From NCBI GenBank assembly GCA_030583705.1, contig CP129471.1, positions 796,506 through 860,505 of the forward strand: 64,000 nt of DNA, read 5' to 3'. This DNA is from Patescibacteria group bacterium. GTDB lineage: Bacteria; Patescibacteriota; Patescibacteriia; Patescibacteriales; Patescibacteriaceae. Below are positions 1-64,000 of the stretch, in pieces; positions within the stretch are counted from its first letter, which is position 1; the number at the start of each line of letters is the position of its first letter. The notes beneath the pieces are model-generated. The model searched no databases, was not told the DNA's origin, and was given only the letters and a program-made list of their open reading frames with translations. Made by a program: the position numbers and the translations under genes.

Positions 1-278
1 TTAGGCTCAACCTCCAAAACAAGATCAGGGAAATTTTTAACGAAATCACGATGTCCACTCGCAGTAGTTGTAGCAGCTTTAACCTCTATCGGTACAACAA
101 AATCAAGATGGTTGTTTTTTCCGGAAATTACTGTTTTGGATTTTTTAGCAGTCCCAACCCTACCAGTTCGCTTAGCAGTTTTTTTAACAGCCGGCTTCTT
201 TGTTTTAGCTTTGACCCCAGCCCTAGCTTTAGACTTGGACTTAACTTCTTCTTTTTTGTTTTCAGAACTTTTTACCAT
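1..278 (-). CDS. Partial hypothetical protein with Lys/Ala-rich N-terminus
   Basis: An open frame starts at ATG 276-278 and runs leftwards off the window, so the C-terminus is not seen. The first ~50 residues are Lys/Ala/Ser-rich with KKPAVKK-type repeats, like a histone H1-type or linker tail. A more ordinary segment follows (HLDFVVPIEVKAATTTASG). The start lies 8 nt before the stop of the upstream MBL gene on the same strand, so the two are probably co-transcribed. I do not recognise the family. The basic tail could bind nucleic acid or simply be a disordered extension. Confidence 0.55.
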   Translation of the reverse strand, partial: MVKSSENKKEEVKSKSKARAGVKAKTKKPAVKKTAKRTGRVGTAKKSKTVISGKNNHLDFVVPIEVKAATTTASGHRDFVKNFPDLVLEVEP

Positions 279-285
279 AAAAGTT

Positions 286-936
286 TTAATTAAGTACTAC
301 TAAATCCATACCATCTTGCGGTAAATCTTTTCTAACAATTTTTAATTTTTCTTCATAACGAGGTTTAACAGCAATAGCTTTTAAGAAATTATCCAAGGGA
401 TCCAAATTTTTAGATAATTTTAAACCGCTTACATGATAATGCATGGGAATAACTAATCTTGGTTCAATTTGGTTAATTACCTTAACGGCGGTTTGGGCAT
501 TAATGGTATAAACTCCGCCTACGGGAATAATTAAAATATCAGTACCTTCAAGTTTTTCAAGTTGTGAATTATCTAACTCACAACCCAAATCTCCCAGGTG
601 GGTAATGGAAATTCCCTCAAGCTCTATTCTATACATAACATTTTTACCACGCTCCGCTCCTTCCGAAGAATCGTGATAAGAGCTAACTCCTTCAATAAAG
701 ACACCCTTAACCTCATACTCTCCCGGACCACTAATAACAAAAGGATTACCAATAACAGCCGCCACATTATTATGATCATCGTGATCATGACTAATAGTAA
801 CTATATCTGCTTCAAGCTTAGGTAACTTTAAACCAACCTTCTCAGGCTTAAAAGGATCGGTAACTACCGTTACAATATCATTTTCATGTTTAGCTTGGAG
901 TTTAAAACAGGAGTGATTGATTTTTACAATTTGCAT
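286..936 (-). CDS. MBL-fold metal-dependent hydrolase (UlaG-like)
   Basis: A 216-residue protein with the metallo-beta-lactamase fold zinc motif HDHDDH at residues 50-55 (HxHxDH). Later THLGDLG and PMHYHV segments match the remaining metal-ligand loops. The short single-domain form resembles the UlaG-like branch (COG2220) of predicted Zn-dependent hydrolases; the substrate cannot be read from sequence. I chose ATG 934-936 (MQIVKINHS) over a start 14 codons upstream, because the fold's first strand begins there and the upstream residues are basic and unlike the family. It lies 8 nt before the Lys-rich gene on the same strand. Confidence 0.8.
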   Translation of the reverse strand: MQIVKINHSCFKLQAKHENDIVTVVTDPFKPEKVGLKLPKLEADIVTISHDHDDHNNVAAVIGNPFVISGPGEYEVKGVFIEGVSSYHDSSEGAERGKNVMYRIELEGISITHLGDLGCELDNSQLEKLEGTDILIIPVGGVYTINAQTAVKVINQIEPRLVIPMHYHVSGLKLSKNLDPLDNFLKAIAVKPRYEEKLKIVRKDLPQDGMDLVVLN

Positions 937-1068
937 AAAATAAGGTTTAAAAACGGCCCTTAAATGGCGCCGCAGCATACTTTAAATATACTGCATTTAA
1001 GAAGAAGAGTCAATCTAAAAAACAAGAGAAAAAACAACTTAATAAAAAACTTTTCGGTTTTTACTAAT

Positions 1069-1098
1069 TTGACAAAAAATCAATTTTTATCCTATCCT
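1069..1098 (+). promoter_or_regulatory. Promoter for the LCP gene
   Basis: TTGACA (1069-1074), an 18-nt spacer, then TATCCT (1093-1098), about 75 nt upstream of the LCP start. It lies in the divergent gap between the MBL gene and the LCP gene. Confidence 0.5.
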
Positions 1099-1173
1099 TG
1101 ATATTTGCCAAAAAGGCTTAAACAGTATAAAGTATAAAAGTATCTTAAATATATTAAAGAATAAAAAACCCCT

Positions 1174-2658
1174 ATGGATCATAACCACAATTTGCTTAAT
1201 AATATTGAAAAACCCCAACAACGTCGTAAGAAGTCTATTTTTAAAAGAATTAGAAAAATATTCGTAAGTTTTTTAATTCTTTTAGTTGTTCTTTATGCCT
1301 TTTTCTACTTTAAACAACTCTTCTTTGGTAGTAATGAAGAAGGTGGTACCTCTTGGATCGATCGTATTCCCCTTATCGGGCAAGTTAAACATTTAGCAGA
1401 GAGCTCAGACAGACCCCTAAAAGGCGAAGAAAGAGACAGAATCAATATTCTTCTTTTAGGTATTGGCGGCGCCCAACATGACGGAGGTCTTTTAACGGAT
1501 ACTATTATGGTAGCCAGCTTAAAACCATCCACCAACCAAGTTTCCATGCTTTCTATCCCCAGAGATCTGGTAGTCCGTGTTGAAGGTTCTTCCGATTACC
1601 GTAAGATAAACAGTGTTCATTCTTTAGCTGAACAAAGAGATAAGGGCAGTGGAGGCTTAGCTGTTAGTCAAACTGTTAGCCGCCTACTTGATGAACCAAT
1701 TGATTACTATGTTAGAATAGATTTCGATGGCTTTGAGAAAATTATAGACCAAATTGGAGGTGTTAGTGTTTATGTGGAAAATACACTAGATGACTATAGT
1801 TACCCAATCAGAGGACGCGAAGATAATCCGGATTATTACAGTCGTTTTGAACATTTGCATATACCCCAAGGCTGGCAAGAAATGGACGGTAGTCTAGCTC
1901 TTAAATACGCCCGTTCCAGACACGGTCTGCGCGGTGAAGGCTCGGATTTTGCCAGAGCCAGAAGACAACAAAATATCATGGTAGCTGCTAAAGAAAAGAT
2001 CTTTTCAGCTGAGACTCTTTTAAATCCCAAACAAATAACCGCCTTGGTTGGCCATGTTGAAAATCATCTATCCACTAACCTTAAACTTTGGGAAATGACC
2101 AAGCTTTGGAATATTAGCAAAAAGATAGATAGAGAAAATATTACCCAAAAAGTTTTAGATAACAGCCGAGCCGGATTATTGGAAGACGCCAGAGGCCTTA
2201 ATGGTGCCTATATCCTCACTCCCCGCTCCGGAGACTATTCGGAAATACAATATCTTTTTAAAAATATCTTTGGAGAAACAAGTATAGGGGCCAATATATC
2301 TATGCCTAAGGATAAGATAAAATTAACTATCTTTAATGGTACTTGGGTTAATGGTTTGGGTAGCCGGACCGCTCTTGATCTTGAACAAAAAAACAGCCCA
2401 ATCACGGTAGTAGAGGTTGGTAACTCTAGTCGTAAGAATTTTGAACGTTCTGTTATTTATGATCTAACCTATGGAGCTAAAAGAGAACATCTTGAATACC
2501 TTAAAGAAAAAACCGGTGCTAATATAGCACCAACTCTACCAGAATGGCTTAAAAACGATTTAGCCGATTCCGGCTCACCGGCCAACCAGCCGGACTTTAT
2601 CCTGATTCTAGGTACCGATGCAGATAAAACCGGTTCTGGAACGGACAATAGAAATTAA
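1174..2658 (+). CDS. LytR-CpsA-Psr (LCP) family cell-wall ligase with LytR_C domain
   Basis: A 494-residue protein. A basic cytosolic N-terminus is followed by one membrane anchor (about residues 30-46), then an LCP domain (about 85-270). Typical LCP features are DRINILLLG, LTDTIMV, SIPRDL, and the Arg-rich YARSRHG/DFARARRQQ segment that binds the polyprenyl phosphate substrate. A C-terminal LytR_C-like domain (IKLTIFNGT onward, about 385-485) ends the protein. LCP enzymes move glycopolymers from undecaprenyl carriers to the cell wall outside the membrane. The Der gene follows after 49 nt on the same strand. Confidence 0.9.
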   Translation: MDHNHNLLNNIEKPQQRRKKSIFKRIRKIFVSFLILLVVLYAFFYFKQLFFGSNEEGGTSWIDRIPLIGQVKHLAESSDRPLKGEERDRINILLLGIGGAQHDGGLLTDTIMVASLKPSTNQVSMLSIPRDLVVRVEGSSDYRKINSVHSLAEQRDKGSGGLAVSQTVSRLLDEPIDYYVRIDFDGFEKIIDQIGGVSVYVENTLDDYSYPIRGREDNPDYYSRFEHLHIPQGWQEMDGSLALKYARSRHGLRGEGSDFARARRQQNIMVAAKEKIFSAETLLNPKQITALVGHVENHLSTNLKLWEMTKLWNISKKIDRENITQKVLDNSRAGLLEDARGLNGAYILTPRSGDYSEIQYLFKNIFGETSIGANISMPKDKIKLTIFNGTWVNGLGSRTALDLEQKNSPITVVEVGNSSRKNFERSVIYDLTYGAKREHLEYLKEKTGANIAPTLPEWLKNDLADSGSPANQPDFILILGTDADKTGSGTDNRN

Positions 2659-2707
2659 AAATAAACAGTCTTTTAATTTTTATTTTCCTTTATTTTGAAA
2701 AAATTAT

Positions 2708-4246
2708 ATGAAAAAATACAAAGAAGGCGATCTGCCTCTGGTTGTTATCTTCGGACGAACTAATGTTGGCAAGTCTACTCTTTTTAATACTTTGGCAGAA
2801 AAAAAACAGGCCCTTATTTCAGATATCCCAGGCACCACTAGAGACAGTAATCTAGCCATAGGTGAATGGCGAGGACGAAAATTTGAACTGGTGGACACCG
2901 GTGGTTTTATGAACTTTGATTACTTAAGTAAAAAAAAGATTCAAGCAGAAACTATTGATGAAATGGTCCAAAAACAAGCCGGAGACTATATTCGTCGCGC
3001 TGATGTTATCTTGTTTGTAGTAGACAGTAAAGACGGTCTTTTACCGCAAGACAAAATTATGGCACAAATCCTTAAAAGGATAACCTCACAAAGAAAAAGT
3101 GTCACTATGTTAATAGCTAACAAAGCGGACAGTCAAAAACAAAGGTTAGCGATTGGGGATTTCTTCTCTTTGGGCTTTAAAGAGGTCTACCCAGTTTCAG
3201 CCGCCACAGGTGCAGGTACTGGAGATATGTTAGATGAAATCTTAAAACACTTTAAGGAGGAAATAAAAGAAAATGACGAAGAAGAGGAAGAAGATTACGA
3301 AGAAGAGAAGGAGGAGGAACAGGATGATGATAATTATGATAATAAGGAAGAGGGTGAAGAAAATGAAAAAGACAAGAAGGATAATGATAACAAAAAAGGA
3401 AGCTCTAAAAAGAAAAAAGATAAAGACGAAGAAGAGATTATTAGAATTTGTCTTTTGGGTAAGCCCAATGTTGGGAAATCCAGTCTTTTAAACGCCATGG
3501 TGGGATACGAAAGAGTTTTGGTTAGCGCTATTCCTCATACCACCAGGGAACCGCAATCAACAATCTTTGAATATAACGGGCAAATTATTGAATGTGTAGA
3601 CACTGCCGGTATTAGTAGACACGGACATAAACAAAATAATCTAGAGAAGTTCAGTATGGCTAAAAGCTTGGCTTCTCTTAAAAAAGCCAATTTAGCTCTT
3701 TTAATACTGGATATTAATGAACCAATCACCAAACAAGATGCTAGACTAACTGAAGAAATAATCAGTAAACAAAAGGGTTTAATTATTGTTGCTAATAAAT
3801 GGGACACTGTTGAAGAAAGAGAGACCAAAAAATATATTGCCCATATTCATCGAGAACTACCCTTTGCAACTTACGCACCTATCCAATTTGTTTCCGCCAA
3901 AAATAGATCTAAAATAGATCATCTTTTTGACCTCATAACCGAAGTATATAAAGCTCGCCATACCCAATTAAGCGCTTCTCAACTGGAGTGGTTAATGAAG
4001 ACCGCTGTTAAGAAACATCGCCCTACCAAAGGACATGGTACCAAATACCCCCGCCTTTATGAGTTCTCCCAAAGCGGTGTTAATCCCCCCACCTTTGTGG
4101 TAAGGATCGGAGCTAGAGAAAGTTTGGCAGATACCTACCTGCGCTTTTTGGAAAACCAACTTCGTGCCAATTTCGGTTTTGCCGGCACCCCGATTTCCAT
4201 TTGGGTTAAAAAAGGCAGAGATGTGCATGGAGCACATGATAGTTAA
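2708..4246 (+). CDS. der: Ribosome biogenesis GTPase Der (EngA) with acidic linker insert
   Basis: A 512-residue double GTPase. The first G domain has its P-loop at residues 16-23 (GRTNVGKS) and a DTGG switch; the second has its P-loop at 251-258 (GKPNVGKS) and DTAG. A KH-like C-terminal domain follows, including an LRANFGFAGTPISIWVKK segment. Der acts in 50S subunit assembly. Ordinary Der is about 440-490 residues. The extra length here is a low-complexity linker of Glu, Asp, Lys and Asn at about 185-245 between the G domains, which looks disordered. Both GTPase cores are intact. Confidence 0.95.
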   Translation: MKKYKEGDLPLVVIFGRTNVGKSTLFNTLAEKKQALISDIPGTTRDSNLAIGEWRGRKFELVDTGGFMNFDYLSKKKIQAETIDEMVQKQAGDYIRRADVILFVVDSKDGLLPQDKIMAQILKRITSQRKSVTMLIANKADSQKQRLAIGDFFSLGFKEVYPVSAATGAGTGDMLDEILKHFKEEIKENDEEEEEDYEEEKEEEQDDDNYDNKEEGEENEKDKKDNDNKKGSSKKKKDKDEEEIIRICLLGKPNVGKSSLLNAMVGYERVLVSAIPHTTREPQSTIFEYNGQIIECVDTAGISRHGHKQNNLEKFSMAKSLASLKKANLALLILDINEPITKQDARLTEEIISKQKGLIIVANKWDTVEERETKKYIAHIHRELPFATYAPIQFVSAKNRSKIDHLFDLITEVYKARHTQLSASQLEWLMKTAVKKHRPTKGHGTKYPRLYEFSQSGVNPPTFVVRIGARESLADTYLRFLENQLRANFGFAGTPISIWVKKGRDVHGAHDS

Positions 4247-4262
4247 TAAAGCTTTATCTACT

Positions 4263-4288
4263 AAACACCTCAACTACTTGAGGTGTTT
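4263..4288 (+). terminator. Hairpin after der (member of a repeated hairpin family)
   Basis: An 11-bp perfect stem AAACACCTCAA / TTGAGGTGTTT with loop CTAC, 17 nt after der. The tail is A-rich rather than a clean T-run, so termination is plausible but not certain. Nearly the same hairpin recurs at 31034-31059 and 34357-34382 around the DGR. Confidence 0.6.
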
Positions 4289-4326
4289 AAAAAACTAAAT
4301 AATATTATAATGATATAAAAATTAAT

Positions 4327-5313
4327 ATGGAAATACTGCTTATAATAATTCTTCTTGCTCTTTCTGGTCTTTTTTCTGGACTTACTTTAGGATTAATGAA
4401 ACTAGACACCTTTGAGCTTAAAAGAAAGATGAAACTGGGAGACAAAGAAGCTAAAGCTGTTTATGCTATTCGCCGACACGGCAACGAACTTTTAACAGCT
4501 TTACTTTTAGGTAATGTAGCAGTTAACTCCTTTCTGGCTATTTTTCTGGGTAGCCTTACTTCCGGACTTTTAGCTACCATTACAGCCACTGCCTTAATCT
4601 TTTTATTCGGGGAAATTATTCCCCAAGCTGTTATCGCCAGATACGCCCTGGCTTTTGGAGCTAAGACCGTACCGTTGGTAAAGTTTCTTTTATTAATCTT
4701 TAAACCAATATCTAAACCAATCGGCTGGAGCTTGGATAAAGTTCTAGGTGAAGAACTACAAACCATTTACAGCAAAGAAGAATTATTAAAAATAGTAGCT
4801 GAGCACGAAGACTCAAGTACCTCAGCAATAGATAGAGATGAAGAGAAGATCGTTCATGGAGCTCTATCTTTTTCAGATAAAACAGCCGGCGATATTATGA
4901 CGCCTCGCACTGTGGTTTTTATGCTTGAGGAAAGTACTAAGATTGATAAATCAACTATTGAGACAATTAAGGATCATAACTTTTCCCGTATTCCGATTTT
5001 TAAAGAAACTCAAGATAAAATTATTGGCATTTTGTATATTAAAGATCTTTTGGGAGTAAGAAGTGGTAAAATAAAAAAATATACCAAATTAGACTATTTA
5101 AAGATCAATGAAAAGACTAAATTAGATAAACTGAAAAATCGTATGATAAAAGCCAGGCAACACATGGCCATTGTTTTGGATGAGTTTAAAGGCTTTGCCG
5201 GCGTAGTAACTCTGGAAGATATCCTAGAAGAAGTAATTGGTTCAGAGATACTTGATGAAAGCGATGAGCATGCAGACTTAAGAGAAGTAGCTAAAAAAAT
5301 TATTGAGGAGTAG
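4327..5313 (+). CDS. CNNM/CBS-domain membrane protein (HlyC/CorC family)
   Basis: A 328-residue protein with an N-terminal CNNM (DUF21) membrane domain of about four helices (residues 1-140). A CBS-domain pair follows (about 185-310), including MTPRTVVFML and the second-CBS segment VLDEFKGFAGVVTLEDILEE. The C-terminal CorC_HlyC transporter-associated domain of longer members is missing, as in short forms. Family members are linked to Mg2+/cation homeostasis; the exact substrate is unknown. It stands between two gaps and is probably transcribed alone. Confidence 0.85.
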   Translation: MEILLIIILLALSGLFSGLTLGLMKLDTFELKRKMKLGDKEAKAVYAIRRHGNELLTALLLGNVAVNSFLAIFLGSLTSGLLATITATALIFLFGEIIPQAVIARYALAFGAKTVPLVKFLLLIFKPISKPIGWSLDKVLGEELQTIYSKEELLKIVAEHEDSSTSAIDRDEEKIVHGALSFSDKTAGDIMTPRTVVFMLEESTKIDKSTIETIKDHNFSRIPIFKETQDKIIGILYIKDLLGVRSGKIKKYTKLDYLKINEKTKLDKLKNRMIKARQHMAIVLDEFKGFAGVVTLEDILEEVIGSEILDESDEHADLREVAKKIIEE

Positions 5314-5431
5314 GTCTAATAACACAATTTAATAACATAAAAAAGCTTTTTAAAATTAAAATAAGACAAATAAATAGCTAAAAAAAGATTATCCATAAAA
5401 ATACACAAAGAAGATGAGTACTGTTTTTACT

Positions 5432-5460
5432 TTACTTTTTTTAAAAAATAACCGTATAAT
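5432..5460 (+). promoter_or_regulatory. Predicted promoter for the 5479 gene and pth
   Basis: TTACTT, a 17-nt spacer, then TATAAT (5455-5460), 19 nt before the start codon. This implies a very short leader. Confidence 0.45.
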
Positions 5461-5478
5461 AACCATATAAACAACTAT

Positions 5479-6066
5479 ATGAACTCACGAGAAACTCCTG
5501 CTACAATCTTTGAAGAAGAAGTGCCTAAATCATTTCTGGCTAGTCTAACCGAGAAAACCGAGGTTAAACATGAGTTACCCCGTCTTTTACGAGTTATTGA
5601 ACTACCAGATCAAGATTCAACTGAATACCACAGACTTGAAGAAAAGATCCTATTAAAACAAATAGCTCCTTTTTTTATGGATGAACCAAAGAATAAGGAA
5701 AAAAAGAACGAAAACAATGAAAATCGTTATCATGACTATTTTAAAATGATCAGCCAAAAATTAAAGGAATTTCCAGATCAAGAAGAAGCTCAATTAAATC
5801 TCTCGGCAGAAATTCTTAACCTAATGAAAGCCTATGAAGAAGCATTGAATCAAGAAGATGATTCAAAAAATTTTGGACCCAATAATCTTTTTAAAGCAGA
5901 TTCTTATGAAGAAAATCCGGAAAACGTTTTAAGGGCTAAAATGTGCGCCCATATCTTAACTAAGATAATTAAACAAGCCGAAGCAGAACAAGGAGAAAAT
6001 AAGCCCTATGAAAAGATCCTTTTTAAAGAAATAGGCAGAGTAACTTTAAGAAAGATTGAAAATTAA
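5479..6066 (+). CDS. Hypothetical acidic, helical protein upstream of pth
   Basis: A 195-residue soluble protein, rich in Glu and Lys, with predicted helical character and no signal peptide or membrane segment. I do not recognise a family. It lies 15 nt upstream of pth on the same strand and shares its promoter, so the two are an operon. The codon use and base composition match the core neighbours, which supports a real and perhaps lineage-specific gene. Confidence 0.7.
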   Translation: MNSRETPATIFEEEVPKSFLASLTEKTEVKHELPRLLRVIELPDQDSTEYHRLEEKILLKQIAPFFMDEPKNKEKKNENNENRYHDYFKMISQKLKEFPDQEEAQLNLSAEILNLMKAYEEALNQEDDSKNFGPNNLFKADSYEENPENVLRAKMCAHILTKIIKQAEAEQGENKPYEKILFKEIGRVTLRKIEN

Positions 6067-6081
6067 ATTATAAATATTATA

Positions 6082-6630
6082 ATGAACCTAATCATCGGCC
6101 TCGGCAACCCCGGGCAAAAATATGAAAAAACCAGGCACAATATCGGCTTTATGGCGCTTGATAGAATAGCGTTGGAAAATAGTCTGGAATGGGAAAAAGA
6201 TAACAAGCTCAAAGCACAAATCGCTATGGGAGAGGGTTATCTTTTGGTTAAACCCCTAACCTTTATGAATAATTCAGGAGAAACAGCTAGGGCTTTAGTA
6301 AAAAAGTATAACCTCATACCCCGTAACTGGCTTGGACTAAAAAAAGATTTTAACCTAGAAGATAATCTAATTGTTATTCATGACGAGTTGGATCTACCTC
6401 TTGGTAAAATAAAAACCTCAAGTAACAGCTCCAGTGCTGGTCATCGCGGGGTACAATCAATCATTGATCATCTTAAAACCAAAAAATTTAAAAGAATAAG
6501 AATAGGTATATCCTCAGAGCAAAGAGCACTTGTGCCAACCGATAAATTCGTCTTACAAAGATTTACCCCAGAAGAAGAACAAGCCATAAAGACCCTACTT
6601 GATCCCCTAATTGATACAATAAAGTCTTAG
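6082..6630 (+). CDS. pth: Peptidyl-tRNA hydrolase
   Basis: A 182-residue Pth. It has the family motifs LIIGLGNPGQKYEKTRHNIG at the N-terminus (catalytic His in TRHN), KPLTFMNNSG, IHDELDLPLG and GHRGVQSI. It cleaves peptidyl-tRNA released by stalled ribosomes. There is a small extra segment of about 12 residues (around RNWLGLKKDF) just before the IHDELDLP strand that is absent from most Pth. All catalytic residues I can recognise are present. Confidence 0.95.
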   Translation: MNLIIGLGNPGQKYEKTRHNIGFMALDRIALENSLEWEKDNKLKAQIAMGEGYLLVKPLTFMNNSGETARALVKKYNLIPRNWLGLKKDFNLEDNLIVIHDELDLPLGKIKTSSNSSSAGHRGVQSIIDHLKTKKFKRIRIGISSEQRALVPTDKFVLQRFTPEEEQAIKTLLDPLIDTIKS

Positions 6631-6690
6631 TTATTAAAGATTACTACTAACTCAAAACATAACATCTCTTTATTTAGAATTAAAATAAAA

Positions 6691-6712
6691 AAACGCAACC
6701 TAGGCTGCGTTT
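6691..6712. terminator. Bidirectional terminator between pth and the 6729 gene
   Basis: A 7-bp stem AAACGCA / TGCGTTT flanked by A- and T-runs on both sides. It lies between convergent genes, so it can serve both. Confidence 0.75.
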
Positions 6713-6728
6713 AAAATTTTTACTAAAA

Positions 6729-7094
6729 TTACAAAAGTGAAACAAATTTCAAGAAGAAAAATCTCCTGATACGAACCTTACAAAGCTTCTTCCTTGCATT
6801 TAAAATATTATGAACATGATTATTCAAGTTAATGCATGGATAAAAAATCTTTATTGACTTGATATGATCAAGATCTATTCTTTTATGAAATATTTCATCA
6901 CCGACCTTAATGGTCAGAGAAAAATATCTTACAAGAATAAATCCCGGAGAAGCTAAGACGTATTGGTTTTGAAAATCATTTGGGAGTTCATTGAAGACAA
7001 AAAAAATATCTTCACGTTTAAACTCAATAACTTCTCCAATTTTTTCTTCTTTTGTAGCTAAACAATCAAAAAAATCTTTAAATCTTTTAAGCAT
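6729..7094 (-). CDS. Hypothetical 121-residue protein
   Basis: A soluble, beta-rich-looking protein with no recognised domain. It has a good Shine-Dalgarno (AAAGGAG about 7 nt before ATG 7092-7094) and its own promoter (7119-7147), which support real expression. The basic, Phe-rich C-terminus (RIRRFFFLKF) is unusual. It is a single gene convergent with pth. Function unknown. Confidence 0.6.
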   Translation of the reverse strand: MLKRFKDFFDCLATKEEKIGEVIEFKREDIFFVFNELPNDFQNQYVLASPGFILVRYFSLTIKVGDEIFHKRIDLDHIKSIKIFYPCINLNNHVHNILNARKKLCKVRIRRFFFLKFVSLL

Positions 7095-7118
7095 TTTTTC
7101 TCCTTTTTGTTTGATTTT

Positions 7119-7147
7119 AAACTATCACAAAACAAATATTTTGTCAA
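7119..7147 (-). promoter_or_regulatory. Promoter for the 6729-7094 gene
   Basis: Reading on the minus strand: TTGACA (plus 7142-7147), a 17-nt spacer, TAGTTT (plus 7119-7124). It is back-to-back with the plus-strand promoter at 7156. The two -35 boxes form an inverted repeat GTCAAG...CTTGAC, so one factor could affect both. Confidence 0.5.
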
Positions 7148-7155
7148 GTTAGCTC

Positions 7156-7183
7156 TTGACGCAACTTTTAAATCACCTATAAT
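7156..7183 (+). promoter_or_regulatory. Promoter for a small RNA
   Basis: TTGACG (7156-7161), a 16-nt spacer, then a perfect TATAAT (7178-7183). No coding frame follows, only a strong terminator about 35 nt beyond the expected start of transcription. Confidence 0.6.
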
Positions 7184-7189
7184 TAAAAT

Positions 7190-7260
7190 ATCGGTTGTCT
7201 ATTATATTCTTTTTGCTAACCCCCCCACCCTGCCTTCGGGCACAGTGGGGGTTTTATTTT
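7190..7260 (+). ncRNA. Candidate small RNA of about 70 nt
   Basis: A near-consensus promoter is followed within 30-40 nt by a strong intrinsic terminator (stem CCCCCAC/GTGGGGG topped by TGCC-TTCG-GGCA, then TTTTATTTT). There is no start codon with a usable frame between them. The 5' part is unstructured and U-rich, and could pair with a target. The start position is inferred from the -10 box. I do not recognise a known RNA family. Confidence 0.45.
7219..7259 (+). terminator. Strong intrinsic terminator with UUCG tetraloop
   Basis: C- and G-rich arms (CCCCCAC/GTGGGGG) with an inner TGCC/GGCA stem closed by TTCG, followed by TTTTATTTT on the plus strand. Confidence 0.8.
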
Positions 7261-7270
7261 AAAATTCCTA

Positions 7271-7314
7271 AAAACATAAAGACATCCGCTAATAAGCGGA
7301 TGTCTTTATGTTTT
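7271..7314 (-). terminator. Terminator of the rpsO-pnp-AI-2E operon
   Basis: A 20-bp perfect inverted repeat with loop AATA. On the minus strand it is followed by TTTTT. It lies 80 nt past the last gene of the operon. It is the longest perfect stem noted in the window. Confidence 0.8.
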
Positions 7315-7393
7315 ATAATATATTATATAATCCCACTCTTCTTCTAAATAATCTAGCCCTAACCTTTTTAGAACTTATACAAACAACCTACTC

Positions 7394-8455
7394 TTAGTCC
7401 TCCATGGCGGACATGCTTAAAGCGTGTTTTTTATTAAATATGTCTTCTAAAATAACCGTACCGGCAGTAGCGGCCGGAATGGCTAAAAGAGCCCCTAAGA
7501 TTCCCCCAATGGAGAAACCTATCATAATTACCACTATACTGGCTATTGGGTTAAGACCAACCGCTTTTTGCATAATTTTAGGCACCAAAAACGCGTTTTC
7601 TACCTGTTGAATAATAAGGTAAACAATTATTACCCCCAAAGCCAAAGCAGGAGATTGAGTAAGGGCGATTAAAACCGCTGGTACTGCCCCGATCACTGGT
7701 CCAAGATAAGGGATAAGTTCGGTTAGTCCAGCGATCAAAGCTAAAATGAAAGCATATTTAACCCCTAAAATAGATAAGCTTATATAAGTTAAAAGAAAAA
7801 TAGCAAAACATAAGACTAATTGTCCTCTAAACCAAAGTCCCATTTTATGTTGCATTCTTCTTAGAACATCCATGGCATAGGTTTGGTGCTTAGCTGGTGT
7901 TAGTGACCAAATTAATTTCTTAATGGAGTTTTGTTCCACCATCATATAAAAAGTGATCACTATTATAATAAAGAAAGAAAGTACTCCTCCGAAAAAACCA
8001 AAGATTGAAGACAAAATATTTTCTCCAGCCGGTAGGTTAGTAAAAATAGAGCTAATACCTTCAGCCACATTATTAAACCAAATATGGCTATCCGAAAATT
8101 CTTTTAAGCTTTCCGCATAACCACTTATTGTCTCCAAATAAACAGGAAAGTCAGTAGCCAATTGAGTAGACTGTTCAATAACTGGCGGAATAGAGAGCCA
8201 AAGAAAACCTGAAACCAAACTTAAACCAACAATATAAATTATTACAACCGATAAAACTCTAGGAATACCCTTATCCGTAATCCAATCCACCCAAGGATTC
8301 ATGGCACTGGCTAAAATAATTGAAACAAACAAGAGAGCTAAAATATCCTTAATTAGAAAGACAATATAAGCTAAAGCTACAACCCCGATAATCCGCAAAA
8401 GACTACCGGTAGTAATGGTAATACGAGTAGCTGCCGGTCTTTGTTCGTTTTTCAT
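7394..8455 (-). CDS. AI-2E family (PerM/UPF0118) membrane transporter
   Basis: A 353-residue polytopic membrane protein with about seven to eight helices. It shows the AI-2E family pattern: an N-terminal helix pair, a soluble loop (about 95-150), then the conserved C-terminal segment with ELIPYLGPVIGAVPA and a final GGILGALLAIPAAT helix. The family exports small molecules or ions; the autoinducer-2 name comes from one member and should not be taken as the substrate here. It is 16 nt downstream of pnp on the same strand and ends the operon. Confidence 0.85.
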   Translation of the reverse strand: MKNEQRPAATRITITTGSLLRIIGVVALAYIVFLIKDILALLFVSIILASAMNPWVDWITDKGIPRVLSVVIIYIVGLSLVSGFLWLSIPPVIEQSTQLATDFPVYLETISGYAESLKEFSDSHIWFNNVAEGISSIFTNLPAGENILSSIFGFFGGVLSFFIIIVITFYMMVEQNSIKKLIWSLTPAKHQTYAMDVLRRMQHKMGLWFRGQLVLCFAIFLLTYISLSILGVKYAFILALIAGLTELIPYLGPVIGAVPAVLIALTQSPALALGVIIVYLIIQQVENAFLVPKIMQKAVGLNPIASIVVIMIGFSIGGILGALLAIPAATAGTVILEDIFNKKHALSMSAMED

Positions 8456-8471
8456 AAAAGTTTTTTAACAA

Positions 8472-10700
8472 TTAGAATCTCGGTCGGCGCGGTCCATTAC
8501 GGTGCGATGGCCGAGAAGAGTTTCTATCAAAAGACTCATTACCTTCTTGTTTACCCTTTTCTTCTGTCCAAAGAGAATTATTTTCTTCAAGTCCTTTCAT
8601 GGTTAAATTAACCCTACCTTGTTCATCTATTTCTTTAATTTTAACAGTAACAGCGTCTCCGAGTTCAAGAAAATCCGATGGTCTTGAAACTCTATAAGGT
8701 GCCATTTCAGAAACATGCACCATGCCGTCTCTACCCGGTAAAACCTCTACAAAAGCTCCAAAGTCAAGCATTCTCACTACCTTACCGGTAAAGACTTCTC
8801 CAACGCTAAGATCGCGAACAATATTATTGATCCAATCAAGAGCTTTTTTCACTCCCTCTGAATCAGTACCACAAACCATCACTAAACCAGAATCTTCTAT
8901 ATCAATAGAAACACCGCAAACATCAATAATTTCATTAATCACCTTACCACCAGAACCAATAACCTCTCTGATCTTATCCGGATGAATTTGCATACTAACA
9001 ATTCTCGGAGCGTATTTAGAAAGTTCCGCGCGAGGTTTATCAATAGCCGCGTTCATTACTTCAAGAATCTTTAGTCTGGCCTCACGACCTTGGATTAAAG
9101 TTTTTTTAACAATCTCCATATCCAAACCAATCGTCTTAGTATCCAACTGAATAGCGGTTATACCATCTTGAGTACCTGTAATCTTAAAATCCATACCTCC
9201 CTGTCCATCCTCAAGATCTTGGAGGTCAGTTAAAACTTCCCAACGACTCATGTCTGGTACTGAAGCCAAGCCCATAGCAATACCGGCTACCGCCTTTTTA
9301 AGAGGCACACCGGCATCAAAAAGCGCTAAACTGGAAGCACAAGCCGAAGCCATAGAAGAAGAACCGTTAGAAGATAAAGTTTCACTTACTACACGAATAG
9401 TGTAAGGAAATTCTTCTTTACTGGGCAACAAAGGCACTACGGCTTTTTCCGCTAAAGCGCCATGACCAACTTCTCGGCGACCAGGACCACGATTGGGTCT
9501 GGCTTCGCCAACCGAGAAAGATGCAAAATTGTAATGATGAATATATCTTTTTTTACTTTGCCCCTCAAGGCCCTCCAAAGACTGCTCATCACCGGGTGCA
9601 CCCAAAGTAACAATTGACATAACCTGGGTTTCTCCGCGAGAAAAAAGGGCTGCTCCATGATTACGTGGTAACATGTCTACATCAGCTTCCAGCGCTCTTA
9701 TTTCATTAAGTGAACGACCATCCACTCGTTGTTGACGATCTAAAATACCTCTAGTTACTGCTTCTTCAACCGAAGGCTCAACCAAACTCTTAACTGCCGC
9801 GCTAATTAAAAGAGTTTCAAAACCTTTACCTAAAAGATATTCAGATAACCCTTCTTTAATGGCAAAAACAGCAGCTTTTCTTTCGCCCTTAGTGTAATAG
9901 ATTTTATCAAACAAAAGACGATCTACATTATCCTTTAACCAATTTTGGGCTTCAGCAAAAACTGTTTCTTTAGCTTCATCTAATTTAGCTTTTTCCTCCT
10001 TCTCATCTTTTTTAATACCAAGTTCACTGCACATTTTATTAATCAAATCAATTACCGGCGACATTTCTTTTTGTCCGGCAGCAATAGCCTCAAACATATC
10101 ATCTTCGGAAATCTCTTGGCCTTCGGCTTCAATCATTAAAACTCTATCCGTCGTACCGGAAACTATTAAATCAAAATCGCTTTCCAGTCTTTCCTTATAA
10201 GTTGGGTTAAAGACAAATTCTTGGTTAACTCTACCAACCCTAACTCCGCCAATTGGTCCCTGCCAATCTACACCAGATAAAGCCAAGGCAGCCGAAGCAC
10301 CCACTAGAGAAATAACATCATAATCATTTTCCTGGTCAACAGATAAAACCGTAATTACCAACTGAACGTCTCTTCTGGAATTTTGGTTAAATAAAGGACG
10401 AACCGAACGGTCTATCATGCGTCCGCTTAAAACCGCTTCATCAGTCGGGCGACCTTCTCGTTTAATCCAACGAGAACCCTTAATAAAGCCGGCGGCGTAA
10501 AATCTTTCTTCAAGATCCACCATTAAAGGAAAGTAATCAATACCATCCCTAACTTCCTTACCCTTAACTACGGTAGCTAAAATTACGGTGTCCCCGTATT
10601 GGACGGTAACAGCCGCGTCAGCCTGTTGGGCTAAGCGCCCGGTCTTAAAAGTCAGCGTCCGGCCTAGCCATTCGCCGCTAAAAACTTTTTCTTTGGACAT
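8472..10700 (-). CDS. pnp: Polyribonucleotide nucleotidyltransferase (PNPase)
   Basis: A 742-residue PNPase with two RNase PH cores. The first spans about 5-220; the second spans about 310-540, including FSRGETQVMS and the SGSSSMA-type SSNGSSSMASACASSLALFD segment. A helical linker lies between them. A KH domain (HPDKIREVIGSGGKVINEI) and an S1 domain (VGEVFTGKVVRMLDFGAFVE) follow, then an Arg/Pro tail. It degrades RNA 3' to 5' using phosphate. The rpsO-NYN-pnp order keeps the common rpsO-pnp linkage with one gene inserted. A long hairpin sits in the leader just upstream. Confidence 0.97.
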   Translation of the reverse strand: MSKEKVFSGEWLGRTLTFKTGRLAQQADAAVTVQYGDTVILATVVKGKEVRDGIDYFPLMVDLEERFYAAGFIKGSRWIKREGRPTDEAVLSGRMIDRSVRPLFNQNSRRDVQLVITVLSVDQENDYDVISLVGASAALALSGVDWQGPIGGVRVGRVNQEFVFNPTYKERLESDFDLIVSGTTDRVLMIEAEGQEISEDDMFEAIAAGQKEMSPVIDLINKMCSELGIKKDEKEEKAKLDEAKETVFAEAQNWLKDNVDRLLFDKIYYTKGERKAAVFAIKEGLSEYLLGKGFETLLISAAVKSLVEPSVEEAVTRGILDRQQRVDGRSLNEIRALEADVDMLPRNHGAALFSRGETQVMSIVTLGAPGDEQSLEGLEGQSKKRYIHHYNFASFSVGEARPNRGPGRREVGHGALAEKAVVPLLPSKEEFPYTIRVVSETLSSNGSSSMASACASSLALFDAGVPLKKAVAGIAMGLASVPDMSRWEVLTDLQDLEDGQGGMDFKITGTQDGITAIQLDTKTIGLDMEIVKKTLIQGREARLKILEVMNAAIDKPRAELSKYAPRIVSMQIHPDKIREVIGSGGKVINEIIDVCGVSIDIEDSGLVMVCGTDSEGVKKALDWINNIVRDLSVGEVFTGKVVRMLDFGAFVEVLPGRDGMVHVSEMAPYRVSRPSDFLELGDAVTVKIKEIDEQGRVNLTMKGLEENNSLWTEEKGKQEGNESFDRNSSRPSHRNGPRRPRF

Positions 10701-10710
10701 ATATTTTTTT

Positions 10711-10772
10711 ATCTGTCCGACAAACTGCAGAACTATGGCAAAACCACAGTGCTATATGTTTGACGAACAGAT
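10711..10772 (-). promoter_or_regulatory. Long imperfect hairpin in the pnp leader
   Basis: The arms 10711-10725 and 10758-10772 pair at 13 of 15 positions. An inner stem of 7 pairs (with one G-U on the minus strand) closes a short loop. It sits about 10 nt upstream of the pnp start codon. In Escherichia coli the pnp leader forms a double-stranded RNase III target used for autoregulation. This hairpin could do the same job, but that is inference. Confidence 0.5.
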
Positions 10773-10825
10773 CTTAATTAATAATTAAATTTAAATTTAT
10801 TAAAATTTATTTTTTAAACAAAGCC

Positions 10826-11326
10826 TTATCTGCCGATCAGAAACTTTCTACTATCACTGAGATTAATAAAATCATCCGCTTCTTCAATTAATCGGCTGGA
10901 GGTGGTTTGTCTAAAGGCAGCTACTTCCACTAAACAACCAGTGGTGTTTTGGAGATAAGAAACCAAAGGTAAATAATCTCCATCGCCGGTTACCAAAACA
11001 ATCACATCAAGTTTTTGTCCGAGCTTAACGGCGTCCACTGTAATACCGACATCCCAATCGCCTTTTTTAGCACCACCGTGAAAAACCTGTAAATCTTTAA
11101 TTACCACCTCAAAACCGAGTTGGCTTAAAGCTTCAAAAAAATTATTCTCTTCTTCATTTTCCGCCCTAATCACATAAGCCGTAGCCCTAATAAGTTTACG
11201 ACCAGCTACTACCTCTTTGAGTATTTCTTTAAAATTAACTCTACGCTTATATAAATTCTTAGCTGAGTGGTACATATTGGAAACATCCACTAAAACTCCC
11301 ACTCTCTGATCTTTGTGTTTTATCAT
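10826..11326 (-). CDS. NYN-domain (LabA/DUF88-like) putative ribonuclease
   Basis: A 166-residue NYN domain with an early acidic motif (GVLVDVSNMY), a central DWDVGITVDAV and a late VLVTGDGDYLPLV. These give the clustered acidic residues expected for PIN-like metal-dependent nucleases. I chose ATG 11324-11326; the longer TTG start at 11350 overlaps the hairpin after rpsO. It lies between rpsO and pnp on the same strand, so a role in RNA processing alongside PNPase is a fair guess. Confidence 0.8.
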   Translation of the reverse strand: MIKHKDQRVGVLVDVSNMYHSAKNLYKRRVNFKEILKEVVAGRKLIRATAYVIRAENEEENNFFEALSQLGFEVVIKDLQVFHGGAKKGDWDVGITVDAVKLGQKLDVIVLVTGDGDYLPLVSYLQNTTGCLVEVAAFRQTTSSRLIEEADDFINLSDSRKFLIGR

Positions 11327-11340
11327 ATTGTTATCATAAG

Positions 11341-11358
11341 AACGGGCCAAGGCCCGTT
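11341..11358 (-). promoter_or_regulatory. Small hairpin between rpsO and the NYN gene
   Basis: A perfect 8-bp GC-rich stem AACGGGCC/GGCCCGTT with a 2-nt loop on paper (so 4 nt or more in practice). There is no T-run. It may be a processing site or a 3' end stabiliser for rpsO mRNA rather than a terminator. Confidence 0.4.
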
Positions 11359-11364
11359 CTCAGG

Positions 11365-11736
11365 TTAAGCTTCTTTATTATTTTCCTCTTCAATAACTTC
11401 TTCAGGATTTTCACCCATTATCTCTTCTTCAATTCTCCTTCTTTCTTCTTCATCAGCAATCATTTTTTTGGCAATACGCAATTTAAGTTTCTTAGCCAAA
11501 TCCATGAAAGCTTCAGCATTCTCTCTTTGTAAATATTTAAGTAAACGCCTTCTTTCTCCGACTTTACGTAAAAGACCACGTCGAGAAGAATAATCATGCT
11601 TGTGCATTTTTAAATGCTCGGTCAGCTGAGTAATCTCCTCGGACAAAATGGCGATTTGTACCTGAGGAGAACCGGTATCGGTTTCATGGGTCTTAAAACG
11701 GTTAATTAACCGCTGTTTGGTTTTTTTATCCAACAT
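11365..11736 (-). CDS. rpsO: 30S ribosomal protein S15 with acidic C-terminal extension
   Basis: The first ~88 residues are a normal S15 ([43 protein letters not shown]). About 35 Glu-rich residues follow ([19 protein letters not shown]...), so the protein is 123 residues against 89 in most bacteria. I chose ATG 11734-11736 over GTG 11748 because an AGGTGAGG Shine-Dalgarno lies about 6 nt upstream of that ATG. It is first in the rpsO-NYN-pnp-AI-2E operon. Confidence 0.95.
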
Positions 11737-11831
11737 ATGTTTCCTCACCTGCTTCCGAGAAAAGTCTTAACTAAGGGCTTTTCCAAGAAACGGTGCTAAA
11801 TTAATATAATAAAATAAATAAATAATATTTA

Positions 11832-11859
11832 AGGATTAAGGCCTTAAAAGGCTAATCCT
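11832..11859 (-). promoter_or_regulatory. Hairpin at the 5' end of the rpsO transcript
   Basis: A stem AGGATTA/TAATCCT plus an inner GCCTT/AAGGC. The expected start of the minus-strand transcript is about 11860, so this stem would be at the extreme 5' end of the mRNA. It may protect the end or take part in S15 autoregulation. Confidence 0.45.
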
Positions 11860-11865
11860 CTTTCC

Positions 11866-11894
11866 ATTTTACCACACATTGAAAAAAAAATCAA
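11866..11894 (-). promoter_or_regulatory. Promoter for the rpsO operon
   Basis: Minus strand: TTGATT (plus 11889-11894), a 17-nt spacer, TAAAAT (plus 11866-11871). It overlaps the divergent Xer promoter by 16 bp. Confidence 0.5.
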
Positions 11895-11907
11895 TACGTC
11901 GTATAAT
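11879..11907 (+). promoter_or_regulatory. Promoter for the Xer gene; implies leaderless mRNA
   Basis: TTGAAA (11879-11884), a 17-nt spacer, TATAAT (11902-11907). The start codon is at 11916, only 8 nt after the -10 box. Transcription would therefore begin at or within a few nt of the ATG. Confidence 0.6.
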
Positions 11908-11915
11908 TGAAACAT

Positions 11916-12869
11916 ATGAAGAAAAAAAATGACCAACTTAATGACCTTAAACGCCATATTAACCGTTTTTTGGAATATTTGGAGGTGGATAGGGGGCTAT
12001 CTGACTCAACGGTTAAAAACTACGGATTTTTTCTTAATCGTTTTGCCGATTTTGCCATCCAACAAGGGGTTAATCAACCATCAAAGATAAGTAGACAACT
12101 TGTTCATCGTTTTCGTCTTTATCTTAACCGCTTAACTGGCAAAAGCGAAGAGACCATAAAAAAGAATACTCAAAACTATCACCTAATAAGCCTAAGAGGT
12201 TTTTTAAAATATCTGGTGAAATTTGATATACCTTCTTTGGAGCCGGAAAAAATAGAGCTAGCTAAACAAAGTCCCAGACAAGTGGATTTTTTAGAGGGAG
12301 CTGATCTTGAACGTCTTTTAGAAGTGCCCATGCAACATGGAGACCAAAAAGCTTTACCTGCTTTAAGAGACAAAGCTCTTTTGGAAACATTATTCTCTAC
12401 TGGTTTACGTGTTTCTGAGTTAACAAAACTAAAAATTGAAAATATAAACCTCAGTAAGGCGGAATTTACAGTTAGAGGTAAGGGTGGCAAGGTAAGGCTG
12501 GTCTTTTTATCCGAGAGAGCCAGAGATTATTTAAAAATTTATTTAAACCAAAGACAAGACACCAACCCTTATATTTTTATCGGTCTCGGAAGAGCGGGAC
12601 AAAGCGAAGATAAACCGATCACTCCCCGTTCGGTAGAAAGAATTGTTAGTCATTATGCCAGGTTAGCCGGAATAATGAAAAAGGTTACTCCTCATACCTT
12701 AAGACACAGCTACGCCACTGATCTTTTAATTAACGGAGCGGATATAAGGAGCGTACAGGCGATGTTGGGTCATTCTTCAATTACCACCACCCAGGTCTAC
12801 ACTCATATTACTGATAAACAACTAAGAGAAATTTACAAAAGCTTCCATGATAAAAAGAGGAATGACTGA
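11916..12869 (+). CDS. Tyrosine recombinase, XerC/XerD type
   Basis: A 317-residue integrase-family protein. It has an N-terminal SAM-like DNA-binding domain (about 10-100) and a catalytic domain with Arg in STGLRVSEL, Lys in RGKGGKVR, HTLRHSYAT (H..R), GHSS and the nucleophile Tyr in TTTQVYTH. All catalytic residues are seen. The length fits a housekeeping Xer that resolves chromosome dimers; I cannot tell XerC from XerD, or rule out an integrase role. I chose ATG 11916 over TTG 11907, since the latter lies in the -10 box. Confidence 0.9.
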   Translation: MKKKNDQLNDLKRHINRFLEYLEVDRGLSDSTVKNYGFFLNRFADFAIQQGVNQPSKISRQLVHRFRLYLNRLTGKSEETIKKNTQNYHLISLRGFLKYLVKFDIPSLEPEKIELAKQSPRQVDFLEGADLERLLEVPMQHGDQKALPALRDKALLETLFSTGLRVSELTKLKIENINLSKAEFTVRGKGGKVRLVFLSERARDYLKIYLNQRQDTNPYIFIGLGRAGQSEDKPITPRSVERIVSHYARLAGIMKKVTPHTLRHSYATDLLINGADIRSVQAMLGHSSITTTQVYTHITDKQLREIYKSFHDKKRND

Positions 12870-12871
12870 TC

Positions 12872-13960
12872 TTACAACTTCACACACCTAACCGAATAAG
12901 CTCTGTTTTCTTTTTGTTCAGGAAATCTGGCAATTCCTTCAGTGGCAAGATCAATTTGTCTGGTCCAAGCCATTGAGGCACCGTATGAGGTGGAAGACCA
13001 AAAAGAAGTTAACTGATTAAGTTCTAAAAACTGTAGGGATGATTTATTGTAAAAACCAGTGAAAGAGGCATTAAAAGGAAAACCTCCACCCACCTTTAAA
13101 AGTTCAGCTTCATTGGTTCCGAGTTTGCCCGTAGTTGAGTCGTCAAAAGGAAAGACTGTGCAATTACCGTTCTCCTCAATATTACAAAGCTCTCTTTCTA
13201 AAACCGTAAAATCATCATGGGTGGGTATTCTCCAGCCAATAGGACAAAGACCCCTTGCACCTTGAAGATCAGAACCGCTCATGGCCGCGCTCCAAGTATA
13301 TAAAGCTCCATGCGTTTCGCAGTTAGCAGGATTATTGCCATAGCACATTCTGTTTGGTCCTTCAGCTAAACAAGGAGCTTCACCACCGTTAATACAAGCA
13401 CCGTTGGGATAAGTTAAATTTTTAAGATTATCCGCCATCCAGCATTGATTACCTACCTGAACCGTCCGATAAACATTACCTTCTCTGTCTGGTAAAAAAC
13501 CACCGCAAGAAATAAGTCCCCTGTCTGTATGATAACCGATCGGGCCCTCAGTTAATTCACCCTGTGAGCTACCCAAACAACCTGCTATAACGTAAGTATT
13601 AGTGGCTGTAACTTTATAATATATATAATCATTGTCCGGACAACCGCTATCTGCACGAGGAGAAGGGTTATGAGGCACCATACTCATATAGAGGGTTTCT
13701 GAGGGAAAATCTGCTTGAATAGGTTGTCCGGGAATAACTTGTTGAGGATACATGCGATGATCTGAATAATACAGATCCATAGCCAAGCCTATTTGTCTAA
13801 GATCATAAACCCTTTTAATATCCCTAGCCTTTATTCTGACACTACCTAAAGAGGTAACAGCTAAGGTAGCTAAAACTCCAATAATTGACATAACCACTAA
13901 TAGCTCAACTAGAGTAAAGCCTTTTGCTGATTTGCCAAATAGATATCTTTTATTTTTCAT
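12872..13960 (-). CDS. Type IV prepilin-like protein with FISUMP domain
   Basis: A 362-residue protein. The short leader ends KG^FTLVELL, the prepilin peptidase site with Glu at +5, followed by the pilin hydrophobic helix (about 15-37) and a pilin-like region to about 150. A FISUMP (Fib_succ_major) domain spans about 158-362, with REGNVYRTVQVGNQCWMADN, GLCPIGWRIPTHDDF and a C-terminal SFWSSTS...YSVRCVKL. It has the same architecture as the DGR target at 33148. Its 3' end shows no nucleotide match to the TR, so it is not a current DGR target. Confidence 0.9.
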   Translation of the reverse strand: MKNKRYLFGKSAKGFTLVELLVVMSIIGVLATLAVTSLGSVRIKARDIKRVYDLRQIGLAMDLYYSDHRMYPQQVIPGQPIQADFPSETLYMSMVPHNPSPRADSGCPDNDYIYYKVTATNTYVIAGCLGSSQGELTEGPIGYHTDRGLISCGGFLPDREGNVYRTVQVGNQCWMADNLKNLTYPNGACINGGEAPCLAEGPNRMCYGNNPANCETHGALYTWSAAMSGSDLQGARGLCPIGWRIPTHDDFTVLERELCNIEENGNCTVFPFDDSTTGKLGTNEAELLKVGGGFPFNASFTGFYNKSSLQFLELNQLTSFWSSTSYGASMAWTRQIDLATEGIARFPEQKENRAYSVRCVKL

Positions 13961-14085
13961 ATTGATTTAAGATAAATTTATAATTAAACTATAACATATA
14001 TATGGAATTTAAGCCAACCCAAAATTGACAACAAGATAATTGTATGTTATTTTTGGTTCAGTTATTCTTTTTAAAAAAAGAATCT

Positions 14086-14157
14086 GTCCTCGTAGTTCAA
14101 TGGATAGAACGGGAGCCTTCTAAGCTCTTAATGTAGGTTCGATTCCTACCGAGGACA
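14086..14157 (+). tRNA. tRNA-Arg (UCU)
   Basis: Acceptor GTCCTCG/CGAGGAC, anticodon loop CTTCTAA, T-loop GGTTCGATTCC. 72 nt. CCA is not encoded. It is followed after a small hairpin (14161-14183) by tRNA-His. Confidence 0.95.
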
Positions 14158-14189
14158 CAAGGTAACGGCCATAGCCGTTAACCGATCAT

Positions 14190-14264
14190 GGTGGCTATAG
14201 TTTAATGGTAGAACAGCGGGTTGTGGTCCCGTTAGCGAGGGTTCGATTCCCTCTAGTCACCCCA
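14190..14264 (+). tRNA. tRNA-His (GUG)
   Basis: Acceptor GTGGCTA/TAGTCAC with the extra G(-1) at 14190 opposite C73 that is typical of tRNA-His; anticodon GTG. CCA appears to be encoded (14262-14264). The HIT gene begins 3 nt later. Confidence 0.95.
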
Positions 14265-14267
14265 TCT

Positions 14268-14597
14268 ATGTCTAACAAATACGACTTTTATTGCGAAGAA
14301 GCACTGTTAGATAAAACTGCTATTGATATAGTTTTTGAATCTGATAATATTTTAGCTTTTAATCATACAAATCCATCATATCAAACTCACATAGTTACTA
14401 TTCCTAAAAAGCATATTATAGACCTTCCTTCTTTAGCTGATGAAGACCTTGGTATATTAAATGAACCATTAAGGGTCGCTAGGGATATTTCTAGGAAATT
14501 AGATAAGAGTCAAGGAATCAGATTACGCACTAACGCCGGGAAATTTCAAGATACACCCCACCTGCATTTTCATTTAATTGATGGAGAAAAATTATAA
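14268..14597 (+). CDS. HIT family protein
   Basis: A 109-residue histidine-triad protein with the motif HLHFHLI near the C-terminus (HxHxHxx) and the upstream HTNPSYQTHIVTIPKKHI strand. HIT proteins hydrolyse or transfer nucleotides. I chose ATG 14268; the open frame extends upstream only into tRNA-His. At 109 residues it is near the usual 110-140 but ends soon after the triad. It is probably co-transcribed with the tRNAs. Confidence 0.85.
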   Translation: MSNKYDFYCEEALLDKTAIDIVFESDNILAFNHTNPSYQTHIVTIPKKHIIDLPSLADEDLGILNEPLRVARDISRKLDKSQGIRLRTNAGKFQDTPHLHFHLIDGEKL

Positions 14598-14656
14598 GAT
14601 AAACTCATCAACAATCAATTTCCCTCTCAATGTTATTTTTTTTCCGGAAAATAAAA

Positions 14657-14684
14657 AACCGTCCCTTAATAGATTGGGACGGTT
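14657..14684. terminator. Terminator after the HIT gene
   Basis: A 9-bp stem AACCGTCCC/GGGACGGTT, with A- and T-rich flanks on both strands. It serves the plus-strand HIT gene and the minus-strand gene ending at 14697. Confidence 0.8.
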
Positions 14685-14696
14685 GTGTTTTAAATA

Positions 14697-15893
14697 TTAC
14701 TTTCTTTTTCCTAACGTCTTTATTATTATGGACCAGGTATAATCTGATCCAGCCTTCTCACCAATCTCTATAAGTTTATCAAATGAAAATATACTTAAAT
14801 CAATCACTTCACATACCGCTCGCCAAACATAAGACGTGTTCCCACGCACTTTATTGGTAACAATATCGAGAATCTCATAATCGGAAAAAAGTCCCGACTT
14901 CACTAAATCAATCCACGAACTATACCAATCAACTTTTTCAGCGGCTTTTAAAGCGCTCTCTTTATCAATCTTCCCCGACATGATTATATCCCCAAGAGCA
15001 TAGGTGTCGACTTTCATAGCAATCTTCTTTAGGGTTTCTGGCTGAATTTCTTTTGCGATCCATATCCTCGCCTCACAAGCGCCATGCTTGAGTAGATATA
15101 TTAACTCTGCTTCGGTTAGAAGCTCTGTATATCCGCTAAAACTTTCTTGGAAATCTTTCCAGACACGTTTATCATTTATTTTTCTCGCGAATCGCAATGC
15201 CAGCTTCTTTTCCAGCTTATATATATGAATTAGGTCTTTGAAGTAAACACAACTACCTTCATTTATCCCAAACTTAATATATTTCTCCAAATGAACTAGC
15301 ATTTCATCCTTCTTTAAAATGCCAGTCTTTAGGACTGGTATTAGCATTTTTTTACCCACCCATTTGTTCTTGGTTAAACTCAGAATTTCTTTCTTGCTCA
15401 CCTCTTTCACTACAAGTCTTTCCAACACTATGTTGAGGTGAGAATCATCATTGATTATCTGACCAAGAAAAAGTAATTCCGCCTTACTAAATCCATGAGA
15501 CTCCAATAAACGGTGCCATATACCACCCGGCTTTTTAGCTAGTCCCGTAAGGTAAATAGCGATTTCTATTGCTTCTGTGCTCGTCATTTCTTCGAAATGA
15601 AAGAAATCATCAATAATGTTGTAAAGTGGATACTCTCTGTCTTTACTTGCGTCTTCAAGTAGGGAAAGGCACAATGCCTTGTCCATGTTTTTCAAATTAT
15701 GATATGCTGCCAGCCAAACATGATTATCTTTATATGTATTGGCAATCGTACGAATTTCATCATTTGTAAACAATCCTGTCTCAAAAGCCGCTTTTATAAT
15801 TTCAGCATGTGTATGTACTTCCATTAATTTCTGTACTTCTACTTTCTTAAGATTTCCCGAGGAAATTAAGCGTAGTGCAATTTCTGTTTTCAT
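14697..15893 (-). CDS. Hypothetical helical-repeat protein
   Basis: A 398-residue soluble, alpha-helical protein. A loose ~40-residue unit recurs, built on a pattern such as (S/T)GLF(S/T)xxEI...A..., seen near residues 40, 205, 305 and 340. It looks like a HEAT- or solenoid-type scaffold. No catalytic motif is visible. It lies 6 nt downstream of the 15900-16652 membrane protein gene on the same strand, so the pair are an operon within the accessory block. Function unknown. Confidence 0.65.
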   Translation of the reverse strand: MKTEIALRLISSGNLKKVEVQKLMEVHTHAEIIKAAFETGLFTNDEIRTIANTYKDNHVWLAAYHNLKNMDKALCLSLLEDASKDREYPLYNIIDDFFHFEEMTSTEAIEIAIYLTGLAKKPGGIWHRLLESHGFSKAELLFLGQIINDDSHLNIVLERLVVKEVSKKEILSLTKNKWVGKKMLIPVLKTGILKKDEMLVHLEKYIKFGINEGSCVYFKDLIHIYKLEKKLALRFARKINDKRVWKDFQESFSGYTELLTEAELIYLLKHGACEARIWIAKEIQPETLKKIAMKVDTYALGDIIMSGKIDKESALKAAEKVDWYSSWIDLVKSGLFSDYEILDIVTNKVRGNTSYVWRAVCEVIDLSIFSFDKLIEIGEKAGSDYTWSIIIKTLGKRK

Positions 15894-15899
15894 TATGTT

Positions 15900-16652
15900 T
15901 TATTTTTTTGGTTTAATATTCCAGTTAGTTAACTCAACAACCGCTAACGTATCAGGAACATGATCAACCTCCATAACAAATCCATCTAAACAGCGTTCCA
16001 CTAAGAATGGAAACTGCCTCAAGCCTCTTTCTATACTTCTTGGCTCTTGTGTAACATCATGCAAACAATCTCGAGCAAAACGCTGTATTCTTTCAATGTC
16101 ATCATCAGACAACATTTTAAAGAATCTTTGTTTTACTTTTGTAACATCATCAACATTTTTCTTTTCATCCAGCCACACATAAGCAATACGAATCGCTACG
16201 ATTGGATAGAGAATAACACTGATAATTAAACTCAATGAATTAGCGAGAAAAATTTTGTGCTCTTCAAAACCTTCGAAGAACCAAATCAAGAACAAGCAAG
16301 CAAACCATGACAGTAAATACAAATATGCACTCAATAACCATGATAACGCTTCCTTGGTTTCTATACTACTCAGCATCGCAAAAGCTTCTGTACGATGACT
16401 TTTTATTTCTTCTATTTCTTGTCTATATTTCTTCGCAGCCGCTTGTATTTCTTCAATGCTCGCGTTGTTTTTAATCAGCTGCTGCGATTTTGTATCAAAT
16501 CTTTTTCCCAATATTTCCAGTTTTGCTTTTTCTTCCAGATGTTCATCTCTATGAGAAGCATCAAGTAAACTGAAAAAACCAACATGAATCAGGAAAAAAG
16601 CGAACAGTGCGACCTTAGCGATCTTGACTGCGACCTTCTTTTTTGAAGTCAT
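15900..16652 (-). CDS. Hypothetical membrane protein with coiled coil
   Basis: A 250-residue protein: an N-terminal membrane helix (about 10-28), a charged coiled-coil segment (about 35-90), then two hydrophobic helices (about 100-150) and a soluble C-terminal domain. A strong Shine-Dalgarno (GAGGAGC) precedes ATG 16650-16652, and a consensus promoter lies upstream. No family recognised. It is the first gene of a two-gene operon with the helical-repeat protein; they may act together at the membrane. Confidence 0.65.
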   Translation of the reverse strand: MTSKKKVAVKIAKVALFAFFLIHVGFFSLLDASHRDEHLEEKAKLEILGKRFDTKSQQLIKNNASIEEIQAAAKKYRQEIEEIKSHRTEAFAMLSSIETKEALSWLLSAYLYLLSWFACLFLIWFFEGFEEHKIFLANSLSLIISVILYPIVAIRIAYVWLDEKKNVDDVTKVKQRFFKMLSDDDIERIQRFARDCLHDVTQEPRSIERGLRQFPFLVERCLDGFVMEVDHVPDTLAVVELTNWNIKPKK

Positions 16653-16710
16653 TTTTGAGCTCCTCTTTTTTATTATTTTTTAATTTTCTTTACCTAAACT
16701 TTAATATATC

Positions 16711-16739
16711 ATTATATCATATTATAAAATTTATGTCAA
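16711..16739 (-). promoter_or_regulatory. Consensus promoter for the 15900-16652 gene
   Basis: Minus strand: TTGACA (plus 16734-16739), a 17-nt spacer, TATAAT (plus 16711-16716). A perfect sigma-70 consensus. Confidence 0.7.
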
Positions 16740-16749
16740 TAGTTGTTAT

Positions 16750-16778
16750 GCTGACTTCAAGTTTGGAGCGTAATTAAT
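16750..16778. repeat. Promoter-upstream repeat, copy 1
   Basis: 24 of 29 bases match 17590-17618. Both copies sit 8-10 nt upstream of the -35 box of a minus-strand promoter. This could be a shared operator or a duplicated promoter region. Confidence 0.5.
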
Positions 16779-16913
16779 GCATGCAAAATCCAGTTTAAAA
16801 ACCACCCTTCTTTAACTAAAGTTCTAAACATATTACAAGGCTTATCTATTTTAAAACACTTCTAGTTTAGAAATATTTTTGTTTTTACTTTAATAAGAAA
16901 CGAATATAAAAAG
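16779..16913. other. Rest of the 360-bp gap between 16652 and 17013
   Basis: AT-rich, with no frame, tRNA or further hairpin that I can support, beyond the promoter, repeat and terminator listed separately. Confidence 0.4.
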
Positions 16914-16937
16914 AGGTGATCATTTTATTGATCACCT
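16914..16937 (-). terminator. Terminator for the 17013-17495 gene
   Basis: A 9-bp stem AGGTGATCA/TGATCACCT with loop TTTTAT. On the minus strand it is followed by CTTTTTATAT. Confidence 0.75.
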
Positions 16938-17012
16938 AATTAAAGTTACTCTTTAATTTCATCTTCTTCGACAAACTACTTTTCGTAGCTCTGTTTTAGG
17001 GTCTGAAATTAG

Positions 17013-17495
17013 TTAAACACGAGAGTAGATTTCCTCAAGGACAGTCTCAACTGTTATCTTATAATATCTTTTTAATTTATTCATTACATTTTCAAAGATA
17101 TCATTATCTAGATCATCATTACTAGAGAGCTTCTCAAAGCCAATATTATTTTTCATGGTGTATACCGTTCCGGCTGACCATATTGTTATAATATCTAAAG
17201 CTCTATCCATATTAGGGACACGTCTTGTCCAACAAATATACGGCTTATCATCTTTTGCCGATAAATGAAAATGAATCTTTTCATGATTTTTCTGAAGAAC
17301 CATGTTGGGCTCAATAATTTCAATTTCATGGTGTTTACCACGTGGGACTGAATGACTCTTGGAATGCTTGATATAAAACTCCTTTTCAATTTTCCTTAGC
17401 CCGATTCTATTAGTTTCTTTTATCAAGAAAGTGAAAATATAATACTCAATTTGGTGGCGTGCACTTTTAACCACCACTGTTATTTTTTTCTTCAT
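17013..17495 (-). CDS. Hypothetical 160-residue protein
   Basis: A basic, soluble protein with no recognised domain, signal or membrane helix. It has a good Shine-Dalgarno (AAGGAG before ATG 17493-17495), its own promoter and its own terminator. It is therefore a stand-alone unit bounded on the upstream side by a promoter repeat also found before the neighbouring operon. A lone accessory gene of unknown function. Confidence 0.6.
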   Translation of the reverse strand: MKKKITVVVKSARHQIEYYIFTFLIKETNRIGLRKIEKEFYIKHSKSHSVPRGKHHEIEIIEPNMVLQKNHEKIHFHLSAKDDKPYICWTRRVPNMDRALDIITIWSAGTVYTMKNNIGFEKLSSNDDLDNDIFENVMNKLKRYYKITVETVLEEIYSRV

Positions 17496-17554
17496 TACTA
17501 GCTCCTTATTTTTTGGTTTTTAAAGTTAAATTTTTAAAAAATGATTTCCTATAC

Positions 17555-17581
17555 CTTATAACCTTATTCTTAGTTTGTCAA
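17555..17581 (-). promoter_or_regulatory. Promoter for the 17013-17495 gene
   Basis: Minus strand: TTGACA (plus 17576-17581) with TATAAG after a 15-nt spacer (plus 17555-17560). The spacing is short; TAAGGT at 17 nt is the alternative -10. Confidence 0.45.
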
Positions 17582-17589
17582 TCATCTTC

Positions 17590-17618
17590 GCTGAATTCAA
17601 GCTTGAAGTGCAATTAAT
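17590..17618. repeat. Promoter-upstream repeat, copy 2
   Basis: Matches 16750-16778 at 24 of 29 bases and lies 8 nt upstream of the -35 box of the next promoter. Confidence 0.5.
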
Positions 17619-17622
17619 ATAG

Positions 17623-17811
17623 CAAATCCCTATTACTATAGAAAATCGTGAAAATACAAGAAAAAAGACAATTTTTCACGATTATAGTTTACAAAATAGT
17701 GAAAATTATGCAAAGCACCACAAAATTTCTCACTCAAACTTGATCAATAAAGCCAACCGCCAAACTATTGAAGCCTTCCTAGAAAAGGGTATTTGGAAAA
17801 TTGGAGAATAA
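17623..17811 (+). pseudogene. Remnant coding frame without a start codon
   Basis: 62 codons are open on the plus strand and end at TAA 17809-17811. There is no ATG or GTG near the front, and a TAG sits immediately upstream. The peptide is varied and protein-like (for example SNLINKANRQTIEAFLEKG), unlike random AT-rich translation. It is likely the 3' end of a lost gene, perhaps left by an insertion or deletion in this block. Family not recognised. Confidence 0.35.
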
Positions 17812-17868
17812 ATTTATAAACCAAATAAAAATCGATAAAACTGAGGGAATAAGAATTTTAGTAAATTA

Positions 17869-17897
17869 AAAGGTGATTAGATTTGCTAATCACCTTT
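17869..17897. terminator. Terminator overlapping the desaturase stop codon
   Basis: A 12-bp perfect stem AAAGGTGATTAG/CTAATCACCTTT with loop ATTTG. T-rich tails lie on both strands. The desaturase stop codon is inside the arm. Confidence 0.75.
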
Positions 17898-18986
17898 ATT
17901 TTTTCCTCCTACTAATTCTTTTAATCGACGATAATGGGATTTAACTCCCTCAATGAACGATGAGTTTAACTTGTATTCCAAGTCAAACTCTTCTGCCGTG
18001 TCCCTCACAATCACTGAAATTGCCGGGTAATGAACATGGCAGATATGACGAAATAAATGATGCTCAATTTGGTGATTGAGGCATCCAATGAACCACTGAA
18101 ACCAAACCGTGGTTTTAAAATTGGCTGTGGAAGCCAACTCATGAACAGGCCACTTCCGGTTAACTGTGCCATTTACTACTTCGGGTTGCTCCGCCCCCTC
18201 AACTATATGTGCCAACTGGAACACAATTGAAAGGATAAAACTTGCGACTGCGTGCATCACTAGAAACCCGATACAGACTTGCCACCAAGTAAAACTTGTT
18301 GCCATAGTCGGTAGGACTATCATAAAGAACAAATAGATAGTCTTTATGAAAAATAATTTCCAATATTCAACTACCTTGTTTGGATGAAAGCTTTTCGGCA
18401 GTCCCTGTTTGGCATAAACAGAGATACGAAAGATCTCACCAAATAGCTTGGTAATCGTCAACAGTGAATAGAGAGGCCAAGCATAAAGATGTTGCCATTT
18501 ATGCCATCTTCTAACTTTGGCATGTTCTGAAAAAACCATAATTCCTTGAGTCCCGAGATCCTCGTCTTGACCCTCAAGATTGGTGAAAGTATGGTGGTAA
18601 TAATTATGCTGTATTTCCCAGCTTTTCTCATTATTACCAATCAACCAAACTAGTCGACTCATCCATCTGTTTACCCTCGTTGACTCTGAATATGCCCCGT
18701 GCGAGGCATCATGAGTTATACTCATGCCAATGCCCGCTTTACCCAGCCCCATGACCGAAACTAAACCTAAAGCAGCCACCCAGGAGTTAATCTCAAATAA
18801 GATCAGCGCTAAGTATGGAAATAGATACAAAGACAACATAACGCCACTTTTTATGCGTAATCCAATATTACCTTTCTCGCTTAGGTTATTTGTTTCAAAA
18901 TAACCATCAACCCTTTTAACTAATACTTCCCAGAACTCAGCTTCTCTAGCTGTTCCCCTGAACTTAATTTTGTACTGTTGTTGCAT
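17886..18986 (-). CDS. Membrane fatty acid desaturase
   Basis: A 366-residue di-iron membrane desaturase with three histidine boxes: HDASHG (about residue 92), HNYYHH (about 128) and QIEHHLF (about 310). Glutamine in place of the first His of the third box is typical of front-end (delta-5/delta-6 type) desaturases. There are about four membrane helices. No cytochrome b5 domain is fused, so the electron donor must be separate and is not seen nearby. CPR bacteria usually lack fatty-acid synthesis, so this looks acquired, probably for remodelling scavenged lipids. Confidence 0.9.
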   Translation of the reverse strand: MQQQYKIKFRGTAREAEFWEVLVKRVDGYFETNNLSEKGNIGLRIKSGVMLSLYLFPYLALILFEINSWVAALGLVSVMGLGKAGIGMSITHDASHGAYSESTRVNRWMSRLVWLIGNNEKSWEIQHNYYHHTFTNLEGQDEDLGTQGIMVFSEHAKVRRWHKWQHLYAWPLYSLLTITKLFGEIFRISVYAKQGLPKSFHPNKVVEYWKLFFIKTIYLFFMIVLPTMATSFTWWQVCIGFLVMHAVASFILSIVFQLAHIVEGAEQPEVVNGTVNRKWPVHELASTANFKTTVWFQWFIGCLNHQIEHHLFRHICHVHYPAISVIVRDTAEEFDLEYKLNSSFIEGVKSHYRRLKELVGGKNKGD

Positions 18987-19083
18987 GGATCTGGTCCTTT
19001 TATTTTTTTTGAATTTTTAAATTATTAAAGATCTACAGTTCTTTTATTATAGCACATTATAATAATACCATAATCCTGTATAT

Positions 19084-19109
19084 AAAAAAGAGCCTTTCGG
19101 CCCTTTTTT
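19084..19109 (-). terminator. Terminator after the YggT-like gene
   Basis: A 10-11 bp stem with one G-U pair on the minus strand (AAAAAAGGGCC/GGCTCTTTTTT), then a T-run. Downstream of the 19129 gene. Confidence 0.7.
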
Positions 19110-19128
19110 CATATCACTATATTTCTTA

Positions 19129-19398
19129 CTACTTATCTTGCTCCTCCAATTTAACTCCAGCCTCAGGTGTTGACACAGTTTTGCTCATGAAAAATATTTT
19201 AACAATACCCCAAGCAATGAGCCAATATACAAGCATTGCCAAAATCGTCGTCCATTCAAAAATATTTCCCTCAACCCGCGTAGTATTAAAGACACTTAGG
19301 AATGGTGTAGTAAACGGATAGGTAACACCATAAATAAAGCTACTAGAACCAGCTGAAAAGTTAGCTCCCAGTAGTTTTAAAATAAACCAAAAAGCCAA
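19129..19398 (-). pseudogene. YggT-like membrane protein lacking its 5' end
   Basis: 89 residues beginning at TTG 19396-19398. The sequence (FILKLLGANF, IYGVTYPFTTPF, then FEWTTILAMLVYWLIAWGIV) matches the second part of YGGT/two-helix membrane proteins. The first helix and N-terminus expected upstream are absent: a stop codon lies directly before it and a neighbour's terminator 30 nt beyond. It is probably a 5'-truncated gene, cut by the event that placed the 19476 gene. It could still be a short protein read from TTG. Confidence 0.5.
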
Positions 19399-19429
19399 AA
19401 GTTAAAAAATAATTAACGAAAATTAAAAA

Positions 19430-19448
19430 GGGAAACACAAGGTTTCCC
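19430..19448 (-). terminator. Terminator after the 19476-19958 gene
   Basis: A 7-bp stem GGGAAAC/GTTTCCC, then a T-run on the minus strand (CTTTTTAATTTT). Confidence 0.7.
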
Positions 19449-19475
19449 AAAATTTTTACACTCTTACTTATTACT

Positions 19476-19958
19476 TCACTTACTATTTTGCTGCCATCTT
19501 AATGAGTGTAACTTCCACCCATCTACCACCTTAGGTACCACTGTATATCTTCTACTTCCATTTTCATATACCCGTAATGGAATATTGGCATAAATCTTAA
19601 AATCAATCAACATACTTTTTACCGCCCTGGCAAACCTAAAGGCTTTATTATTGTTTAAAACAAAAACAACAAAGCCCTTGTTTAATAACGATATTAAGTT
19701 GTCTAAATCTTTATCTTTTTTAGATTTAGCCTCACACAAATTGTTTCCACAAGCTAATATTTTTTCATAGACTTGTGGCACTACTTGTTTCCCATTTAAG
19801 CAAACTAGAGATTTTTTATCTTTTGCCTGCTCTGAAAGAATTTCAAAAAAATCATTATTTATTTGAATTTTTTTGATCTCTCCGGTGCGGTGTTTTTTTT
19901 CACAAAGATCTACCGCGAAAATAATAACTTTTTTAGTACCATTATTAACCTGTGCCAT
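19476..19958 (-). CDS. Hypothetical 160-residue protein
   Basis: A basic soluble protein with four Cys (CEKK, CLNG, CGNN, CEAK) in its first half. It has no clear metal motif and no recognised family. A Shine-Dalgarno (AAAGGGAG) precedes ATG 19956-19958. It lies 23 nt after the small membrane protein gene at 19982 on the same strand and ends in its own terminator. It is part of the accessory block. Confidence 0.6.
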   Translation of the reverse strand: MAQVNNGTKKVIIFAVDLCEKKHRTGEIKKIQINNDFFEILSEQAKDKKSLVCLNGKQVVPQVYEKILACGNNLCEAKSKKDKDLDNLISLLNKGFVVFVLNNNKAFRFARAVKSMLIDFKIYANIPLRVYENGSRRYTVVPKVVDGWKLHSLRWQQNSK

Positions 19959-19981
19959 TTTTTCTCCCTTTTTGGTTTGGT

Positions 19982-20215
19982 TTATTTTACTTTATATTTA
20001 TTATTTTTATAAAATTCTCTTCTGGCAAAAAAGAATCCTTCTTTTAACTTCAGAATAAAATAAGGCAGTAGAAAAATTACTACTGGTGTAAGAAGCGAAT
20101 AAAAAGAACTACTAACCGAACTGGCTAGCAAAGAAATACCGAAAAAGAAAATTACCGGGACAGACAAGAATGGTGCAATTTGAAAATAAAACGCTTTAAA
20201 TCTCTTTACATCCAT
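19982..20215 (-). CDS. Small two-helix membrane protein
   Basis: 77 residues with two hydrophobic segments (about 12-32 and 38-56) and a basic C-terminus. An AAAGGAG Shine-Dalgarno lies before ATG 20213-20215. It is likely the first gene of a two-gene operon with the 19476 gene. Not recognised. Confidence 0.55.
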   Translation of the reverse strand: MDVKRFKAFYFQIAPFLSVPVIFFFGISLLASSVSSSFYSLLTPVVIFLLPYFILKLKEGFFFARREFYKNNKYKVK

Positions 20216-20270
20216 TTTAATATTTTCTCCTTTTTTTAATGAACCTGTATCTTATCATTATAAGCATTAT

Positions 20271-20299
20271 TTGCTAAAAAAATCAAGCTAATATATAAT
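20271..20299 (+). promoter_or_regulatory. Promoter for the 20326 gene
   Basis: TTGCTA, a 17-nt spacer, TATAAT (20294-20299). Confidence 0.55.
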
Positions 20300-20325
20300 T
20301 AAGATAGTTAATTAACCGCTTAGTA

Positions 20326-20583
20326 ATGTATTCTATGTTTAGCCCTGAAAAACCAAAAGAAGAAAAAGTAACACCAGAAAGAAAAAATAAAATTATTATA
20401 GAACTACATCAAGCCGGACAAATGTTTACAGCCTGGGGTAGAAACGACGAGGAAATACCCACTATTAACAGCTATATAAAGCTTTTTACCCAAGAAGGGG
20501 AAGAGAAAGTTCCCAATGAAAAATGGCTGGAGGCTGAGAAATGGCTAAGGGATACCATGGAAACTAAACAAGATTATAATTAA
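20326..20583 (+). CDS. Small hypothetical protein
   Basis: 85 residues, charged and soluble, without a recognised domain. It has a good promoter 27 nt upstream and is followed after 30 nt by the anchored protein at 20614. MFSPEKP at residue 4 is an alternative start. The dense Lys/Glu content suggests a compact helical protein. Confidence 0.55.
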   Translation: MYSMFSPEKPKEEKVTPERKNKIIIELHQAGQMFTAWGRNDEEIPTINSYIKLFTQEGEEKVPNEKWLEAEKWLRDTMETKQDYN

Positions 20584-20613
20584 ACTTATATAAATAACTA
20601 ATAAAATAACTAT

Positions 20614-21303
20614 ATGAAAAACCATGAGAAAAAATGTTCTCTAATTACTCTAGTCTTAACCATCGCCTTAACGGCCTTTTTGGTTGGTCTAGGTGCATAT
20701 CTCTTCTTTACGGAACAAATCAGATTTATCACCGAATCAAGCGTGGGGTTTGAGAGATCTAAAGAAAAAATAGAAAGACAAAAAGAAAGCCTAAATGAAC
20801 AAGAAGAACAGACTTTAACAGATTATAATTTAGACGAACTTGATTTAACCTTCAGCTACCCTAAAAATCTGCAAATTAAAGAATATAACGAAGACACTTT
20901 AACTGTTGGCTTTATCAGTGGTTCAGGGATTGATGAATTAGTAGATGGTTTGGTTGAAATAAGGGTTATTAAAGCAGAGGAGGAGGACGCAAACATGGAT
21001 TTCCAAGAATTTATTATGGAAAAGATTCCTCTATTTTGCGATGCTGATGGAGCCGGAGTTTCTATTAGCTGTCCGGAAAAAATTAATGAAGAAGAGTTAG
21101 CTACTTTAGGAGGATTAACAGGCTACACTATAACCATGAATCAAAAAGAAGAGTCTTTTGGACCAAATGCCTTTGTTGAAAACTCAGATAGAACTTTTTA
21201 CGCAGTTATGTTTGAAGAAGACCCAATTATTGCCTTTATCGTTTACCCCACCAACGAAAGTAATGCCGAGATCGCTAAAAACATAGCCGCTTCTTTAAGG
21301 TAA
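20614..21303 (+). CDS. Hypothetical membrane-anchored extracytoplasmic protein
   Basis: 229 residues with an N-terminal anchor (about 10-32), a charged helical stalk (about 45-68) and an acidic globular domain. That domain begins with LTFSYPKNLQI and has a beta-rich look like PsbP/lipoprotein-type domains; this is a resemblance only. It follows the 20326 gene closely and ends at a terminator. Confidence 0.65.
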   Translation: MKNHEKKCSLITLVLTIALTAFLVGLGAYLFFTEQIRFITESSVGFERSKEKIERQKESLNEQEEQTLTDYNLDELDLTFSYPKNLQIKEYNEDTLTVGFISGSGIDELVDGLVEIRVIKAEEEDANMDFQEFIMEKIPLFCDADGAGVSISCPEKINEEELATLGGLTGYTITMNQKEESFGPNAFVENSDRTFYAVMFEEDPIIAFIVYPTNESNAEIAKNIAASLR

Positions 21304-21354
21304 AGATCTTTAATATAAGATTTAAGATAGAATAAAGATAAAATCTAAGAAACA

Positions 21355-21386
21355 AAAAACATGTCCAAGCTTTGGTCATGTTTTTT
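21355..21386 (+). terminator. Terminator after the 20614 gene
   Basis: AAAAAACATG/CATGTTTTTT plus an inner CCA/TGG stem, then a T-run on the plus strand. Confidence 0.8.
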
Positions 21387-21426
21387 ATTTTAAAGATTCA
21401 CACTGGCTTAATAGCTGGTCTTTTGC

Positions 21427-21432
21427 TATAAT
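21427..21432 (+). promoter_or_regulatory. Extended -10 promoter for the alkD-pyk-yibE/F run
   Basis: TATAAT preceded by TGC (extended -10), 19 nt before the alkD start. No strong -35. Confidence 0.4.
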
Positions 21433-21451
21433 ACAAACATAATAATAGGTT

Positions 21452-22183
21452 ATGGTTAATAAAAAATTAAAAGAAAAGGAGTTAATTTCAGCTAGCAATA
21501 TAAGTTCAGCACTTAAGCGATTAGCAAATAAAAAAATGGCTTCTAAAGCCTTAAGTTTTTTTAAAACATCTCCCGGTCAATATGGGCATGGGGATAAATT
21601 TCTAGGAATTAGGGTGCCGAAAGTTAGAGAAATCGCTGCTAAGTCCAAACCAAAAATAAAAGAGCTTAATAAGCTTTTATTATCTCCTTGGCATGAAGAA
21701 AGACTTGTTGCCTTAATAATCTTAAATAATTATTATAAACAAGCGAATAAAGAGGAAAAAATATTTTTGGAAAACTTTTATCTTAAAAACCTAAATAAGG
21801 TAAATAATTGGGACTTAGTGGACTCTTCAGCTCATCAAATCCTGGGAGAGAGACTTGCTAAAAATAAAAAGCTTTTTATAAAACTTCTTGAATCTTCCAA
21901 TCTCTGGTACAGAAGGGTGGCGATTGTCGGGACATATAAAACTATTAAAGAGAACAATTTTTCGCTAATTATAAAAGCAGCTGAAAAAATAATAAAAAAT
22001 AAAGAGAAGGAAGACCTTATCCATAAAGCTACCGGTTGGATGCTTAGAGAGGTTGGCAAAAGAGATAAAAAAACTTTAATAGACTTTCTTAAAAAATATT
22101 CTTTTATAATGCCTCGTACTATGTTACGTTATGCCATTGAAAAAATGAGTAAAAAAGAAAGACAAGCTTGGCTTAAAAAATAA
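21452..22183 (+). CDS. DNA alkylation repair protein, AlkD family
   Basis: A 243-residue all-helical HEAT-like glycosylase. Typical AlkD segments are FKTSPGQYGHGDKFLGIRVPKVREIA, LLLSPWHEERLVALIIL, VNNWDLVDSSAHQILG, WYRRVAIV and HKATGWMLREVGKRD. AlkD removes N3- and N7-alkylated bases without flipping them. It is the first gene of a run with pyk (9-nt gap), yibE/F and the glycosyltransferase. Confidence 0.9.
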   Translation: MVNKKLKEKELISASNISSALKRLANKKMASKALSFFKTSPGQYGHGDKFLGIRVPKVREIAAKSKPKIKELNKLLLSPWHEERLVALIILNNYYKQANKEEKIFLENFYLKNLNKVNNWDLVDSSAHQILGERLAKNKKLFIKLLESSNLWYRRVAIVGTYKTIKENNFSLIIKAAEKIIKNKEKEDLIHKATGWMLREVGKRDKKTLIDFLKKYSFIMPRTMLRYAIEKMSKKERQAWLKK

Positions 22184-22192
22184 CTTAAACTT

Positions 22193-23242
22193 ATGAAAAC
22201 TTCCATTATCGCCACTATCGGCACTGCCTCAGATAACGAAAAAACTATTGAAAAAATGGCCTTAAATGGTGCAGACTGTTTACGTATAAACTTTTCACAC
22301 GCCAATCGTGAACAATACCTTAGGGTTAAACAAGCGGTTAAAAAAATCAGAAAAAAGACCGGCAAGAAACTAATAATCATGCAGGATCTTCAAGGACCCA
22401 GGCTAAGAATCGGAAAACTTAAAAAACCTCTGCCAATCACTATTGGAGAAATTTATTATTTTAAAAGATTTAAGGCTGAAATAAATAACCGAGAAATACC
22501 GGTAGATAATAATTTAATTATCAGACAAATTAAAAAGGGTGATAAAATATTTTTAGGTAATGGAGAGATTGTTATGACAACCATTGGTAAAGGTAAAGAC
22601 TACTTTAAAGCCCGAGCAGAAAACTCCGGACTCTTATTATCCCGTAAAGGCATTAACCTCCCACAAACTTCTTTGGCTAAAAATAATCCCACCGCCCAAG
22701 ATCTTAAAGACATTAAATTCGCTTTAGAGGAAGGAGTTGAGGCTATTGCTTTGTCTTTTGTTGAATCAGCTAAAGAAATAATCAAAGTAAGGAACTTTAT
22801 TAAGAAATACAATAAACAAAAGACTCCTCGCTTGATTATTAAAATAGAAAGAGCTGAGGCTCTAAAAAATATTGAAGAAATAATCTTAGCCTCAGATGGT
22901 ATTATGATTGCCAGAGGAGATTTGGGCATTGAAACTCCGTTAGAAGATTTACCGATTATCCAAAAACATCTAATCGCCAGAGCCCATTGGCATAATAAAC
23001 CGGCCATTGTAGCCACCGAGATGCTTCTTTCAATGACTAAGCATCCTCGTCCCACCAGAGCCGAGGTAGCAGATATTGCCAACGCCATCTTTGACGGCGC
23101 CGACGCGGTGATGTTATCCGAAGAAACCGCTATTGGTGTTCATCCGGATAAAGTTGTACAAACCATGAAAAAAATAGCAGACCGCACCGATTCTCATCTT
23201 GGTTGGGCTAACCGCTTTAAAGAAATTTTTAATTTAAATTAA
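22193..23242 (+). CDS. pyk: Pyruvate kinase, short form
   Basis: A 349-residue pyruvate kinase holding the A and B domains: an N-terminal ATIGTAS, LRINFSHA, QDLQGPRLR, KIERAEAL, MIARGDLGIE (catalytic acids and substrate loop), ATEMLLSM, and PTRAEVADIANAIFDGADAVMLSEET. Most bacterial enzymes have about 470 residues. The C-terminal allosteric domain is absent here, as seen in some reduced genomes, so control by sugar phosphates is unlikely. It makes pyruvate and ATP from phosphoenolpyruvate. Confidence 0.93.
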   Translation: MKTSIIATIGTASDNEKTIEKMALNGADCLRINFSHANREQYLRVKQAVKKIRKKTGKKLIIMQDLQGPRLRIGKLKKPLPITIGEIYYFKRFKAEINNREIPVDNNLIIRQIKKGDKIFLGNGEIVMTTIGKGKDYFKARAENSGLLLSRKGINLPQTSLAKNNPTAQDLKDIKFALEEGVEAIALSFVESAKEIIKVRNFIKKYNKQKTPRLIIKIERAEALKNIEEIILASDGIMIARGDLGIETPLEDLPIIQKHLIARAHWHNKPAIVATEMLLSMTKHPRPTRAEVADIANAIFDGADAVMLSEETAIGVHPDKVVQTMKKIADRTDSHLGWANRFKEIFNLN

Positions 23243-23246
23243 GGCT

Positions 23247-24491
23247 ATGTCTAAAGTACTAAAAAAAACCGCCTGCCTTTTTATTTTAACGATTATTTTA
23301 TTTTCTCCTTCTTGGCTAAAAGCCCAAGAACAAGAGGCACAAGAACAAGAAACCCAACAAGAAGAAAACACTTTCTCAATAGATATATCTGAAAATGAAA
23401 ATGAATCGGAAAATGAAATAGATTATTCAAAACCCTTGCCTGAAGAATTTTTTAAAGCCAAAGTTAAAAAGGTTATAGAAGAAGGGCCCATTAATGAAGA
23501 CTATGAAGCCCATTATTTTCAAACTCTTTTACTTGAATTTATTGACGGTAGCGAAGAGGGCCGAGAAGAAATAGTAACCACCACCGGACTTTACCCCAAA
23601 GCTTCTCCGGGACAACTGTTAAAAGTCGGAGATACGGTAGTGGTATCTAAAATGATAAACTATGAAGGAGAAAATATTTATCGCCTGGTGGATCGTTACC
23701 GCCTAAAAGCCTTAATTTGGATAGCCTTATTCTTTGTAGCTTTGTCTATTTGGTTGGGTAAATTAAGAGGTGCCAGTTCTTTGGTTGGTTTAGCCTTTAG
23801 TATATTGGTCTTGGCTCTCTATATAGTCCCACAAATATTGGACGGTAAAAATCCTTTTTTAATTATCTTAGCCGGTTCAACCGTTATCGCCTCAGTATCC
23901 ATTTACTTAGCTCACGGCTTTAGAAAACAAACCTCCATAGCCCTTTTAGCTACTATTATAACTCTGGGTATAGCTATTGGCTTATCTGTTATCTTTGTCT
24001 TCTTTTCTAAACTCTTTGGTTTTGGTAGTGAAGACGCTTACTTTGTAATAGCCGCTAGAGAAAGTATTAACTTACGCGGACTGTTAATAGGTGGAATAAT
24101 TATCGGTACCCTTGGAGTACTAGATGACATTACCACCGCCCAAACTGCCGTGGTAGCTGAATTAAAAAAAGCCAATAGATCACTTAGTCGTTTTGAGCTT
24201 TATAAAAGAGGGTTGGCTGTTGGCCATGAACATATTGCCGCCTTAATCAATACCCTGGTACTGGCTTATGCCGGAGCTTCCTTGCCAATCTTCTTACTAT
24301 TTACGCTTAATGAGTACCAACCGATTTGGACAATCTTTAATAGCGAATTTGTGGCTGAAGAAATAATTCGTACCCTAGTTGGCTCAAGCGCTTTAATTTT
24401 AGCTGTACCAATTTCCACTTTCTTAGCGGCCTACTTTTTAAGTAAACCAGGTGTACTCCCTGAAGAATTGGAAGGCGGACATAAACATTAA
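23247..24491 (+). CDS. YibE/F-like membrane protein
   Basis: 414 residues. There is a signal peptide or anchor (about 6-26, ending KAQ), an acidic segment, an extracytoplasmic beta domain (about 70-155) and then seven or more membrane helices with the conserved GVLDDITTAQ and GHEHIAALINTLVLAY. These match the YibE/F family, whose role is not established. It starts 5 nt after pyk, so translation may be coupled. Confidence 0.85.
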   Translation: MSKVLKKTACLFILTIILFSPSWLKAQEQEAQEQETQQEENTFSIDISENENESENEIDYSKPLPEEFFKAKVKKVIEEGPINEDYEAHYFQTLLLEFIDGSEEGREEIVTTTGLYPKASPGQLLKVGDTVVVSKMINYEGENIYRLVDRYRLKALIWIALFFVALSIWLGKLRGASSLVGLAFSILVLALYIVPQILDGKNPFLIILAGSTVIASVSIYLAHGFRKQTSIALLATIITLGIAIGLSVIFVFFSKLFGFGSEDAYFVIAARESINLRGLLIGGIIIGTLGVLDDITTAQTAVVAELKKANRSLSRFELYKRGLAVGHEHIAALINTLVLAYAGASLPIFLLFTLNEYQPIWTIFNSEFVAEEIIRTLVGSSALILAVPISTFLAAYFLSKPGVLPEELEGGHKH

Positions 24492-24500
24492 TAAAAATAT

Positions 24501-25556
24501 ATGGCTCGTATAATTTACGGAGTTGCCGGACAAGGCTTTGGGCATTCTGCTAGAAGTCATGAGGTAATATCTCATTTAATAAAACAAGGTCATAAGGTTT
24601 TAGTTCTAACCTACGGACAAGCCTTAGCTATTATGAAAAAAGATTTCGATATTATAGAAATACCGGGACTTGGTTTGCATTATGATGAAAATATCTTAAA
24701 GTACGGAACCACTGTTTATGAGAATGCTTATAAAATATTCAGTGGAGGTAAGAAGTGGACCAAGCTTTTTAAAAAAACCAAAGAATTCAAACCGCAAATA
24801 GTTATCACCGATTTTGAACCAATCTCCGCCGGACTAGCTCACCTACAAAGACTACCTCTAATCTCTTTCAATAACCAACACCAAATGACCAATACCGAGA
24901 TAAAGATACCGACTAAGTATAAAAAAGATTTATTAGCAGCTAAGGTGATAACCAAATCTTTTGTTTGGGGAGCTAAAGCGTATTTGATTACCTCATTTTT
25001 TAAAACCAAAATAACCAAAAAACAAACCTTTCTTTTTCCACCGGTGGTTAGAGAAAGGGTCAGAAAAATGAAACCGCTTGATAAAAACTTTATTCTGGTT
25101 TACCAGACAGACAGTTTTGATTACATTATTCCCGAGTTAGAGAAAATGACCAAATATAATTTTAAGATTTTCAGTAAAAGACCAAAATATCTTAAAGAAA
25201 AAAATATAGAATATTTTCCTCATGATCCTGAAAAATTTCTACACGCCCTTAAAGACTGCCAAGCAGTTATTGCCACTGCCGGCTTAAGTCTTATCTCTGA
25301 AGCGCTCTGGCTTAATAAGCCTTACTTTGCCCTACCTATTGATCATCAAGTTGAACAAGTTATTAACGGCATTTATCTTAAGAGACTTAAGCTAGGAGAT
25401 TACTCCATGAAGTTTAAAGCCCGCCAAGGAGAAAAATTCTTAAAAAATTTAAAAACTTATAAAACGAATCTTAAAAAGATAAAAAAAGAGCCTCCTTATA
25501 AACTTTTAGCTAAATTTGATGAACTTATTAATGAAATAGAGGAAAAGAAAAAATAA
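24501..25556 (+). CDS. GT28-like glycosyltransferase (MJ1255/VC2487 type)
   Basis: A 351-residue GT-B fold protein. It begins ARIIYGVAGQGFGHSARS, the loop typical of this family's N-terminus, and later has IATAGLSLISEALWLNKPYFALP (the nucleotide-sugar binding segment) and DHQVEQVINGIYL. The acceptor and sugar are unknown; glycolipid or wall polymer synthesis is usual for relatives. It is the last gene of the run, before a terminator at 25611. Confidence 0.85.
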   Translation: MARIIYGVAGQGFGHSARSHEVISHLIKQGHKVLVLTYGQALAIMKKDFDIIEIPGLGLHYDENILKYGTTVYENAYKIFSGGKKWTKLFKKTKEFKPQIVITDFEPISAGLAHLQRLPLISFNNQHQMTNTEIKIPTKYKKDLLAAKVITKSFVWGAKAYLITSFFKTKITKKQTFLFPPVVRERVRKMKPLDKNFILVYQTDSFDYIIPELEKMTKYNFKIFSKRPKYLKEKNIEYFPHDPEKFLHALKDCQAVIATAGLSLISEALWLNKPYFALPIDHQVEQVINGIYLKRLKLGDYSMKFKARQGEKFLKNLKTYKTNLKKIKKEPPYKLLAKFDELINEIEEKKK

Positions 25557-25610
25557 TTTAGGGATAATTTAAAATAGCTCACGCAGTAATAAGAATTTTT
25601 AGAAAAAACA

Positions 25611-25636
25611 AAAAGACTTCTTAAAATAAGTCTTTT
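25611..25636 (+). terminator. Terminator after the glycosyltransferase gene
   Basis: A 9-bp stem AAAAGACTT/AAGTCTTTT then TTTT on the plus strand. Confidence 0.8.
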
Positions 25637-25680
25637 TTTGTTTAATATTAGCTAATTTTTAAAAGATGCTTAAAAGGGTA

Positions 25681-25709
25681 TTGACAACATTTATTTTGTG
25701 TGCTATATT
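25681..25709 (+). promoter_or_regulatory. Promoter of the structured RNA at 25716
   Basis: TTGACA, a 17-nt spacer, TATATT (25704-25709). Confidence 0.7.
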
Positions 25710-25715
25710 TAAAAA

Positions 25716-25893
25716 TTACTGTAAAAGGTAATTTAATCCGCCAACAATTATAAAGGTATATAAAGATGATTAATTGGAGCGGGATAGGCACGACAAGCAT
25801 GGGGATTTCTTCGTCAGAAACAACTCGGTTACGACTAGGTTCTTTCTGATGAAAATTTCTTGCCTACCCGCTTTAGTTAACCATCTTTTTTGT
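25716..25893 (+). ncRNA. Structured non-coding RNA, 6S-like
   Basis: A strong promoter leads into a ~178-nt region with no coding frame that ends in a T-run (25886 onward). It folds as one long rod. A basal helix pairs 25762-25790 with 25861-25887 (AAAGATG, TTAA, GGAGCGGG and TAGGCA against their complements with single bulges). A large asymmetric internal bubble follows (25791-25810 opposite 25853-25860), then a 10-bp upper helix (25811-25820 with 25843-25852) and a ~22-nt loop. Length and a rod with a central bubble are the shape of 6S RNA, which binds RNA polymerase. The identity is inference from shape only. Confidence 0.55.
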
Positions 25894-25978
25894 TTGGTTA
25901 TTTTCTCAGGATTTAGTTATTTCTTTATTACCTAGCTATTTCCTATAATTTATCTTTACTCAGTTATTTCTTCAAACT

Positions 25979-28792
25979 TTATTTCATTATCTCTTTAAGA
26001 TAGCGGCCGGTATGGCTTTTTTTATTTTGAGCAACTTCTTTGGGGGTACCAATAGCTACTACCTCACCACCACCCTCTCCTCCTTCGGGTCCAAGATCAA
26101 TAATCCAGTCCACTGATTTTATAACATCAAGATTGTGTTCAATAATAATAACCGTATTACCCCTGTCCACTAAACGATTAATAATCGTTAATAATCTTTT
26201 AATATCCTCAAAGTGTAGTCCAGTAGTTGGTTCATCAAGAATATATAAGGTTTGTCCAGTAGGGCGACGAGATAATTCGGTAGCCAACTTAACTCTTTGG
26301 GCTTCTCCACCTGAAAGAGTGGTGGCACTTTGACCTAATTTAATATAACCCAAACCAACCTCAAAAAGCGTAGCCAGTTTCTGATGAATAGCCGGAATGT
26401 TTTTAAAAAATAACATAGCTTCCTCTACTGTCATATTAAGTACATCGGCAATACTTTTATCTTTATAATGTATCTCTAAAACTTCTCTTTGGTAACGACG
26501 ACCATGACAAACATCACATTCAACATAAACATCAGGTAAAAATTGCATTTCTATCTTAATAATTCCATCACCAGAACAAGTCTCACAACGTCCACCCACT
26601 ACGTTAAAAGAAAAACGTCCGGGCTGGTAACCTCTAAGCTTAGCTTCAGGTAAGTTAGCAAAAAGATCCCTAATGGGAGTAAAGACTCCGGTGTAAGTAG
26701 CTGGGTTTGATCTAGGTGTTCTGCCGATCGGTGATTGGTCTATATCAATAACCTTATCCAACTGACTTAAACCTTCTAGGCGATCATGATCACCCGGAGT
26801 ATCTTTAGCGTTATAAAAATAGGCAGTTAAAGCTTTAGCTAAAATATCTGTTACCAAAGTTGACTTACCAGAACCGGAAACGCCAGTAACAGCAATTAAC
26901 TTACCAAGAGGAAACTCAACACTAATTTTTTTTAAATTATGGGATCTAGCACCAATTACCTTAAGGCTTTGCCCGTTACCTTGGCGATAAACAGAGGGTG
27001 CTTCAATACTTTTTTTACCAGCCAAATACTGCCCAGTTAAAGAAGCGCTATTTTTTTTAACCTGTGCCGGGGTACCGGCCGCCACTACCCGCCCACCGTG
27101 TTCACCCGCACCAGGACCTATGTCTATAATATAATCCGAAGCTTCCATAGTAGCTGTATCATGTTCAACAACTATAACGGTATTACCCAGGTCTCTTAAT
27201 TCTTTGAGGGTGGTAATTAACTTATCATTATCTCTTTGGTGAAGACCAATGGAAGGTTCATCTAGGATATATAAAACACCCATTAAAGCCGAACCTATCT
27301 GAGTAGCTAATCTAATACGCTGGGCTTCTCCACCAGAAAGGGTATTGGCAGCCCGAGACAAAGTTAGATAATCTAATCCAACATTAACTAAAAAGCCTAG
27401 GCGTAAATTAATTTCTTTTAAAATTTGGGCAGCTATTTTTTTATCACGAGCAGTTAAACTTTTAGAGGTATCCAAACTAGCAAAAAAATCCTTAGCTAAA
27501 CCAATAGATTTTCCACCAATAGTGTCAATGGATAAACCCGCCACTTCAACTGCCAAACTTTCCGGTTTTAAGCGACGACCCTCACAAGCCGGACACTGTA
27601 AAATTCTCATATAACCCTCTATATCCTTCCTAACATAGTCCGACTCGGTTTGACTATATCGTCTAGTTAAATTAGGTACAACCCCCTCAAAACCATCGGT
27701 AATTTTATCTCCGTATAATATTAAATCTTTTTGGGCTTTAGTTAGATCCTTAATCGGCGTGTTAAGATCAAAACCTCTTTTAACCACCACCTCACCCAAT
27801 TGCTTCATTAACCACATTTGGCCATTAACATTATTATGCATCCAAGGCTTAATACCTCCCTGGGCCACGGTTAACTTTTCGTTAAAAACTAAAATAGGAT
27901 CTATTTCAAGCTTAGTCCCAAGACCAGAACACTCCGGACAAGCACCGTGTGGCGAGTTAAAAGAAAAATTATGGGGCTCCAACTCGCAAAGTGCCAAACC
28001 GCAATCTGCACAAGCCAAAAGACGAGAATAGATTGTGGCCTTTTCTTTTTTTAAATCAAAAACATACATCAAACCTTCACCAAGTTCCAAAGTTTTTTCC
28101 GAGCTTTCGGTTAAACGAGAAAGGTCTTCTTTATCTGAGGTAATCTTTAATCTATCTACCACTATTTCCAAACAGTGTCTTTTTTGTTTATCTACCGGTA
28201 GATCCTCAAATTCTTCAAGAGTATAGACTACTCCATCAAAACGAACTCGGCTAAAGCCGGCTCTTTTAATGGTCGGTACAACGCTTTTATGCTCACCTTT
28301 CTTATCCTTAACAATTGGAGCTAATAATAAAATATCGCAACCAGAAAAAGATGAAACTATCTGCCCGACTATTTCATCTAAAGAATAAGGTTTAACAACC
28401 AGACCACACTTAGGACAATGAGGAATCCCGACTCTGGCAAAAAGTAAACGCAAATAATCATAAATCTCAGTTACCGTACCAACGGTTGAACGAGGATTAT
28501 GAGAAGTAGATTTTTGGTCAATGGAGATAGCCGGAGAAAGGCCTTCAATTAAGTCAACGTCTGGTTTATCAATTAGACCGACAAATTGCCGAGCATAAGC
28601 AGATAAAGACTCAACATAACGTCTTTGTCCTTCGGCGTAAATAGTATCAAAAGCTAAAGATGATTTACCAGAACCAGAAAGGCCAGTAATAACCACCAAA
28701 GAATCTCTAGGGATTTCCAGATCAATATTCTTAAGATTATGAACACGAGCACCCTTAATCTTAATTGACTGGTTAAGTTTTTTGGAGGGCAT
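25979..28792 (-). CDS. uvrA: UvrABC excision nuclease subunit A
   Basis: 937 residues with two ABC ATPase modules. The first has [22 protein letters not shown] near residue 40, the second [11 protein letters not shown] near residue 640, each with a later LSGGEAQR signature. Zinc-binding Cys pairs occur (CPKCGL; CADCGL...[16 protein letters not shown]...CDVCHGRRY). UvrA finds DNA damage for nucleotide excision repair. I chose ATG 28790-28792 (MPSKKLNQ), eight codons inside the longest frame, because conserved UvrA sequence starts soon after. It is a stand-alone gene facing the 6S-like RNA. Confidence 0.97.
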
Positions 28793-28860
28793 GAAAGAAA
28801 AGTTAGAATAAAACAATCGTTAACAGTATACAGGTAAATAGAGATTAGAGCAAGAGCTGA

Positions 28861-28971
28861 AGACAAAAAACAGTTCCAGGTTTTGGATTATCTTATTACC
28901 AAGAAATTGGAAGCTTAAAAAAGCGTAGTGTTATTTGGGATGAAGAGGAAGTCAGAGAACATTATAATTGA
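28861..28971 (+). pseudogene. Short remnant frame without start codon
   Basis: 36 codons open on the plus strand to TGA 28969-28971, with a protein-like end (VIWDEEEVREHYN) but no start codon. It is possibly a 3' scrap of a lost gene next to the AAA/RloB module. The rest of the 313-bp gap (28793-29105) holds only the hairpin at 28982 and a weak -10 box (TATAAT at 29067-29072). Confidence 0.25.
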
Positions 28972-28981
28972 GCTTATAGCA

Positions 28982-29006
28982 AAAATAGGTATAAAACGCC
29001 TATTTT
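28982..29006. terminator. Hairpin upstream of the AAA ATPase gene
   Basis: An 8-bp stem AAAATAGG/CCTATTTT followed by TAAT. It may be the terminator of the lost gene represented by the 28861 remnant. Confidence 0.45.
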
Positions 29007-29105
29007 AATCAATTATTTACAAATTAATGTGAATAAGCTTGCAATATTATCTATTTTCTGCTAGGATATAATTAGTGGAGTAATAAAAGTAAAACCCATA
29101 AAAAT

Positions 29106-30314
29106 ATGATTCATTCAATTTCATGTAAAAACTTCTATTCTTTTAGTGAAAAAACATCCCTTATTTTCGAAGTAAATGGTAATGCGCCAGAAAACAATGG
29201 TTATTTTATAGCTAAATCAGGTGCAAGGCTATCAAAGGTTGAAACAGTTATAGGACCTAACGCATCTGGTAAAACAAATTTGCTAAAAATTTTACCGTTT
29301 TTGAAATGGTTGATTATTGATTCGTTCAATATGAAGCCAGAGAATCCTATTGTTGTTCAATCGTTTGCTTTTGGAGATGAAAAGAATAAGCCAACTGAAT
29401 TGTCAGTAGTTTTTGAGGTTGATGGAAAAGTGTATACCTACTCATTTACCATTACCAAAGAAAAGATTTTAACTGAAGAATTAAAACTTACTAGTTTTGC
29501 AAAAAAAAAGAAGTCCACTAAAAAGATTTTTTCTCGCAACTGGAACAATGAAGAAAATGGTTATGATTTTGAGGGAGATAATTTCGATTTACCAAAGGGC
29601 TTTGAAAAATTATTGCGCTCTAATGCAAGCGTCATTGGTACTGCTGCTCGACTTAATCATACAGAAAGCCAAACAATCGCAACATATTGGGGGCAAATAG
29701 AAACTAATGTTATTGAGGCAGGGTGGATTGGTGATCACTTGCTTCCAAACTCAATTGCTCAACTTGGAGAGGCTTTTAACTTTTTTAGTGAAAACGACTT
29801 ACTTAAACAAGAGGCGGAGAAATTACTTAGCCGATTTGATCTTGGTTTAAGTGGGTTTGAAATAAGGAAAGAAAAAAAAGAAAATGGTTTTTCTCTAAAT
29901 GTCCGGGCGTCACACTTTTTCAACGGACAGACGCAATACTTACCTGTTCAATACGAATCATCGGGAACTAAGCAACTTTTTGTATTACTGAAAAATATCC
30001 TCGCCGCCCTTGAAAAAGGCAGTATCGCCATTATCGATGAGTTTGATGTAAATCTACACCCTGAAATGGTGATGGCTCTATTTGACCTGTTTATACAACC
30101 GGAGACCAACCCTAAAAACGCACAACTTCTTTTGAGTACCCATAGTCACATGCTCTTAAGTAAACTTGATAAGTATCAAATTGTATTAGTCGAAAAAAAT
30201 GAGAATGGCATAAGCGAGGCATGGCGTTTAGATGAAGTGTCCGATGTACGTTCTGATGATAATTATTATTCAAAATATATCGCTGGAGCGTATGGAGCTG
30301 TTCCGAAAATTTAA
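29106..30314 (+). CDS. AAA family ATPase (RloA/AbiL-like) of a defence pair
   Basis: 402 residues with an SMC/OLD-like ATPase fold: a Walker A GPNASGKT at 50-57, a Walker B IAIIDEFDVNLHPEM late in the chain and an STHSHMLL switch segment. This is the AAA_15/AAA_21 pattern. It lies 11 nt before an RloB-type gene. ATPase plus RloB or TOPRIM pairs are known as abortive-infection or antiphage modules (AbiL and RloA/B types). The codon use is less biased to the local style than its neighbours, and gene scraps flank it, which suggests transfer. Confidence 0.85.
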   Translation: MIHSISCKNFYSFSEKTSLIFEVNGNAPENNGYFIAKSGARLSKVETVIGPNASGKTNLLKILPFLKWLIIDSFNMKPENPIVVQSFAFGDEKNKPTELSVVFEVDGKVYTYSFTITKEKILTEELKLTSFAKKKKSTKKIFSRNWNNEENGYDFEGDNFDLPKGFEKLLRSNASVIGTAARLNHTESQTIATYWGQIETNVIEAGWIGDHLLPNSIAQLGEAFNFFSENDLLKQEAEKLLSRFDLGLSGFEIRKEKKENGFSLNVRASHFFNGQTQYLPVQYESSGTKQLFVLLKNILAALEKGSIAIIDEFDVNLHPEMVMALFDLFIQPETNPKNAQLLLSTHSHMLLSKLDKYQIVLVEKNENGISEAWRLDEVSDVRSDDNYYSKYIAGAYGAVPKI

Positions 30315-30325
30315 TATTTAAAATT

Positions 30326-30862
30326 ATGTCGCGAACAAATCCTTATAAGAAAAAACGTCGTAGTGCCAGTAAAACCTTATTGATGTATGGTGAGGGTCTT
30401 GGCGAGGAGATGTTCCTAAAATATTTGCGCGGACTATACTCCCGAGATAGCAGAGTCACTGTGACAATTCGTAATGGCAAAGGCGGTACGGCAACAAATA
30501 TCATTACGAGTGCAATAAACGAACCAGGTGCCTTTGATCGGAGGATCGTAATTTTGGACAATGACAAAAGCAATAAGGAGATGGATCAAGCCCGCGCAGA
30601 AGCGAAACGACAGGGAATTAAGCTGCTTGAAAATTCCCCTTGCCTAGAAGCGACACTCCTCACTATTTTAAGACCTGGACAATCTTTTTCCAACAAAACT
30701 TCAACGTGGTGTAAAAACGAGTTTGAATCCAATTATTTAAATAAGAAAAAAAGAACTGAGCTCGGTGAATATGATAAGTTTTTCCCAAAAGCAACACTTA
30801 ATATACAACGTATCAACGTGACGGAATTAAATAATCTCATTTCTTTGATGGAAGGATTGTAA
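30326..30862 (+). CDS. RloB-like TOPRIM-type effector
   Basis: 178 residues. A basic N-terminus precedes LLMYGEGLGEEMF (acidic motif, Glu23/27/28), then IVILDNDKS with the DxD acidic pair at 78 and 80, and ENSPCLEATLL. These match RloB family proteins, which have a TOPRIM-like nuclease core. It is expected to be the effector held in check or activated by the ATPase encoded 11 nt upstream. Substrate unknown. Confidence 0.8.
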   Translation: MSRTNPYKKKRRSASKTLLMYGEGLGEEMFLKYLRGLYSRDSRVTVTIRNGKGGTATNIITSAINEPGAFDRRIVILDNDKSNKEMDQARAEAKRQGIKLLENSPCLEATLLTILRPGQSFSNKTSTWCKNEFESNYLNKKKRTELGEYDKFFPKATLNIQRINVTELNNLISLMEGL

Positions 30863-30890
30863 ATATTAATTTATGATTTCTATCAACAAA

Positions 30891-30917
30891 CAACAACTTA
30901 AATTATTTAAGTTGTTG
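30891..30917 (+). terminator. Terminator after the RloB-like gene
   Basis: An 11-bp stem CAACAACTTAA/TTAAGTTGTTG, then TTT, 29 nt past the stop. Confidence 0.7.
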
Positions 30918-31000
30918 TTTCAGGAAAAAACGGATGTGTATTCACAACATCTACCTATACCTCAATATATAATACCCAAGGCGCAGGCGTTATAATTTGA
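30911..31000 (+). pseudogene. Short remnant frame ending beside the DGR
   Basis: About 29 codons open to TGA 30998-31000, with a Thr/Ser/Tyr-rich end like an exported protein's C-terminus (FTTSTYTSIYNTQGAGVII). No start codon. It may be a scrap of a surface protein gene at the edge of the DGR cassette. The rest of the gap to 31216 is direct repeat A. Confidence 0.25.
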
Positions 31001-31020
31001 TTATTATGATAATTTATTAT

Positions 31021-31080
31021 CTACCCCACCACTAAACACCTCAAATCGTTGAGGTGTTTGCTTGTTTTCTTAGTTTTCAT
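31021..31080 (-). other. 19-codon open frame within repeat A
   Basis: ATG 31078-31080 follows an AAAGAG box and reads MKTKKTSKHLNDLRCLVVG before TAG. The middle is the hairpin itself. In repeat B the matching ATG is AAG, so the frame lacks a start there. It is either a leader peptide or the broken front of a lost prepilin gene. Confidence 0.25.
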
Positions 31081-31196
31081 TATTCTCTTTATATAACATT
31101 ATAGTATAGTTAAGGTTGAAGCTAAAAATACTCTTTTGAAAGGCAACTTATCTATATTATTATAACACCATTTAGAATAAGTTTGTATAACACTTT
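31024..31196. repeat. Direct repeat A, downstream flank of the DGR
   Basis: Similar to 34347-34485 over its length, apart from a ~34-bp extra stretch in this copy. Shared blocks include CCCCAC, the AAACACCTCAA/TTGAGGTGTTT hairpin, TTATTCTC.TTATA.AACAT and ATTTAGAATAA.TTTGT. It begins 20 nt past the RT stop. On the minus strand it is a promoter/leader-like copy with no gene behind it. Confidence 0.65.
31034..31059. terminator. Repeated hairpin in repeat A
   Basis: A perfect 11-bp stem AAACACCTCAA/TTGAGGTGTTT with loop ATCG. Sister copies at 4263 and 34357. Confidence 0.55.
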
Positions 31197-31215
31197 ATTA
31201 TGAATACTAAAAAAA

Positions 31216-32367
31216 TTAAAAATAACCAAGCATTTTAGTGTAATTATCATTAAAGAAGACCCTACCTGAAAAACCTTCACCAATAGCCGAACAAACCTTT
31301 TGTCGGAGCTTAAAGGTATTGTAATGAGAAATTGTTCCAAGATAAGAATTAATTAAACTTAAATTCTTTCTTTTTTGCATAAAAGAATCCAGACTATTTA
31401 AGTCTAAAGTTCTTATTTTTCGATATAAATTGGTCTTTACTCTGGTTCTTAAATATAATCTGTGAGGCTTAATAACACAACCCAAAAAATTAATGCCCTT
31501 ATCCATTGATTGGCAATATATCTTTTTATCGTGGATGTTAATAAGTAAATTTTTAACCAAGTAGTTTTTTAAAACAGGGATCAATTTAAACAAAAAATCC
31601 TTATCTTGATGAACAAAAATCATATCATCCATATATCTGGCGTAAAAGATTCCGGGAAAAGATGACTTTATAAAATGATCAAAATCATTTAAATAAAGAT
31701 TGCCGAAAAGTTGGGAGGTTAAATTACCTATCGGTAAACCTTTGCCAGCTGGAGCATTAAAAAGACTTTTATCCTTCGGCAACCTTTGCCATTTGGCAAG
31801 CCCTCCTTTCCTAAAACAATTATCAACATAATTATGAAAAATTATTTTTTTAAGGGTGTTTAAAAGAAATTTTTTGGTTTCATAGCTAAAGTCTCCACTC
31901 TCTACTAAGGAACAAACTTTTTTGTAAAGTAAAAAACGATCTATGGACATAAAATAGCTCTTTATATCCAGTTTTAAAATATGACAAGGCTGAGTATAAT
32001 TAGCCGAACAAGAACGAATAAAATAATCAGCTCTTTTAATTCCAAAATGAGGCCCCTTGTTTTTCCGGCAAGCATAAGAATCCTTAATAAAACGTCTCTC
32101 GCATAAAGGGTTTAAATAGTTGTAAATGAGGTGATGAACGACCCTATCGCGAAAACCGGAGGCCAAAATTTCCCTTTGTACCGGATAAAAAATTACAAAA
32201 CAAATACTTCTGCCTATTTGATATTGACCGGACAATAAATCTTCGTAAAGTCTTTGTATTTTTCTTTCAAAATCAATCTCAAAATTCAAAGCATTAATAG
32301 TTGAACGCTTATTTTTTCTGGCATCAAAATAGGCCTTATATAAATCTTCCAATGAAAATTTTATCAT
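31216..32367 (-). CDS. DGR reverse transcriptase
   Basis: A 383-residue reverse transcriptase. Catalytic Asp134 lies in ILKLDIKSYF (motif A). GLPIGNLTSQ at 210-219 is the DGR-type form of the motif 4 segment. YMDD is at 245-248 (motif C). There is no maturase or HNH domain, so it is not a group II intron protein. It copies TR RNA into cDNA with errors at adenines, which replaces the VR of the target gene. It is the last gene of a minus-strand set target-avd-TR-RT; a hairpin (32378-32403) separates it from the TR. Confidence 0.95.
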   Translation of the reverse strand: MIKFSLEDLYKAYFDARKNKRSTINALNFEIDFERKIQRLYEDLLSGQYQIGRSICFVIFYPVQREILASGFRDRVVHHLIYNYLNPLCERRFIKDSYACRKNKGPHFGIKRADYFIRSCSANYTQPCHILKLDIKSYFMSIDRFLLYKKVCSLVESGDFSYETKKFLLNTLKKIIFHNYVDNCFRKGGLAKWQRLPKDKSLFNAPAGKGLPIGNLTSQLFGNLYLNDFDHFIKSSFPGIFYARYMDDMIFVHQDKDFLFKLIPVLKNYLVKNLLINIHDKKIYCQSMDKGINFLGCVIKPHRLYLRTRVKTNLYRKIRTLDLNSLDSFMQKRKNLSLINSYLGTISHYNTFKLRQKVCSAIGEGFSGRVFFNDNYTKMLGYF

Positions 32368-32377
32368 AAATTTAAAA

Positions 32378-32403
32378 CGCCGACACAGAATCCCATGTCG
32401 GCG
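32378..32403 (-). promoter_or_regulatory. Hairpin between TR and RT start
   Basis: A perfect 8-bp GC-rich stem CGCCGACA/TGTCGGCG with a 10-nt loop, starting 4 nt past the TR 3' end and ending 10 nt before the RT ATG. It is followed by TTTTAAA on the minus strand. It could prime or protect the TR RNA, or attenuate RT expression. Confidence 0.6.
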
Positions 32404-32407
32404 CTCC

Positions 32408-32586
32408 AGTCCTTAAGGCAACGCACGGTAAAACCGTTAGCCTTATTATTCGTATCACGATTGACCGTAGAATAAGTGGTGTTCAGATTCCGTCTCCAAG
32501 CATTAGTGGAGCTAGACTGCGGGGCTAACCACAAATTGGCATTGCTAGACAGGTTATTAAAAGTACCTCCGGTATCGCGATAGCCG
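32408..32586 (-). repeat. DGR template repeat (TR)
   Basis: 179 bp, aligned without gaps to the VR at 33153-33331: 164 identities and 15 differences. Every difference is at an adenine of the TR coding strand (T as shown). All 15 fall within 11 AAC/AAT codons. The other 24 coding-strand adenines and every C, G and T are unchanged. The first and last 28 bp are identical. It lies in the non-coding stretch between avd and RT. Confidence 0.97.
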
Positions 32587-32682
32587 AGAGCTACGCAAAA
32601 AATAACCGCTTGACTCTTCCATGGCAAGCACCTGTCTCGCCGGGAAATTACAGACCTAATTCCCAAAATGAGGTATAGGGGG

Positions 32683-33087
32683 TTATTGGACTGGAAGGGG
32701 CTCTCTTTTTGCGGCCTTAACCGACAAAAATTCCGGCCCATCAGATGATAAATATTTTTTATGCCAACCAACCAATTGCTTGGAGATGTTTTCCAAAATC
32801 TCATTTATCTCAATAAACTTTTTTAAACTCACCTCTTTAAGATCTTTTAAAACTCTAATATGTATTTTAATAACTTCCAAAATTTCCCTGGCAGTTTCAA
32901 TATTACCGACCTTATTCTTTAAACGATTAGCTTTATAAATACAAATCAAAAGATCCATACATAAATTTTTTAAATTTTGCCCGGAAGTATATCTGCTTTC
33001 CCTGCTTAAATTTTTGGAAAAAATATGTATCTTTATAACAAGATCATAACTTGCTTTATACACAGGTAGATTTGCATAATGATTCAT
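32683..33087 (-). CDS. avd: DGR accessory variability determinant (Avd)
   Basis: 134 residues, basic and all-helical, with the four-helix-bundle pattern of Avd (N-terminal NLPVYKASYDLVIKIHIFS; later REILEVIKIHIRVLKDL). Avd proteins form a pentamer that binds RT and TR RNA and are needed for mutagenic copying. It lies between target and TR, 8 nt from the long post-VR hairpin. The C-terminal ~20 residues extend past the usual end. Confidence 0.9.
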   Translation of the reverse strand: MNHYANLPVYKASYDLVIKIHIFSKNLSRESRYTSGQNLKNLCMDLLICIYKANRLKNKVGNIETAREILEVIKIHIRVLKDLKEVSLKKFIEINEILENISKQLVGWHKKYLSSDGPEFLSVKAAKREPLPVQ

Positions 33088-33094
33088 ATATTTT

Positions 33095-33136
33095 TTTACC
33101 CCGTCCCGCCCGCTACGCGGCCACGGACGGGGTAAA
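33095..33136 (-). promoter_or_regulatory. Hairpin/cruciform just downstream of the VR
   Basis: 12-bp perfect arms TTTACCCCGTCC/GGACGGGGTAAA around an 18-nt loop that itself forms CCGC-TAC-GCGG. It lies 11 nt past the target stop and 16 nt past the VR. There is no T-run, so it is not a normal terminator. In studied phage and bacterial DGRs a hairpin in this place is needed for efficient retrohoming into the VR. Confidence 0.75.
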
Positions 33137-33147
33137 TAATCAAATAA

Positions 33148-34422
33148 CTAAGAGTCCTTAAGGCAACGCACGGTAAAACCGCGAGCCTTAGTATCCGTAT
33201 CACGAGAGACCGTAGAATAAGTGGTGTACAGATCCCGTCTCCAAGCAGCAGTGGAGCTAGACTGCGGGGCTAACCACAAATAGGCAGCGCTAGACAGGTA
33301 ACTAAAAGTACCTCCGGTATCGCGATAGCCGGATAACATAGCTGAAAAACCAACTAAATCATCACCAGCACCAATGCCTGAGCCTTGTCCAACTTTTTTG
33401 AGGGACTTGCCCGCACCTTTAACACCACCAGGATTTCCAGCCGCAGTTCCAGGGGGGTTTTCACTGTCTGCACATCTTTGCCAACCGGTGCCTGAGGTAT
33501 TACAAGCATATTGGGTGACGGTGCTGGCAATTGTCGCTACGGTATATTGTTCCAGTGTATTGAACTCTTGATCTGTAGGGATATGAAATCCATCTGGACA
33601 AATACCTTGATGTGGGGTTTGAATTTGGGCGGAACAGTCTGTGGTATTGCAAGAAGCTGGTAGATTCATAGCTTCAGCCCAAGTATAGAGACCTCCATGG
33701 TTAACAGCTGGAGTAACTCCGCAGTTAGATGCAGTGTTGTTATAGCACCACTTTTCTATGACATTATCATTAGAGGGCATAGTGGCAGCTGAGGCTAACA
33801 TGGTACCTATATTCATATTTTCCTTCATCCAACATTGAGTTCCTGTTTGAACAGTGTTATAGACATTACCATCTAAATCATTAATGGTTTGTCCACATTG
33901 AAATAATCCTGAGGGAGAATATGTGACTGTAGTAAAACCAACAGATGGAGAGTTGCTTGCTTGAGTACCAAGACAGGTGGATATATTATAGCTTTGTCCT
34001 GAGTTTACTTGGGTATAGGTATAATCAGTATTAGGACAACCTCCATCTGTATGAGGAGTAGGGTTATTGGGTACTTTGCCCATATAAAATACTCCACCTT
34101 GTTCCAGAGGTTGTCCTGGAGTAATAGATGAGGGATATTCGTTATTATCTGCATAATATAGCTCTAGAGCATTAGCCATAGCTCTTAGATCATTTAATCT
34201 TTTAGCATCTCTGGCGCTAGCTCTTGAATCACCTAGAGATACTATAACTAAAGTGGATAATACTCCGATAATAGCTATAACTACCAATAATTCTATTAGA
34301 GTAAAGGCCTTTTTATTATATAATATACTATTTAACTTACTACTTGCCCCACTGTTAAACACCTCAAATCGTTGAGGTATTTTATTTTTTTCTTGATTTT
34401 TCTTATTCTCCTTATACAACAT
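33148..34422 (-). CDS. DGR target: type IV prepilin with FISUMP domain, hypervariable C-terminus
   Basis: 424 residues. A prepilin site KA^FTLIELL (Phe40, Glu at +5) precedes a hydrophobic pilin helix (about 40-62). A pilin-like region ends near 175, then a FISUMP domain (about 176-424: DLDGNVYNTVQTGTQCWMKEN, GICPDGFHIPTDQEF, GYRDTGG). The last 60 residues are the VR. The 11 variable residues are 374, 375, 379, 381, 392, 397, 399, 406, 410, 411 and 414. The leader of 39 residues is long and crosses a hairpin repeat; ATG 34420-34422 is the only clear start after the promoter at 34451. It is probably surface-displayed on a pilus as a variable adhesin. Confidence 0.93.
   Translation of the reverse strand: MLYKENKKNQEKNKIPQRFEVFNSGASSKLNSILYNKKAFTLIELLVVIAIIGVLSTLVIVSLGDSRASARDAKRLNDLRAMANALELYYADNNEYPSSITPGQPLEQGGVFYMGKVPNNPTPHTDGGCPNTDYTYTQVNSGQSYNISTCLGTQASNSPSVGFTTVTYSPSGLFQCGQTINDLDGNVYNTVQTGTQCWMKENMNIGTMLASAATMPSNDNVIEKWCYNNTASNCGVTPAVNHGGLYTWAEAMNLPASCNTTDCSAQIQTPHQGICPDGFHIPTDQEFNTLEQYTVATIASTVTQYACNTSGTGWQRCADSENPPGTAAGNPGGVKGAGKSLKKVGQGSGIGAGDDLVGFSAMLSGYRDTGGTFSYLSSAAYLWLAPQSSSTAAWRRDLYTTYSTVSRDTDTKARGFTVRCLKDS
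33153..33331 (-). repeat. DGR variable repeat (VR)
   Basis: 179 bp at the 3' end of the target gene, ending with the last sense codon. Against the TR, 11 Asn codons became Ser, Tyr, Ala, Tyr, Ala, Asp, Tyr, Ser, Asp, Thr and Arg. The unchanged 28 bp at its 3' end (33153-33180) likely serves as the initiation-of-homology anchor. Confidence 0.97.
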
Positions 34423-34485
34423 GATAATATTACAATTTATTTATATTATTATGATAACATTTAGAATAAATTTGTGCAACACTTT
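34347..34485. repeat. Direct repeat B, upstream flank of the DGR
   Basis: Matches repeat A (31024-31196). It fills the space between the DUF805 stop and the target gene and holds the target promoter, an AAGGAG box and the AAACACCTCAA hairpin (34357-34382, one mismatch). Confidence 0.65.
34451..34479 (-). promoter_or_regulatory. Promoter for the DGR target operon
   Basis: Minus strand: TTGCAC (plus 34474-34479), a 17-nt spacer, TATCAT (plus 34451-34456). The expected transcript starts about 22 nt before ATG 34422. An AAGGAG box lies inside the coding frame, after that ATG, which is odd. Confidence 0.5.
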
Positions 34486-35120
34486 TACTTATCAGAAGAG
34501 GGGTTAGCTGGAGGCTTAGGTGGTGCCGGTGGCGTAGGTGCATCTGGAGCTGGAGGAGCTGAGGGAGGAGGAGTTGGAGTTGGAGTTGAAGGTGTTGGTG
34601 TAGGAATAGAAGAGTTTGGAGCTGGTGGTGTAGGGGGCTTAGAGTATGTTTGCATACCTGGGACAGGACCATATTGATTATCATTAGGATTTCCTTTTTT
34701 TGCTAAAAATACAATTATTATTATATCAAAGACTACTAAAGCAAGAAAACCTATAAGTAAAAGCGACAAAGCAACACCAATATCTAAACCAAGAGTATCA
34801 CCAAGTAATAAATAAAAAATAGCCACTGGCAATACAATACCTGAAGCAAATAGTGTAAAGAAAAAAGCTCCGCTTTTATTAATATCATGGAATCTGCGAA
34901 CAGCGATAGCTAAAAAAGGAGCAAGGGAAAGTAATCCATATAAAGAAGCTATGGAAAAGGAATATAGGTTAATTAAATTAGCAAGGTAAAAGCCGTCTAT
35001 AACACTAAGAATAATTAAGGCTAGAATATGCCATAAGAAAAAACTCCAAAACTCAGCTCTGCTGGCTCGTCCGGAAAAAACAAAATACTTTTTAGTAAAA
35101 GCCTCAAGATAATAATTCAT
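34485..35120 (-). CDS. DUF805 membrane protein with Pro/Thr-rich tail
   Basis: 211 residues. The N-terminal FSGRASRAEFWSFFLWH is the DUF805 signature, followed by four membrane helices (about 24-140) with RRFHDINKSG between them. The C-terminal ~55 residues are Pro, Thr, Ser and Ala rich, like a wall-spanning or disordered tail. Function unknown. It is directly upstream of the DGR target on the same strand. Confidence 0.85.
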   Translation of the reverse strand: MNYYLEAFTKKYFVFSGRASRAEFWSFFLWHILALIILSVIDGFYLANLINLYSFSIASLYGLLSLAPFLAIAVRRFHDINKSGAFFFTLFASGIVLPVAIFYLLLGDTLGLDIGVALSLLLIGFLALVVFDIIIIVFLAKKGNPNDNQYGPVPGMQTYSKPPTPPAPNSSIPTPTPSTPTPTPPPSAPPAPDAPTPPAPPKPPANPSSDK

Positions 35121-35150
35121 ACTTTTAATTATTAAAAATTAAATATTTTC

Positions 35151-37010
35151 TTATATCGGGTTTTCATTTTGTTCTTCGGGTTGTTCTGGTTCATTATTAA
35201 TTACCTCTTCTTTAGGTTCTTCTGTTTGCCTTTTAGCCCCTACTAAACAAACCGCTTGCCAAGGTACGTAATGAGAGGTAAATCTTTTTTGCCTAACTGT
35301 TCCATCTGCGTAAGTAACTGTAGTATCAAAATAAGCATCAGCCCCGGCATGAGCTCTTTCGGTACATTCTCTTTGTCCTTCCGGTAAATCAAAGGTTTCT
35401 ATAATCTTAGTGGCTTTTGGTTGAACAATATTATAAATAACCGGATCAGTTACTTCCACTTTTCTGCCATCTTTAGTGCCCCAAAGATCAAAGTGAAGAG
35501 TATCTCCCTCAAATCTCGCCTGTATTAAAACATGGTTTTGTGTGTCATTAACAAACCTATAATCAGGGGCAGGGTTATAAATAGTAGCATCAGTACCAGC
35601 TGGTTCATAATATGAAACTCTGTATGAATGGTTTCTTCTTTGGGTTACCGGAAGTCCGGTATTAAAGGTACTTCTAAAAATAGTGGTACCTATCTGACAA
35701 AGACCTCCCCCGTACTCCGGTATGGTTCTATTGCCTTTAATAACCAATTCCGTCTTATAACCTGTCCGACCACTTATTTCCCCTAAAGCCTTAAGTAAAG
35801 AAAATTCTTCTCCTGGCTTAAGTAAAATTCCATTTAAAGCATCGGCGCCGATTTTAATATTATGCCGCCTATTAGCCGGAGAGCCGGCAAAAGAAGAACT
35901 ACCTGTCCCAATAATCTCTCTTAGACCCAACTCCTCCGCGCTTTGGCTGGTTACAGTATTAGCAACAGCCTCAACGGTTGCTTCAACAACCTCTTGGTGA
36001 TCAAAAGCAGTAGCCGCCAAGTTATCGGCTGTTACTTCTCTATTAAGCATAGCTCCGTCTCTACCAGCCTGCCAAATAGAAACCTTACCATTATCTATAT
36101 TAAGCTTAGCCTCAACCGGCTCTTTATCTATTTTAGGAGCTACTTCTTTTTCAAGAAAATCAATAATCTTTGTTTGTCCATAAACAGGTACAATTTGTCC
36201 ATTAACCATACCTGGTTCCAACCAATTCTTAGTTAAAGACTTTTCAATTTTCCAGGTAAGATTTTCATGCTTAAGCGTTACCGCTTCTTTAGCTAAAAGT
36301 TCTTCAACCAACAAAGAAATATCTCCAATTTGATCTTTTCTAATTTCCGGATAAATAACTTGAGGCTGAAGAAGTAAATTATCTGTCTGAGCATTTTCCA
36401 ACCTATTTACTATTTCCGTAATAATCTCATCATAGGCAAAAGCCAAACCATTAACTTCTTCGGTTATATTAATCTCTTCATCTTCATTAAAAACTATACC
36501 AGCATTAACCGGAACCTCTTCATAAGGAGAAAAACTTTCTTCAAGTTCCTTTAAAATTCTAATTCGGTTAGTTGAAACAATAAAAATCATCTCTCGACCC
36601 CTTAAGAATGAATCAACTTTTTCAGCTAAGTTAGAGGAAAAACTCTTCTCTCTACCAATAGCATAAGCTCTCATAGCTGTTTCTTTGGTATTAAGATCAA
36701 AAAGTCTAGCATCTAAATCCGGGTCAAGTGAACTAATCTCTCCAGAAATAAGTAAAGAAGTGTCTGAATATTCAACAACCAAACCCTTCTCAACCATTAA
36801 AGCCTTTTCCTCTAAAACCTTAGTTGCTTCAACCTCGCTTAAGCCACTTAAATTCAAACCAGCGACTCTTACACCAGGATAGACTTTCCCGTTATAAAGA
36901 AATTCAAAAATACCGTAACCAAGTAAACTTAAAAAAATCAGGATAGAAAAAATCGCTCCTCCGATGATTAGCCAATTTGGTAATTTTTTAAATAAAAGAT
37001 TTTTACTCAT
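35151..37010 (-). CDS. VanW family protein with YoaR-like repeats
   Basis: 619 residues. One membrane anchor (about 15-40) is followed by two YoaR-like putative peptidoglycan-binding domains (about 50-340) and a VanW domain (about 370-540). The VanW core is visible as NIKIGADALNGILLKPGEEFS, PEYGGGLCQIGTTIFRS and NHSYRVSYYEPAGTDATIY. An acidic Glu/Pro/Asn tail ends it. VanW-type proteins act at the cell wall, though the reaction is not known. The 66-residue gene at 37022 lies 11 nt upstream. Confidence 0.88.
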   Translation of the reverse strand: MSKNLLFKKLPNWLIIGGAIFSILIFLSLLGYGIFEFLYNGKVYPGVRVAGLNLSGLSEVEATKVLEEKALMVEKGLVVEYSDTSLLISGEISSLDPDLDARLFDLNTKETAMRAYAIGREKSFSSNLAEKVDSFLRGREMIFIVSTNRIRILKELEESFSPYEEVPVNAGIVFNEDEEINITEEVNGLAFAYDEIITEIVNRLENAQTDNLLLQPQVIYPEIRKDQIGDISLLVEELLAKEAVTLKHENLTWKIEKSLTKNWLEPGMVNGQIVPVYGQTKIIDFLEKEVAPKIDKEPVEAKLNIDNGKVSIWQAGRDGAMLNREVTADNLAATAFDHQEVVEATVEAVANTVTSQSAEELGLREIIGTGSSSFAGSPANRRHNIKIGADALNGILLKPGEEFSLLKALGEISGRTGYKTELVIKGNRTIPEYGGGLCQIGTTIFRSTFNTGLPVTQRRNHSYRVSYYEPAGTDATIYNPAPDYRFVNDTQNHVLIQARFEGDTLHFDLWGTKDGRKVEVTDPVIYNIVQPKATKIIETFDLPEGQRECTERAHAGADAYFDTTVTYADGTVRQKRFTSHYVPWQAVCLVGAKRQTEEPKEEVINNEPEQPEEQNENPI

Positions 37011-37021
37011 CTGTTTTTAAA

Positions 37022-37222
37022 TTAATTATCTACCTTAAGTATCTCTTTTAAAAGCTCTTCAGGCGCAGTCTCTTGTGGTTTATCTGTTAAACTAAGATAA
37101 ACAACCTGCCCAAGAACAGCTCCTTTGGGCAAAATTTCTAACGGGCAAGAGATTTCTCCGTAATCTGTTTCAAGTTTAGCCAAGCCACCGTCAAGTAGAG
37201 TTATTTTGGCGGTAATTTTCAT
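37022..37222 (-). CDS. Small DUF3006-like protein
   Basis: 66 residues. A beta-rich N-terminal half (KITLLDGGLAKLETDYGEI...PLEILPKGA) resembles DUF3006-type small proteins. The match is by pattern only. It is upstream of the VanW gene by 11 nt. Confidence 0.5.
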   Translation of the reverse strand: MKITAKITLLDGGLAKLETDYGEISCPLEILPKGAVLGQVVYLSLTDKPQETAPEELLKEILKVDN

Positions 37223-37278
37223 ATAATGTCTATTTAAGATTTTCCTAATTGAAAAATCTTTTTTAGTCTTCTAGTCTT

Positions 37279-37728
37279 TTAGTCTTCTCGTCTGGTAATA
37301 ACTGCGATATTGGTTTGGGTAGTGGGGTTAGCTTTAGGTAGGGTCACAGTTAAAACTCCGTTATGCAGGGAGGCTGAAACTTCTTCAGATTTAACTTCGG
37401 TAGGGAGGATAATAGAGCGAGCAAAACGACCCCAATAGCACTCTCTATAGAAATAGTTATCCAAAGGAATCGCCTCTTCAGGCTCTCTTTGTCCTCTAAT
37501 TGTTAGGATTCCATCAGTTAAGCTAATGTCAATATCCTTAGCCGAGGCTCCGGCAATGGTTGAAATAACTACAATATCTTCTTCTGTTTGGTAAATATCA
37601 ACAGATAATTGCCCCTCTTCTTCTCCAAAACTAAACCAATTATGTTCTGGTTCAACAACCTGATTAGTTGGCTTGGTAGAGTCAGATCCCCGACCAACAC
37701 CGGATATTTTATCAATTAATTTTTTCAT
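37279..37728 (-). CDS. Hsp20/alpha-crystallin family small heat-shock protein
   Basis: 149 residues with an alpha-crystallin domain (about 48-140): VDIYQTEEDIVVISTIAGASAKDIDISL, LTIRGQRE, CYWGRFARSIILP and the end LHNGVLTVTLPK (GxLxxxxP type). It works as an ATP-independent chaperone. The C-terminal I-x-I motif needed for oligomer contacts appears as NIAVI. A single gene. Confidence 0.92.
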   Translation of the reverse strand: MKKLIDKISGVGRGSDSTKPTNQVVEPEHNWFSFGEEEGQLSVDIYQTEEDIVVISTIAGASAKDIDISLTDGILTIRGQREPEEAIPLDNYFYRECYWGRFARSIILPTEVKSEEVSASLHNGVLTVTLPKANPTTQTNIAVITRRED

Positions 37729-37804
37729 ATAAAGAAATTTAATAGTTCCAAATGATCAATACCCTCATTATATCATAAGTTTTTTAAAAAGACAATAAAA
37801 ATAA

Positions 37805-37833
37805 TTGAACAAACAAGCTTAACGTGGTAAACT
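37805..37833 (+). promoter_or_regulatory. Promoter for the tandem GspE gene
   Basis: TTGAAC, a 17-nt spacer, TAAACT (37828-37833), 22 nt before the start codon. Confidence 0.4.
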
Positions 37834-37855
37834 ATAAGCATATTTTAAAAAGGCT

Positions 37856-40800
37856 ATGACTAACGACACTCACTCTATTGAAGAACTAATAGATTCAGCC
37901 GATCAAGCTTTGGACAAAGATAGTCCAGGGGCTCTTTTTGCTGAAAAACAACAACAAATTAAGGTTAAAGACCTAGAAAGATTAGCGGTCTCCAGGGCCC
38001 AATCAACTGGAGTGCCTTATATTGACTTATCTAGCTTTCCAATTGGCCAAGAAGCTATAGGCCTAATAGAAGAAGAAGAGGCTCAAAGAATAGGGGTTGT
38101 CTGCTTCTTTTTTGATGGTAAAAATCTTCGCTTGGCCGCCCTTGATCCCTTTAACCAAGAAGTTAGAGCCAAACTACAGGAACTTAAAGCTAAATATTTT
38201 GTTAGTAGTGGGGAAGTTTATTTGGTTTCAAGACATAGTCTAGATAAAGCTCTTTGGCACTACAAGAGTGTCCCGAAAATCAAAGCAGCACCCGCCAAGG
38301 TACAAATTACCGCCCAAGATCTTGAAAAATTTAAAGAAGAGATTTCAGACTTTAAGAGCCTTAATGAAAAAATTAATAAAGTTAACATGAGCGATATGCT
38401 TGTCTTAATTATTGCGGCAGCTATTAAAGTCGGTTCAAGCGATGTCCATATTGAAGCGGAAGAAAACGGTGTAGCCGTTAGATTAAGAGTAGACGGAACC
38501 CTGCAAGAAGCAGCTACTATTGGTAAGGAAAAGTGGAAACAAGTAACCGCTCGTTTGAAAATTTTATCAAAAGTTAAAATCAATATAGAAAACAAACCCC
38601 AAGACGGACGATTTACCATTAAAGCCAATGATGAAGATTTAGTAGTTCGTTCTTCTTTTCTTCCCACCGCCTATGGAGAAAGTGTGGTAATGAGACTTTT
38701 AAGACTAGGGGCTGTTTCCCTGCCTTTTAATAATCTTGGCTTAAGTGAAAGAGACCAAAAAATCCTAGCCGAAGAAATAATCAAGCCAAATGGTATGATC
38801 TTGGTTACCGGCCCAACCGGTTCTGGTAAAACCACTACCCTTTATTCTGTTTTAAATCAACTTAATAAGCCAGGGACAAAAATCATTACCCTGGAAGATC
38901 CAATAGAATATCAGCTTGAAGGCATAAACCAAAGCCAAGTGGAAGAAGAAAAGGGTTATACTTTTTCTATCGGTTTACGTTCGGTTTTAAGACAAGATCC
39001 AGACATTGTTATGATTGGAGAAATGCGCGATATTGAAACAGCAGAAATCGCGGTTAGAGCTGCTTTAACCGGACACTTAGTCTTATCTACCCTGCACACC
39101 AATGACGCTGCTGGCGTTATTCCTCGTTTACTTGATCTAGGAGTACATTCATATTTATTAAGCCCCTCCATTAATGCTATTGTCGGCCAAAGATTGGTAC
39201 GTAGACTCTGTCCGCATTGTAAGAAAAAACAAGAGCTTTTGCCAGATGAAGAAGCTAAGCTGAAAAAAATCTTGGCGGTAATCAGTCCTAAGGCCGGTGT
39301 TGATATACCTAAAGATTTATCTGAGATCTATAAATCCATTGGTTGTGAAAAATGTAATGGTCTTGGCTATAAAGGACGAGTTGGTATTTATGAAATACTA
39401 ACCATAGACGAAAAAATTAAAAAGTTAACGGCCGATAATGCTCCGGCTTTTAAGATTCTTGAACAAGCTATTGAAAACGGTATGACCACCATGTTGCAAG
39501 ACGGTGTTCTTAAGTGTCTAAAAGGTATGACTAGCTTGGAAGAAGTTTATGAGGTAGCCGGGAAAATGGATTATATTGAAGCGCTTTATGAAGTAGTGGT
39601 TTCTCAGACAATAGGTAGGGGTATAAGAATTACCGAAGAAGAAATGTTGGTGGGTGAAAAGATCGCCGCTAACTTAAGCCAAGACAATGCCACTTTAATT
39701 ACCGATTTACATACCGATAGAATTGCTGCCCTAATAATGGCGGGCGCCATTAAAGCCGAAGCTGGCGATGTTCATATTGATCCAACCGAAGGAGGCGCCA
39801 CTATTAGATATAGGGTGGACGGTATTTTACAAGACATAGCTAAACTTGGTAAAGATCATTACATTGCCTTAATCGGTAATATTAAAAACACCGCCGGATT
39901 GGAAACTCATGTCCATAAACCAACCTTTGACGGACGTTTTGCTCTTTATCCACCTAATGAAAAAATGGACTGCCGTATTTCCATTATTAGCGGAGGCTAT
40001 GGAGAAACAGCAGTTATTCGTCTTTTAGCCAGACAAGCCCAGTCTCTTGAACTTGAAGAGTTGGGTATGACTTCGGTTTCCTTAAAAATGGTTTTGGGGG
40101 CGGTTAAAAAAACCAAGGGTATAATTATCACCACCGGACCAACCGGCTCTGGTAAAACCACTACTCTATATAGTTTAATCAATAAATTAAATAAACCTGA
40201 TGTTAAAATTATTACCCTGGAAGACCCAATAGAATACAACATGCCAGGTATTATCCAAACACAAATTAACACCGAAGAAGGCTATACCTTTGCCGCTGCT
40301 CTAAGATCTTTAATGAGACAAAATCCCAATATTATCATGATTGGAGAAATTAGAGACGATGAAACAGCCGAGATAGCTATTGAAGCGGCTTTAACCGGCC
40401 ACTTGGTCTTATCCACCATTCATGCCAATAGCGCAGCTGGTGCCATTTCCCGTTTTGTTGGTTTAGGTATAACAAAAAATCTTTTATCAAGCTCAATTGA
40501 ATGTTCAATTGGACAAAGACTTGTTAGAAAACTTTGTCCTCATTGTAAAAAAGAAGTAAAAGCAACAGAAGAAGAAAGAGCTAGAATTAAAGAGGAGATG
40601 AATAAAATAACACCAGAAACCGGTTTGAGCCTTAAAGAAGATACAATATTTTACGGTCCTGGTAGTTGCGAACAATGCGGACATATTGGCTATAAAGGAA
40701 GAGTTGGTATATACGAAGTTATTAAAATGAGCCCTGGTATGCAAAGACTTATTCAAGATAATAATATGACAGAGGCAGAAATAGAAAAGCTAGCCCTAGA

Positions 40801-40891
40801 AGAAGGTTCAATTTTAATGATTCATGACGGTCTTATTAAAGCCGCTGCCGGAGAAACTTCTTTAGAAGAAGTCTTTAGAGTCTCTTCTTAA
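37856..40891 (+). CDS. Tandem GspE/PilB-type secretion ATPase (two ATPase units in one chain)
   Basis: 1011 residues. An N-terminal MshEN/T2SSE_N-like domain (about 25-150) is followed by two complete GspE/PilB ATPase modules. P-loops lie at 319-327 and 761-769 (GPTGSGKTT). Each module also has an EDPIEY Asp box, an IMIGE(M/I)RD Walker B, a LSTxHxN His box and a CPHC...CxxC zinc site with GYKGRVGIYE. Ordinary PilB is about 560 residues with one module. It powers pilus extension. The next gene starts 8 nt downstream. Confidence 0.92.
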   Translation: MTNDTHSIEELIDSADQALDKDSPGALFAEKQQQIKVKDLERLAVSRAQSTGVPYIDLSSFPIGQEAIGLIEEEEAQRIGVVCFFFDGKNLRLAALDPFNQEVRAKLQELKAKYFVSSGEVYLVSRHSLDKALWHYKSVPKIKAAPAKVQITAQDLEKFKEEISDFKSLNEKINKVNMSDMLVLIIAAAIKVGSSDVHIEAEENGVAVRLRVDGTLQEAATIGKEKWKQVTARLKILSKVKINIENKPQDGRFTIKANDEDLVVRSSFLPTAYGESVVMRLLRLGAVSLPFNNLGLSERDQKILAEEIIKPNGMILVTGPTGSGKTTTLYSVLNQLNKPGTKIITLEDPIEYQLEGINQSQVEEEKGYTFSIGLRSVLRQDPDIVMIGEMRDIETAEIAVRAALTGHLVLSTLHTNDAAGVIPRLLDLGVHSYLLSPSINAIVGQRLVRRLCPHCKKKQELLPDEEAKLKKILAVISPKAGVDIPKDLSEIYKSIGCEKCNGLGYKGRVGIYEILTIDEKIKKLTADNAPAFKILEQAIENGMTTMLQDGVLKCLKGMTSLEEVYEVAGKMDYIEALYEVVVSQTIGRGIRITEEEMLVGEKIAANLSQDNATLITDLHTDRIAALIMAGAIKAEAGDVHIDPTEGGATIRYRVDGILQDIAKLGKDHYIALIGNIKNTAGLETHVHKPTFDGRFALYPPNEKMDCRISIISGGYGETAVIRLLARQAQSLELEELGMTSVSLKMVLGAVKKTKGIIITTGPTGSGKTTTLYSLINKLNKPDVKIITLEDPIEYNMPGIIQTQINTEEGYTFAAALRSLMRQNPNIIMIGEIRDDETAEIAIEAALTGHLVLSTIHANSAAGAISRFVGLGITKNLLSSSIECSIGQRLVRKLCPHCKKEVKATEEERARIKEEMNKITPETGLSLKEDTIFYGPGSCEQCGHIGYKGRVGIYEVIKMSPGMQRLIQDNNMTEAEIEKLALEEGSILMIHDGLIKAAAGETSLEEVFRVSS

Positions 40892-40899
40892 AATTTTAT

Positions 40900-42045
40900 A
40901 TGACAATTTCGAGAAATTATATCTCGTCAATTTTATTGCTGGTTACGGCTGTTATCGGGGTCGGGATGTTTGCCTTACCTTACGTAGCTACCAAGGCCGG
41001 TCTTTTAAGTGTCTTGGCATTTTTTATCGCCCTAGGCTTTGTTCAACACTGGCTCCATAAAATATACGCAGAAATTATTTTGTCCACCAAGCAAATGCAT
41101 CGTCTACCAGGTTATGCTGAAAAGTATCTTGGTAAAAAAAGCAAAAAGATAGTTTTGCTTCTTTCTTTGTTGGGTGGTTATGGTGCTATGTTGGTTTTTA
41201 CTATTGTTGGAGGAGAGTTTTTATATAGGTTACTTAATCCTCTTTGGGGAGGTGGTGTGATTTTATACACCATAGCTCTTTTGTTAATCCGAGCAGCTAT
41301 TATGTTTATGGGTTTTCGTTGGGTAACTAAAGCCGAGGTGGTTTTAACCGGTGGGCTAATAGGTACAATTTTAATAGTAGCCAGTTTAGCCTCTAAACAT
41401 GGCTCCATGGTTGATGTGGCTCTTTTTAACCCGGATCATTTTATCCTAGCCTATGGACCGGTCTTCTTCGCGGTAGGTGGTATGGTGGTAATTAACGATA
41501 TCTGTATTCTTTTAAAAAATGAACAAGAAAAAATTAAAAGTGCCCTCTTTTGGGGGTTGGTTGTTTCAATAAGTTTAATGGTGCTTTTTGTAATAATAAT
41601 TATTAGCCTATCTGGAGGACAAACCAGCCCGGACGCCTTAAGTGGACTGGAGCCATATGTTAGTTTTATCACTTACGGTATTCTCTTGATTATAGGTTTA
41701 ACGGCCTCCACTACCTCTTTTTTGGCCACCGGAGAAGCCTTAGAGGAGCTATATATGTGGGATTTTAATATTTCACCAAAAATGGCTTGGCTTTTGGTTG
41801 TACCTGTTCCCCTAATACTCTATATGGCCGAAGCCCATGACTTAACTAAAACCGTAGCCTTAGTGGGAGCTATGTCAGGTGGTCTTTTAGGGGCGATTAC
41901 TCTTCTAATAGCCCTTAAGGTTAAGAAAAAGCCGGAAAGAAAATCCATAATCAATAACAAACTCACACCACTGTTAGCCAGAACGGTTGCAATAGTTTTT
42001 GTAATCGGTCTTTTTTATCAGCTATGGGAAATTTTTGGAACATAA
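40900..42045 (+). CDS. Amino-acid permease-like transporter (AAAP/HAAAP type)
   Basis: 381 residues, with about eleven membrane helices and the opening GVGMFALPYVATKAG, typical of the aromatic amino acid/Mtr-TnaB type of the APC superfamily. It is 8 nt after the tandem ATPase gene, so it may be co-transcribed. Substrate unknown; it fits scavenging by a host-dependent cell. Confidence 0.8.
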   Translation: MTISRNYISSILLLVTAVIGVGMFALPYVATKAGLLSVLAFFIALGFVQHWLHKIYAEIILSTKQMHRLPGYAEKYLGKKSKKIVLLLSLLGGYGAMLVFTIVGGEFLYRLLNPLWGGGVILYTIALLLIRAAIMFMGFRWVTKAEVVLTGGLIGTILIVASLASKHGSMVDVALFNPDHFILAYGPVFFAVGGMVVINDICILLKNEQEKIKSALFWGLVVSISLMVLFVIIIISLSGGQTSPDALSGLEPYVSFITYGILLIIGLTASTTSFLATGEALEELYMWDFNISPKMAWLLVVPVPLILYMAEAHDLTKTVALVGAMSGGLLGAITLLIALKVKKKPERKSIINNKLTPLLARTVAIVFVIGLFYQLWEIFGT

Positions 42046-42117
42046 GAAAAAATAAGGAAACACAAAATTGCCTAAATTTTAAAATAATTATAGAGATTAA
42101 TAATTAATAAGAAAAAT

Positions 42118-42621
42118 ATGAAGCTAGCTATTATGGCAGATCTCCATGACAATAAGGAATATTTAAGAATTTTTCTTAACTATTGTAAAAAAGAAAAAGT
42201 AGAAACAATTCTTTGCGTAGGAGACATTACCACCCAGAAAGTTTTAGTCCATATAGATAAAAACATAGACTGTCCAATGTATTACATTGCCGGTAACGCC
42301 GAGATCTTTACAGATAAAGAAGCAAAAGAGCAAAAATTAAAAAATATAACCTATCTTGGTAGAACCGGTATTATTGAATTGGCTAATAAAAAAATAGGGC
42401 TTTGTCATGAGCCGGAATTTATTGAAAAGCTACTTAAAGAAAAACCAGATATTATTTTTCATGGACATACTCACAAACCATGGTTAGAAAAGAAAAATAA
42501 TAGTCTAATAGTAAACCCCGGTACCCTAGGAGGATTTTCTTATCAATCAACCTTCGCCGTCTGGGACACAGAAAAAAAAGAGCCTGAGTTAATACTAAGT
42601 AACTTATTAGAAATAGTGTAG
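42118..42621 (+). CDS. YfcE/MJ0936-type metallophosphoesterase
   Basis: 167 residues: MADLHDN (D-x-H), GDITTQ, GNAE, HGHTHKP and NPGTLGG are the ordered metal-site motifs of calcineurin-like small phosphodiesterases. The usual GNCD reads GNAE here, so a conserved Asp is changed to Glu. It follows a 72-nt gap and precedes the DUF6624-like gene by 10 nt. Confidence 0.88.
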   Translation: MKLAIMADLHDNKEYLRIFLNYCKKEKVETILCVGDITTQKVLVHIDKNIDCPMYYIAGNAEIFTDKEAKEQKLKNITYLGRTGIIELANKKIGLCHEPEFIEKLLKEKPDIIFHGHTHKPWLEKKNNSLIVNPGTLGGFSYQSTFAVWDTEKKEPELILSNLLEIV

Positions 42622-42631
42622 AAAATAAAAT

Positions 42632-43198
42632 ATGATCAATAAAAGACTACAAAATATTCTCATAGCTATGATGAAAAAAGATCAAGAGATTCGCTCTTCT
42701 TTTTTTCACTATAGGAAAAAAGAAGATAGTAAAAATAGTAGTAAAAATGATAGTAAAAATAACAAAAAAGTTAAGTTTTACAAAATTGATAAAGCCAATA
42801 CCGAGAAATTAAAAATAATCATTGAACAATACGGTTGGCCCAATGAAAAACTGGTTGGTAAAAAAGCTTGTCTAGCAGCTTGGCTTATTGCTCAACACGC
42901 TGATCATGATGTTAGATTCCAAAAAAGATGTTTAAAAATATTAGAGAAAGAGGTGGATAAGAAAACAATAAGCACGCAAAATTTAAATAGTTACTTGGCT
43001 CTTTTAACAGATAGGTTGCTGGTTAATAGTGGGAAATATCAAAAATACGGAACACAGTTTTATAGAAATAAAAAAGGAGAATATAAAAATAGACCGATCG
43101 CTGATATAAAGAACCTAGAAAAAAGAAGAAGGTCAATGGGGCTTGAACCATTTAAGGTTTATAAGAAAAGAATGTTAGATTTTTATAAAAACACATAA
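42632..43198 (+). CDS. DUF6624-like protein
   Basis: 188 residues. The segment QYGWPNEKLVGKKACLAAWLIAQHADHD and the later LLTDRLLVNSGKYQKYGTQF look like DUF6624 proteins, with paired His/Asp in QHADHD that could bind metal. A Lys/Asn/Ser linker (about 29-46) is low-complexity. Function unknown. It is in an operon with the phosphoesterase. Confidence 0.7.
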   Translation: MINKRLQNILIAMMKKDQEIRSSFFHYRKKEDSKNSSKNDSKNNKKVKFYKIDKANTEKLKIIIEQYGWPNEKLVGKKACLAAWLIAQHADHDVRFQKRCLKILEKEVDKKTISTQNLNSYLALLTDRLLVNSGKYQKYGTQFYRNKKGEYKNRPIADIKNLEKRRRSMGLEPFKVYKKRMLDFYKNT

Positions 43199-43232
43199 AC
43201 CCACCAAAACTAGTAATTTATCCTATTAAAAA

Positions 43233-43264
43233 AGCCATGTCTACAATATATCGTAAACATGGCT
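43233..43264 (-). terminator. Terminator for the 43300-43992 gene
   Basis: An 8-bp stem AGCCATGT/ACATGGCT. On the minus strand it is followed by TTTTTT. Confidence 0.75.
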
Positions 43265-43299
43265 CGGTGTTATTGAGTTAAAAAATAAAAATCAAATTT

Positions 43300-43992
43300 T
43301 TAAACTAACCTTCCATCTTCTATGAAAGTGGCTCCTCCAAGCATTAAACCATAATGACTAAGTTTAATTGTTAGAGAGTAACTATTATACTCTTCATAGA
43401 ATTTCATAAACAGCGGGAATTTCATTCGGTTATTGGAATCGGAAATTCTAAGGGCTGGCAGATCGTACTCATGTTGTTGATTAAACAAATCAGGGTACAT
43501 AGAAAAAGCCATTGAAACCTCTAGTGGTCCCTGAGGGATAAGACAAGGATTATTAATTTTTTCAATAATTTCAACTTGGTTATCTGGAGAGAATTTTTTA
43601 AATATTGAAGGAAAAACAATAGCTACCATGTTCCCGGTATAAAGACGCGAAAGAAGTGCTTCGTAATGTGTAATTTTAAAACAATTATAAGCTATACCAA
43701 CCCTGTTAATTATTTTATCTCCTGCCACTTCATTAGCAAAAGTAAAAATTTCTTCGGTTGCCTCTCCTATTCCTTCGGCCTTAATTTTTGGCAAAAAAAC
43801 CGGGAAATAATCTTCGTTGAGAAACGGTGCTAGAGAACTATTATCCTTTAATTTCTTTACTAAAACATTTGTCCTTAATAAAAACTCTTCTACTGATATT
43901 AAATTCCTAGAACAATCGCTAGAACAAAGCTTTTCTGCAGCTTTAGAAATTTCTCTTAATTTAATAAACGGATTTTTTATAATGTCATCCAC
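43300..43992 (-). CDS. Hypothetical 230-residue protein
   Basis: A soluble protein with no signal, membrane helix or motif that I recognise. The AAAGAGGT box before ATG 43990-43992 supports the start. It lies downstream of the three tRNAs on the same strand and ends at its own terminator. Function unknown. Confidence 0.6.
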   Translation of the reverse strand: MDDIIKNPFIKLREISKAAEKLCSSDCSRNLISVEEFLLRTNVLVKKLKDNSSLAPFLNEDYFPVFLPKIKAEGIGEATEEIFTFANEVAGDKIINRVGIAYNCFKITHYEALLSRLYTGNMVAIVFPSIFKKFSPDNQVEIIEKINNPCLIPQGPLEVSMAFSMYPDLFNQQHEYDLPALRISDSNNRMKFPLFMKFYEEYNSYSLTIKLSHYGLMLGGATFIEDGRLV

Positions 43993-44067
43993 TTGATACC
44001 TCTTTTTTAAATTTTTAAAAAACTTTTATCTAATAAATAATTCATTGTTAAAAATGAATTATTTTTG

Positions 44068-44141
44068 TGGCTGGGGAGAGGCTCGAACTCTCGACCTTAG
44101 CGTTATGAGTGCTACGCTCTAACCAACTGAGCTACCCAGCC
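44068..44141 (-). tRNA. tRNA-Met (CAU)
   Basis: Acceptor GGCTGGG/CCCAGCC, anticodon loop CTCATAA. CCA is not encoded. It is probably elongator Met; a tRNA-Ile2 with modified CAU cannot be ruled out. Confidence 0.9.
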
Positions 44142-44157
44142 TTATTATTTTATACTG

Positions 44158-44230
44158 TGCTCCCAGTAGGATTCGAACCTACGACCATTCGCTTAAGAGG
44201 CGACTGCTCTACCGACTGAGCTATAGGAGC
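44158..44230 (-). tRNA. tRNA-Lys (CUU)
   Basis: Acceptor GCTCCTA/TGGGAGC (with G-U), anticodon loop CTCTTAA inside TCGC/GCGA. CCA is not encoded. Confidence 0.92.
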
Positions 44231-44276
44231 ATGTTCCTAATAAATAACAATAAAGAACATTTTTGTTCTTTATCTG

Positions 44277-44349
44277 TGCACTCGGCAGGATTCGAACCCA
44301 CAACCCCTTGGTCCGAAGCCAAGTGCTCTATCCATTGAGCTACGAGTGC
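44277..44349 (-). tRNA. tRNA-Arg (UCG)
   Basis: Acceptor GCACTCG/CGAGTGC, anticodon loop CTTCGGA in CTTGG/CCAAG. CCA is not encoded. Confidence 0.92.
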
Positions 44350-44359
44350 CGGATGGGCT

Positions 44360-44635
44360 CTATTTTAAAGACTCCTTTAATTGCTTACCGGTCTTAAACT
44401 TAGCCACTCTCACCTCTGGAATGGAAATCCTTTCATCAGGTTTTTGCGGGTTAACTCCGTTACGACTATGCCTAACTCTAGATTCAAAGCTACCAAAACC
44501 AACCAGGTTGATTTTATTACCTTTTTTTAATTCATCCATGATAATGTCTAGCATTTTATCTATGGTGTCTTCCACTTGTTTTTTGGGAAGATTGATCTCC
44601 TCGGAAATCTTTTCTATTAATCCTGCTTTGTTCAT
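44360..44635 (-). CDS. hup: HU family DNA-binding protein
   Basis: 91 residues, the usual length, with MNKAGLIEKISEE at the front, GKINLVGFGSFE-type beta arm entry (KINLVGFGSFESRVR) and RNGVNPQKPDE at the arm, ending KFKTGKQLKESLK. HU bends and compacts DNA. It sits between secG and the tRNA cluster on the same strand. Confidence 0.93.
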   Translation of the reverse strand: MNKAGLIEKISEEINLPKKQVEDTIDKMLDIIMDELKKGNKINLVGFGSFESRVRHSRNGVNPQKPDERISIPEVRVAKFKTGKQLKESLK

Positions 44636-44676
44636 ATGGTTGACAAGCTAACCATCCGCGCGGGACTGGTGTTTAA

Positions 44677-44898
44677 TTAAGCAAATAAACGAGTAGCTGA
44701 AACAGCAAAAAATAAGATACCCAATACAATAGTGGCTCTAAATAAAATCTTTTCTGCGCCTCTCTTAGTCCGATAGACAGCGTCTGAAGCACCAAAGATA
44801 CCACCGGCACCTGCGCCCCTGTTCTGCATTAAAATAACCGCCACTAATAATATGGAGATAACAATTTGGAAAACTTGGATCAAAAGTGGATCTAACAT
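44677..44898 (-). CDS. secG: Preprotein translocase subunit SecG
   Basis: 73 residues, two membrane helices (about 3-22 and 53-70), with the conserved ILMQNRGAGAGGIFGASD between them. It is part of the SecYEG channel. It starts 5 nt after the rplT stop. Confidence 0.92.
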   Translation of the reverse strand: MLDPLLIQVFQIVISILLVAVILMQNRGAGAGGIFGASDAVYRTKRGAEKILFRATIVLGILFFAVSATRLFA

Positions 44899-44903
44899 AT
44901 TTT

Positions 44904-45257
44904 TTAAGCCTTAGGTTTAATCTTTTCAATAACCGCCTCAAAAGCTTTTTCATTATTAACAGCCAGGTCGGCTAAAATCTTTCTGTCCAAAGCAATATTG
45001 GCTGTCTTTAAAAGGCCCATGAATTTTGAATAAGACAAGCCTCTTTCTTTAACAAAAGCGCTAATCTTAATCTGCCATAAAGCACGGCGATCTCGCTTCT
45101 TGTTACGACGATCGTTATAAGCATGAACACCGGCCTTTAAAACGGCGGTCTTGGCTTGCTTAATTAATTTTTTTCTACCCCATTTATAACCCTTAACTTT
45201 CTGAAGAAGTTTACGGCGTTTTTTAACATGGGTTGTTCCTCTTTTAACTCTTGGCAT
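44904..45257 (-). CDS. rplT: 50S ribosomal protein L20
   Basis: 117 residues, the standard length. It begins PRVKRGTTHVKKRRKLLQ and has YNDRRNKKRDRRALWQIKI. It is in the infC-rpmI-rplT order kept in most bacteria. L20 often represses this operon by binding its leader; I cannot place that site. Confidence 0.97.
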   Translation of the reverse strand: MPRVKRGTTHVKKRRKLLQKVKGYKWGRKKLIKQAKTAVLKAGVHAYNDRRNKKRDRRALWQIKISAFVKERGLSYSKFMGLLKTANIALDRKILADLAVNNEKAFEAVIEKIKPKA

Positions 45258-45292
45258 AAATGTTTAAATAAATTAAAAATCTCCTACAAGTA

Positions 45293-45490
45293 TTACTTGT
45301 AAGGCATGAAGCTGCGGATATTTTTCTCATCAGAAGCATGAGCCATAACATCTCTGCGCTTATTACGTACCACCTTACCGCTTTCTCTAGCGTTAAAGTG
45401 ATCTTGTCCGGCCTTGCGCCTTCTTAAATTACCGGTTTTGGTAACTGTAAAACGTTTAGCGGTGGCCTGGTGGGTTTTTATCTTTGGCAT
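45293..45490 (-). CDS. rpmI: 50S ribosomal protein L35
   Basis: 65 residues: KIKTHQATAKRFTVTKTGNLRRRKAGQDH at the front and the KVVRNKRRDVMAH core. It lies between infC and rplT. Confidence 0.97.
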   Translation of the reverse strand: MPKIKTHQATAKRFTVTKTGNLRRRKAGQDHFNARESGKVVRNKRRDVMAHASDEKNIRSFMPYK

Positions 45491-45520
45491 AACTGAATTT
45501 TCTATTATATTAGCTAAAAA

Positions 45521-46084
45521 TTAACTCTGCTTGTTAGCAACTATCATAGTAAACTTTCCACCCTGTCTTGTCAAGGGCTCCTCAATAACTAGGTCAAAAT
45601 CGGGACATTGGACGGATAAATCTTCAAAAAACTTCTCAACCACTTGTTTACCTAATTCAGGGTGCTGTTTTTCACGTCCTTTCATTATAAGTTCAATTCT
45701 TATCTTATTACCTTTTTCCAAAAACTTCTTAGCTTGCTCACGACGTACTGATAAATCATGATCTCCGATACGTATAGACAATCTAATGCCTTTAATTTCA
45801 GATTTTTTCTGGTGAGCTTTTTGTTTTTGAGCTTTTTTATCCCTCTCGTATTTAAATTGTCCAAAATCAATAATTCTAACAATTGGTGGTTGGGCGGTTG
45901 GGTTAACTTCAACTAAATCAAGCTCAGCCTCTCTGGCCATAGCTAAAGCCTTAGAAATTTCTATTTCACCTTTAAACTCCCCGTCATCGTCTATTAAAGA
46001 AACAATGGGAGCTTTAATATTCATGTTAACATTAAATTTTTTGCCTTGATCCTGGTTTCTCGGGCGGCGATATGTTCTACGCAT
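45521..46084 (-). CDS. infC: Translation initiation factor IF-3
   Basis: 187 residues: N-domain IKAPIVSLIDDDGEFKGEI, then GQFKYERDKKAQKQKAHQKK in the linker, and C-domain GDHDLSVRREQAKKFLEKGNKIRI. The start is ATG (46082-46084), not the rare ATT seen in some infC genes. A ~20-residue basic N-terminal leader (MRRTYRRPRNQDQG) precedes the usual start region. Confidence 0.96.
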   Translation of the reverse strand: MRRTYRRPRNQDQGKKFNVNMNIKAPIVSLIDDDGEFKGEIEISKALAMAREAELDLVEVNPTAQPPIVRIIDFGQFKYERDKKAQKQKAHQKKSEIKGIRLSIRIGDHDLSVRREQAKKFLEKGNKIRIELIMKGREKQHPELGKQVVEKFFEDLSVQCPDFDLVIEEPLTRQGGKFTMIVANKQS

Positions 46085-46154
46085 GATTAGTTGATAAAAT
46101 AAAAATTAAGGAATAAACAATTTAACTTATTATAAAAAGAAAAAATTAAACCTG

Positions 46155-46226
46155 AGCGGGTAACGGGAATCGAACCCGTATCTCTGCCTTGGCAAGGCAA
46201 TATAATAACCATTATACGATACCCGC
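46155..46226 (-). tRNA. tRNA-Gly (GCC)
   Basis: Acceptor GCGGGTA/TACCCGC, anticodon loop TTGCCAA, discriminator U. CCA is not encoded. Confidence 0.95.
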
Positions 46227-46237
46227 TTATAAATCTG

Positions 46238-46323
46238 TGCCGAAGGAGGGAATCGAACCCTCACTGCATATTACTGCAAACGGATTTTAAGTCCGGCGCG
46301 TCTACCAATTCCGCCACTTCGGC
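46238..46323 (-). tRNA. tRNA-Leu (UAA)
   Basis: Acceptor GCCGAAG/CTTCGGC, anticodon loop CTTAAAA, long variable arm (class II, 86 nt). CCA is not encoded. Confidence 0.95.
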
Positions 46324-46343
46324 CGAGGCAAAGAGTATACCTG

Positions 46344-46716
46344 TGGAGATGAGGGGAGTTGAACCCCTGTCTGACACACCCATATACGCACCGCTACGGA
46401 AATAGTCCGTTTAAAAATCTTACTTAACTCTTAAAACGAACAAAAAAAGTTAAGCCAGCCTGAAAAAATTTAGATCGCGATACTCAGACAAATAAACGCG
46501 ATCGATCTTGCTGAATGACACCCGTGATCCGACACGCAAGATAATCGGGCGGATGGTCGCGGCTCTTAGGCGGCGACGTAAGCGTAAGCCGGAACTTTCA
46601 TAGAGAAAGCCGGTTGCGCTGAAGCAGTTTTGACAACTGTTGGGTGATTGGAGTAAGCGACAATCAGCACCTTCCGAATGCGCATACTTAATGCATCATC
46701 AAAGCCCGGCATCCCC
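46344..46716 (-). ncRNA. ssrA: tmRNA (SsrA)
   Basis: About 373 nt. The 5' GGGGATG pairs with the 3' CATCTCC (one G-U) to form the tRNA-like acceptor. The T-arm GGGGTTCAACTCCCC is near the 3' end. A tag frame ends AYAYVAA then TAA (46568-46566), like other SsrA degron tails. A UUGUC element just upstream suggests the resume codon is AAA at 46631 (21-residue tag); GCT two codons later is the usual Ala alternative. It lies directly downstream of smpB. Confidence 0.93.
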
Positions 46717-46771
46717 GGGGCTATTTTTTAAGAACAAGAATTAAAGATTCTAAAAACCTATAACTCTTAAA

Positions 46772-47233
46772 CTAAAGTAAGCCTGATTGGCGAATTCCCT
46801 TTAAGCGTCTATTAAGGTCCCGTTTTTTAAGGTCCTCACGCTTATCCGCTTTCTTTTTACCTTGCGCAACCGCAAAGTCAACTTTAATCAAGCTCCTCTC
46901 AGTATAAAGTTTTAAAGGCACCAATGTCAAGCCCTTTTCTTTTTGTTTACCTAAAAGATAAGCGATTTCTCTACTTTTTAATAAAAGCTTGCGAGCCCTA
47001 TCTGTCTCATAACCTTCTTTGGGAGCATAACGATAAGCAGCAATATGAGAGTTAAGAAGATAAGGCTCAACACCACCCTTAACCTGCCTTAAAACCACAA
47101 AACTCCCCTTAAGGCTCGCCTGTCCGGCTTTAGCGGCCTTTACCTCAGGCCCACTTAAAACCAACCCAGCCTTAAAAGTCTCAATTATTTCATAATCGTA
47201 CCTGGCTCTTTTATTAAGGGCGAGCACAGACAT
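46772..47233 (-). CDS. smpB: SsrA-binding protein SmpB
   Basis: 153 residues with LNKRARYDYEIIETFKAGLVLSGPEVKA at the front, then SLKGSFV, KLLLKSREI and GLTLVPLKLYTERSLIKVDFAVAQGKK. It brings tmRNA to stalled ribosomes. It is 4 nt after tig and next to ssrA, a common pairing. Confidence 0.97.
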   Translation of the reverse strand: MSVLALNKRARYDYEIIETFKAGLVLSGPEVKAAKAGQASLKGSFVVLRQVKGGVEPYLLNSHIAAYRYAPKEGYETDRARKLLLKSREIAYLLGKQKEKGLTLVPLKLYTERSLIKVDFAVAQGKKKADKREDLKKRDLNRRLKGIRQSGLL

Positions 47234-47237
47234 AAAT

Positions 47238-48518
47238 TTATTTTATCTTTTCTTTAAACCAATCCAAAACACGGCGATTTAATAAAACAGCCTCTAGGTG
47301 TCTTTTGGCGGCTAAAGAATCTAAAGAAGCAATCTCTTGTCCATTAGCCTCGCGATAACTCTTTAGCTTAGCCACTTCACCGGCAATTTCTTCATCACTG
47401 ACTTTAAGCTCATTAGTTTTAACAACTTCCCTGAACATTAAACTAGCTTTTAATCTATCCGTAGCCTTTGGTACAAAATCTTGGCGCAAAGCTTCTTCGT
47501 TCTTATTAAGACTACTTAAATAATCCGCAAAAACTCCACCAGATCTTTGAACTGAGCTTTTAAGTTCTTCAAGCATGTTGCGAGTTTCTTGTTCAACTAA
47601 AGATTCGTGAATAGGACCAAAAGAAGTTCTCTTAACAGCCTCGCTAATTAATTCTTCTTCAAAACGAACCTCGGCTTGTTGTTCTTTTTCTTGGGTTAAA
47701 TTTTCTTTAATAGCTTCGCGCAATTTAGTAGCATCAGGCATACCGAATTTAGCAGCTAACTCATCATTCATTTCCGGTAAAATTCTTTCAAAAACTTGTT
47801 TAATAGACACTGAAAACTCCACTTCCTTACCGGCAATGTTTTTCATATGATGATCGTCTGGATATTTAACAAAAAAATCTTTGGAATCACCAGCTTTAAG
47901 ACCGATTAAGTTGTCATCAAAACCTGGCACTATGTAATCTTTACCGATAACCAAATTTGTTTCTGGAGTTTGCCCACCATCCAAAGGAACTTTATCTAAA
48001 AACATTTTAATGGATAAAGTAATTTTATCTCCTTTTTGTGAAGGACGATCAACAGCGGTATCCGAAGCTCTAGCTTCTCTTAACTGATCAATGGTTTTTT
48101 CAACATCAGAGTCTTCAACTTTAACAGATTCTTTTTCAACTTTTAAATCAGAAAAATCACCAAGCTTAACTTCTGGTAATAGAGTAATAAGAACTTTATA
48201 TTCAAAAGGATTATTTGGCGCTAATTTAACAATAGTTATTGAAGGTTGTCCAAACCAGTTATCACCACAAGCTTCTTTAATAACCTCATCAAGAGTTTTA
48301 TTAATCGCTAACCTGGAAGCCTCCTCCATGATCTTAGCTTCTCCAAGCCTGGATTTAACCACCTCGTAAGGAGCCTTACCAGGTCTAAAACCTTCTAGAG
48401 GACTGTCTTTGGTTAAATTTTCAGCGGCTCTGGTATTATAACCAACCATCTCTTCGGTAGACAGTTCAACAATCACCTCAACTTGCGATTCATTAATATT
48501 GTTTTTTTGAGTCTTCAT
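47238..48518 (-). CDS. tig: Trigger factor
   Basis: 426 residues: an N-terminal ribosome-binding domain with GFRPGKAPYEVV (about 44-55), a PPIase (FKBP-like) domain (about 145-235) and a helical C-terminal chaperone domain. It is 18 nt after nusA on the same strand. All domains are present. Confidence 0.93.
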   Translation of the reverse strand: MKTQKNNINESQVEVIVELSTEEMVGYNTRAAENLTKDSPLEGFRPGKAPYEVVKSRLGEAKIMEEASRLAINKTLDEVIKEACGDNWFGQPSITIVKLAPNNPFEYKVLITLLPEVKLGDFSDLKVEKESVKVEDSDVEKTIDQLREARASDTAVDRPSQKGDKITLSIKMFLDKVPLDGGQTPETNLVIGKDYIVPGFDDNLIGLKAGDSKDFFVKYPDDHHMKNIAGKEVEFSVSIKQVFERILPEMNDELAAKFGMPDATKLREAIKENLTQEKEQQAEVRFEEELISEAVKRTSFGPIHESLVEQETRNMLEELKSSVQRSGGVFADYLSSLNKNEEALRQDFVPKATDRLKASLMFREVVKTNELKVSDEEIAGEVAKLKSYREANGQEIASLDSLAAKRHLEAVLLNRRVLDWFKEKIK

Positions 48519-48536
48519 AAATAAAAATTAGTTACT

Positions 48537-50036
48537 TTATTTAGCTTCTTCGTCGTTAGTTTGATCATCATTATCCTCTTCGCTATCTTCATTGTTTTCA
48601 TTTTCTTCCTCTACTTCTACCACTTCTTTGGTTTCTTCAATAATACCATCATTTTCAGCGTTTTCAGCACTTTCAATATCTTTAGTATCTGAAGTATCTT
48701 CAGCAGAAACTTCGCTGGTTAATTCATTTTCTTCCTGATTGTCATCCTGGGTCTCATCTTCTATTTTTTTAACATCAGCTTCAGCAGCTAAATTAGGATT
48801 AGAGCCATCTCCGGCAATATCTATTTTCCAACCAGTTAAAGCAGAAGCTAAGCGAACGTTTTGTCCTTCCTTACCAATAGCTAAAGATAGTTGGTCGTCT
48901 TTAACAGTAATATAAACCTGTTTTTGCTCAGGTACCAATTTAACATCTTCAACTTTAGCCGGACTTAAAGCGTTAGAAATAAAAGTTTCTGGATCATCGC
49001 TATATTCAATAATATCTATTTTTTCTCCTCCTAGTTCCCTAATAATGGTTTGGATTCTTGAACCTCTTTGTCCAACACAAGAACCAATTGGATCAATATT
49101 TTCGTTCTCAGCTAAAACCGCTACCTTGGAACGACTACCAGCTTCACGAGCTACTGATTTAATCTCAACCAAGCCATTAGAAATTTCCGGGATTTCAAAA
49201 TAGAAAACTCTTTTAAGGATTTCATCAGAAGTTCTGGATAAAATAATTTCCGGACCACGATGAGAAACACGAACTTCCCTAAGATAAAATTTCATTCTTT
49301 CGCCGGTGTTATACCTTTCGGTACGGATCTGATCCTCAGGAGGAACAATACCTGTCGCCTTACCAAGATCAACTAAAACCAATCTGCCTTCACGACGTTG
49401 GATAAAGCCGGTGATTACTTCATTCTCTTTGTCTTTAAACTCATTAAAGATCATGTCTCTTTCTGCTTCACGTAAACGTTGGATAATAACTTGCTTAGCG
49501 GTCTGGGCAGCCATACGACCATATTCATCATGGGTTTCAAGTTCAGTTTTGATCTCATCTCCAATTTCGTATTTAGCATCAAGTTCCTTAGCCTCAGAAA
49601 TTTGGATATCATTTTTAGGATTAAAACGTTTTTTTTCTTCAATAACCTCTTCTGATTCAGAACTTTCCGAGCTAGTTTCCTTGGTTGTACTTTCTTTATC
49701 AATAACCTCTTCAGTGGTTTCTTTATTACTCTTCTTATCTTTAGAAGAAGCTACTTCTTTATTTTCTGTCTTAACACCTGCCTCATCTTTACTTTCTGTT
49801 TCTTCTTCCATGGCCATAAGTTCTTCTTCGGGAACATCTTCAACCACTGTCTTAACGTCAAAAACCCTAGAGGTATTAGTCTCTGGATCATATTCAACTT
49901 TAATATTTTGATTCTTTTCACCGTAGTCTTTGCGATAAGCGGCAGCTAAAGCGGATTCAATGGTAGTAATAACCGCTTCATAGGAAAGGCCCTTTTCTTC
50001 ACAAATTTGGCGAATAGCGCTGGAAATTTCGCTCAT
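48537..50036 (-). CDS. nusA: Transcription factor NusA with acidic insert and tail
   Basis: 499 residues from ATG 50034-50036 (MSEISSAIRQ); the longer frame adds ten residues unlike the family. The N-terminal domain is split by a Glu/Ser/Lys-rich insert at about 76-137. S1 (about 195-270, including VLVDLGKATGIVPPEDQI) and two KH domains follow (SCVGQRGSRIQTI and AIGKEGQNVRLAS). The last ~80 residues are a highly acidic tail. NusA controls pausing and termination. It is first in nusA-tig-smpB. Confidence 0.94.
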   Translation of the reverse strand: MSEISSAIRQICEEKGLSYEAVITTIESALAAAYRKDYGEKNQNIKVEYDPETNTSRVFDVKTVVEDVPEEELMAMEEETESKDEAGVKTENKEVASSKDKKSNKETTEEVIDKESTTKETSSESSESEEVIEEKKRFNPKNDIQISEAKELDAKYEIGDEIKTELETHDEYGRMAAQTAKQVIIQRLREAERDMIFNEFKDKENEVITGFIQRREGRLVLVDLGKATGIVPPEDQIRTERYNTGERMKFYLREVRVSHRGPEIILSRTSDEILKRVFYFEIPEISNGLVEIKSVAREAGSRSKVAVLAENENIDPIGSCVGQRGSRIQTIIRELGGEKIDIIEYSDDPETFISNALSPAKVEDVKLVPEQKQVYITVKDDQLSLAIGKEGQNVRLASALTGWKIDIAGDGSNPNLAAEADVKKIEDETQDDNQEENELTSEVSAEDTSDTKDIESAENAENDGIIEETKEVVEVEEENENNEDSEEDNDDQTNDEEAK

Positions 50037-50073
50037 ATATTTATTGGGGTTAATAAAAAGCAACAAGCATGTT

Positions 50074-50105
50074 ACAGGTATTGATCATATACCAATCATC
50101 CCTGT
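50074..50105 (-). promoter_or_regulatory. Second hairpin in the nusA leader
   Basis: ACAGG/CCTGT arms with an inner ATTG/CAAT stem, about 40 nt before the nusA start. On the plus strand a T-run follows, so it may instead end a plus-strand transcript. Confidence 0.35.
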
Positions 50106-50154
50106 TGTTTTTTATCTACCGCCTTAATTAAATTATTAATAGGTTAATAAAAAA

Positions 50155-50174
50155 GCCAGTATATTCATACCAGC
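50155..50174 (-). promoter_or_regulatory. 5'-terminal hairpin with U-run in the nusA leader
   Basis: Minus-strand stem GCTGGTAT/ATACTGGC (two G-U pairs), loop GAAT, followed by TTTTTT. It sits within about 6 nt of the expected transcription start, so it is either an attenuator or a protective 5' stem. Confidence 0.45.
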
Positions 50175-50185
50175 TATATATAAAT

Positions 50186-50214
50186 ATATTACCATAAGAA
50201 AAAAGTTTTGTAAA
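50186..50214 (-). promoter_or_regulatory. Promoter for nusA-tig-smpB
   Basis: Minus strand: TTTACA (plus 50209-50214), a 17-nt spacer, TAATAT (plus 50186-50191). The region 50215-50328 is AT-rich; I see nothing else in it. Confidence 0.5.
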
Positions 50215-50328
50215 GGGAGTGGGATAATTAAAAAATAGAGATAACTTAAAGAAATTTAAAGAAAGATAACTATTAATACAAATAATTGGCTAAAATTAGC
50301 TAAAATAAGAACTAAGAAACAATCCCTA

Positions 50329-50357
50329 TTGACAAAATATAGGATATATGATAAAAT
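50329..50357 (+). promoter_or_regulatory. Promoter for the lipoprotein gene
   Basis: TTGACA, a 17-nt spacer, TAAAAT (50352-50357). It implies a ~150-nt leader. Confidence 0.65.
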
Positions 50358-50382
50358 TACATATTGATCTTTAAAAAGATAT

Positions 50383-50491
50383 GTTTGTGATTAAGCTAAA
50401 AATAACTGGTTTTGATGCTTGGGTGTCTTTTAAAAACTAAAAACACCTTAAACTGAAAGAATAAAACAAGGTTTTTAGTTTAATCACAAAC
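50383..50491 (+). promoter_or_regulatory. Structured 5' leader of the lipoprotein mRNA
   Basis: A 20-bp helix pairs 50383-50402 with 50472-50491 (one G-U), enclosing ~69 nt with an inner GGTGT/ACACC stem. It ends 24 nt before the start codon, and no Shine-Dalgarno is seen in the remaining 24 nt. It is a candidate cis-acting RNA switch or stability element; no known riboswitch class is recognised. Confidence 0.5.
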
Positions 50492-50515
50492 TTAAAAAAT
50501 CAAATATAATCAAAA

Positions 50516-51043
50516 ATGAAAAATCTAAAAAATTTGTTTTTTCTTTTACTGACAGTTGTTATTTTTTCCTCTCTTTCCGGCTGCGGATCCATAATGCAGA
50601 GCATTAATGAAGAAAATGCTCGCTATGATTCCGAAACAGGAAAAGTAGTCAACAAAGACGGTGTAACAGAAGATGAATGGTGGGCAGGAAATGCTATGCG
50701 AGTCGCCTTGATTAATCAAGAAATAAAAGATGGAGAAGAGGTTAAAGATGAAGATCTAGTAGGGCTTTACACAGGATGGTTAGTTAATGACTGGGCTGGA
50801 ACCGCAGATTTTAAAATATATACCAAAAGCGGTAGAAGGGTTGCGTCAAGTTTTCTAGATGGATACAGCACAGAAGAATTAGCTCTCCCCCCTGGAAAAT
50901 ACCGAAGGGAAATAATGGTCCGTGATGGTGATAGGGTAAAAGTGTTTACTGAGAAATTCACGATTGACCCCACAGTTTCAACGTCTATTAATTTTAGGGG
51001 AAAAAAATTACGTGGCTTTTTCTACATACGATATGGCTACTAA
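50516..51043 (+). CDS. Putative lipoprotein
   Basis: 175 residues with a signal peptide (about 4-21) and lipobox LSGC, so it is predicted to be lipid-anchored at Cys22. The mature part begins with a helical, charged stretch and ends in a beta-rich domain (GWLVNDWAGTADFKIYTKSGRRV...LPPGKYRREI). No family recognised. It has its own promoter, structured leader and terminator. Confidence 0.75.
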   Translation: MKNLKNLFFLLLTVVIFSSLSGCGSIMQSINEENARYDSETGKVVNKDGVTEDEWWAGNAMRVALINQEIKDGEEVKDEDLVGLYTGWLVNDWAGTADFKIYTKSGRRVASSFLDGYSTEELALPPGKYRREIMVRDGDRVKVFTEKFTIDPTVSTSINFRGKKLRGFFYIRYGY

Positions 51044-51059
51044 GAGAAGTTTTTTATAT

Positions 51060-51083
51060 AACCCGAGGAATACAACTCGGGTT
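51060..51083 (+). terminator. Terminator after the lipoprotein gene
   Basis: An 8-bp stem AACCCGAG/CTCGGGTT then TTTATTTT. Confidence 0.85.
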
Positions 51084-51089
51084 TTTATT

Positions 51090-51506
51090 TTAACTATTAC
51101 TTGGCCAAGGTTGTCCACTATTTAAACCATCAATCGCCGAAAAAACAAAGTAAGTTATAGCATAGGCTGCCACTATAATTATTAGCCCTATAATTGCGCT
51201 TCTAATATTACTAGTGGCTTTTTTTATTTTTTCTTCATCCCCAGCTGCCGTCATCCAGTTGTAACCAGCAATTAACATTAAGATAATAAAGATCATTCCC
51301 AAAAGACCAAGAAAGCCTTGAATAACAGTACCTAACACCTGTCCCAACGAAGCTCCTTCATAACCTGCTCCACTTTGCACATACCCCATATTCTCATTAA
51401 GTTGTTGAGCTGTTTCTCCCTGTATAAGACCACCGGCTTTAATATTGCCCACCCATAAAAATGAAACAAATAATAGTGATATAATAAAATAAATATTTTT
51501 CTTCAT
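51090..51506 (-). CDS. T4SS_pilin-like two-helix protein (paralog 6)
   Basis: 138 residues from ATG 51504-51506, which overlaps the previous stop as ATGA. A signal peptide is followed by two membrane helices around the shared motif AGYNWMTAAGDEEKIKKA..IRSAIIGL. The upstream extension of the frame lies inside the neighbour and is rejected. It is the last gene of six tandem paralogs. Family members are short exported proteins proposed as VirB2/pilin-like subunits; the actual role in CPR is not settled. Confidence 0.82.
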   Translation of the reverse strand: MKKNIYFIISLLFVSFLWVGNIKAGGLIQGETAQQLNENMGYVQSGAGYEGASLGQVLGTVIQGFLGLLGMIFIILMLIAGYNWMTAAGDEEKIKKATSNIRSAIIGLIIIVAAYAITYFVFSAIDGLNSGQPWPSNS

Positions 51507-51913
51507 ACTGTTGGTCCAAAAATAGCTCTGGAAATAAAACTCCAAATAGCAAAAGCTCCAACAATGATCAGTAGACCAATAATTGAGCTTCTAATATTAC
51601 TGGTAGCTTTTTTTATTTTTTCTTCATCTCCGGCTGCGGTCATCCAATTGTAACCAGCAATTAATATTAAGATAATGAAAATTATTCCCAATAAACTTAA
51701 AAATATATTAATTAAAAAACCAACAAACACCAAGATTGTCGTTGAATCAGATTCAAGAAAACCCGCTTTATTACCAACCTGTTTAAGGCTAGACAAAGGA
51801 GCTGGTTCAGCAGTACCGGTAGTTATTGGTGGTTCAGCTTGGGCTAAAACAGAAGGAACACCAATAAAAAAGATAAAGAGATTAATAATTAAAATGTAAT
51901 AAAATTTTTTCAT
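51503..51913 (-). CDS. T4SS_pilin-like two-helix protein (paralog 5)
   Basis: 136 residues: signal peptide ending VLAQA, a Pro/Thr-rich segment, then helix 1, the AGYNWMTAAGDEEKIKKATSNIRSS motif and helix 2. Its core is nearly the same as paralog 6 (the motif and about 15 following residues match almost exactly), a sign of recent duplication. The stop overlaps the next start by 3 nt, so translation is likely coupled. Confidence 0.82.
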   Translation of the reverse strand: MKKFYYILIINLFIFFIGVPSVLAQAEPPITTGTAEPAPLSSLKQVGNKAGFLESDSTTILVFVGFLINIFLSLLGIIFIILILIAGYNWMTAAGDEEKIKKATSNIRSSIIGLLIIVGAFAIWSFISRAIFGPTV

Positions 51914-51925
51914 ATAATATATAAA

Positions 51926-52342
51926 TTATCCTCCTGAGCTACTCCAAATCCTTGCCACCACAAAGACACTAACCGCGTAAGAAGCTATAACTATAATAAG
52001 CCCAATAACAGCCGAGCGAATAGTTGAACCAGCTTTTTTAACTTTTTCCTCATCTCCAGCAGCGGTCATCCAATTATAACCACCATAAAGCATTAGAATA
52101 AGAAAAAGAATACCTAGTAAAGAAAGAATTACTGCTATTATTGATCCGATTCTATCTTCTATTGAAGCAGAGTTTTCTGGACTATAGACAGAAGCTACGG
52201 TACTAAGCCTATCCCCAAAACCAAAGCTCTGTTGTGTTTGTGAGGGCTCGTTATTTTCTTCCTCCTCTTGAGCTAAAACAAAAACCGGAGAAACAAAAAT
52301 AAATAGGGCCAAGAGAAGTGAAATAAATTTTTTGTAAAACAT
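51926..52342 (-). CDS. T4SS_pilin-like two-helix protein (paralog 4)
   Basis: 138 residues from ATG 52340-52342 (MFYKKFISLL); the longer frame runs into the previous gene. Signal peptide ending VLAQ, a Glu/Asn/Gln-rich segment, then GGYNWMTAAGDEEKVKKAGSTIRSA between two helices. It lies 12 nt before paralog 5. Confidence 0.82.
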   Translation of the reverse strand: MFYKKFISLLLALFIFVSPVFVLAQEEEENNEPSQTQQSFGFGDRLSTVASVYSPENSASIEDRIGSIIAVILSLLGILFLILMLYGGYNWMTAAGDEEKVKKAGSTIRSAVIGLIIVIASYAVSVFVVARIWSSSGG

Positions 52343-52349
52343 ATTTTTA

Positions 52350-52742
52350 TTAATTAACAGAAGATCCAATAAAAACGGTAATGGCGTAGGCAGAAATAAC
52401 CACAATAAGCCCTATTATCGCCGCTCTTATACCAGTTAGTGCTTTTTTTACTCGCTCTTCATTACCAGCTGCAGTCATCCAAACAATTCCATTATATAAC
52501 ATTAAAACCAAAAACAAAATACCCACTAAAGATAAAGCTTGTGTAACCAATGAACCGGCAAAAAAATCAATATCAGTAATTTTATCTGCTCCAGATTTTT
52601 GGGCTGTAGTGTTAAGTCCACCCAATTCAACCGCCTTCGCTTTACTAAAAAAAGAAAAGAAAATAATTATAAAAAAAACGGTTTTTTTAAAAAGAGCACT
52701 TAAAAAACTAAAGTGCCTCTCCAATAAATCTGGTAATCGCAT
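52350..52742 (-). CDS. T4SS_pilin-like two-helix protein (paralog 3)
   Basis: About 130 residues. The start is uncertain: ATG 52742 or TTG 52724 both overlap the end of paralog 2 by 17-35 nt, and no start lies after that stop before the signal peptide (KKTVFFIIIFFSFFSKAKA). The core has NGIVWMTAAGNEERVKKALTGIRAA between the helices. The overlap points to translational coupling. Confidence 0.78.
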   Translation of the reverse strand: MRLPDLLERHFSFLSALFKKTVFFIIIFFSFFSKAKAVELGGLNTTAQKSGADKITDIDFFAGSLVTQALSLVGILFLVLMLYNGIVWMTAAGNEERVKKALTGIRAAIIGLIVVISAYAITVFIGSSVN

Positions 52743-53064
52743 AAGCTGATACAATTATAATCAAACCAATAACCGCGGCCTTTAAAACTTCTTGAGCTTT
52801 TTTTATTTGTTCATCATTACCAGCCGCTGTCATCCACATAAAACCACTCCAAATTACCAAAATAAAAAATATTGTACCAACAAAACCAAGGGCTAAACCT
52901 ATAACATCACCTATTTTTGTTTCAATATTTCCAGTCGGCAAACCAGCTGCCCCTCTAGTGGTCTCCAGACCAGTATTAGTTGAAGCTTTAACAAAGCTAA
53001 CTTTGTTTAAAGAAATCCAAAGAAAGCTGGTGATAAAATAAAATATTTTATTGATTCTATTCAT
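52708..53064 (-). CDS. T4SS_pilin-like two-helix protein (paralog 2)
   Basis: 118 residues: signal peptide (about 5-27), then a Gly/Thr segment and the two helices around SGFMWMTAAGNDEQIKKAQEVLKAA. It is separated from paralog 1 by 77 nt holding two hairpins, so it may have a separate expression level. Confidence 0.82.
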   Translation of the reverse strand: MNRINKIFYFITSFLWISLNKVSFVKASTNTGLETTRGAAGLPTGNIETKIGDVIGLALGFVGTIFFILVIWSGFMWMTAAGNDEQIKKAQEVLKAAVIGLIIIVSAYAITRFIGEAL

Positions 53065-53071
53065 ATTTATT

Positions 53072-53134
53072 CGTTTCCCTGTGGCCGAAAAATCAGCCCC
53101 AAGGAAACGAATCCGAAAAATCGGACTCGTTTTA
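53072..53134 (-). promoter_or_regulatory. Pair of hairpins between paralogs 1 and 2
   Basis: One stem CGTTTCC/GGAAACG (53072-53109) encloses GGCTGA/TCGGCC (one G-U on the minus strand). The other is CGAGTCCGA/TCGGATTCG (53109-53130), followed by TTT on the minus strand. Together they could partly terminate transcription after paralog 1 and shield the next leader. Confidence 0.5.
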
Positions 53135-53141
53135 AAAACTA

Positions 53142-53540
53142 TTATAATGATTCACCCAAACTTCTAAGAACAAAGCTGGCAATACCGAAGGCTGCCAAAA
53201 CAATAATCAAACCGATTAAACCGGCTGTCATTAACTTACGAGCATCTCCGGCTTTTTCTTCATTACCTCCAGAGGTCATCCACTTGAAACCTCCAAGTAA
53301 GATAATAATAACAGCAATAATACCCAAGAATCCCAAAGCTATTCTAATAACCTGAGCAATAATTTCCCTGGGGTCTTTGGTGCTTAGACCTATATTATTA
53401 ACAGCCTGGTAGCTTTCATCTCCCCAAACTAAATTATTAACATTAGTCCCGGCAGATGCTGGTTGAGCAGAAAGCGCTAAGCCGCCCAACAGACCGCTCA
53501 TCATAATAGTTGCGCACATAACAATAATGGTTTTTTTCAT
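53142..53540 (-). CDS. T4SS_pilin-like two-helix protein (paralog 1)
   Basis: 132 residues: signal peptide ending ASAG, then GGFKWMTSGGNEEKAGDARKLMTAG between two helices. It is the most divergent of the six. A strong GGGGGTGA Shine-Dalgarno lies before ATG 53538-53540 and a promoter upstream. As the first gene with the best ribosome-binding site it is probably the major product. Confidence 0.85.
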   Translation of the reverse strand: MKKTIIVMCATIMMSGLLGGLALSAQPASAGTNVNNLVWGDESYQAVNNIGLSTKDPREIIAQVIRIALGFLGIIAVIIILLGGFKWMTSGGNEEKAGDARKLMTAGLIGLIIVLAAFGIASFVLRSLGESL

Positions 53541-53592
53541 AGTGTCACCCCCTCTCTAGTCAACTCTCTTTACTTATAAAGATGATACATAT

Positions 53593-53621
53593 ATGATAAC
53601 ATTATGACCATAAAAAGACAA
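53593..53621 (-). promoter_or_regulatory. Promoter for the T4SS_pilin array
   Basis: Minus strand: TTGTCT (plus 53616-53621), a 17-nt spacer, TATCAT (plus 53593-53598). Confidence 0.5.
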
Positions 53622-53667
53622 TAGGGTTTTTATTATTAAAGAATTTTTAAAAAATTTTAATGATTTT

Positions 53668-55278
53668 ATGATTTTTTCTAATTTCTCAGAAAAAAAACTT
53701 ATAAAAATTTGTTGGATATTTTTTTATATAGCAACTTTTTTACTTCTTTTAAATAACTCTCTATATTATCTTGACCCTGACTTTGGTTGGCATTTAAAAT
53801 TCGGCGAGGCTGTTTGGAAAAACAAAGAAATACCACTTAATCAGACTTATTTATGGATTGTTGAAGGACAAAACTGGGTTAACCACGAATGGCTAGCTGA
53901 CACTTTAATGTATTTAGTGTGGGAAATGAGTGGTGGTTATATGGTAATAAACATCTTGTTGGCTATAATACCAACCCTCTCTTTGATTTTAATTATAGGA
54001 TATATAAAAAAAAGACATGAGCTTAATATTGCTCAAAATCTTGTTCTTTTAACAATTTCTTTTACTTATCTTTTGGGCATTCTTCCTCATAGTGGGGTAA
54101 GAATACAACAGCTATCTGTTCTATTTATTGTTATTCTTTTAATAATACTTAATAATGAGAAAAGCAGACCAAGTTCTTATTTTTATTGGTTAATACCTTT
54201 TGTTTATTTGTGGTCTAATTTACATGGTGGGTTTCTTTTGGGAATAATTATTTTATTCAGCTGGGTGGTTTATCAATGGCTTGTTTTATTAATAAACAAA
54301 AAAAACTTTTTTATAAAAAAAATAATCAATCAAGAAAATATTGAGACAAAAAAATTAAAAAAAATTACTTTAATTGTTTTCCTGTCTTCCTTATCAACAC
54401 TTTTTACCCCTTATGGGTTTTATTTGTATGGCTTTTTAAAAGATTATACAAACACCGCCTATTTATCATATATACAAGAATGGAGACCGCTTATTGATTT
54501 TCTACCCACAAATAATCTTCATGTCTTCCAATTAATTTATATATTAATAATCCTGTCATTTTTATTTTGGCTAATTTTATATTATAAAAAAATAACTTGG
54601 TGGAAAATTATACTAATCTTTGGCCTTTGTTTAATAAGTCTTAGATCAACCAGACATTTCCCTATTTTTGGTGGAGCCTCTTTGTTGTTGATTGTTGCGC
54701 CGGTTATTAAAGATATTATTAGAAAAGACTTGTCTTCTGGGGTAATTAAAATATCGCTATGGTTTTTATTGGTTTCTTCTTTTTTGTGTTCCCTCTTAAT
54801 GTTTAATGAGCTGAATTATAAAAAAATTAAAAATCCTTTTTATCATTATTGTGATCAATATCCCTGCCAAGCTGTGGATTTTATAAAAAATAACAAAGAC
54901 TTACGAGGTTTAAAAATAATAAATGACTACGCCTGGGGTGGTTATTTAATAGCTGTTTGGCCGGAAAAAAGGATATTTATGGATGGAAGATTACCTCAAT
55001 ATCCATATAAAAATCACACTTTAATTGAAGAGTATGTAGAATTTAATAAAAAAAACTTAACAGAAGAAAAACTTAAAGAATATGAGGCTGAATTAGTGCT
55101 CTGGAAAACGCCAGCTAAACCAAGGAAAACAACTTGGTTTGGGAGATACTTTCTAATGATGAATAAATATCAAAACACACCATCCAACAATGTTGGGAAT
55201 TTCTTGTCTGAAAATAAAGAATGGGCTCTTGTTTATAAAGATGAAATAGCCTTGATTTATGTTAAAAGAACAAAATAA
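53668..55278 (+). CDS. GT-C-like polytopic membrane protein
   Basis: 536 residues with about ten or more membrane helices and a C-terminal soluble part. The first extracytoplasmic loop has DPDFGWHLKFGEAVWKN, with acidic residues placed as in GT-C glycosyltransferases, and later NHEWLAD. It is likely a lipid-linked sugar transferase, though no sugar or acceptor is clear. The next gene overlaps its end by 20 nt. Confidence 0.6.
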   Translation: MIFSNFSEKKLIKICWIFFYIATFLLLLNNSLYYLDPDFGWHLKFGEAVWKNKEIPLNQTYLWIVEGQNWVNHEWLADTLMYLVWEMSGGYMVINILLAIIPTLSLILIIGYIKKRHELNIAQNLVLLTISFTYLLGILPHSGVRIQQLSVLFIVILLIILNNEKSRPSSYFYWLIPFVYLWSNLHGGFLLGIIILFSWVVYQWLVLLINKKNFFIKKIINQENIETKKLKKITLIVFLSSLSTLFTPYGFYLYGFLKDYTNTAYLSYIQEWRPLIDFLPTNNLHVFQLIYILIILSFLFWLILYYKKITWWKIILIFGLCLISLRSTRHFPIFGGASLLLIVAPVIKDIIRKDLSSGVIKISLWFLLVSSFLCSLLMFNELNYKKIKNPFYHYCDQYPCQAVDFIKNNKDLRGLKIINDYAWGGYLIAVWPEKRIFMDGRLPQYPYKNHTLIEEYVEFNKKNLTEEKLKEYEAELVLWKTPAKPRKTTWFGRYFLMMNKYQNTPSNNVGNFLSENKEWALVYKDEIALIYVKRTK

Positions 55279-56614
55279 AAAAACCAATATACTAAAAAAT
55301 TCTTTAAATTGGTTTTTTTTAACCTTCCTATTATTATTCATAAACAGAAGTAATGATTTTAATTCTGATGAGGGGGTTATTTTGGGTGGGGCCTGGAGAA
55401 TAATTAATGGAGAAAAACTTTATTTGGATTTTTTTGAGTTTGTTGGTCCGATGAATTTCTGGCTACTTGCTTCTTGGTGGAAAATATTTCCTCAAAATTA
55501 TTATTCCGCCTGGACAATGTCAATAATTATTTTATTATTTTCTACCTGGGGGATAAAAAAATTATCCGAAGCTCATGGGTTAAAAAATAACTGGACACCG
55601 GCCTATTTATTTGTTTTATCAACAATTTTTTGGCCAATCATTAATCACAACTCTTTTGTTATTTGTTTTATTGTTTGGGGTTCTTATTTTATAATCAGAC
55701 AAAAAAACAAAAAGGATTTTATTTTATCGGGTTTTTTTGCTGGGTTATCCATTATAACACTGCAACACAGAGGAGTTGCCCTCTTCTTTTATCAAGTATT
55801 TAATATAATTAAAAACAAGGTTTTTTTAAAACAAAAAACAACCTGGCTTTATTTACTGTCATTAACACTAGTTATAACACTTGTAGTAATAAAAATACCG
55901 CCCAATATCTTATGGGATTCTTTGATAGTATTTCCAAGCCAAAATTATTTAGCAGTTAATAAAATATCAAAAATAACTTGGTTAATATTTTTAATAATCT
56001 TTATCTCTTTGTTTTTTATTATTAAAAAAAGAAAATGGGGTGAAAAAACAAATGAACTTTTTTTTCTTCAATTAATCCTTTCTGTATCCATACTCTCGAG
56101 ACCAGATATTTCACATATAATGCAAATAGCTTGGCCTTCTTTTATAATAATTGGCTTAATTGTTAATAATATTATTTTTAAGAATAATTTTATAAAAAGA
56201 ATTTTTTACTTCTTACTATACTATTTTTGTTTTTGTTTAATTATTTTTTATTATATCAAGCTCGGCTTATCTTTTGATCGTCCTGATTTAAAAAAAGAGG
56301 TGGACAGGTTTTGTCCGGAAGAAATAATTTATGCCGGACCGTTTATGCCAGGTCTTTATTTTGAATTAAAAAAGAAAAACCCCACGCCTTATGGAATACT
56401 GGTTACTAATCACCAAACAGAAGAACAAATAAAAGAAGCTGCTGAAAAAATAGAACAAAATCCTCCGCTATGTGCTATTATTAACTACCAGATGGTTAAT
56501 AAATTTAAACACAATATAAATAATCCGGTTGATATATTTATTTTAAATAATTATGAAACAATTAAAACTCTAAACAACCACCTTTTTATAATGAGAAAGT
56601 ATAACCAAGACTAG
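55259..56614 (+). CDS. GT-C-like polytopic membrane protein
   Basis: 451 residues, about ten membrane helices. The first loop NRSNDFNSDEGVILGGAWRIINGEKLY has the acidic (S/D)DEG pattern of PMT/ArnT-like GT-C proteins. Start ATG 55259 lies within the previous gene by 20 nt, so translation may be coupled. It probably works with its neighbour in surface glycosylation; this is inferred from the pairing only. Confidence 0.6.
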   Translation: MLKEQNKKTNILKNSLNWFFLTFLLLFINRSNDFNSDEGVILGGAWRIINGEKLYLDFFEFVGPMNFWLLASWWKIFPQNYYSAWTMSIIILLFSTWGIKKLSEAHGLKNNWTPAYLFVLSTIFWPIINHNSFVICFIVWGSYFIIRQKNKKDFILSGFFAGLSIITLQHRGVALFFYQVFNIIKNKVFLKQKTTWLYLLSLTLVITLVVIKIPPNILWDSLIVFPSQNYLAVNKISKITWLIFLIIFISLFFIIKKRKWGEKTNELFFLQLILSVSILSRPDISHIMQIAWPSFIIIGLIVNNIIFKNNFIKRIFYFLLYYFCFCLIIFYYIKLGLSFDRPDLKKEVDRFCPEEIIYAGPFMPGLYFELKKKNPTPYGILVTNHQTEEQIKEAAEKIEQNPPLCAIINYQMVNKFKHNINNPVDIFILNNYETIKTLNNHLFIMRKYNQD

Positions 56615-56677
56615 GTGGATTATTTATTAATTTTCTGCTATAATAACAGTATAAAAATTAACTGTTTTATTAATTCT

Positions 56678-59263
56678 ATGCCCATAAGACCCCAGTCTCC
56701 CCAATATTGGAGAAACGCTAAGTATAAACCCAAAAACCCAAAAAACACCGCAGATATAAGGGGTGGTAGCTATTCTTCCAAGAAGAATAAAGAAAAAAAA
56801 GAAAAAGGTGGTTTTATAAAAAACATTATGGGTTTTGTTTTCTCTAAAAAAGCTTTTTCTTTACTTTTTTTCTTAATACTAGCTCTTTTCTTAACTGGAA
56901 CAATAACCATTCTTTGGCTTTCTAAGGGCCTACCAAATCCAAACCGCTTAATGGAAAGAGAGGTGGCTGAAAGTACCCAGATTTTTGATCGTACAGGTCA
57001 AACAGTTTTATACGAAATACATGGTGATGAAAAAAGAACAATGGTTGTCTTAGAAAATATACCAAAACACGTTAGAGACGCCACTATTGCTATTGAAGAT
57101 AAGAATTTTTATAAACACCGAGGTATAAGCTTGTGGGCTATTTTCCGAACAGCTATTACTAATGTTTTAACTGGTAAAAAAGCTGGGGGCTCAACCCTTA
57201 CACAACAATTTGTTAAAAATGCGGTTTTAACTAGTGAAAAATCATATATTCGTAAAGCTAAAGAAATAATCATGGCCTATAGGCTTGAAAAAAAGTTCTC
57301 TAAAGATGAAATACTTCAGCTTTATTTTAATGAAATACCCTATGGTTCAAACGCTTATGGTATAGAAGCGGCTAGTCAAAAATACTTCGGTAAAAATGTT
57401 ACAAACCTATCTTTAGCTGAAGGAGCTATTTTAGCGGCTATCGTGCAAACACCCACCAGGTATTCTCCTTATGGGCCAAATAAAGATTTATTATTATCAA
57501 GACAACATTATGTTCTTGATATTATGGAAGAACAAGGAATGATTTCTAAAGAAGAAAGAGATTTAGCTAAAGAAGAAAATCTAGTTTTTAAAAGCGCAAC
57601 TGATGACATAATAGCTCCGCATTTTGTAATGCATATAAGGGAAATGCTCTCAACAAAATATGGTGAAAAAACCATTGAACAAGGTGGATTAAAAATCTAT
57701 ACTACCCTTGATTTATATAAACAACAAATAGCTGAAGAGGTCTTAAAAAAACAAGCTGAAGAAAATCAAAAAACACACAATGCTTCCAATGCCTCGTTGG
57801 TCTCTATTGACCCTAAAAATGGCCAGGTTTTGGCCATGGTGGGCTCAAAAGATTATTTTGATGAATCTATAGATGGACAGGTTAATGTGGCCCTTAAAGA
57901 CAGACAACCAGGATCTTCTTTTAAACCAATAGTCTATGCTCAAGCTTTTAGTAAGGGTTATAACATGAATACTATTGTTTATGATGTTCATACAAACTTT
58001 GCCGCCTCAGGAGATCCTTATGAGCCCAAAAACTACACTGGACAAGAGTATGGGGCTGTTAGTCTAAAAAGCGCCCTAGCTGGTTCTTTAAATATTGCAT
58101 CTGTTAAAGCTTTTTATTTAGCTGGACCAAGGGAAACTCTTGATTTAGCTAAAGCCTTGGGATATACAACCCTACTTGATCCAGATAGATTTGGATTATC
58201 TCTTGTTTTAGGTGGAGGAGAAGTTAAATTACTTGAACACACTAACGCCTTTAGCGCCTTTGCGAGAGAGGGTTTGGTTAATAACCCATCTTTTATTTTA
58301 AAGGTTGAAGATAGGAATGGAAAAATTATTGAAGAGTTTAAACAAGAAGAAAGAAGGGTCTTAGATGGTAATGTAGCTAGACAAATTAATGCAATATTAT
58401 CTGATAATAACGAAAGAGCTTATATTTTTGGCGCAAGAAGTTATTTAAACCTAGGAGATAGACCAGCTGGAGTTAAGACTGGAACAACCAATAACAATCG
58501 TGATGCTTGGACAGTTGGTTATACACCATCACTGGTTACTGGTGTTTGGGTTGGTAATAATGATAATTCACAAATGAAATCAACCGCTGATGGTAGTGTA
58601 GTGGCGGCCCCTATTTGGAATGAATATATGAAAAGGGTTTTAGGAAACGACAATATAGAAACTTTTAATAAGCCAGAAATAAAGCCAACAGGTAAATCCA
58701 TACTTGATGGGGTTGGTTCTGAGGAAAAAGTTTTAAAAATAAACAAATTATCCGGACTCTTAGCTAATGAAAATACACCTGAAGAATATATCGAAGAAAA
58801 AACCTATAAAGAAGTTCGTTCTATTCTTTATTATGTAAACAAAAATGATCCACTAGGTCCTGCTCCAACTAATCCAGCTGATGATCCTCAGTTTAGTTTA
58901 TGGGAAAACGCTATTAAAAATTGGGCTGAAAGAAATAATATAATAACAGAATCACCACCTACTGAATATGATAACAATCACACACAAGAAAATAAACCAA
59001 TCTTTGAGTTAAATGTTGAAGATGGTTTTTCTACTCCTTTTTCTTATTTAAGTATTTCCATTAAAGCGTCGGCTCCCAGGGGTGTTACTACGGTGGAATA
59101 TTTCTTAAATGGAACAATCCTACATAGTGCAAGTGAATATCCTTTTAGTATGGAAAAATCAATAGAGGGTACGCCAGCTGGTTTTAATGAATTAAAAGTG
59201 GTGGTTTGTGATGATATAAAAAACTGTAGTGAGAAAATAATAAATTTCAACTTAGTTAAATAA
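56678..59263 (+). CDS. Class A penicillin-binding protein (PBP1A type)
   Basis: 861 residues from ATG 56678; the upstream part of the frame is unlike the family. A basic cytosolic tail and one anchor (about 60-85) precede a GT51 glycosyltransferase domain with EDKNFYKHRGIS and GGSTLTQQFVKN. A transpeptidase domain follows with the nucleophile motif PGSSFKP, SLN in AGSLNIAS and KTGTT. An Ig-like domain closes the C-terminus. It polymerises and crosslinks peptidoglycan. A TATAAT at 56638-56643 may be a local promoter. Confidence 0.95.
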   Translation: MPIRPQSPQYWRNAKYKPKNPKNTADIRGGSYSSKKNKEKKEKGGFIKNIMGFVFSKKAFSLLFFLILALFLTGTITILWLSKGLPNPNRLMEREVAESTQIFDRTGQTVLYEIHGDEKRTMVVLENIPKHVRDATIAIEDKNFYKHRGISLWAIFRTAITNVLTGKKAGGSTLTQQFVKNAVLTSEKSYIRKAKEIIMAYRLEKKFSKDEILQLYFNEIPYGSNAYGIEAASQKYFGKNVTNLSLAEGAILAAIVQTPTRYSPYGPNKDLLLSRQHYVLDIMEEQGMISKEERDLAKEENLVFKSATDDIIAPHFVMHIREMLSTKYGEKTIEQGGLKIYTTLDLYKQQIAEEVLKKQAEENQKTHNASNASLVSIDPKNGQVLAMVGSKDYFDESIDGQVNVALKDRQPGSSFKPIVYAQAFSKGYNMNTIVYDVHTNFAASGDPYEPKNYTGQEYGAVSLKSALAGSLNIASVKAFYLAGPRETLDLAKALGYTTLLDPDRFGLSLVLGGGEVKLLEHTNAFSAFAREGLVNNPSFILKVEDRNGKIIEEFKQEERRVLDGNVARQINAILSDNNERAYIFGARSYLNLGDRPAGVKTGTTNNNRDAWTVGYTPSLVTGVWVGNNDNSQMKSTADGSVVAAPIWNEYMKRVLGNDNIETFNKPEIKPTGKSILDGVGSEEKVLKINKLSGLLANENTPEEYIEEKTYKEVRSILYYVNKNDPLGPAPTNPADDPQFSLWENAIKNWAERNNIITESPPTEYDNNHTQENKPIFELNVEDGFSTPFSYLSISIKASAPRGVTTVEYFLNGTILHSASEYPFSMEKSIEGTPAGFNELKVVVCDDIKNCSEKIINFNLVK

Positions 59264-60379
59264 CTATTTTCTTATTGGCATTATTAGGTGGGTATATTCA
59301 CTACCACCCACCTCTCTAATAACACAAGGCGTATCTTTATTAACAACACTTAAAGAAACACCCTCAGTTGTTATTGAGTTTAAAACATCTATTAAGTAAC
59401 GATAATTAAGTGTTATATCGTTATCTTCGCCATTTACAACACCTTCAAGTGACGCTTCAAATTCTCCTAATTGTCCAGAGGTAGAAGATATTGCTATGGT
59501 GTTTTTTTCTTTTGAAACAATTAAAATAATATCATTTATATTTGTTTTAGCAAAAATAGAGGCGGCTTTAATAAGTCTAATTAACTCTTTAGTTGAAACC
59601 TCTATTTTAGTTAAATGTTTATCTGGTATAATTGAGGAATATTCAGGATAGCGACCATCAATAACTCTAGAAACAACCTCAACCTCACCAATAACAAATA
59701 AACATTGGTTATCATTTATATAAAGGGAAACCTCTTTAATTTCTTCGCTTTGTCCTAAACTCGCTATTCTTACAACCTCCTGAAGTGTTTTAGTTGGAAT
59801 AATTAAACGAGTACTTATCTTATTTTTATTATTTATTAAAACCTTTCTTTCACTTAATCTATAACTATCTGTTCCAACTAGGGTTATATTTTTTTCATCT
59901 ATAACCATTAAAACCCCAGAAAGTTCTGGTTTGTTTTCATTTTGGGCGGTGGCAAAAATAACCTGATCAATGGCTTGTGAAAATTCTTGAGGATTAATCT
60001 TTATTTCATTTTCTTTTTTAATTTCCGGAATGAATGGAAACTCCTCGGAAGATGTTCCTTTTATTTTTGTTTTTGCTTGACCGCAGCTTATAATAAGTTC
60101 ATCACCATCTTGCTTTATTTCAACTTTGTCATTGTCCATTAAAACAACGTACTCAGAAAGTAGTTTAGCGTCTACTGTATAAGAACCTTCTTCTTCAACT
60201 TTGCATCTTAAAATACTAGTTATACCTATCTCAAGATTGGTACTAACTAAAGAACAAGAACCTCCCTTAGCGCTTATCATAATATTATTCAAAATAGGTA
60301 AAGCAGTATTTTTAGATGTAACATGATTAACAGAGAAGACTGCTTGTCTAAGGTTTTTTTGTAGTGTTATTAATTTCAT
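59264..60379 (-). CDS. dnaN: DNA polymerase III beta subunit (sliding clamp)
   Basis: 371 residues with three clamp domains. Recognisable segments are MKLITLQKNLRQAV at the start, ATAQNENKPELSGVLM, GTDSYRLSERK and the C-terminal THLIMPIRK. It converges on the PBP gene, with adjoining stops. It follows dnaA across a 232-nt gap holding DnaA boxes. Confidence 0.97.
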   Translation of the reverse strand: MKLITLQKNLRQAVFSVNHVTSKNTALPILNNIMISAKGGSCSLVSTNLEIGITSILRCKVEEEGSYTVDAKLLSEYVVLMDNDKVEIKQDGDELIISCGQAKTKIKGTSSEEFPFIPEIKKENEIKINPQEFSQAIDQVIFATAQNENKPELSGVLMVIDEKNITLVGTDSYRLSERKVLINNKNKISTRLIIPTKTLQEVVRIASLGQSEEIKEVSLYINDNQCLFVIGEVEVVSRVIDGRYPEYSSIIPDKHLTKIEVSTKELIRLIKAASIFAKTNINDIILIVSKEKNTIAISSTSGQLGEFEASLEGVVNGEDNDITLNYRYLIDVLNSITTEGVSLSVVNKDTPCVIREVGGSEYTHLIMPIRK

Positions 60380-60410
60380 ATATATAAATAACTAATAGTA
60401 ATAATAAGGC

Positions 60411-60493
60411 TGTGGATTAGGTGGATAAATTAAATTTTATTTAAACACTAGCCTTTTTTTGTTGTTAAATTTGTGGATAGAGTCTGTGGAAAA
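60411..60493. other. DnaA-box cluster, part of probable oriC
   Basis: Four boxes close to TGTGGATAA: 60411-60419 (TGTGGATTA), 60420-60428 (GGTGGATAA), 60472-60480 (TGTGGATAG) and 60485-60493 (TGTGGAAAA). All face the same way. An AT-rich stretch (60505-60580) beside them suits duplex opening. It lies in the dnaA-dnaN gap. Confidence 0.65.
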
Positions 60494-60611
60494 AATCAGA
60501 GGTAATTGTTTATGATTTTTATATTGGTTTTATTTGGTTTTTTATTAATACTTTATACACCGTTAAAACACAGAAAATTACCGGGTTTTACACAACTTAT
60601 TAAGCCCTATA

Positions 60612-61958
60612 TTAAGCTTGCATAAGTTGCTTAATAGATACTATTTGTTGTTTTAATTTTGGGTTTATTTTTAAATCTTCATTTATTTTATTACAAGCAT
60701 GAATAGCTGTTGTGTGATCTCTTCCACCAAGCTCTTTACCTATTAAAGGAAAAGAGGCACTTATTTCTTCTCTTAATAAATACATAGCTATTTGTCTTGG
60801 AAAAACTAATTCCTTTTTTCTACTTTTACCAATTAAATCCTTAGTGTTTATAGAGAAAAAATTAGCCACAGCGTCTATAATATTTTTACTAGTTAAAGAC
60901 TTTTCTTGTATTTCAACTAAGGTGGTGGCTAGGGCTTTTTTGGTTGATTCAATTGTTGGTTGAAGGTTATTAAACTCATAATAAGTAATAAGCCTAGTTA
61001 AAGCTCCCTCAAGTTCTCTTATATTAGTGTTTATGTTATGAGCTAAATAATTAAGTATTTCTTCGTTTAGATGAAAGTTTTTTTCTTGGCATTTATGGGT
61101 AAGAATAGCTAGTTTTGTTTCAAGGTCTGGGGTGGTTATATCTGCTATCATTCCCCACTCAAAGCGCGATAAGAGCCTTTTTTCAAGCGCTGGGATAGCT
61201 TTAGGTGGTCTATCTGAGGTTAAAACTATTTGTCTATTTGTTTGGTGTAATTCATTAAAGGTATGAAAAAACTCTTCTTGTGTTCCATCCTTACCAGCCA
61301 TAAACTGAATGTCATCAACTAGTAATAAATCAACATTTCTATATTTTTCTTTAAGTTGTTTAGCTCTTCCTGATCTAACCTCGTTTATATAGTCATTGGA
61401 AAACTTTTCAGAAGTTACATAAAGGATTTTATCAGTTTTTTTTAATAACTCATGACCAATAGCTTGTAATAAATGGGTTTTACCAAGACCCACTCCCCCA
61501 TAAATAAATAAGGGGTTATAAGCTTTACCAGGGTTATTGGCCACCGCTTGACACGCTGCAAAAGCTAATTCATTTCCTTTACCAACAATAAAATTGGAGA
61601 AAACATAATGTGAATTTAAACCAAAGCGATTAACAGCTATTAAGGGTTTATTTTGTGGAGGAAGCGCTTTTGGTTGCTCTTTATAAATCATCTCTTCCCG
61701 ATCTTTTTGTTTGGTTTTTATTAAGTATTTAATTTCTTTTATCTCTTCTTTAGAAACACTCCTTAGGGTTTTTAATATATCTTCAGTGTGCTTCTTTTCT
61801 AAATATTCTTTAACAAAGGCGCTTGGTGTACAAACTATTATTACCCCGTCATCAAAAGAGCTTATATAGGTTTGTTTAAACCAAGTACTAAAATTAGCGC
61901 GGGAAATATTTAATTCCATTTCTCCTAAAACAGCCTGCCAAAGTTGTTCGTTATTCAT
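60612..61958 (-). CDS. dnaA: Chromosomal replication initiator DnaA
   Basis: 448 residues: domain I (about 1-85), a short linker, AAA+ domain with Walker A GGVGLGKTHL (about 155), Walker B LLLVDDIQF (about 211) and a C-terminal helix-turn-helix with GGRDHTTAIHACNKI. It initiates replication at the boxes in this region. A short inverted repeat lies in its leader. Confidence 0.97.
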   Translation of the reverse strand: MNNEQLWQAVLGEMELNISRANFSTWFKQTYISSFDDGVIIVCTPSAFVKEYLEKKHTEDILKTLRSVSKEEIKEIKYLIKTKQKDREEMIYKEQPKALPPQNKPLIAVNRFGLNSHYVFSNFIVGKGNELAFAACQAVANNPGKAYNPLFIYGGVGLGKTHLLQAIGHELLKKTDKILYVTSEKFSNDYINEVRSGRAKQLKEKYRNVDLLLVDDIQFMAGKDGTQEEFFHTFNELHQTNRQIVLTSDRPPKAIPALEKRLLSRFEWGMIADITTPDLETKLAILTHKCQEKNFHLNEEILNYLAHNINTNIRELEGALTRLITYYEFNNLQPTIESTKKALATTLVEIQEKSLTSKNIIDAVANFFSINTKDLIGKSRKKELVFPRQIAMYLLREEISASFPLIGKELGGRDHTTAIHACNKINEDLKINPKLKQQIVSIKQLMQA

Positions 61959-61969
61959 AAGTGGGGAGG

Positions 61970-61984
61970 GTTGACGAGGTCAAC
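61970..61984 (-). promoter_or_regulatory. Inverted repeat in the dnaA leader
   Basis: GTTGAC-N3-GTCAAC, 11 nt before the dnaA start. There is no Shine-Dalgarno between it and the ATG. It may be an operator or a small leader hairpin. Confidence 0.45.
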
Positions 61985-62009
61985 TTTAAAAAATAATAAA
62001 ACTGTTTCA

Positions 62010-62038
62010 AGTATAGCAATAATCCCGGGGTGTGTAAA
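62010..62038 (-). promoter_or_regulatory. Promoter for dnaA
   Basis: Minus strand: TTTACA (plus 62033-62038), a 17-nt spacer, TATACT (plus 62010-62015). Confidence 0.5.
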
Positions 62039-62060
62039 AGTGTTTAATTTGTTTATAACC

Positions 62061-62079
62061 TGTTGATAACTTATCCAAG
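62061..62079. other. DnaA boxes upstream of dnaA
   Basis: Two imperfect boxes facing each other: TGTTGATAA (62061-62069) and TTATCCAAG (62071-62079). They lie between the dnaA and rpmH promoters and could control both, or be part of a bipartite origin. Confidence 0.45.
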
Positions 62080-62097
62080 AAAAACCAAATAAGAAGA

Positions 62098-62126
62098 TTG
62101 ACTTTTATTTAAAACAATGTTATTTT
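62098..62126 (+). promoter_or_regulatory. Promoter for rpmH-rnpA-yidD-yidC
   Basis: TTGACT, a 17-nt spacer, TATTTT (62121-62126), 50 nt before rpmH. Confidence 0.5.
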
Positions 62127-62175
62127 TCATGGGTATTTATCTAACAACTTTTATCTATATTTTTTAAATGATTTT

Positions 62176-62313
62176 ATGCCAAAAAGAACTTATCAGCCCA
62201 GCGAGAGAAGGGCTAAGAAAAAACATGGCTTTATGGCTCGTATGGAGACAAAAGCCGGAAGAAATGTTATTAAAAGGCGCAAAGCCAAGGGTCGCGCTGT
62301 TTTAACTAAATAA
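62176..62313 (+). CDS. rpmH: 50S ribosomal protein L34
   Basis: 45 residues, the standard length: [18 protein letters not shown], then [18 protein letters not shown]. It is first in the rpmH-rnpA-yidD-yidC cluster that usually lies beside dnaA. The rnpA start lies 5 nt after its stop. Confidence 0.97.
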
Positions 62314-62318
62314 TTTTT

Positions 62319-62657
62319 ATGCTCCCAAAGGCGAATTGTATACGCCTAACAAGGGATTTTGAAAGAATTTTCTCTGAGAAAAGGGCGCTTAACGGAAAAT
62401 TTATTAAAATTAAGGTTATTGCAACGGGCTTGCCGGTTGTTCGTTTTGGTATAATAACCAGTACAAAGGTTAGTAAAAAAGCTGTTCTTAGGAATAAGAT
62501 AAGAAGAAGGATAAAGTCAATCTTAGCTAAAAACCTTATAAAAATGCCCTCAGGCTTTGATGTGGTGGTTATTTGTTCTCCGGCAGCCGCTAAGGCTAGT
62601 TTTTCTGATCTACAACAAGATATTAATGAAAGCTTAAGTAATTTTTTTAAAGATTAA
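62319..62657 (+). CDS. rnpA: Ribonuclease P protein component
   Basis: 112 residues, with the front [37 protein letters not shown] (the RNR core that binds P RNA), and a C-terminal helix. The protein helps the P RNA mature tRNA 5' ends. The P RNA itself is not in this window. Confidence 0.94.
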
Positions 62658-62668
62658 AGATTGGTTTT

Positions 62669-62923
62669 ATGTCTTATTTTGAGACTATTTTAGTTAAATT
62701 TTTTGTTTTTTTTATTAGGCTTTATCAGAAGATATTATCACCTGATCACAGTTTTTTAAAAAACTTCTTTCCAAACGGCTATTGTAGATTTCACCCAACT
62801 TGTTCAAACTATGCTATAATGTCTTTAGGGAAGCATGGCCTTATAAAAGGATCATTTTTAATGATTAAAAGGCTTTTGCGTTGTCACCCCTGGAATAATG
62901 GTGGTTATGACCCTGTTCCATAA
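62669..62923 (+). CDS. yidD: YidD membrane protein insertion efficiency factor
   Basis: 84 residues: [15 protein letters not shown], then [19 protein letters not shown] and [17 protein letters not shown], all typical of YidD (the three conserved Cys are present). It is amphipathic and associates with the membrane near YidC. Confidence 0.94.
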
Positions 62924-62965
62924 ACAACCCAAGAGGTTGTCTTAATTTTTAATAAAAATCAATAT

Positions 62966-63730
62966 ATGGGAGGATTTTTCAATACATTTTTTTATGAGCC
63001 GATTTTAAACCTTCTGGTCTTTATTTATAATACCCTACCAGGGTCAGATATCGGCTGGTCAATTGTTATTTTAACAATAGTTATTAAGTTAATATTGTAT
63101 CCATTATCAAAAAAATCAATAGAATCACAAAAAGCCCTACAAGACCTGCAACCAAAAATTGAAGAAATAAAAAGAAAATATAAGGACGATAAAGAGGCTA
63201 TGAGTAAGGCTATGATGGATTTATATAAGACAGAGAAGGTTAACCCTCTTTCTTCTTGTCTGCCATTATTAATTCAATTACCCTTCTTTTGGGCTATTTT
63301 TAGGGTTTTTAATGATGAATTATCTGGCAAAACACTGGATATGATCTACCCCTTTATTGTTAACCCAGGCACCATGAATCCTATCGCCTTTGGTTTTGTT
63401 GATTTTTCTGAAACAAACATTGTTTTGGCTATTTTGGCTGGAGCCTCCCAATATTTCCAAATTAAAATGATGCCCAATAAACCGGCGGCTATTAAAAGCG
63501 AAGGGGCTAAAGATGAGAACATGATGGCTATGATGAATAAGCAAATGCTTTACATTATGCCTGTTTTAACGGTCGTTATTTGTATGACACTGCCCTCGGG
63601 ACTGGCTTTCTATTGGTTTGTCTCAACTATTCTAACCCTAGCGCAACAGTGGTATATATTTAGAAACAACCCTAAAAACAAAGAAAATAGCGGACAGGGC
63701 CAGGTTATTGAAGGTGAAATAATTAAATAA
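62966..63730 (+). CDS. yidC: Membrane insertase YidC/Oxa1
   Basis: 254 residues: five-helix YidC2 core with SDIGWSIVILTIVIKLILYPLS, a coiled-coil loop (QDLQPKIEEIKRKYKDDKEAM), PLLIQLPFFWAIFRV and GLAFYWFVSTILTLAQQWYIF. The Arg/Lys in helix 2 (around IVIK) gives the positive groove charge. It lacks the large periplasmic domain of Gram-negative YidC, as in Gram-positive and CPR forms. It inserts membrane proteins, probably including the many two-helix pilin-like proteins here. Confidence 0.95.
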   Translation: MGGFFNTFFYEPILNLLVFIYNTLPGSDIGWSIVILTIVIKLILYPLSKKSIESQKALQDLQPKIEEIKRKYKDDKEAMSKAMMDLYKTEKVNPLSSCLPLLIQLPFFWAIFRVFNDELSGKTLDMIYPFIVNPGTMNPIAFGFVDFSETNIVLAILAGASQYFQIKMMPNKPAAIKSEGAKDENMMAMMNKQMLYIMPVLTVVICMTLPSGLAFYWFVSTILTLAQQWYIFRNNPKNKENSGQGQVIEGEIIK

Positions 63731-63787
63731 GTAGTTTTATATAATTATATAACCATATAACCATATAATAATGGTTTAATAAATAAA

Positions 63788-63810
63788 AAATAGCCCACAC
63801 AGGGCTATTT
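63788..63810 (+). terminator. Terminator after yidC
   Basis: A 9-bp stem AAATAGCCC/GGGCTATTT followed by TTTTG. Confidence 0.85.
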
Positions 63811-63863
63811 TTTTGTTTGTTTAAATTAAAATAGACTTATAAAATAACTACTGAAAATAATAA

Positions 63864-63882
63864 GAGCCCCAACCGGGGCCTC
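63864..63882 (-). terminator. Terminator at the right edge
   Basis: A GCCCC/GGGGC core with a GAG/CTC flank (one bulge), then CTTATTATTTT on the minus strand. It ends a transcript entering from beyond the window. Confidence 0.65.
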
Positions 63883-63895
63883 ATTATAATTATTA

Positions 63896-63982
63896 TTAGA
63901 CCGCGAGTTGAGGCTCATACCCTAGTGGGTATAAGTCTCCTGGTGATTTAGGGACATGCCTTACAACCAACATTTGAACCAT
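63896..63982 (-). CDS. Possible 28-residue small protein at the window edge
   Basis: ATG 63980-63982 to TAA 63896-63898, reading a protein-like peptide (RHVPKSPGDLYPLGYEPQLAV). It ends 13 nt before a terminator. An in-frame stop lies just upstream of the ATG, so it is not the end of a larger gene. It could be a small ORF or chance. Confidence 0.25.
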   Translation of the reverse strand: MVQMLVVRHVPKSPGDLYPLGYEPQLAV

Positions 63983-64000
63983 TCTCTATTTTATGAGTTT

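Follow-up and report, generated by a model that had tools for sequence, protein, structure and literature searches.

A two-tiered hairpin after the variable repeat of a patescibacterial DGR

How DGRs choose the variable repeat (VR) over the template repeat (TR) is, to our knowledge, unsolved beyond BPP-1. There, stem formation and the sequence of the loop downstream of the VR drive retrohoming (PMC3240598), and this has been confirmed in E. coli (PMC12875486). In the BPP-1 sequence the VR is followed by a 4-nt spacer, and then by a stem around CGGGGCC-GAAA-GGCCCCG. BPP-1 requires a 4-nt GRNA loop. Enlarging the loop by 2 nt nearly abolishes activity (PMC3240598). Without the hairpin, BPP-1 keeps residual activity (PMC3240598, PMC12875486), and the original prediction for the DNA discussed here, that DGRs need a hairpin at the VR, is therefore correct as to efficiency, but too strong as an absolute rule.

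The hairpin that we describe, from a Patescibacteria group bacterium, resembles that of BPP-1 (PMC3240598) in that it is an inverted repeat past the VR, with a G..A loop on the sense strand, and has no counterpart after the TR. It differs in its stems (12 bp plus 4 bp here, a single 8-bp stem in BPP-1), in its loop (a GNA triloop rather than a GRNA tetraloop), in its position (16 nt past the VR for the outer stem and 32 nt for the inner, against a 4-nt spacer), and in the company of a short repetitive array, which does not occur after the VR of BPP-1. The nanoarchaeal DUSEL4 DGR also has hairpins with trinucleotide G-A loops at the VR (PMC4372165), but these are placed within the target gene, and their loops are GRA, whereas ours follows the stop codon, has the loop GTA, and is enclosed in an outer tier. 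Group IIC introns, likewise, are retroelements whose targets are marked by a DNA stem-loop, but for intron insertion rather than VR rewriting (PMC3240598). If DGR target hairpins are defined broadly, as inverted repeats within 4–34 bp 3' of the VR that are not shared by the TR, the present hairpin is one of them; if they are defined strictly after BPP-1 and phages, by a GC-rich stem of 7–10 bp and a 4-nt GRNA loop, it falls outside.

The locus and its hairpin

The window, by which we mean the whole 64,000-nt stretch analysed, contains a locus ordered, on the minus strand, as target gene, VR, hairpin, bAvd, TR and reverse transcriptase (RT; Table 1). The DGR-type RT, the adenine-mismatched TR/VR pair and the Avd-type accessory protein identify it as a DGR. 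The C-terminal part of the target gene, which carries the VR, encodes a Fib_succ_major domain (PF09603, E 6e-27). TR and VR have 15 mismatches, 15 of 15 at TR adenines, and since the two repeats differ at adenines only, the target has probably been rewritten recently. The DGR is intact and apparently active.

Table 1. Features of the DGR locus (window positions)
Feature	Positions	Strand	Description
DGR-type reverse transcriptase	31216–32367	-	RVT_1 match; motifs LPIGNLTSQ, YMDD
Terminator-like hairpin	32373–32408	-	Directly 3' of TR; called by terminator scan
TR (template repeat)	32408–32586	-	Repeat pair with VR
avd (accessory variability determinant)	32683–33087	-	PF22296 bAvd, E 3e-12
A7 tract	33091–33097	- (sense)	Outer edge of hairpin
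Two-tier hairpin, outer tier	33095–33136	-	Perfect 12-bp stem TTTACCCCGTCC/GGACGGGGTAAA, 18-nt loop
Hairpin, inner tier	33110–33120	-	4-bp stem CCGC/GCGG, 3-nt loop; sense CCGC-GTA-GCGG
Short array form	33134–33152	-	Sense CTTAGTTATTTGATTATTT, 3-unit chain at +0, +7, +15
DGR target gene	33148–34422	-	ORF; pilin-like N-terminus, N_methyl PF07963, E 2.9e-7
VR (variable repeat), 3' end of target gene	33153–33331	-	179-nt repeat, 92% identical to TR

Several further sequences touch on this locus and its genome. Just upstream of the TR, 32595–32737 on the minus strand gives a weak match to the Rfam RT-7 RNA (40.6 bits, E 2.6e-7), under the gathering score. Terminator-like hairpins such as the one directly 3' of the TR stand behind many related TRs, too, and perhaps end the TR RNA. 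Behind the RT stands a decayed second copy (31010–31196) of the beginning of the target pilin gene with its leader (34333–34485), and copies related to this leader recur at some ten genomic sites. Regions paralogous to the VR region lie at genome positions (G000:C1) 162025–162202, 365759–365921 and 63169–63329; their mismatches go beyond A, some are followed by sequence like the array discussed below (e.g. CTTAGTTATTGAATTATTTATC), and they are possible former targets. Dispersed palindromes of the form TAAACCCGCCA/TGGCGGGTTTA are present in about ten copies (G000:C1, e.g. 192995, 526141, 534175, 592020 and 671972).

The hairpin had been predicted to lie 16 nt past the VR as a perfect inverted repeat of 12 bp, with a second, 4-bp stem inside its 18-nt loop, and all of this is borne out by the sequence. 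On the + strand its loop reads CGCCCGCTACGCGGCCAC, between the arms TTTACCCCGTCC and GGACGGGGTAAA; the sense strand is the minus strand, on which the inner loop lies at +36 from the VR. The stop codon of the target gene (33148–33150) is inside the 16-nt gap between VR and hairpin, and the avd start codon is just 7 nt beyond the hairpin. As single-stranded DNA, a 62-nt stretch of the sense strand folds with -20.1 kcal/mol (z -5.1; none of 200 shuffles as good). No Rfam family is found at the hairpin in the window, nor at the related VR flanks searched. Across the whole 870-kb genome, a scan for two-tier hairpins whose outer stem has 10 bp or more and whose inner stem has 4 bp or more finds, at the stringency applied, no other.

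Palindromes as such are not rare in this genome: there are 27 perfect stems of at least 10 bp with at least 6 G/C, about ten of them in the TAAACCCGCCA/TGGCGGGTTTA family, so that the hairpin might be a dispersed palindromic repeat, or a GC-rich palindrome that arose by chance. The hairpin lies outside that family, however, and its sequence is single-copy (the inner-tip sequence CCGCGNAGCGG occurs once in the 870 kb, at the hairpin). Nor is its palindrome repeated in related genomes. Chance, for its part, does not explain why the inner tip matches those of RT relatives, described next, in both sequence and position. Of the alternatives weighed in this article, we consider this one the least probable.

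The inner tier in related DGRs

DGR loci for comparison were gathered by RT similarity from related genomes, GTDB genomes and viral contigs; for the GTDB genomes, a single RT protein as query found nothing, and an RT alignment as query gave matches. TR/VR pairs were identified through their adenine-biased mismatches, which yielded 202 distinct VR 3' flanks; as controls we took the 3' flanks of other ORFs (150 aa or longer) at the same loci. Patescibacterial records are present among the RT relatives; the same-genus genomes of the comparison set contain no close DGR relative. We defined a ‘mini-hairpin’ as a GC-rich, perfect stem of at least 4 bp with a loop of 3–4 nt, within 60 nt of the VR; all hairpin calls, here and below, cover perfect stems only. 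Because a MAFFT alignment of the mini-hairpins misplaced their stems, we assessed conservation by comparing counts with those at control gene ends.

Mini-hairpins follow the VR in 30 of the 63 flanks from GTDB genomes (48%), against 21 of 309 control gene ends (7%; p 8e-14, this and all other p-values counting related loci as independent). In the viral set the figures are 22/96 flanks and 64/520 controls (p 0.01), and in the related-genome set, of Patescibacterial DGRs, there is no enrichment (2/43 VR flanks, 12/215 controls). Across all sets, loops of the G..A type are found in 28 of 54 VR hairpins, but in only 7 of 97 control hairpins (p 1e-9). A count that involves no selection on pairing concerns CGNAG sites: all three further flanking pairs are present at 25/46 such sites in VR flanks vs 7/193 in controls (p 2e-15).

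The nearest RT relatives, which belong to Bacteroidetes, Chlorobi and Proteobacteria, have a short hairpin with a C-GNA-G loop at an equal distance from the VR. Among relatives whose RTs are 44–48% identical to that of the window in the matched segment, two loci (L150 and L156) share CCGC-GTA-GCGG exactly with the window; the loop is at 35 and 36 nt from the VR there, and at 36 in the window. Four more (L164, L165, L168 and L176) have CCGC-GAA/GGA-GCGG after the VR. The GNA hairpin of this RT clade—a C-GNA-G tip on a GC stem, about 25–50 nt past the VR and near an A or T tract—is the type to which the hairpin of the window belongs. Comparison with related DGRs, which had been proposed as the check on the element, thus gives a divided answer: the inner 4-bp stem and its GNA loop are conserved, but the stems are not kept in the Patescibacterial relatives. 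The inner tier is thus the DGR target hairpin that is conserved among relatives, and the 12-bp outer stem is an additional tier.

In the near clade, a tract of at least 5 T or A comes within 20 nt after the hairpin in 18 of 20 cases, this locus included, but after only 9 of 96 control hairpins. Twelve of these 18 tracts are of T, and six, among them our own, of A only. A T-run of at least 5 after 12 of the 20 related hairpins gives these a terminator-like look, and the hairpin of the window could, correspondingly, terminate transcription of the target gene, or be the 3'-end hairpin of its mRNA. Hairpins with an A-only tract, this locus included, cannot be intrinsic terminators of the classical kind for the target gene, however. 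Such a terminator has a GC-rich stem and then a U-run on the transcribed strand; here, as in the five other A-only cases, the sense strand has A instead (A7), and on the + strand it is TAATCAAATAA that comes next. The terminator scan does not call the hairpin at 33095–33136, and avd begins merely 7 nt further on. The early observation that there is no T-run, which made a mere terminator unlikely, holds for both strands, and we regard termination as a very unlikely function.

The closeness of avd invites another explanation, in which the hairpin acts at the RNA level, as a leader structure that masks the avd ribosome-binding site or makes avd expression independent of the target gene. The avd ATG is well placed for this, at 7 nt from the end of the hairpin, and the GGGG of the 3' arm could be a Shine-Dalgarno sequence. 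But in several multi-target DGRs (L172, L259, L267, L278 and L299) there is a hairpin behind each VR, although the second target is away from avd, and these hairpins, therefore, belong to the VR and not to avd. What is conserved, moreover, is the GNA tip, at a fixed spacing from the VR. A role in avd expression is, on this evidence, improbable, and we return to recognition of the target as the function of the hairpin.

The outer tier and other tiered hairpins

For the 12-bp outer stem itself, no homologue was found among the DGR loci compared. The original prediction had called the hairpin longer than those published, and two-tiered; there are, indeed, two tiers here where BPP-1 has one, but the arrangement is not unique, and recurs in other DGRs. 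Inner hairpins enclosed by an outer stem of 7 bp or more follow 17 of the 201 other VRs, compared with 17 of 1050 controls (p 3e-6). The closest two-tier analogues are at L184 (8-bp outer stem, 19-nt loop, GCGC-GAA-GCGC) and L205 (9-bp outer stem, 18-nt loop, AGACC-GTCA-GGTCT).

The most elaborate examples occur in a phage/Bacteroidales clade (L266, L274, L293, L297, L242, L255, L245, L262, L221, L280 and L282), where a hairpin of about 60 nt has two to three tiers. Like ours, these hairpins consist of an outer stem, an internal loop and an inner stem downstream of the VR; they differ in their unrelated sequence, their length, their several kinds of inner loop, and in usually having no array. 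A covariance model (R1) built on ten of them added L280 and L282 from outside the building set, together with the near-duplicate L247, and every match that it made was at a DGR locus that had been fetched. In the window it has no match at E <= 0.1, which rules out this locus as a member of the clade. Compensatory changes in both stems, which had been proposed as something to look for, are found in the clade: 9 of 15 pairs have two-sided changes. These amount to 24 cells, where shuffles give 7.1 and none of 500 does as well, and slid controls do not pass the test; the alignment had been fitted to the structure, which favours this result. Rfam has no match at the loci of these hairpins that were tested. 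From their recurrence after VRs and their covariation in this clade, we conclude that tiered hairpins are real, and are selected in DGR targets.

The periodic array and the choice of target

Many VRs are followed by a second feature, an array of T-rich units, [ACT]TTN[AG] on the sense strand, that recur every 8 nt, usually three or four times, starting at the VR end. L040 provides an example, GACTATTTGACTATTTGACTATTTG, and L110 and L259 provide others; in the window the array is of a short form, and its first unit includes the stop codon. Chains of at least three units are present after 77%, 51% and 55% of VRs in the three sets; at the ends of control genes the figures are 13%, 3% and 1%, and after TRs they are 5%, 2% and 1%. 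These fractions rest on a unit pattern picked after looking at the flanks. Autocorrelation of TT at lag 8, which uses no pattern, is 0.18–0.30 with similar flanks removed, vs about -0.02 (sd 0.01–0.02) in controls. Multi-target DGRs have the array behind most of their VRs. The idea that array and hairpin are mutually exclusive is not supported in Patescibacteria (p 1), but strong folding goes with the absence of an array in the other two sets (p 7e-5 and 8e-5).

The literature searched contains no description of the array, and an earlier mention of it, or of the triloop, may exist; the two-tier shape and the repeated 8-nt motif appear to be undescribed. We think it rather probable that the array is a second, undescribed cis-signal of DGRs, found in phages as well as in Patescibacteria, Bacteroidetes and Proteobacteria and seldom after TRs, which accompanies or in part replaces a hairpin that ranges from the GNA type to three tiers, and that the two together separate recipient from donor. 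The array might, speculatively, be a site for protein binding or for unwinding. If there are two such signals, then at this locus the array is reduced and the hairpin elaborated.

As for the hairpin, or cruciform, of the window, we hold with considerable confidence that it is a target-recognition element of a working DGR, most likely a landing mark that shows the machinery which copy to rewrite. Its place, polarity and inner sequence equal those of the hairpins that follow the VRs of RT relatives, where such hairpins are strongly enriched, and the prediction of a DGR target hairpin stands on these grounds. Against it are the lack of enrichment in Patescibacterial DGRs, the inner stem of only 4 bp, the loop of 3 nt where BPP-1 has GRNA, and the mismatch to R1. 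By analogy with BPP-1 (PMC3240598, PMC12875486), we infer that the hairpin would promote retrohoming. To judge from that work, the DNA bordering the VR on its 3' side would extrude as a hairpin or cruciform. The inner CCGC-GTA-GCGG tip may then be the conserved signal for recognition, and the 12-bp outer stem may stabilise the extrusion and hold the adjacent VR end open. The mutagenised, TR-derived cDNA would then enter the VR rather than return to the TR, which, at this locus, has no such hairpin or array.

This locus and its relatives suggest that DGR targets carry two separable signals—a periodic array, and a GNA or tiered hairpin—in a balance that is lineage-specific. Both signals can be tested in existing reconstituted DGR systems, and would broaden the design rules for targeted hypermutation.
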